Source of the DNA: a virus
DNA length: 20,279 bases
Virus record (IMG/VR): IMGVR_UViG_3300021963_000820
Location: 1 to 20,279 of that record
Direction: 5' to 3' (one strand)
Below, piece by piece: positions 1 to 20,279 of this stretch. The notes beneath the pieces were generated by a model. It saw nothing but the letters and a program-made list of their open reading frames with translations, did not search any database and was not told the origin of the DNA. The translations under genes were made by a program, and so were the position numbers. Numbering within the stretch: the first letter of the stretch is position 1; the number at the start of each line of letters is the position of its first letter.

Positions 1-671
1 CCATCCTCATTAAAATGTTTATCCATTTTTGAAACAAAGTATTGTTGATTACCATCTTCTTTCAAATAAGATTCTAAACTATGAAACCCTTCAAACTTTA
101 TATGAAATGAATTTAAGATAGTGGATTCAATTTCAAACTTTTTCAAAATGATATCATAATCATTTGTATAAAAAAAGTATTCTAAGTTTATATTATTTTT
201 TACAGCCAATTCTTTTAGGATACTCAGTTCTAAAATCCAGTCTCTTAATAAATTTAAATAATTACCGTTAATTATATAATCAGTATATGGCACAAATAAG
301 TTTTTAATCAAATCATCTTTATATGAGCCAAAAAAAGGATATAGTGAAATATACCGATTTGGTTCAAATATTTCCTTATCCGCATTAAACAAAATTTTAT
401 GATTGTAATTTAGAGCTTCTAAATTTGAAATAATTCCAGTAAATTTAGAATTATAATTTACCAATAACCTGTTAGGAGTAGTTAGTTGAACTAAAATGTT
501 GGAAAATTCATTATTTTTTATTAGCTTTAATATCTTTAATTTTACCAATTTGATGATGTGATCATTTGATAATGATGAATGAGAATTGTTTTCAATACGA
601 TTGGATACACTATCCAATAAATTCTCTGTCATCATTGAAAATGAATCACCAAAAATGTAAAGTTTTTTCAT
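1..671 (-). CDS. SGNH/GDSL hydrolase-like protein, C-terminus cut by the window edge
   Basis: An open frame starts with ATG at 669-671 and runs without a stop to the left edge, giving 223 visible residues. The start MKKLYIFGDSFSM carries the GDSFS block I of SGNH/GDSL hydrolases, with the nucleophile candidate at Ser10. A VQLTTPNR stretch sits where phage members of this group have their block III strand. The last visible residues, MDKHFNEDG, look like the C-terminal Asp-x-His block, so only a short tail is probably missing. The next gene upstream ends 16 bases before this ATG and belongs to the same broad family, so the two are likely co-transcribed and distant paralogues. No signal peptide is visible. 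Family members act as esterases or acyl-transfer enzymes on sugars and lipids; the substrate here is unknown. Family assignment is fairly good, function is not established. Confidence 0.72.
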   Translation of the reverse strand, partial: MKKLYIFGDSFSMMTENLLDSVSNRIENNSHSSLSNDHIIKLVKLKILKLIKNNEFSNILVQLTTPNRLLVNYNSKFTGIISNLEALNYNHKILFNADKEIFEPNRYISLYPFFGSYKDDLIKNLFVPYTDYIINGNYLNLLRDWILELSILKELAVKNNINLEYFFYTNDYDIILKKFEIESTILNSFHIKFEGFHSLESYLKEDGNQQYFVSKMDKHFNED

Positions 672-687
672 ACCCAAATGTATGAAA

Positions 688-1506
688 TTATTTCGTTAAT
701 TCCAAATATTTCTTATACAAAGTATTAGCCAACCATTTATGTGAATCTAAACAAGGGTGGTCATCGTTCACATCAATATTCTTTTTTAATGTTAAAAAGT
801 TTTCTTTATTCATATGATCCCAACTTCGATATTCACTTCTATTAAAAATTATAGGCATATAAAATTTGTTTTGTAGAAGTATCTCACTTACCAAATGATG
901 CGAATATTCATCTTCAACTCCATTGAATACAGTACACTTACACCCCATACTTTCTAATATTATAAAATTTTTATTTATTCTATCTATCAAAATTGAAAAA
1001 ATTTTAGAAATTATAAAATTTAATTTTTTATCTCTTAATGGGTCATTTAATGTACTAACATTCTGAATTAATTCTGCTTTTAATTCTTTACCCAACCATC
1101 TCTCCGCATCATCACATAGTAAAGAATGATTTCCAGAAAATTCAATGACATCTCTTATTATATTAGTTAGTTGAAATACACAATATTTTGGTGTGAATTT
1201 TTTTTCTTTATTTAAATATTCTATATAGAGTTCCATCATCTCTATATTACGATAATTACATCCGCCATTTTCGGCTTTACTCATTAATGTGCAACTAATA
1301 AAATTTTTTAAAAGAGATGAATACTTATTGCTCTCTCTAAATTCTACTAATTCATATAAAGAACTAAATATAGAATGGGTATGATAATAATTAGTTCTAT
1401 TCTTATATAAAGAAAATGAATCTGGATAATTATCCATTAAACAATGAAATTCTAAACCCTCTCCATAAGTGAACGAACACCCAAAAGTCATTAAGAGGTC
1501 TTTCAT
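688..1506 (-). CDS. SGNH hydrolase-like phage protein
   Basis: This 272-residue protein opens with LLMTFGCSFTYGEGL, a block I of the 'GCSFT.G' type common in phage SGNH proteins, with the candidate nucleophile at Ser11. ENGGCNYRNIEM at 79-90 fits the block II Gly/Asn region. VFQLTNIIRD at 110-119 fits the third block but lacks the classic GxND sequence. DDHPCLDSHKWLA at 248-260 gives the Asp/His end of the active site. The stop lies 16 bases before the next SGNH-like gene. Its ATG (1504-1506) overlaps the TGA of the upstream endonuclease gene as ATGA, suggesting translational coupling. It may modify glycans or decorate virion or host polysaccharide; that role is inference from the family. No transmembrane segment or signal peptide is seen. 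Confidence 0.75.
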   Translation of the reverse strand: MKDLLMTFGCSFTYGEGLEFHCLMDNYPDSFSLYKNRTNYYHTHSIFSSLYELVEFRESNKYSSLLKNFISCTLMSKAENGGCNYRNIEMMELYIEYLNKEKKFTPKYCVFQLTNIIRDVIEFSGNHSLLCDDAERWLGKELKAELIQNVSTLNDPLRDKKLNFIISKIFSILIDRINKNFIILESMGCKCTVFNGVEDEYSHHLVSEILLQNKFYMPIIFNRSEYRSWDHMNKENFLTLKKNIDVNDDHPCLDSHKWLANTLYKKYLELTK

Positions 1507-1946
1507 ATAATTGAAATATCTTTTCTAAAAAATTTTCCTAAAATATTATCATTGAAATACTCATCTCCCTTTTCCAAAACAGACAGTGAAAAAAGATATT
1601 TAGTTTCTAAATAAGTTAGGTGCTTTGGTGAAAAGGCAAACTGAAGAATCGTTCTTTTAAATTCTTCAGCTTTACCTTCTTTGATTAGTTGTTTAATTTC
1701 AGAGTGAGAACCATAATAAGTTTTCCAATCACTCTCTTTTTGAATTTTCTTTTTCTTACTGGCTCTTTTATCAGTTAGTTCCGCTAATTCCTTTTTGCCT
1801 AATGCTTTTGTGAGTACTGATACTATTTGTTTTCTGCCAATATATTTTTTCCGAGATGGTATATGTAAAACTTCATATACAAACCCAAATGTACCTTCTG
1901 GCATTTCAGAAATTTCTGAAACTATTTTATTATCATATAACCACAT
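1503..1946 (-). CDS. SegE-like GIY-YIG endonuclease
   Basis: The 147-residue protein has the arrangement of SegE-type GIY-YIG nucleases of T4-like phages. GFVYEV (21-26) stands for the GIY strand, with Tyr24. KKYIGRK (33-39) is the YIG strand with the catalytic Arg candidate at 38. A lysine-rich stretch and SDWKTYYGS (72-80) follow. The metal-binding Glu is probably Glu114 in YLETKYL, and YFN (130-132) supplies the terminal Asn. The family cuts double-stranded DNA; in T4 the Seg proteins act as free-standing homing endonucleases that spread their own gene. No separate DNA-binding domain is visible, so this is the catalytic domain only. It lies between a 76-residue unknown and two SGNH genes, with ATGA overlap to the first of these. 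Whether it homes or has a repair or recombination role cannot be told from sequence. Confidence 0.82.
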   Translation of the reverse strand: MWLYDNKIVSEISEMPEGTFGFVYEVLHIPSRKKYIGRKQIVSVLTKALGKKELAELTDKRASKKKKIQKESDWKTYYGSHSEIKQLIKEGKAEEFKRTILQFAFSPKHLTYLETKYLFSLSVLEKGDEYFNDNILGKFFRKDISII

Positions 1947-1965
1947 ATTGTAACAATAAAGTATA

Positions 1966-2196
1966 TTATCTTTTTATTTTATCCGAATATTTTGTTAAAT
2001 CTGCTTGTCCCTTTCTAGCCGCAGATAAAACCTTATCATCTAAATTATAATCTGAATTACCCACTAACGCTTTAGATGTAAATCCCTTAACTGCTAAAAG
2101 TCCACCTACTTTAGGTTTGATAAAATCAGTCTTTTGAGAAGGTGCGTTTTTCTCAGCAATTTTTGAGTTTTTGTAAGTATCTATGATTTGTGCCAT
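1966..2196 (-). CDS. small phage protein of unknown function
   Basis: A 76-residue, Lys-rich protein that I do not recognise. It begins MAQI, as does the 415-residue virion protein upstream. The middle (GGLLAVKGFTSKAL) is mildly hydrophobic and glycine-containing but too short and polar for a clear membrane helix. The C-terminal half (DDKVLSAARKGQADLTKYSD) is predicted helical by eye. The gene sits 23 bases after the 480-residue virion protein and 19 bases before the GIY-YIG endonuclease, all on the same strand, so it probably shares their transcript. Codon use and AT content match its neighbours, and no overlapping frame competes seriously. It could be a small virion component or a non-structural protein. 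Confidence 0.6.
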   Translation of the reverse strand: MAQIIDTYKNSKIAEKNAPSQKTDFIKPKVGGLLAVKGFTSKALVGNSDYNLDDKVLSAARKGQADLTKYSDKIKR

Positions 2197-2210
2197 GTTT
2201 ATGTTGTTTT

Positions 2211-2221
2211 ATATAAATATT
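2211..2221 (-). promoter_or_regulatory. AT-rich motif AATATTTATAT, candidate promoter element
   Basis: On the coding strand the short gap before the 76-residue gene holds AATATTTATAT, overlapping the stop of the upstream gene. Similar ATATTTAT cores occur in four other intergenic gaps of this window. A promoter role is inference; background AT-richness is a real alternative. Confidence 0.2.
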
Positions 2222-3662
2222 AAGTATCGAAACGAATAACAAAATTTATTGGATAATCAGGTGTTGATTTAGGCTTTGAAGGTATTTTCGCTACCGCAAC
2301 CATATCATAATTTTCATCGTATAATCCAACTGTCGTAATATAAGGTGCCAGATAACTTCCAGTTGGGTCTAAAGATGAACTATATTCATATTCATCAAAA
2401 CCTATTTTTGTAGCGCCATCGTAATCGGATACTAGTCGGAAATCTAAATCATATTCAGTTGTGTTTGATGTAACTGTAGCAGGTATAAATGGTATATATT
2501 TTCTAATATAAACATCCCCGTCATAAAATTTAGTAGCAGATGGGTTTGTTGAATAATTAAATTCAGTTGGATTTACCTCTAAGAATACTTCATTTTCATA
2601 AATTGTTTTAGTAGATTGAAATCTCATATCCCAATTATTACCACTTCCAAAATTATAATTTTCTCCTTCTTCTAAACTATCTTTTGTTTTTTGAGTACCT
2701 TGAGTGATTGTTATTATACCATTTGAATAAAAAATATTACCAATAGTAGTAGCTTTATTATATTCAGATAATACCAATGGAAAATTGAAATTACCTAATG
2801 CGTATAAAGTTCCCGATGAAACATCATAACTAAAAATAGTTGTCTGTGAATTCGGACTCCCGTTATAACTCACTATAAAATATCCCTCAGTTCCTGCTTC
2901 CTCATCTCCTAGATTAAATGCTACCAAATCCATTTCATAAGTAATACCATCACTCATTATGAATGTTATAGTTTCATTTTCAATATCTATACTTTCAACT
3001 GTAACAAAACTTCTCCCTAAATATCGTAGATTCCCCTTACCATCATCTACAATTTTAGCATAATCATCACCTGATATTGTAGAGTAATCAGTTATTACCA
3101 ATGAATTTGGTTTAATTCCTTCACCGACATATCGCTGAGGAATATTCCAAAATAAAAATCTATCACCAAGTTTTCTCTCACTCAATGAACCATAATTGTT
3201 CATCAATCCATAAACTTTGGTAATATCGGTTATCTTACCTTCAAAAATAATCCCATTATCATTTACACTATATTTGTTTTCATCCAAAAATTGTTGAAAT
3301 TCATTAATGTACTTTTTTTCAGATTCAGAGTAATAATATAAATAAGTGGTTGTAGTTGGAGCTGCTAAATTGTAAGTAAGTTTTACTTGATATGTAGTTT
3401 GTTTTCTGGCATTGTGTTTTCTCAAATTCCAATTCGTAACTACACCTACCTGCTTCCCCGCATTAGCATAAAATAATTGATTTATACTCTTATATAGTGA
3501 ATATTCCTTATATCCCGCCACTTCCCTGTTTTCATTATCTTCAAATGAACCAGAAAGGTGTTCAACCGCATATAAAGGTGCAGTTTGATAATCTAAAGTC
3601 CAATTTTTAAAGACTTTAAATGGTCTAACGGTTATATCTGATTTTGGAATTGATTTAAACAT
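2220..3662 (-). CDS. virion structural protein, paralogue of the 415-residue protein at its C-terminus
   Basis: The 480-residue protein has no signal peptide or membrane segment and is rich in beta-prone, Tyr/Asn/Ser sequence, as in tail or baseplate adhesin subunits. From about residue 300 it parallels the protein encoded at 3738-4985. IGNIFYSNGIITIT (307-320) matches GKFYPKLGIILLN; NWDMRFQST (343-351) matches DFEMRRTEN; PTEFNYSTNP (364-373) matches NREFNFSNNP; and PYITTVGLYDENYDMVAVAK (440-459) matches the equivalent YITSVGLYNDANELIAVAK. It has an extra segment of about 45 residues between the last two blocks. FWNIPQRYVGEGIKPNSLVI (171-190) is a further block that I associate with phage tail proteins. 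The gene starts just after an intrinsic terminator, so it probably has its own promoter. Role inferred: a baseplate- or tail-attached component. The family has no function I can name with confidence. Confidence 0.7.
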   Translation of the reverse strand: MFKSIPKSDITVRPFKVFKNWTLDYQTAPLYAVEHLSGSFEDNENREVAGYKEYSLYKSINQLFYANAGKQVGVVTNWNLRKHNARKQTTYQVKLTYNLAAPTTTTYLYYYSESEKKYINEFQQFLDENKYSVNDNGIIFEGKITDITKVYGLMNNYGSLSERKLGDRFLFWNIPQRYVGEGIKPNSLVITDYSTISGDDYAKIVDDGKGNLRYLGRSFVTVESIDIENETITFIMSDGITYEMDLVAFNLGDEEAGTEGYFIVSYNGSPNSQTTIFSYDVSSGTLYALGNFNFPLVLSEYNKATTIGNIFYSNGIITITQGTQKTKDSLEEGENYNFGSGNNWDMRFQSTKTIYENEVFLEVNPTEFNYSTNPSATKFYDGDVYIRKYIPFIPATVTSNTTEYDLDFRLVSDYDGATKIGFDEYEYSSSLDPTGSYLAPYITTVGLYDENYDMVAVAKIPSKPKSTPDYPINFVIRFDT

Positions 3663-3668
3663 ATCACA

Positions 3669-3678
3669 TATAAATATA
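3669..3678 (-). promoter_or_regulatory. TATATTTATA motif in the leader of the 480-residue gene, candidate promoter
   Basis: Between the terminator and the ATG at 3662 only about 24 bases are available, and they contain the palindrome-like TATATTTATA. The terminator upstream implies that transcription must restart here or read through. The same ATATTTAT core is seen before other genes in the window. Tentative. Confidence 0.25.
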
Positions 3679-3685
3679 AGATATT

Positions 3686-3709
3686 AAAAAACCCGCCGAA
3701 GCGGGTTTT
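3686..3709 (-). terminator. intrinsic terminator with cUUCGg tetraloop
   Basis: Read on the minus strand, AAAACCCGC-TTCG-GCGGGTTTT forms a 9-bp stem (six core pairs, five of them G-C, plus A-T pairs) closed by the very stable C(UUCG)G tetraloop. A run of six T follows (minus-strand positions 3691-3686). It lies about 30 bases after the stop of the 415-residue gene and just before the 480-residue gene. On the plus strand the hairpin is followed by a broken T run, so it works best leftward. It stands out sharply from the AT-rich surroundings. Confidence 0.9.
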
Positions 3710-3737
3710 ATTTAAAATTAAGGTTTAAAAATTAAAA

Positions 3738-4985
3738 TTAAAAATCAAGTTTTACCTTAATCAACACCTCCTTATCGAAGGATTTTGCGATTGGCTGTGA
3801 AGTTTTAGCCACAGCAATCAATTCATTAGCATCATTGTATAAACCAACTGATGTTATATATGTCTTAGGATCAGTTTCAAAAGATGGTTCTTTAAATGTT
3901 CCATCCGAACCAGTTGTATAAGTTGGGTTATTAGAGAAGTTGAATTCTCTATTTGTAGCTCTTACAAAGAAATGTTGAGTTGATACATTTTCAGTTCTTC
4001 TCATTTCAAAATCACCACCACCTTTAATTGCATTAAATAATTTTCTATGATTATATGTTTCAACCGATGGTGCAGATGAAGTTGTTGGTAAGAATTCACT
4101 ACCTACAACCGATGCAACTGCAGTTGGGTTTAATAAAATAATACCTAATTTAGGATAGAATTTACCAAATCCCTGTGCATTTGATGCAGTATAAGTATTG
4201 ATTGTCGCTGCCGCCTCAGTTCCTACATTTGTTGATCCAGATACTATATTAAATACAGTTCCTGCTTTACCCGCTTTATCGGAAAATTTCTTACCACTAT
4301 CATCTATGAAAGTGAATGAAGAACCATTTGAACCACTCAATGTAAGAGTTAAATTACCTGCATCTGCCTGTTGTCTATATCTAGCTCTTGCTAAATTGAT
4401 AACATAAGCGTGATCAATAGAGTATCCATCTTCAATTGATGATGAATATACGGTGAAGAATTCATCTGCTTCTCCTTCAAAATTATCATTTAAAAGAATT
4501 CTATATTGAGAATAAATTGCTTTTGTTGGTAATAAAGCTGAATCAGAAGTTGTTAATTGTACTGAACCACTTCCGTATTTATGTCCATATGCTACTGCAA
4601 ACTCAACGGGTGCAGATGAACCAGTATTTGTTCCATCTAAATAAACGTTTAAATAATACTTAGATGCATCAGACCCACTGTGTCCCGCAACGGTAGAAGT
4701 AGAACCGGTAGCAATAGTTGAAAGTAAACTTCCGCTTCCATTACTCCATAATCCTTCAGTTACAACTTCAATTTTATTTGAAATTTTATCAAATTCACCA
4801 AATTTTTTAAAAATACCTTGAGATAATACACCACCATTTGCTACACCCAATCTTTCATTTGGAGGTAATGTTGAGTTTATAATATTAGCAATAGCAGTTG
4901 AATCAATAACTCCCGCATTATCAATAAGATATTGGGATAATTGTTGTGTTAATGCTGCTCCTTGTGCTCCTGTAATTTGTGCCAT
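3738..4985 (-). CDS. virion structural protein (tail/baseplate-associated family)
   Basis: The 415-residue protein begins MAQITGAQGAALTQQLSQYL and has Gly/Ser/Ala/Thr-rich, beta-prone sequence. Recognisable blocks include VAYGHKYGSGS (131-141), TKAIYSQYRILLN (154-166), YVINLARARYRQQADAGN (194-211), FIDDSG (226-231), FNIVSGS (245-251) and GFGKFYPKLGIILLNP (272-287). I associate these with a large group of uncharacterised T4-like phage structural proteins. The C-terminal region from about 270 is homologous to that of the 480-residue protein, ending YITSVGLYNDANELIAVAK (376-394) and a short beta-rich tail. It is the last gene before the terminator, 17 bases after the 204-residue fibre-like gene. 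The ATG is preceded by an A/T-rich stretch without Shine-Dalgarno. Role inferred: a baseplate or tail adhesion component; the attachment domain may be the shared C-terminus. Confidence 0.72.
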   Translation of the reverse strand: MAQITGAQGAALTQQLSQYLIDNAGVIDSTAIANIINSTLPPNERLGVANGGVLSQGIFKKFGEFDKISNKIEVVTEGLWSNGSGSLLSTIATGSTSTVAGHSGSDASKYYLNVYLDGTNTGSSAPVEFAVAYGHKYGSGSVQLTTSDSALLPTKAIYSQYRILLNDNFEGEADEFFTVYSSSIEDGYSIDHAYVINLARARYRQQADAGNLTLTLSGSNGSSFTFIDDSGKKFSDKAGKAGTVFNIVSGSTNVGTEAAATINTYTASNAQGFGKFYPKLGIILLNPTAVASVVGSEFLPTTSSAPSVETYNHRKLFNAIKGGGDFEMRRTENVSTQHFFVRATNREFNFSNNPTYTTGSDGTFKEPSFETDPKTYITSVGLYNDANELIAVAKTSQPIAKSFDKEVLIKVKLDF

Positions 4986-5002
4986 TTTCTATATTAATTT
5001 TT

Positions 5003-5617
5003 TTATGCTACATAGTTTACTGTCACAGGAATAGAAACTGAACCTCCGGTTTCGTTTCCATAAACTGTCAAAGTTGTTACAATTGTTGCGGTTAATGCTG
5101 GATTAGGAATGAATTCAAATGTAGTTCCTCTCTTAACATCTGCAGTTGCTGCGATTGAGTCGCTTACTGCAATAGTTCCGGCTGCCGCAACACCCAATCC
5201 AACTAATGTTCCCGCAGTTTTATCTGCTAATACAGCAGTATATCCTGAAGTTCCATTTCCTGCTGGAGAAGTTGAAGGTGTAATAGTAACTTTACCTCTT
5301 GTTTGGTTAGTGCTGATTGCAGTTGTTCCGATTGATACCTGAGGTATTTTAGTTGTTCCTTTTGGAAGAGTTACAAGTTTATATTTTAAAACTTGTGTTT
5401 CATCTGGAGATGCTTCTAAAATAGGAATAGCTTTAATAGCCGCATCATAATATGCAGAACCTTTTGGGTGTGCTGCATCATATAATTGGTAATCAATCTC
5501 ATCATCTCCCAAAGCGAATTGAGTAATATTTAAAGATTGTCCAGCTGCTAACTTTTCTCTACCTTTTTTAGTAAGGATAGCATCTACAATGATTTCTGAA
5601 TTATCTAAGTAAGCCAT
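5003..5617 (-). CDS. tail-fibre/collar-like structural protein with Ig-like C-terminus
   Basis: The 204-residue protein starts MAYLDNSEIIVDAILTKKGR and continues to LNITQFALGDDEIDY (29-43). The 'ILT..G...LA....INIT.FALGD' pattern resembles the N-terminal attachment region of phage tail-collar/tail-fibre proteins, although the resemblance is short. Residues 100-204 are rich in Thr, Ala, Val and Gly with alternating strands and end SIPVTVNYV, which suggests one Ig-like or similar beta-sandwich. AHPKGSAYYDAAIKAIPILE (49-68) and ASPDETQVLKYKL (69-81) complete the N-terminal domain. It stands 17 bases before the 415-residue virion gene and 62 bases after the 90-residue gene. Its composition (Ala/Thr/Gly) is less AT-driven than that of the neighbours. 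A structural role is likely; exact position in the virion is unknown. Confidence 0.72.
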   Translation of the reverse strand: MAYLDNSEIIVDAILTKKGREKLAAGQSLNITQFALGDDEIDYQLYDAAHPKGSAYYDAAIKAIPILEASPDETQVLKYKLVTLPKGTTKIPQVSIGTTAISTNQTRGKVTITPSTSPAGNGTSGYTAVLADKTAGTLVGLGVAAAGTIAVSDSIAATADVKRGTTFEFIPNPALTATIVTTLTVYGNETGGSVSIPVTVNYVA

Positions 5618-5643
5618 TTTTAAATGTTTTGGTCTTTTTTAAT

Positions 5644-5652
5644 AATAAATAT
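5644..5652 (-). promoter_or_regulatory. ATATTTATT motif in the 62-base gap, candidate promoter
   Basis: The gap 5618-5679 is one of the two longest in the window. On the coding strand it contains TTATATATTTATTATTAAAA about 25-45 bases before the ATG of the 204-residue gene. There is no GC-rich hairpin in it, so it is more likely a promoter or leader than a terminator. The core matches motifs before other genes. Tentative. Confidence 0.27.
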
Positions 5653-5679
5653 ATAACCTTTTAGTTTTATCACTTTTTT

Positions 5680-5952
5680 TTAATCAACTTCCAAAATTGG
5701 TTCACCACTACCTCTACCGGAATCAGCAACTTTCAATCTATTTGGATTAGTTACGAATACTTCTACCGCAGATGCTCCATCTAAAGTAGTAGTTGAACTT
5801 TGCTTAGAACCTAAGTAAAAACTATTTTCTAATCCTCTGGCAGTATCCTTTGTGTTTCTATAATGTCCAGTTGTATATCCATCGAATACCTTAATATCGG
5901 TTATAACACCCTTTCCAAAAGGAAACGTACCCAATCCTGCTAAAACATTCAC
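5680..5952 (-). CDS. small virion-associated protein of unknown function, GTG start
   Basis: The 90-residue protein starts at GTG (5952-5950), overlapping the TGA of the giant upstream gene as GTGA. No ATG occurs between this codon and the preceding in-frame stop (5977-5979), and no internal Met follows, so GTG is the only credible start. The sequence is Gly/Thr-rich without a membrane helix: GTFPFGKGVITDIKVFDGYT (8-27), GLENSFYLGSKQSSTTTLDG (40-59), then AVEVFVTNP. It looks like a compact beta-rich subunit. The GTGA coupling to the 1506-residue baseplate-like gene suggests that the two products are made together and may assemble together. I do not recognise the family. Confidence 0.6.
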   Translation of the reverse strand: MNVLAGLGTFPFGKGVITDIKVFDGYTTGHYRNTKDTARGLENSFYLGSKQSSTTTLDGASAVEVFVTNPNRLKVADSGRGSGEPILEVD

Positions 5953-8900
5953 ATAAAATGAATGTAGAGTTGAGTTTTAAATATGTTATTTTCGATAGGG
6001 TTTATTAAAATAAGTTTTTTCTCAAAACGATATTTTGTTTCCAATTCTATTTTATCAGTTGCTCCTAATTTTGTTGTATTAAATAATGAAGATGATAATC
6101 CATTCGCAGGTACTCTATAAGGAACTAATCTAGCATATTTTACGGTTATAATATACGCATTATATCTCTGAGTTAATACCAATGTACCATCTTCTCTAAA
6201 ATATGTTCTATCTAAAGCTCCGTTTTCTCCATATAACCCGAAACCTAAATTAAATGGTGAATCTGCATCATTTCCTACTTGTTGATATGATTCCTCTAAA
6301 TCATATTCTCCTAAAATAGTTGGGTTTCTTAACCCAGCATTTATTGAAATCTCTATACCCCCCATAGTAGAACCTGAATTAACAAGTATATCACCTTTTA
6401 CCAATTCATCGGTTACAATGGATTGAGTTGCTTCAAATGAAGAATATTCTGAATTTAATGAAACTAAATTATCTACATCATACGAAGAAGTATAAAAAGG
6501 AGTGGTTACTTCAAATTGTCTATTTAGTTCAACATCTAAACTTGATGTATAATAAGGTAAATCTAATGTTATAGTTTGATTTTGTGTTAAATCAAAAGAT
6601 GCTGAATGGTAAATATTTTCGGCAATCGGTCTATTGATTTTTATTTTACTCCTATCTAATATAGATGGCTCAATCAATATACCCTTTGATACATTTGCTC
6701 TCGCGGGAATAACCTGCTCCAGCATATCAAATAAAGACTTATCTACTGATTTAATAAGTTTAATATATTCATCAAAATTAAGATTTGTTCTTTGGAAATA
6801 ATAATTTCTCAAATCTACTAAATCATCATAAGTATCTTTACCATATTCATCACCCCAATCTCCAATATAATCTCCAATATTTATTGCACCCAAAGAACGA
6901 AGAATATCTAAATTCAATTCTTTAACAGGTGAGAAAAATAATCCTAATCTATTGGAATCAATTGGTGCTCTATCAAATGCTTTCTTAGTTGCTCTAGCTT
7001 TGTAAGATAATTGACCATTCAATTCAATATCTTCTAATCTAACTTTATCTTTTCCTACGAATCCTATTTGAGGAACTTCAGCGGTTACAAATCTTTCATA
7101 AGTTTCATATTGGTATGGGTAAGAATTTGAAGCGGTGTAATTAGATGATATACTTGCAGTTATACCTCCCCAATACGATGATGTAATCGGTGCAACATTT
7201 TTAATAGATGATGTTGTGTAAAGATTTTTAGGATATTCAAAATCTAATCTAAATAAAAGATCTTCGGTAGATGACGAAACATGATTGCCAAATATTACAT
7301 CAGGATTTAATGTATGAGATGTAATAACTGATGCTGAAATAGCAGTATTCCATAATCTAAATTCATCAATTGAACCCTCCAATCCATCAATTGATCCAGA
7401 ACCATTGATATACAACATTCCATCGTAATCCCATGCTGAACCAGAATAATAAGTATTACCATCAACATACGATGCGGAAGATGATACTTGTAAAATAAGA
7501 GATGAACTTTTACTTAATTTTATTCTATCTCCCAATGCTTCTTTCAAATGCATTGTGTATGTATCATATAATAATCCACCACTCCACTCGGTAGATTTTT
7601 GAATAGTTAAAAATTTAAATTCATTATCATAAAGTGGTACATTCTCAATACTCATACTACTCGTATAAGATGAGGTTACATCTAAAAATGGATAATCAAT
7701 ATCAACTTTATCATTTACTAACTCGAAATTTACATTTCCAAATAAAGAACTTCCTGTTGTTTCTATTGATACTTTCCAATAATTACTTCCTGAAACTGCT
7801 CTAAGAATTTCGGCTTCTTCTTTATTATTAGTTTTGAATCTTAATTGAACTGCGTTTGGTATTCCATTAATCCACGGAACATTTAAATAATCACTTCCAC
7901 TTACATTTAAGAATGCACTTCTATCTTCATATGTAAATTTATTAGTATCCGAAGGTGTACTCGAAGGCCCACCAAATTCTACTATTGTCAATAAAGATGA
8001 TGGTACGCCATAACAACTTAAAATTGCATTTATAGATTTTCTAGTACCTTTATGTTTTAATAAATAAGGTAAATTATTTAGTATTCTTCTCCAAACTTGA
8101 TTTCTCGCAGTTTCAGGTGTATATGTACTTGTAACATTATTACCCAATAAATTTGTATTTGAACCTACTGATTGATTATCAGTTAATCCAAATGCATAAT
8201 TCCATAATTGTTTTCCATCAAAAGGAGATTTAGGATCCCATCCAAAAGATTCTAACAATTCATAAACTAAACTATCAGGAATACCATCGATTGATTTATT
8301 TTCAACTTTTCTAGCTCTATTAATTCCTCCGATATACGCCCATAGTATATCAAAGTGTTGACCTATCATTTCTAAAAATGTTAGGTATTCAATATTATCA
8401 GATGTTTCTTGAAGATATTGTGGAATGTGTTTTACTAAGTAATTTTTATTACCTCTATCATAAATCTCTGCATATGTTGATTGGAACGTAAAGAAATTAC
8501 TTAGTGAAGATGTGATTGAAAAATCTTCGTACATTTTTCTTTCAAACCCATCAAATCCATTCTTAATAGTTTGTATTTTTACATCATAAGATGCACTTGT
8601 CAATAATGAATTTGATGAAGTTGATAATAAACTTGCTGAATATAAAGTTGTATCTATTTTATTTCCCCACTCTTCAATTGCGCCAACTTTGTATTGAAAA
8701 TTTTCAATTCTCGTTAAAGCACTTCCAAAGTTTACAAAATTATTAAACTTTAAAAAATATTCAGAAGTTACATCACTACCACTAGTATAATTTAAATCTA
8801 AATCTTCTAAAGTAAATTCACTTCTACTAATATATTGGTTTACTAATTGAGTTGATGTTAAACTACCACTCGATATAATTTCATCAAAATATTGTAACCC

Positions 8901-10469
8901 AGTTTCAGATACAATTTCAGTTCCAAAATTTGGTTTTAATGGAATACACTTATCATCATCCTCATCACTTATTACAATTGATTCTACAATTGATGGGATG
9001 ATTTGCTTTGAAATCCAAACTTGAGTATTTAAATCTATTGTAGCAGGAAGAGGTTCTAATAATTTAACAACCAACGCCCCGTAATCTAAATAACCTTTTT
9101 TCTTTCTAGTGCTTCCTGTTTCAGTATCGATTTCAAATTGAGTTTCAACAACTTTTCCATCTAAAACCGAATAGGTTAATCTATCTACCGCAGCATTTGT
9201 TAATACGAATGAGTTCGATGCATCTACTCTTACTTGATAATAAAGGTGTTTATCATCTTCAAAAATAATCTGGTCTTCATATAATTTTTTTGTATCCCCA
9301 CCTGAAAATAATTGAGAAAATACACCTGATATTTCTCTTACTACGCTATTTTTATCTAATAAAAATTGAGTTCTCTGAACTGTAATTGAAATACTTTCAG
9401 TTTTTCCAAATATCTTACTATCAATCCCATTAAAAAATGGTCTGAATCCGAATGTTAAAAAATATGTTTTAGCAGTTTCGTTAAAATAATTTTTATATGA
9501 ATTATATAATTCTTTTGCACTAAAAACTACTTTACCTTTATTATTCTGAACGTATAATTCATTAATTACATTTTCTCCTAATAAAATTTGAATACCTTGA
9601 GAATTTATACTTTGTAAATCAAATTCAAAGTTAAAATCTAAAGGTCTTAAATCTGCCTCTACTATATTTCTATCATAGATTATCTGAGTTACATCAGGTT
9701 CACCATAAGTTTGTTCTCTTACTATTTCTATGAAAGTTCTTAATTCATCTCTTTCACCAACTACATCATTACCAGCGAAAATTACTAATTCAAATCTACC
9801 AATTTCCTGTGGATTAGAAATATTAATAATCGCTTCATTATTAGAAACATTTACTTTTTTAGAGCCTTTTTCATCAGAACCAGGTTGGTTGATAAACAAA
9901 TATCTTACATATTGAGTAGAGTTCGATACATTTACCTTTAAACTAAATTCTTTAGAGTATTCGGTATTCCATACATATCCTTGTTTTATAGGAGTTAGGA
10001 AAGATGGCAATTCTAAAGTAGATTCTATTGCAACACTATCAACTACTATTCTATAATCCCTATTAATTCCTTCAAAATCAAAAGTATTGGAATTAGTTTC
10101 TTTTACTAAAATATTATTTTCATCATATATTTTAATACTTCTAATATTGTAAAGATTAGGATTAGCTCTTACAATAGAAATTTTTGAATCTTTTTGAATT
10201 TGTATTACTTCACCCCTTCTTACAATCGTACTACTTCCTCTTGGTCTAATTCCTACTCCATTACTTTCCTTTTGAGCATCAGCTATTACTCTTACCGAAT
10301 CTCGCCCCTCTAACGTATTTTCTACTATTACCGATACAAAATCAGTTCCTAAAGTTAATTGAGGTTCACTTATGGTTTCAGGGACACCCGCACCTAATTT
10401 TACAAAAGGAACATCCAATTGTAAATTTATTTGATTAGAAGGTGGTACGAAATATTCTCTTTTCTCCAT
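5949..10469 (-). CDS. giant baseplate wedge-like protein with LamG/concanavalin-like insertion
   Basis: This 1506-residue protein is the largest in the window. Residues 1-500 appear to be successive beta-rich domains (strand-turn patterns with VVDSV, KVNVSNST, ELVIFAG). Residues 675-835 carry the most tail-like signature: LVKHIPQYLQETSDNIEYL, then ILNNLPYLLKHKGTRKSINA (796-815) and ILSCYGVPSSLLTIVEFGG. The 'LP.LLK.KGT...I..LL..YGIP' pattern recalls baseplate/tail proteins of the P2 gpI and T4 wedge kind. Residues about 850-1075 resemble a LamG/concanavalin-like lectin fold, ending GSIDEFRLWNTAISASVI (1032-1049). LGLFFSPVKELNLDILRSLG (1175-1194), YIGDWGDEY (1201-1209) and IPARANVSKGILIEPSILDR (1254-1273) form a strong C-terminal block. 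The position between gp6-like genes and fibre-like genes is where T4 has gp7. Equivalence to gp7 is inference from size and order, not shown by sequence. Confidence 0.75.
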   Translation of the reverse strand: MEKREYFVPPSNQINLQLDVPFVKLGAGVPETISEPQLTLGTDFVSVIVENTLEGRDSVRVIADAQKESNGVGIRPRGSSTIVRRGEVIQIQKDSKISIVRANPNLYNIRSIKIYDENNILVKETNSNTFDFEGINRDYRIVVDSVAIESTLELPSFLTPIKQGYVWNTEYSKEFSLKVNVSNSTQYVRYLFINQPGSDEKGSKKVNVSNNEAIINISNPQEIGRFELVIFAGNDVVGERDELRTFIEIVREQTYGEPDVTQIIYDRNIVEADLRPLDFNFEFDLQSINSQGIQILLGENVINELYVQNNKGKVVFSAKELYNSYKNYFNETAKTYFLTFGFRPFFNGIDSKIFGKTESISITVQRTQFLLDKNSVVREISGVFSQLFSGGDTKKLYEDQIIFEDDKHLYYQVRVDASNSFVLTNAAVDRLTYSVLDGKVVETQFEIDTETGSTRKKKGYLDYGALVVKLLEPLPATIDLNTQVWISKQIIPSIVESIVISDEDDDKCIPLKPNFGTEIVSETGLQYFDEIISSGSLTSTQLVNQYISRSEFTLEDLDLNYTSGSDVTSEYFLKFNNFVNFGSALTRIENFQYKVGAIEEWGNKIDTTLYSASLLSTSSNSLLTSASYDVKIQTIKNGFDGFERKMYEDFSITSSLSNFFTFQSTYAEIYDRGNKNYLVKHIPQYLQETSDNIEYLTFLEMIGQHFDILWAYIGGINRARKVENKSIDGIPDSLVYELLESFGWDPKSPFDGKQLWNYAFGLTDNQSVGSNTNLLGNNVTSTYTPETARNQVWRRILNNLPYLLKHKGTRKSINAILSCYGVPSSLLTIVEFGGPSSTPSDTNKFTYEDRSAFLNVSGSDYLNVPWINGIPNAVQLRFKTNNKEEAEILRAVSGSNYWKVSIETTGSSLFGNVNFELVNDKVDIDYPFLDVTSSYTSSMSIENVPLYDNEFKFLTIQKSTEWSGGLLYDTYTMHLKEALGDRIKLSKSSSLILQVSSSASYVDGNTYYSGSAWDYDGMLYINGSGSIDGLEGSIDEFRLWNTAISASVITSHTLNPDVIFGNHVSSSTEDLLFRLDFEYPKNLYTTSSIKNVAPITSSYWGGITASISSNYTASNSYPYQYETYERFVTAEVPQIGFVGKDKVRLEDIELNGQLSYKARATKKAFDRAPIDSNRLGLFFSPVKELNLDILRSLGAINIGDYIGDWGDEYGKDTYDDLVDLRNYYFQRTNLNFDEYIKLIKSVDKSLFDMLEQVIPARANVSKGILIEPSILDRSKIKINRPIAENIYHSASFDLTQNQTITLDLPYYTSSLDVELNRQFEVTTPFYTSSYDVDNLVSLNSEYSSFEATQSIVTDELVKGDILVNSGSTMGGIEISINAGLRNPTILGEYDLEESYQQVGNDADSPFNLGFGLYGENGALDRTYFREDGTLVLTQRYNAYIITVKYARLVPYRVPANGLSSSLFNTTKLGATDKIELETKYRFEKKLILINPIENNIFKTQLYIHFM

Positions 10470-10471
10470 TA

Positions 10472-10484
10472 GTTAATAAATATT
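10472..10484 (-). promoter_or_regulatory. AATATTTATTAAC motif before the giant wedge-like gene
   Basis: The 16-base gap before the giant gene contains, on the coding strand, AATATTTATTAAC ending 2 bases before the ATG. The identical 13-mer occurs upstream of the 150-residue gene at 17415-17427. Being so close to the start codon, it could act in translation (an A/U-rich, structure-free leader) rather than as a promoter. Confidence 0.3.
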
Positions 10485-10485
10485 T

Positions 10486-10500
10486 TTATTGTATATTTTC
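10486..10500 (-). repeat. 15-nt repeat GAAAATATACAATAA, copy at the end of the 198-residue gene
   Basis: The coding-strand sequence GAAAATATACAATAA ends this gene, coding for the last residues ENIQ plus the stop. An exact second copy ends the preceding gene at 11082-11096. Identical 15-mers at two consecutive stop codons are unlikely by chance even in AT-rich DNA. Confidence 0.7.
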
Positions 10501-11082
10501 TCGTTGTGTAATTTCAGCTATTCCATATCCCGCTCCTCTAAAATCATTTGGATTAACTTCTCTCGTTGCACCCCCACTTCCACCGAAATTAAATCCTCCT
10601 CCGCCACCACCATTTAGTAGTGTGAAATTAAGACTTGGCTCAAGTGTAAATATTTCACCGTTATTAGGTGGTATAGGTAAATTCCCGATGGATTCATCGA
10701 TTTCGTTTATTACAACATCGTTTTCTTGATTAACTCTAGCTTGAATAGTATATCTCTTTTTAGTTTTTACATTATTTCCTAAAAAAGATATTTCAGTTGG
10801 GTTTAAAATTTGATAATCAAAAAATTTAAGTGTACATTTTCCATTTGTAGAAGTACTATCTGCCCAATCATTCCCATTGACTAAAACTTTAACTTGAACA
10901 GGATTTCCGCCCTCTTCTAAAAAAGTGTTAAAGGTAATATTCACTTCACGTGGGTTTTGTACGGGAGTGTAATTATCATTCCCGGCAGGTCTCCATTCAG
11001 AACCTATCCAAACGTATCTTTCACCAAGTTCATTGGTGAATTGTTGACCAGTATAAAATCCGTTTCTAGATGGTATTGGCAT
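10486..11082 (-). CDS. structural protein of unknown function with glycine-rich tail
   Basis: The 198-residue protein begins MPIPSRNGFYTGQQFTNELG and has an N-terminal GERYVWIGSEWRPAG (20-34) module with closely spaced aromatic residues. Residues 46-150 are beta-prone (VNITFNTFLEEGG, VQVKVLVNGNDW, RYTIQARVNQENDVVI). A glycine-rich linker at 157-171 is followed by a short tail ending RENIQ. Its start overlaps the stop of the 461-residue gene as TAATG, implying translational coupling. Both proteins have a Gly-rich segment and the same final four residues, encoded by an identical 15-mer. It lies inside the baseplate gene run, so a virion role is likely, but I do not recognise the fold. Confidence 0.68.
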   Translation of the reverse strand: MPIPSRNGFYTGQQFTNELGERYVWIGSEWRPAGNDNYTPVQNPREVNITFNTFLEEGGNPVQVKVLVNGNDWADSTSTNGKCTLKFFDYQILNPTEISFLGNNVKTKKRYTIQARVNQENDVVINEIDESIGNLPIPPNNGEIFTLEPSLNFTLLNGGGGGGFNFGGSGGATREVNPNDFRGAGYGIAEITQRENIQ

Positions 11083-11096
11083 TATTGTATATTTTC
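11082..11096 (-). repeat. 15-nt repeat GAAAATATACAATAA, copy at the end of the 461-residue gene
   Basis: Second exact copy of the 15-mer found at 10486-10500, again coding for ENIQ and the stop. Here the TAA overlaps the next ATG (TAATG). Confidence 0.7.
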
Positions 11097-12467
11097 AACG
11101 TTTCTTCTTTCGTAATCTCTGATATAGTCTTCATTTGATAAATATTCATTTGATAGACCACCTCCTCCTGAATTTCCTTGTCTAGTTTGTGTTTCGTAAG
11201 GAGATTGGTATGGTGTATCAAAACGAGTTCCCATTCCACCTTGTTGATACATCATTTCTTCTTGCAATCTTCTTAATCTTTCTCTTTCAGTTGAATCATC
11301 ACTTGGTTCAAATGGTTCGATTACTAAAGGAGTTGGCGGAGGAGAATCAACTAATATAGGAACATCTATAACAACTGGTTTATCGGGTTCTATTGGATTT
11401 TGTATAACTACCTTTTCGGTTACAAATGATTCTCTTACCTCATCCATTGGTTTTGGTTGATATACAGTTGTAGCAACTTTACCATATTGTTGAGTTTTAT
11501 CAGATTTAATAGTTTGTACCAAATTTTTTAAATTATCAATACTATTTTGAGTTAAATTGTCCAATCTAACTTGATCAGATAAAGTTCTCTTAGGTAAATG
11601 ATAATCAACTGATTCTTCAAATTTCCTATTTAATAGATTTACGATATCCTTTTTATTATAATATGTAAAATCTACAATATCACCTAATGGTTTCCCAAAA
11701 TCATTACTATTGATAGTTGAGTTTTTATGAAGTAAAGCATATCTAACACTAATCTTCATGCTTTCTAAAACTTTAAAAAAAAATATCTCAAAAGAGTTTA
11801 TACCGAATTCCGATGCTAATTGATTGATATAAGAATCACTTTTTATTTTTTTAAAAGTATTATATAATTCAGATGGAGTTAATCTATTAAGAATTTCATC
11901 TATTTCCGAATATACCTCATCTCCACTAAATTTATTTAATACAAAACTATTATAGGCCTGATTTAAGTCTATTTTAGTATCTATATCGATTGGGTTATTG
12001 GTTTCAAAGTTATCAAAAGGTAATAATCTTAATTCTAACCTAGTCGGAGAAATTTCTTGAATCCATAATTTATCTTTAGTAATTGAACTACCAACTCTAT
12101 CGTTTACAAAATTTAATTGCACTCTAAAAATACCAATGTTATATCCAGCTTCTTTTATTAATTTTTTAATATCAATTAAAAATCCACCACCATCATTGAG
12201 TTTATCAGTTAAATTTTCACTTCTAATTAGATACTCATTTATCTGCTCACCCATTATGTATCTTACGTTTCCATAATCTTTTTGCTCTAAAATGTTATTA
12301 GATGAATCATATAAAATAAATTCTAACGTATCATTAACACCGATATTAAATGGAGTAGCCTTAAACCCCTTATCAATCAAAGCTAAATCAATAGGATTTA
12401 ACTCTGTTGTAAGGGAAGTTCCTTCATTTATTACTTCATCGATATTTTTAAAATTAGTTAATGCCAT
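11082..12467 (-). CDS. baseplate-region structural protein, unknown family, with Pro-rich and Gly-rich C-terminal tail
   Basis: The 461-residue protein starts MALTNFKNIDEVINEGTSLT. An N-terminal beta domain contains NDTLEFILYDSSNNILEQKD (45-64) and ends in WIQEISPTRLELRLLP (135-150), a 'EISP.R.E.R' strand that I associate with T4-like phage tail proteins. A mostly helical, Lys/Asn-rich middle follows (about 165-330). A Pro-rich linker (PPPTP, 376-380) is next, then the charged helix ERERLRRLQEEMMYQQ, and a Gly/Gln/Tyr-rich tail (409-440) ending ENIQ. The low-complexity tail suggests a flexible tether or binding site for another virion protein. It has a TAATG overlap with the 198-residue gene. 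Function unknown; its place among wedge genes supports a baseplate or fibre-connector role. Confidence 0.7.
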   Translation of the reverse strand: MALTNFKNIDEVINEGTSLTTELNPIDLALIDKGFKATPFNIGVNDTLEFILYDSSNNILEQKDYGNVRYIMGEQINEYLIRSENLTDKLNDGGGFLIDIKKLIKEAGYNIGIFRVQLNFVNDRVGSSITKDKLWIQEISPTRLELRLLPFDNFETNNPIDIDTKIDLNQAYNSFVLNKFSGDEVYSEIDEILNRLTPSELYNTFKKIKSDSYINQLASEFGINSFEIFFFKVLESMKISVRYALLHKNSTINSNDFGKPLGDIVDFTYYNKKDIVNLLNRKFEESVDYHLPKRTLSDQVRLDNLTQNSIDNLKNLVQTIKSDKTQQYGKVATTVYQPKPMDEVRESFVTEKVVIQNPIEPDKPVVIDVPILVDSPPPTPLVIEPFEPSDDSTERERLRRLQEEMMYQQGGMGTRFDTPYQSPYETQTRQGNSGGGGLSNEYLSNEDYIRDYERRNVENIQ

Positions 12468-12478
12468 TTTAATTTATT

Positions 12479-13489
12479 TTATCCCCATTGGTTTCCTCTT
12501 TGTTTCTGAACCGCTAATGATAGTGAAACAGTTCCTTTAGATGTCTTAAATTCTAATGTACCTGTATATTCTTTATCGCCCGTAAATCCAAATCCTGCAC
12601 TAGGTGCATAATCATCTACCTTACCTTTATTAGTTGTAAATGAAATGGTTTTCTTTTCTTGTGGTTGTAAAGTTACTGCGAATGGGCCGTTTAAGAAATC
12701 AACTCCTTTTTGTGAAATTGAAACATTCTGAACATCTAATGAGAAATTAAATAGTTCTACCTCAGGCCCATTTATCCAGCTACCATTACCATCATCTTTT
12801 GCTCTACCTCTAAAGGTTAAATCATTATATCTCTGGTCTCCTTTATTTATTACTCTAACCGTAATATCAGCCCCTGCCTTCGCCCCCTCCGCAATTCTGG
12901 CATTTTTACCATTTAATTGCTCTGTCAGGCTATCAACTTGTTTTTTTAATGATTCAATAGTTGCGTTTTGACCTTCGTTTCTAGCTTTAAGTGCTGAGTT
13001 TTCAATTCCATCCAATGTCATTCTTTGAATATTAGTTTGGAGTTGATCAGTAATAATAGCAAATTGAGTTCTTAAGTTTTCCGCATTTGCTTCAGCAGTT
13101 ACTCTTAATAATCTTTCACTATCCAATTCTACATCCAATGATGCCGAAATAGCCGTTAAATCTGCAACCTCTCTTTCTAAATCAGATATTTGCAGAGATT
13201 GTGATTCTATTGTTAATCTAGCTAATTCTAATGAACGAGTTACTTCATTATAAACTGGCCTAGGTACTAAATCTAATTCTAATTCAGGTGAAGTAGGAAT
13301 TAATTCAAAAACATTTACATCAATAGCTTTTTTTAATTCATCGGTATTGTAAACTCTTTTCTTTGAAGGAGCATAAACAAACCCCGTCTTATCTTCATCA
13401 AGAGTTGCCTCAAAATAAACGGAGTTTCTATCCCTTGCTACAAGAGAACCACTATTTTGTAAATCTTTTTTAATCAACTCGAACTCCAT
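12479..13489 (-). CDS. coiled-coil plus beta-sandwich protein, probably a short fibre or whisker-like structural protein
   Basis: The 336-residue protein has three parts. Residues 1-80 form a small N-terminal domain (SVYFEATLDEDKTGFVYAPS). Residues about 83-202 are a long heptad-like coiled coil (LARLTIESQSLQISDLEREV, then LKKQVDSLTEQLNGKNARIA). Residues 207-330 are a beta-sandwich of Ig-like type: DITVRVINKGDQRYNDLTFR, FAVTLQPQEKKTISFTTNKG, EYTGTLEFKTSKGTVSLSLA. A rod with a terminal beta domain is the architecture of trimeric phage fibres and whiskers, but homology to T4 fibritin is not evident. The ATG lies inside the end of the DNRLRE-protein gene, a 20-base overlap in a different frame, implying coupled translation. 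It could also be an internal connector; confidence in a structural role is good, in the exact part low. Confidence 0.72.
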   Translation of the reverse strand: MEFELIKKDLQNSGSLVARDRNSVYFEATLDEDKTGFVYAPSKKRVYNTDELKKAIDVNVFELIPTSPELELDLVPRPVYNEVTRSLELARLTIESQSLQISDLEREVADLTAISASLDVELDSERLLRVTAEANAENLRTQFAIITDQLQTNIQRMTLDGIENSALKARNEGQNATIESLKKQVDSLTEQLNGKNARIAEGAKAGADITVRVINKGDQRYNDLTFRGRAKDDGNGSWINGPEVELFNFSLDVQNVSISQKGVDFLNGPFAVTLQPQEKKTISFTTNKGKVDDYAPSAGFGFTGDKEYTGTLEFKTSKGTVSLSLAVQKQRGNQWG

Positions 13490-14468
13490 TACTTCTTATT
13501 TCAAATGTTAAATCATCTTCAAAATATTCTTCAAACCCATCTCTTTCTATCAAAAATAAAAGTCTATAAACTCTATTTTTAGGAAAATTAGTAGTATCGA
13601 ATACTAAATAGTTTCCTTCTGAATTACAATTTATCTTACTATAAGTAGAAAAATCTATAATTTTCTTCTTTGTAATTTCATCTCTGATAGCATAATATGA
13701 ACTTGTTGGAAGATATTTTACATCCAAATAAGAGAATGAATTAGAAAAGGTTTTCAAAGGATATTGATCTCTACCAATTACTTTAATTTTAACCTTTCCA
13801 CCTTCATAGTATGCAGGCTTTAATTCTTTACTTTTAACTATAATCGATGAACCACTCAATGGGCCCAATGAACCAGTTGAAAAAGAACCTGATGTATCAT
13901 CCCACCCCAATTTTAATAAAGGTTGATTTATGGTATTAGTTTCTCTCGAATAAAAATTCATTATACCATAATCTAAAGATGAAGATTCTGCTCCTATTGA
14001 ATGCTTTAAAACTAAGCCATAATTTGTAGAACCAGTCCAATAATCATAAATTGATTTAACATCCATCTCAACATCTAAACTTTGGTATGTAAATGTTTGA
14101 GACCCACTAATTGAAGATGTTACAAACCCAGGTTGAGTGTTCCAAGTTATACCATCTTCATTTGAAGGTGTAAAAATAAATGTCCCAATTCCCATATTCC
14201 AACTTTCGGTTACAGGATATGCGTAAAGGGAAAAACTTACTGGCATCTCTTCTGCCATCGTAAGTTTTAAATCCATAGTTACAGAAGATGCAGTTACATA
14301 TGAAGGTATATTTTCAGTATCGAATTTAATATAAACTCTTGCATCATCTTTTTCAGCAAATCGTGAATAGTGTTTTGATACCGTCAATATTTCATCTAAA
14401 CCAGTATTTTTGGTTTTATATAAGGTATATACCGTTGCATCTTTTGATGCTGTTACAAAATGAATCAT
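13470..14468 (-). CDS. tail/baseplate protein with DNRLRE (CBM96-like) beta-sandwich domain
   Basis: The 332-residue protein carries at residues 5-190 the pattern of the DNRLRE/CBM96-like domain. DATVY (10-14) is followed by the 'G..E.L.V.K' strand (GLDEILTVSK, 23-32), ARVYIKFD (43-50), VTMDLKLT (63-70) and ESW (88-90). ITWNTQPG (107-114) and the ending NFYSRETNTINQPLLKLGW (171-189) complete it. In other proteins such domains are extracellular and often bind polysaccharides. The remaining C-terminal part (205-332) is another beta-rich segment. The gene starts with TAATG-like contact to the gp6-like stop (both at 14468) and overlaps the next gene by 20 bases. A baseplate-attached sugar-binding or stabilising role is inference. 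No catalytic motif is seen. Confidence 0.75.
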   Translation of the reverse strand: MIHFVTASKDATVYTLYKTKNTGLDEILTVSKHYSRFAEKDDARVYIKFDTENIPSYVTASSVTMDLKLTMAEEMPVSFSLYAYPVTESWNMGIGTFIFTPSNEDGITWNTQPGFVTSSISGSQTFTYQSLDVEMDVKSIYDYWTGSTNYGLVLKHSIGAESSSLDYGIMNFYSRETNTINQPLLKLGWDDTSGSFSTGSLGPLSGSSIIVKSKELKPAYYEGGKVKIKVIGRDQYPLKTFSNSFSYLDVKYLPTSSYYAIRDEITKKKIIDFSTYSKINCNSEGNYLVFDTTNFPKNRVYRLLFLIERDGFEEYFEDDLTFEIRSNGVRVD

Positions 14469-16510
14469 TATACTGCTCTTCCTTTTATGTCTTTATCAGG
14501 AAACTTAACTTCAAAGATAGATGGATCCAATGAAGGATAAATTATCTTATTCTTTGTAGCACCTTTAATATCATAACTATTTCTCGCGTATCCACCTCCA
14601 CATTTATTTACAACTTCAACTTTTTGAACCGAAGCTACTCCTTCAACCATTGCCAATGATAATTCAATATCAGATAGATTTATTGTTTGATTGAATTGCC
14701 AATTTTCAATTGCAAAGAATGATTTAATTTCTTCAATACATCTCAGTACAACTTCTCTGCTATTATAATTTCTATATACAGTTACATCAAAATTAATTCC
14801 TATGTTAATCACAAATCCATCTATTATATTAACACCATCAGTAAGGATTCGATATTCATTTAAATATGTTTTAAGATTTTCCTTTACAGCTCTGTTAAGA
14901 TTTGTAAGTTTACCATTCGCATCATATCCTAATGTATAAAGATTGATTGCAAATGGATTTACTTGTTCCGCACTTTGCGTTGTTTTCTGAACAAAACTTC
15001 TTACATTATCTTTTATTTCATTAGTAGTAGGTAATTTCCCCCCTTTTGCTAAAGATGAATTTACTATACTTCGTACTATTTCCGCAAATTCAGTAACATT
15101 TTCAGTTGAATTAAGAATAGCTTCTGGTGAATTTGAATTTAATGAATTATCACCTATTGCAAATACTTTTGAAACTGAACCATATTTTACTGGCATCGAT
15201 AAAGCTCTCACCTGATAATCTTTAGCAGTTACAGCTCTATTTTGAGATGCATAATTTGCTAATGCAGTTTCTCTTATTTCATCTATTGTATCAACTCCTC
15301 TACCACCTTTTGCAGGTATTTCATTTTCAACTGCTAATGAATTTTTTGCAAAATTGTAAACTACTAAATCAAAATCAGAATATGTATCATTCAAATCTTC
15401 ATTAAAAACAATATTTGTAATTGAAGTTAAATCTCCTTGCGGTACATTTGATGAAACCCCACCTCCTACTAAATAGGTAACAGTTAGTGTACTATTTGCA
15501 GATGGTGATTGCCCATAAGATTTTGTTTTCAAAAAGTTAGTAGGGTCGTATGATTCAGCCATTCTATCTATTGAGTTGTTTAATCCCAATCCTACGTTTT
15601 TAAGGTTTGGTATAATCAACTCATCACTTAAGGAACTATCACCTCCACCAAAATGAATCGATGTAGTAAAATCATCGTTCGTCTTTACAACGAATCTTCT
15701 AGATGTTTTTAATAATTTTAACAAATAAGGGACAGTTGTAGAGAATTGATATAAATCTGGATCATTTTGCTCAACATTTGGGTAATCAATGTAAATTGTT
15801 TCTTGTGCCAAATATGGAACTTCATACCATTTATTTCCATTATCATCTATTACACTTTCTACCGAAATTACATTTATATCCGATAAATCTATTTTTTGAA
15901 AGGCTTCAGATGTTGTAAATGTTTGTTCAAACGTTTTTTCGGTGGCAGATATTGCCTGTATTTTTTTCTTTACTAAGAAATAATCTGGAATATTAGTAAT
16001 ATTCGTTGTACTATATACGGTTACCTCTCTATCATTTTCATCGTTAAAATCTAATGATTCCACAGTTCTAAATGTAAGTCCGGAAACTGAATTAGACCTT
16101 ACCTCTAATCCTGGATTTATTCTCAATAAATATTTAGTATCCAATTCACCATTAGAGGTTGCCTTACATAATTGATATACTGATATTGTAGTAATTGCAG
16201 GAGAAGTAGATTTTGGTTTATACCCTAAAAGATTTGCTAACGCAAAAACATTTTTCTCTTCTGAAGCAAATTGAATAAGGCTCTCCTTTAGGGAAGAATC
16301 GGTATAATAACCCAATACATCTCCAATATATGATGCCATTTCTATAAACATCATACCAGGCGATGCTTCATTAAAATCATTGTAAGAAGATGGGAAATAT
16401 GTTTTAGCATATTCAACCAAATTATCTCTAAATGATTGAAAATCTTTACCTAAATAGCTTATATCTCTACTATTTCTTCCTATTTTTTTATTTGTTACTT
16501 TAAATGCCAT
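14468..16510 (-). CDS. 6: baseplate wedge protein gp6-like (baseplate J family)
   Basis: The 680-residue protein matches the gp6 type of baseplate wedge subunit. ISYLGKDFQSFRDNLVEYAK (17-36), YFPSSYNDFNEASPGMMFIE (38-57) and YIGDVLGYYTDSSLKESLIQ (61-80) form the conserved N-terminal block, followed by ALANLLGYKP (90-99). Around residues 400-450 is the baseplate-J signature: GGRGVDTIDEIRETALANYA, then RAVTAKDYQVRA and YGSVSKVFA. In T4, gp6 dimers form the inner ring that joins wedges around the hub and change conformation on contraction. T4 gp6 is of similar length (660 residues), so this gene looks complete. It begins with a TAATG overlap on the gp25-like gene, the expected partner. Confidence in the family is high. 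Confidence 0.92.
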   Translation of the reverse strand: MAFKVTNKKIGRNSRDISYLGKDFQSFRDNLVEYAKTYFPSSYNDFNEASPGMMFIEMASYIGDVLGYYTDSSLKESLIQFASEEKNVFALANLLGYKPKSTSPAITTISVYQLCKATSNGELDTKYLLRINPGLEVRSNSVSGLTFRTVESLDFNDENDREVTVYSTTNITNIPDYFLVKKKIQAISATEKTFEQTFTTSEAFQKIDLSDINVISVESVIDDNGNKWYEVPYLAQETIYIDYPNVEQNDPDLYQFSTTVPYLLKLLKTSRRFVVKTNDDFTTSIHFGGGDSSLSDELIIPNLKNVGLGLNNSIDRMAESYDPTNFLKTKSYGQSPSANSTLTVTYLVGGGVSSNVPQGDLTSITNIVFNEDLNDTYSDFDLVVYNFAKNSLAVENEIPAKGGRGVDTIDEIRETALANYASQNRAVTAKDYQVRALSMPVKYGSVSKVFAIGDNSLNSNSPEAILNSTENVTEFAEIVRSIVNSSLAKGGKLPTTNEIKDNVRSFVQKTTQSAEQVNPFAINLYTLGYDANGKLTNLNRAVKENLKTYLNEYRILTDGVNIIDGFVINIGINFDVTVYRNYNSREVVLRCIEEIKSFFAIENWQFNQTINLSDIELSLAMVEGVASVQKVEVVNKCGGGYARNSYDIKGATKNKIIYPSLDPSIFEVKFPDKDIKGRAV

Positions 16511-16941
16511 TATTCAACTATATTAAAAGTTACAGTCTCTAAATTTTGTTGTCCCGAAACCCTAAATGATAGTGAAATATTAAAATTATATCTATCTCTA
16601 TCACTATTTGATTGATCTACTAAAATCTCTTCAATAGATACAAATGGCATCCATTGTGCAACAGATTCTTCTATCGATGTTTGTACTTTAATTTCCAAAT
16701 CATCAGTATTTTGTTCAAAAAGAGCTTCATATAATGAAGTTCCAAATGTTGGGTGCATTAATCTTTCTCCTCTTCTTGTAAGTAAAAGATTTTTAATGTT
16801 TGATTTTATTTGGTCGATAGTTTGGTATGATTGAGCAAAATATCCATTAGCCCCTCTTTGAAAAGGGAGCGTTACACCAATAGCAACTCTATCCTGCTCT
16901 GGTAAATCTTTAACTAATTTTGGCCCAATTACTATCGCCAT
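16510..16941 (-). CDS. 25: baseplate wedge protein, gp25/GPW family
   Basis: The 143-residue protein carries the GPW/gp25 family hallmark LLLTRRGERLMHPTFGTSLY (52-71), preceded by IGVTLPF (21-27) and the helix SYQTIDQIKSNIKN (38-51). T4 gp25 is 132 residues, so this is full length. In contractile tails gp25 sits at the inner ring of the baseplate, contacts gp6 and gp53, and initiates sheath polymerisation. The gene is followed directly by the gp6-like gene with TAATG overlap, the usual pairing. Only 5 bases separate it from the 150-residue gene upstream. The start is preceded by an A-rich stretch (AAAGATAAAAATAGATAAG) with no Shine-Dalgarno. Identity is secure. Confidence 0.94.
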   Translation of the reverse strand: MAIVIGPKLVKDLPEQDRVAIGVTLPFQRGANGYFAQSYQTIDQIKSNIKNLLLTRRGERLMHPTFGTSLYEALFEQNTDDLEIKVQTSIEESVAQWMPFVSIEEILVDQSNSDRDRYNFNISLSFRVSGQQNLETVTFNIVE

Positions 16942-16946
16942 TTATC

Positions 16947-17399
16947 TTATCTATTTTTATCTTTACTCGCTTTCAAAACCTGAGCACTTCTCATTATTGC
17001 TTTATCGATAATATCATTTCCTGTTTGTGGCATCGGAGAAGATTGATTTTGATACCCCACCTGAGGATTACCATACCCAATCATTTCAGGTGTCATAGTT
17101 CCCCACTCTCCATCGGTTCTACTAAAATTAGGTCTTACCGCAGTTTCATTCAAGATTTGGTTTAAAGTTGGGTTTTTAGTATATTGCTTTTGCTCAACTT
17201 CTCTATCTTCCTCTAATAAAGCCAATGCTCTATCGAAAGGATTATCAATTTTCTTTTCAACTATTGTAGGTTTTACACTAGCTTTTTTAAGTTCAGCTAG
17301 AATTTCTTTTCTAACCTGTTCCTTAATCTCAGCAGTTTGTTTTTTAACTTCTTCTTTTACTACAAGCTGAATAGCTTTAAAAAGTTTGTTAGTATCCAT
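16947..17399 (-). CDS. small coiled-coil protein in the baseplate cluster, function unknown
   Basis: The 150-residue protein starts MDTNKLFKAIQLVVKEEVKK. Residues 5-42 form an amphipathic, Lys/Glu-rich coiled coil. The second half is Asn/Gln/Gly/Pro-rich (EWGTMTPEMIGYGNPQVGYQ, 98-117) and looks disordered, ending in a short helix (DIIDKAIMRSAQVLKAS). There is no membrane segment. It lies between the lysozyme gene and the gp25-like gene with 45 and 5 bases of spacing, so it is likely a baseplate-hub component or an assembly chaperone. I do not recognise a named family. The upstream 45-base gap contains a repeated AT-rich motif that may serve as its promoter. Confidence 0.68.
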   Translation of the reverse strand: MDTNKLFKAIQLVVKEEVKKQTAEIKEQVRKEILAELKKASVKPTIVEKKIDNPFDRALALLEEDREVEQKQYTKNPTLNQILNETAVRPNFSRTDGEWGTMTPEMIGYGNPQVGYQNQSSPMPQTGNDIIDKAIMRSAQVLKASKDKNR

Positions 17400-17414
17400 A
17401 TATCTTTGCTTATG

Positions 17415-17427
17415 TTAATAAATATTT
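17415..17427 (-). promoter_or_regulatory. AATATTTATTAAC motif before the 150-residue/gp25/gp6 run, candidate promoter
   Basis: The 45-base gap 17400-17444 holds on the coding strand CAAATATTTATTAAC, ending 15 bases before the ATG. The identical 13-mer AATATTTATTAAC precedes the giant wedge-like gene (10472-10484), and ATATTTAT cores precede three more genes. Spacing here would suit a -10-like element. It is not the T4 late TATAAATA in the sense orientation. Tentative. Confidence 0.3.
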
Positions 17428-17444
17428 GTATCTTTAATTTTATA

Positions 17445-18818
17445 CTATCCCGCAGTATTCGTATTAGTTGTTGCATTAGTTGATGCAACACCAGCTGTTA
17501 TATCAGTTGGGGCCTGTATAGGAAGTGGTTGTGATAAAAATAATGCCGATTCTTCGGATCTTCTTCTAATCAATCCTGGATAAACTACACCACCTCCACT
17601 TGTAGGCCCTTCTTTTATATACTGACCCGCTAAATCATAATTTCCTTCCTTAATAGCCTTAGCAATTTTTGTTCTCAAGCTACCACAGTTATAAGCATAA
17701 CTTACCACAGCTGCTTTAGCAGGTTCAGTTAATTTATTCCATTCATCCTCAGTTAGTTGATGTACATCATTTCCAACAACTCTTGGTCTGAAACGATTAA
17801 CTAAATCATGCTCTAACATTTTCATAGCATTCGCTCGAGTAGTCTTCATACCAATAGGAGGAGGTACTTTTTTCTGGTTGGTTTGTTTATAATAGTCAGC
17901 AACAGGTAATACTCTTTTAATAGTTCCATCATCAAGTAAAATTTTATCAGTTCCAAATCCTAATCGGTATGCGTTTACATCCCACGATGAAATCTCAGTA
18001 AATCCTTCATTTTTAGAAACATATGCTGCGCAAATTTTCACCCACTCTCCACTCAAATCCAGAGAACTAATATCTCCTACTGCTTCTCCTACACCACCTG
18101 CAACTTCAGGAAGATTAACTTTTTGTTCATCCGCAAACGCTTGAAGAGCCGCATCTAATTCAGCTGGATCAACCAAAAATCCAAATTTTCTTTTCAAATC
18201 GGCTAATTTATTAGGATCTGTCTGAAATGCGTTTAATGGTACTCCGCTCATATCAAACTCATTACCGGTGGCAGAAAACCCTGTCCAAGTTCCAACCCCC
18301 ACTGCGGTAATTCCTCCTGGAAAAATCGCGGTTGTGAATATTTCACCACCAACCGTTAGCAAATGAACATTTGCTGCCAAAATTAATTTATCTATAAATC
18401 CATCTACATTATCCAATCCTTCGTATGTAAAAGCTATTGTAGTTTGGATTCCAGTTCTAGTAACTAAAACTTGCTGAACCGGTAACATATTTGATATAGC
18501 ACCAGGAACAGGTATAAGAGGAGGATATAATGGTTGCAAAGTAGCCCCAGCCCAATATTGAATAAAACCATTAGCTATGGCATTAATAATATCTAATTGC
18601 TCATCGGATGCTTCTTGTTGAAGTAAAACTGATTTTATTTTTAGTTCCAATGCCTGAACGTTTCCGACTTGAACAGGATTTTTATTCATTAAATCACCGG
18701 AAGGAGGAGTTTTTAATAAAGTATCGTATGCTTGAGCTATTTCCCTAGCTAAATCATCTGGAGAAAACGGAGGAGATTCCATCACTCTTTTAACTCTAGC
18801 TTTAAAAATATCCCACAT
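17445..18818 (-). CDS. baseplate/tail protein with C-terminal GH24 (T4-type) lysozyme domain
   Basis: The 457-residue protein has an N-terminal part of about 255 residues with Pro-rich, beta-prone sequence that I do not recognise. A T4-lysozyme-like domain covers about 258-430. Catalytic Glu271 sits in KNEGF, followed eight residues later by Asp280 (SSWD), as in T4 lysozyme Glu11/Asp20. The glycine turn YRLGFGTDK (284-292) aligns with 'TIGYG', but the usual catalytic Thr position is Arg285 or Leu286. AVVSYAYNCGSL (370-381) and PGLIRRRSEESALF (414-427) are strong GH24 landmarks. The domain would cut peptidoglycan during tail penetration. The last 25 residues are Thr/Asn/Ala-rich. The ATG overlaps the spike gene's stop as TAATG, so the lysozyme is made alongside the gp5-like protein rather than inside it as in T4. 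The N-terminal part probably anchors it in the tail tip. Confidence 0.85.
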   Translation of the reverse strand: MWDIFKARVKRVMESPPFSPDDLAREIAQAYDTLLKTPPSGDLMNKNPVQVGNVQALELKIKSVLLQQEASDEQLDIINAIANGFIQYWAGATLQPLYPPLIPVPGAISNMLPVQQVLVTRTGIQTTIAFTYEGLDNVDGFIDKLILAANVHLLTVGGEIFTTAIFPGGITAVGVGTWTGFSATGNEFDMSGVPLNAFQTDPNKLADLKRKFGFLVDPAELDAALQAFADEQKVNLPEVAGGVGEAVGDISSLDLSGEWVKICAAYVSKNEGFTEISSWDVNAYRLGFGTDKILLDDGTIKRVLPVADYYKQTNQKKVPPPIGMKTTRANAMKMLEHDLVNRFRPRVVGNDVHQLTEDEWNKLTEPAKAAVVSYAYNCGSLRTKIAKAIKEGNYDLAGQYIKEGPTSGGGVVYPGLIRRRSEESALFLSQPLPIQAPTDITAGVASTNATTNTNTAG

Positions 18819-20077
18819 TACATTTGAAATTTAACGGTGCCCGATAAAACAGTTGATAATCTACTTCCTATCGCTCTTAATTTGTTTTCATTTTCCTGAT
18901 TCATACCCGATACTGGCCCAGCTGGAGTTCTAAATCCACCATCTCTTAAGTTTATAATTTCAGCGATTAAATCTCTGAGAACTTTTACTAATTCATCACC
19001 ATCAACTAAAGGTTTTAAATTCTTAGAACCTAAATTTATTTTACCAGTGTCTCCAACGTGAAGGTTTATTTGATTACCAAATGCCTGAATATCAATATGG
19101 TTTTTTGAGTTAATGTTTATACCCCTATCAGTATCCACAGTAAATATACCATCAGTTATTATGCCAAAATGACTTTTACTCCAAAAAATCATTTCATTTT
19201 TTCTAGAGGAAAAGATTAATCTATCAGAAGTTATGAATATTTGCTCACCATCCAATTTAGAAGGATAGGCTTCAAATCCAAAATCATCATCCAATCCTAT
19301 GTAAACAAATTTAGATGATTTATCCGGTCTAGTTTTGAAATTAGAACCTCCTAATTTATCCGGTGTTCCTGGTACAAAATTTATAGCGGATTTACCACTT
19401 GATAATAAAATTGTAGAACCATCCTTATTTAAATCTTCTAGAACTGAATCGTCTCCTCCGCCGCCTAATACCCCAAGTAATCCACCTGCTTCTTTTTGCT
19501 TGTTTCTAATTGTTATAGTTGGTGCAAATTCATTTTTACCATTATTAAAACCTGATAATCGAATACTTTGACCAAATCTAGATTGTAATAAAGTATCTCC
19601 TTCAAAAAGTTTTAATCTTCCAATTTTCTCCTTTTTAAAATAATTACCAAAATTTCCACCGAATCCACCTATCGCACTTAATGCACCGCTCAATGATTTA
19701 AAGTTACCTATACCAGTTTGAGGCGTAGAAGGTTGAGGTGCACTACTATCCAGTCCACCATTATTAATTGTTTTATTTAAATTTATTCTACGATAGACAG
19801 GAATACTCCCTGCAAAATTAACATCTACGAGTTCACTTTGTAGGGGCAAATCTAAAAATTTTTCATTCTCCGGATATGCTATAACAGTGGTAGATTTGTT
19901 TTTTGCAACCAAATCCACTTCAATTGCTCCTGGAAGTATTTTAGTTCCTCCTGGAGTTAAACCAAAATCTAAATAAACTTTTTTTACCTTTCCCTGAATT
20001 ACATCAGATGAAGTATTGTAAGATTTATTAGATAGAGGTGATACTCTATAATCATCCCTAAATGAAAAAATTCCCAT
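18818..20077 (-). CDS. 5: gp5-like baseplate hub/spike protein (OB-fold plus beta-helix needle)
   Basis: The 419-residue protein resembles the hub/spike of contractile tails. Residues 24-100 form an OB-fold-like beta domain (VIQGKVKKVYLDFG, AIEVDLVAKN, then LDLPLQSELVDVNFAGSIPV). After a Gly/Ser/Pro-rich linker (102-148), FEGDTLLQSRFGQSIRLSG (158-176) and PTITIRN (186-192) match a conserved strand pair of gp5-type hub proteins. Residues 278-350 alternate short hydrophobic strands (IFITSDRLIFSSRKNEMIFW, then GIFTVDTDRGININSKNHID), as in the triple beta-helix needle, and end INLGSKNLKPLVDGDELVKV (347-366). Unlike T4 gp5 (575 residues) there is no lysozyme domain between the OB-fold and the needle; that activity is in the next gene. 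The stop of the upstream partial gene touches this ATG (TAAATG). Confidence 0.82.
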   Translation of the reverse strand: MGIFSFRDDYRVSPLSNKSYNTSSDVIQGKVKKVYLDFGLTPGGTKILPGAIEVDLVAKNKSTTVIAYPENEKFLDLPLQSELVDVNFAGSIPVYRRINLNKTINNGGLDSSAPQPSTPQTGIGNFKSLSGALSAIGGFGGNFGNYFKKEKIGRLKLFEGDTLLQSRFGQSIRLSGFNNGKNEFAPTITIRNKQKEAGGLLGVLGGGGDDSVLEDLNKDGSTILLSSGKSAINFVPGTPDKLGGSNFKTRPDKSSKFVYIGLDDDFGFEAYPSKLDGEQIFITSDRLIFSSRKNEMIFWSKSHFGIITDGIFTVDTDRGININSKNHIDIQAFGNQINLHVGDTGKINLGSKNLKPLVDGDELVKVLRDLIAEIINLRDGGFRTPAGPVSGMNQENENKLRAIGSRLSTVLSGTVKFQM

Positions 20078-20279
20078 TTATTTTCTGTTTTCCAGTTTAC
20101 TTTGAATTTCTTGTAACTCTAATTCAATATCATCAACTTTATCTTTAGTTTGTTTTTCCATCTCATCCGCTACACTTCTCACTTCATCTAATAATTGTGC
20201 TCTTTCTGCTTCCGATAAAAATCCATCATCAGATGGGCCTTTGGATTCTGCTGCAATAATCCTTTGAGCAATGGTTGCC
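20078..20279 (-). CDS. C-terminal end of an unknown coiled-coil protein, cut by the window edge
   Basis: An open frame enters from the right edge and ends at TAA (20080-20078), directly before the ATG of the spike gene. The 66 visible residues are strongly helical and charged: AERAQLLDEVRSVADEMEKQ, then DDIELELQEIQSKLENRK. The heptad-like spacing of Leu/Ile/Val suggests a coiled coil over the last 45 residues. The stop-start contact puts it in the same transcription unit as the hub and lysozyme genes, so a tail or baseplate protein is likely. Too little is visible to name it. Confidence 0.7.
   Translation of the reverse strand, partial: ATIAQRIIAAESKGPSDDGFLSEAERAQLLDEVRSVADEMEKQTKDKVDDIELELQEIQSKLENRK

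Follow-up and report, generated by a model that had tools for sequence, protein, structure and literature searches.

A probable baseplate-borne peptidoglycan hydrolase with a conserved carrier module and an exchangeable enzyme, encoded beside the spike gene of a viral DNA record

The gene that follows the spike gene in IMG/VR record IMGVR_UViG_3300021963_000820 probably encodes a baseplate-borne, virion-associated peptidoglycan hydrolase in which a conserved carrier module at the N-terminus bears a plug-in enzyme at the C-terminus, in this case an Arg-type GH24-like lysozyme. In the same reading, the enzyme end has been exchanged freely in relatives and the module is split in about half of the loci. 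The protein is presumably present in the virion, where its module would dock at the spike or hub end of the baseplate; upon tail contraction, the enzyme would be carried into the periplasm with the spike and the wall would be opened. As with virion-associated lysins, a muralytic-type domain is encoded within a structural operon. The window is the whole stretch that was analysed (20,279 nucleotides), and its relevant features are as follows.

17445..18818, minus strand: carrier-lysozyme gene, 457 aa (ORF; PF00959; AlphaFold2 model)
18264..18818, minus strand: carrier module, residues 1–185 (module HMM aligned over 1–182; secondary structure of the model)
18063..18263, minus strand: variable linker, residues 186–252 (low pLDDT at 186–199 and 232–245)
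17526..18062, minus strand: GH24-like lysozyme domain, residues 253–431 (VIA, Foldseek)
18006..18008, minus strand: Glu271 codon, catalytic acid position (Glu in 16/16 aligned rows)
17979..17981, minus strand: Asp280 codon (Asp in 16/16 aligned rows)
17964..17966, minus strand: Arg285 codon, facing Thr26 of T4 lysozyme (Arg in 16/16 aligned rows)
18816..18820, minus strand: TAATG stop-start overlap of the spike and carrier-lysozyme genes (sequence)
18818..20077, minus strand: spike gene without lysozyme, 419 aa (OB-fold and spike-like matches of the predicted model)
19739..20014, minus strand: spike OB-fold, residues 22–113 (predicted model)
19658..19747, minus strand: Gly/Ser-rich low-confidence linker of the spike, residues 111–140 (pLDDT <50)
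16947..17399, minus strand: predicted coiled-coil gene, 150 aa, conserved between carrier and gp25 (coiled-coil assigned by eye)
16510..16941, minus strand: gp25-like baseplate wedge protein (PF04965, 1.7e-14)
14468..16510, minus strand: gp6/BaseplateJ-like wedge protein, the bait for finding relatives (phrog_219, 1.9e-25)

The carrier-lysozyme protein and the adjoining spike

An earlier sequence-only reading had described adjoining spike-like and lysozyme genes joined by TAATG. Both ORFs are on the minus strand, and the spike stop codon TAA (18820–18818) overlaps the carrier ATG (18818–18816). The lysozyme domain that it placed at the C-terminus of the gene after the spike was recovered as a PF00959 match (E = 2.7e-8; 34.6 bits, above the 22.3-bit cut-off) and as a T4-lysozyme-like fold at residues ~253–431 of the AlphaFold2 model. 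Over residues 256–429, this predicted model aligned with 9kbq with a VIA Z score of 17.1 (143 residues, RMSD 2.1), while the T4 lysozyme rows of the same comparison scored about 11.5; Foldseek matched the domain to 6et6 (5.4e-6). The confident Foldseek and VIA matches listed for the whole-protein model against the PDB covered the lysozyme part only, with no confident Foldseek match of the module to a solved structure. A search of NCBIfam added nothing decisive. The lysozyme domain is under purifying selection (dN/dS = 0.19), and most of its closest sequence relatives in annotated phages are domains within tape-measure proteins of siphophages.

The pattern in the window is Glu-x8-Asp-x4-Arg (Glu271, Asp280, Arg285). 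While the alignment confirmed the numbering proposed earlier for the Glu-x8-Asp pair, the equivalent of T4 Thr26 had been left as either Arg285 or Leu286. In profile alignments to solved lysozymes and to T4 gp5, where the residue is Thr199, the position is occupied by Arg285 and not by Leu286 or a Thr, and one residue is deleted ahead of it relative to Thr-type lysozymes. The best solved-structure matches among the alignments listed were all Thr-type (4/4). According to the available part of PMC8228626, every published structure of the T4-like GH24 family has the motif Glu(X)8(Asp/Cys)(X)5Thr. Since the window lysozyme retains Glu-x8-Asp and then continues with x4 and Arg, it is considered to have a GH24-like fold rather than to be a canonical GH24 member. 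Glu, Asp and Arg were each kept in 16 of 16 aligned subfamily members, including tape-measure lysozymes of unrelated siphophages. Thus, the suggestion of a variant active site holds in that the third residue of the triad differs, but it is not a private oddity of this virus. At the level of sequence, the Glu-x8-Asp-x4-Arg lysozymes form a GH24-like subfamily that does not follow the published signature, Glu-x8-Asp-x5-Thr. The domain is presumably catalytic and Arg285 may take part in catalysis.

What had been taken as a single block of about 255 residues of unknown sequence resolves into a conserved module of ~185 residues and a linker of ~67 residues. The N-terminal ~185 residues are best read, from sequence comparisons, as a carrier module kept beside the spike with exchangeable cargo. 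In the AlphaFold2 model, the module is composed of four helices and a strand, a loop, and then a helix and two strands. A 184-column HMM of the module matched the window, itself among the model seeds, with a domain E-value of 1.5e-63. The module is under purifying selection (dN/dS = 0.073), and the linker is the least identical (79.1%) of four segments compared between the window and one relative (L002). Few annotated phages were matched by a BLAST search of the module; in LR756508, an enzyme-free, stand-alone module adjoins the spike, and BFVD model A0A6J5MBZ8 is a stand-alone homologue (TMt 0.87).

The adjoining spike protein was predicted to have an N-terminal OB-fold (~22–113) followed by spike-like beta structure, the arrangement of a contractile-tail central spike, with a low-confidence region at 111–140. 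This agrees with the claim of an OB-fold and a Gly/Ser linker without a lysozyme. The model matched phage and contractile-injection spikes with modest VIA Z scores (A-1(L) spike, 7.7; phiKZ spike, 7.5; P2 gpV, 7.1; eCIS spike 9gtr_q, 6.9 over 200 residues), which are to be read with the facts that unrelated OB-folds score alike and that a single chain was modelled. By sequence, no Pfam or PHROG family was matched by the spike and the best PDB match had an E-value of 0.21; a weak match to a "hub and tail lysozyme" PHROG (0.007) was obtained for one of 45 spike family members. No hidden lysozyme was found in the spike model, and eight enzyme HMMs, seeded from the same loci as those scored, gave no match in the 62 related spike ORFs.

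Cargo exchange and split carriers among relatives

Relatives were collected by a profile scan of contig collections with a gp6 alignment, and the best 80 of 596 gp6 relatives were retained. Fifty of these contigs had a complete slot, 28 were without the spike and two were without gp25. Before loci were counted, two copies (L001 and L019), a partial locus (L005) and L018 (LR756511), which has gp6 and no module match in its record, were dropped. The gene order in relatives is spike, carrier, coil, gp25 and gp6. The module was found next to the spike in 35 of the 50 complete slots and was not matched in the other 15. Among seven contigs from GTDB MAGs (L104–L110), six have the spike, gp25 and gp6 in order and the last begins inside gp25; a module match was obtained in L106 only.

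The slot cargo is diverse, comprising GH24 (PF00959), GH19, CHAP, DUF2272, C39-like (Peptidase_C39_2), VanY/M15 (VanY, M15_4) and GDSL enzymes, or none. By HMMs seeded from the same loci, an enzyme was absent in 12 of 35 module loci. Mapped onto the gp6 tree, the C-terminal cargo requires at least 15 changes over eight states, a count that leaves out 12 "other" labels and in which the labels X (CHAP/NlpC-like), Y (SleB-like) and M15_3 rest on weak matches and a reading of the sequences. Exchange is visible between close relatives. The window and L030 have gp6 proteins that are 88.5% identical, and their carrier genes align over residues 1–231 only, GH24 being replaced by GH19. L032 and L036 are closer still (gp6 96.2% and gp25 98.6% identical), with a first ORF that is 90% identical to residue 128 and then diverges. 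At the DNA level, both module halves match (85% and 86%), as does the sequence from the coil gene onward (91%), and the enzymes, unrelated despite the common carrier, are unmatched.

While the window presents the single-chain form of the carrier with its Arg-type lysozyme, the carrier is divided into two adjacent genes in 18 of the 35 complete module-bearing loci. In 16 of these 18 loci, module column 127–140 marks the end of the first ORF and 130–132 the start of the second, a break that falls in a loop of the predicted module. Both halves are kept, 0–23 bases apart, mostly with one enzyme per half. A sequencing frameshift was rejected as the cause since both ORFs gain whole domains in most split loci and the carrier is broken repeatedly at the same position. 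As a tentative reading, somewhat short of an even chance, two adjacent genes in many phages of this group may encode one small baseplate carrier fold whose parts rejoin in the virion. Each docking site would then receive an obligate enzyme pair, in which the first half most commonly brings a peptidase or an amidase and the second a glycosidase; both halves would also seem to serve as homology arms for enzyme swaps. With regard to the split alone, plain fission into two independent subdomains that do not rejoin is a serious if rather doubtful alternative. The halves may be separate subdomains, but the near-constant position of the break and the retention of both halves so close together speak against this, and predicted strands 109–121, 157–166 and 170–179, if they pair as supposed, would form a small sheet common to both halves.

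Alternative explanations

It is unlikely that the replacement of the water-positioning Thr by Arg has left the lysozyme-like domain with a non-catalytic role, either structural or in wall binding. The Arg in every aligned row and the one residue fewer after Asp in the window would suit such a role; the invariant Glu and Asp, the dN/dS of the domain, and the catalytic families to which the other slot cargo belongs do not. Less likely again, the gene encodes a host-lysis endolysin that happens to lie among baseplate genes, its N-terminal part being merely a targeting or regulatory domain. PF00959 is a typical endolysin family and the best PHROG label of the 457-residue protein is endolysin (phrog_7, 6.6e-16), but against this stand the fixed position between spike and gp25, the module without enzyme at the same place, the two enzymes found together in split loci, and nearest lysozyme sequences that lie mostly in tape-measure proteins.

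The sequence-only reading had viewed the lysozyme as split from the spike. In T4 gp5, a single chain combines the OB-fold, the lysozyme and the needle, with which PHROG matches of gp5 agree, whereas the corresponding genes are adjacent and TAATG-overlapped here; a gp5-like ancestor could account for this if its lysozyme had moved out of the spike and been taken up by the adjacent gene. Such a fission is very improbable. No similarity to T4 gp5 was detected with the spike profile (hhalign, E = 0.39), enzyme-free spikes exist in P2 (gpV) and A-1(L) (gp25), and the slot enzyme differs between close relatives. With tape-measure kin of the lysozyme, related spikes that gave no enzyme match, and unrelated enzymes or none in the slot of relatives, the enzyme seems to have been added onto a carrier of its own. 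The exchangeable baseplate carrier is preferred. Of the earlier proposals, separate genes for enzyme and spike are supported, and a delivery different from T4 is probable.

Implications and comparison with known systems

If the carrier reading is true, contractile phages would have a conserved plug-in site beside the spike through which their wall-cutting chemistry could be altered while the spike itself stays the same. The module would be a marker for entry enzymes in uncultured phages and, in its split form, a natural blueprint for anchoring a pair of enzymes together. The Arg-type domain directs attention to a widespread subfamily of lysozymes that lack the Thr held to position water, and the mechanism of this subfamily is directly testable.

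The nearest isolates by gp6 (40–42%) are Flavobacterium phage immuto and Microcystis phage Mel-JY01, which share the order spike, slot, gp25 and gp6. They differ in that immuto has the slot with no module match anywhere in its record, while in Mel-JY01, the single module-bearing isolate that was found, the post-spike gene encodes a GH19-like enzyme without the module, which is a separate gene far off. T4 gp5 resembles the present system in its baseplate locus, T4-lysozyme-like fold, OB-fold spike and an enzyme meant for wall opening at entry; it differs in having all of these in one chain, whereas the window places the lysozyme in the next gene, on a separate carrier with exchangeable cargo and with Arg for Thr. 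Tape-measure lysozymes of Casjensviridae and other siphophages share the Glu-x8-Asp-x4-Arg pattern (31–34% domain identity for AH2, V18 and Phobos) but are internal to tape-measure proteins rather than on a baseplate carrier.

Virion-associated lysins, or VAPGHs, are likewise peptidoglycan hydrolases from structural genes that are used at entry, according to the available part of PMC5380687; no description of a shared carrier with swapped enzymes or of a split carrier was found in the literature searched on them. In Anabaena myophage A-1(L), the part of PMC10966104 that was available describes a hub protein, gp15, with lysozyme, endoglucanase and peptidase domains. As in the present system, several wall-degrading domains are located at the baseplate and the spike is enzyme-free. 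However, gp15 is one multi-domain hub chain, whereas the proposed carrier is a small module with exchangeable cargo that is sometimes encoded as two chains.

Baseplate genes and the spike

The baseplate genes of this 20,279-base IMG/VR virus fragment lie on the minus strand and are listed in the order of transcription.

Gene 1, minus strand: 142 aa, with a complete copy in the relative L003
Gene 2, minus strand: spike, 419 aa
Gene 3, 17445–18818, minus strand: carrier-lysozyme protein, 457 aa
Gene 4, minus strand: predicted coiled-coil protein, 150 aa
Genes 5 onward, minus strand: gp25, gp6 (BaseplateJ-like wedge protein), then more tail genes

The TAATG overlap that the sequence-only reading had placed between the spike and lysozyme genes is present. 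Directly past gp6 in the baseplate operon, the protein at 13470–14468 contains a CBM96-like domain (2.6e-13) and may be a component of the baseplate that binds sugars. Where the tail genes end, two neighbouring proteins (3–677 and 688–1506) have an SGNH/GDSL-type look, judged by eye only. There are hints of a Bacteroidota host, since the gp6 relatives include a Flavobacterium phage and contigs binned with Flavobacteriales and Winogradskyella; however, phage Mel-JY01, which is also related, infects Microcystis.

Sequence searches with the spike returned nothing decisive. Its predicted model (mean pLDDT = 71.7) has an OB-fold at residues 22–113 and a low-confidence stretch at 111–140. The model matched the spikes of A-1(L) (Z = 7.7) and phiKZ (Z = 7.5), P2 gpV (Z = 7.1), the eCIS spike 9gtr_q (Z = 6.9, 200 residues, RMSD 3.5) and PVC 6j0m (Z = 6.8, 154 residues); these values are modest and similar scores arise from unrelated OB-folds, while the listed matches that cover most of the chain are spikes. 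As had been proposed, the spike carries no lysozyme, having neither room nor signal for one, and eight enzyme HMMs gave no match among the 62 spike ORFs of the retrieved loci.

The lysozyme domain and its altered triad

The carrier-lysozyme protein matches PF00959 above the family cut-off, and its AlphaFold2 model (mean pLDDT = 72.7) presents a T4-lysozyme fold at about residues 253–431. This part superimposes on 9kbq with a VIA Z of 17.1, on T4 lysozyme entries with a Z of about 11.5, and on 6et6 with a Foldseek E-value of 5.4e-6. Alignment bears out the earlier numbering of Glu271, Asp280 and Arg285. Alignments to solved lysozymes and T4 gp5 (E = 1.7e-5 for the latter) place Arg285 opposite the equivalent of T4 Thr26, in agreement with the earlier claim that this position is not Thr; the nearby loop is one residue shorter in the window. 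According to PMC8228626, a Glu(X)8(Asp/Cys)(X)5Thr motif is common to all published structures of the family, and PMC5674055 gives the water-positioning residue as Thr or Ser. The window enzyme, unlike this motif, reads Glu-x8-Asp-x4-Arg.

Glu, Asp and Arg are invariant in all 16 aligned members, each with Ser or Thr directly past GxG; in one (L021), an insertion separates Glu from Asp. Eight of the rows come from annotated phage records. The domain lies within a gene annotated as a tape-measure protein in five (L008, L009, L013, L014 and L015), in unnamed genes in L010 and L011, and in a named lysozyme in L012. Judging from this invariance, which extends to tape-measure genes of other phages, the altered triad is a trait of a subfamily.

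A carrier module with exchangeable cargo

The N-terminal part of the carrier-lysozyme protein is a module. In LR756508, a 484-kb megaphage, the gene after the spike encodes a 175-aa homologue of residues ~10–159 (24% identity, BLASTP 2e-7) without any enzyme. The top match among predicted viral structures is A0A6J5MBZ8, an uncharacterised protein of 182 aa (E = 5.6e-12, RMSD 2.0, TM 0.87 when normalised to the target). Mel-JY01 encodes the module as a separate 183-aa gene (HMM 3e-16; second scan 2.2e-15). This gene (L112:4932-5483; PP395634.1 14458-15009) is near the terminase and far from the spike, and the slot after the spike holds a GH19-like enzyme. No module was found by HMM in the record of Flavobacterium phage immuto. 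In L020:7314-7990 and L022:467-1130, an extra domain of ~220 aa with a Gly-rich linker is fused ahead of modules that bear a DUF2272 enzyme. A published description of the carrier was not found in the literature listings searched, which is no proof of absence.

A gp6 scan gave 596 relatives. Among the best 80, 50 contigs held both spike and gp25, 28 lacked the spike and two lacked gp25. The module is present in 35 of these 50 complete loci, as one ORF in 17 and as two in 18, and is missing from the other 15. One group of module-less loci (within L081–L098) has a slot protein of 264–386 aa, coiled-coil by eye, with no recognised enzyme. Enzyme HMMs, whose seed families were identified independently by Pfam, detected cargo in 23 of the 35 module loci.

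Table. Cargo of the carrier module
HMM, loci of 35 (some with two): CHAP 10, GH19 7, GH24 4, M15_4 3, VanY 3, GDSL 3, C39_2 1
Pfam: DUF2272, L020 (1e-12); PF00959, L021 and L034; Peptidase_C39_2, L024 (4e-6); CHAP, L031, L050, L057 and weakly L025; VanY, L026 (2.1e-17); M15_4, L026 and L029; GH19, L031 (1.8e-8); GDSL, L063 (2.7e-10)
Weaker: Peptidase_M23, L027 (3.2e-6, slightly below cut-off); Hydrolase_2, L056 (3e-4); M15_3, L051 (0.0017)

Apart from its own near-copies, the closest relatives of the window on the gp6 tree are L030 and L023 (gp6 88.5% and 85.1% identical), which share the carrier gene over residues 1–231 and 1–226 only, and both have GH19-like cargo. The L023 domain has no Pfam match; it does match the solved glycoside hydrolase 8p8e (4.8e-17), 4ok7 and others named endolysin, and PHROG endolysins (2.9e-26). 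In L032 and L036 (gp6 96.2%, gp25 98.6%), ORF1 is common to residue 128 and then leads into different enzymes. At the DNA level, the two contigs match in one module half (398 bases, 85%), in the other (151 bases, 86%), throughout from the coil gene onward (91%) and in a 65-base piece at the contig start, whereas their enzyme regions do not align. L037 and L041 (gp6 97.5%) differ in their second cargo, and the cargo on the second half of L037 is 82% identical to that on the first half of L041. Both half-modules of L037 (2-583 and 585-1595) bear the same CHAP-like cargo, as if duplicated between them. A rapidly built gp6 tree covered 50 loci, with open forks and some cargo labels assigned by eye; on it, C-terminal cargo changed at least 15 times (38 labelled rows, 8 states; minimum possible 7) and the single/split state at least five times.

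Compared with L002, the module of the window has a synonymous divergence of 0.163, the linker of 0.476, the lysozyme of 0.351 and the 26-residue tail of 0.099; compared with L003, the spike stands at 0.125, gp25 at 0.106 and gp6 at 0.047. The pattern is consistent with exchange at the cargo end. The dN/dS values (module 0.07, lysozyme 0.19) are consistent with function.

Split carriers and a proposed mechanism

In the 18 split loci among the best 80 of 596 gp6 relatives, ORF1 carries the N-terminal part of the module and the remainder opens ORF2, 0–23 bases away. ORF1 ends at column 127–140 and ORF2 starts at 130–132 in 16 of the 18, L051 and L071 deviating. This corresponds to about residues 131–135 of the window protein, in a predicted loop between a strand (109–121) and a helix (138–153). 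The second half bears GH19 or GH24 in ten loci (L031, L033, L035, L040, L041 and L051; L045, L046, L058 and L072), where the first half has CHAP, VanY or a less certain domain resembling M15 or CHAP. In the other eight the second half bears M15_4 (L026, L036), a putative CHAP/NlpC-like domain (L029, L074), a putative SleB-like domain (L052, L063, L076) or no recognised domain (L071). Several split-type phages have an additional ORF between the spike and the first half-module (L033:3238-4551, L040:2510-3865 and similar); that of L033 contains PG_binding_1 (3.6e-14), possibly a third wall-binding part.

The module may dock near the spike, in which case the enzyme would travel in with it and then cut peptidoglycan; in split phages it is plausible that two chemistries co-operate. 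Virion-associated lysins are the subject of a general review (PMC5380687). A precedent is offered by the A-1(L) hub which, according to PMC10966104, has several wall-degrading domains alongside an enzyme-free spike.
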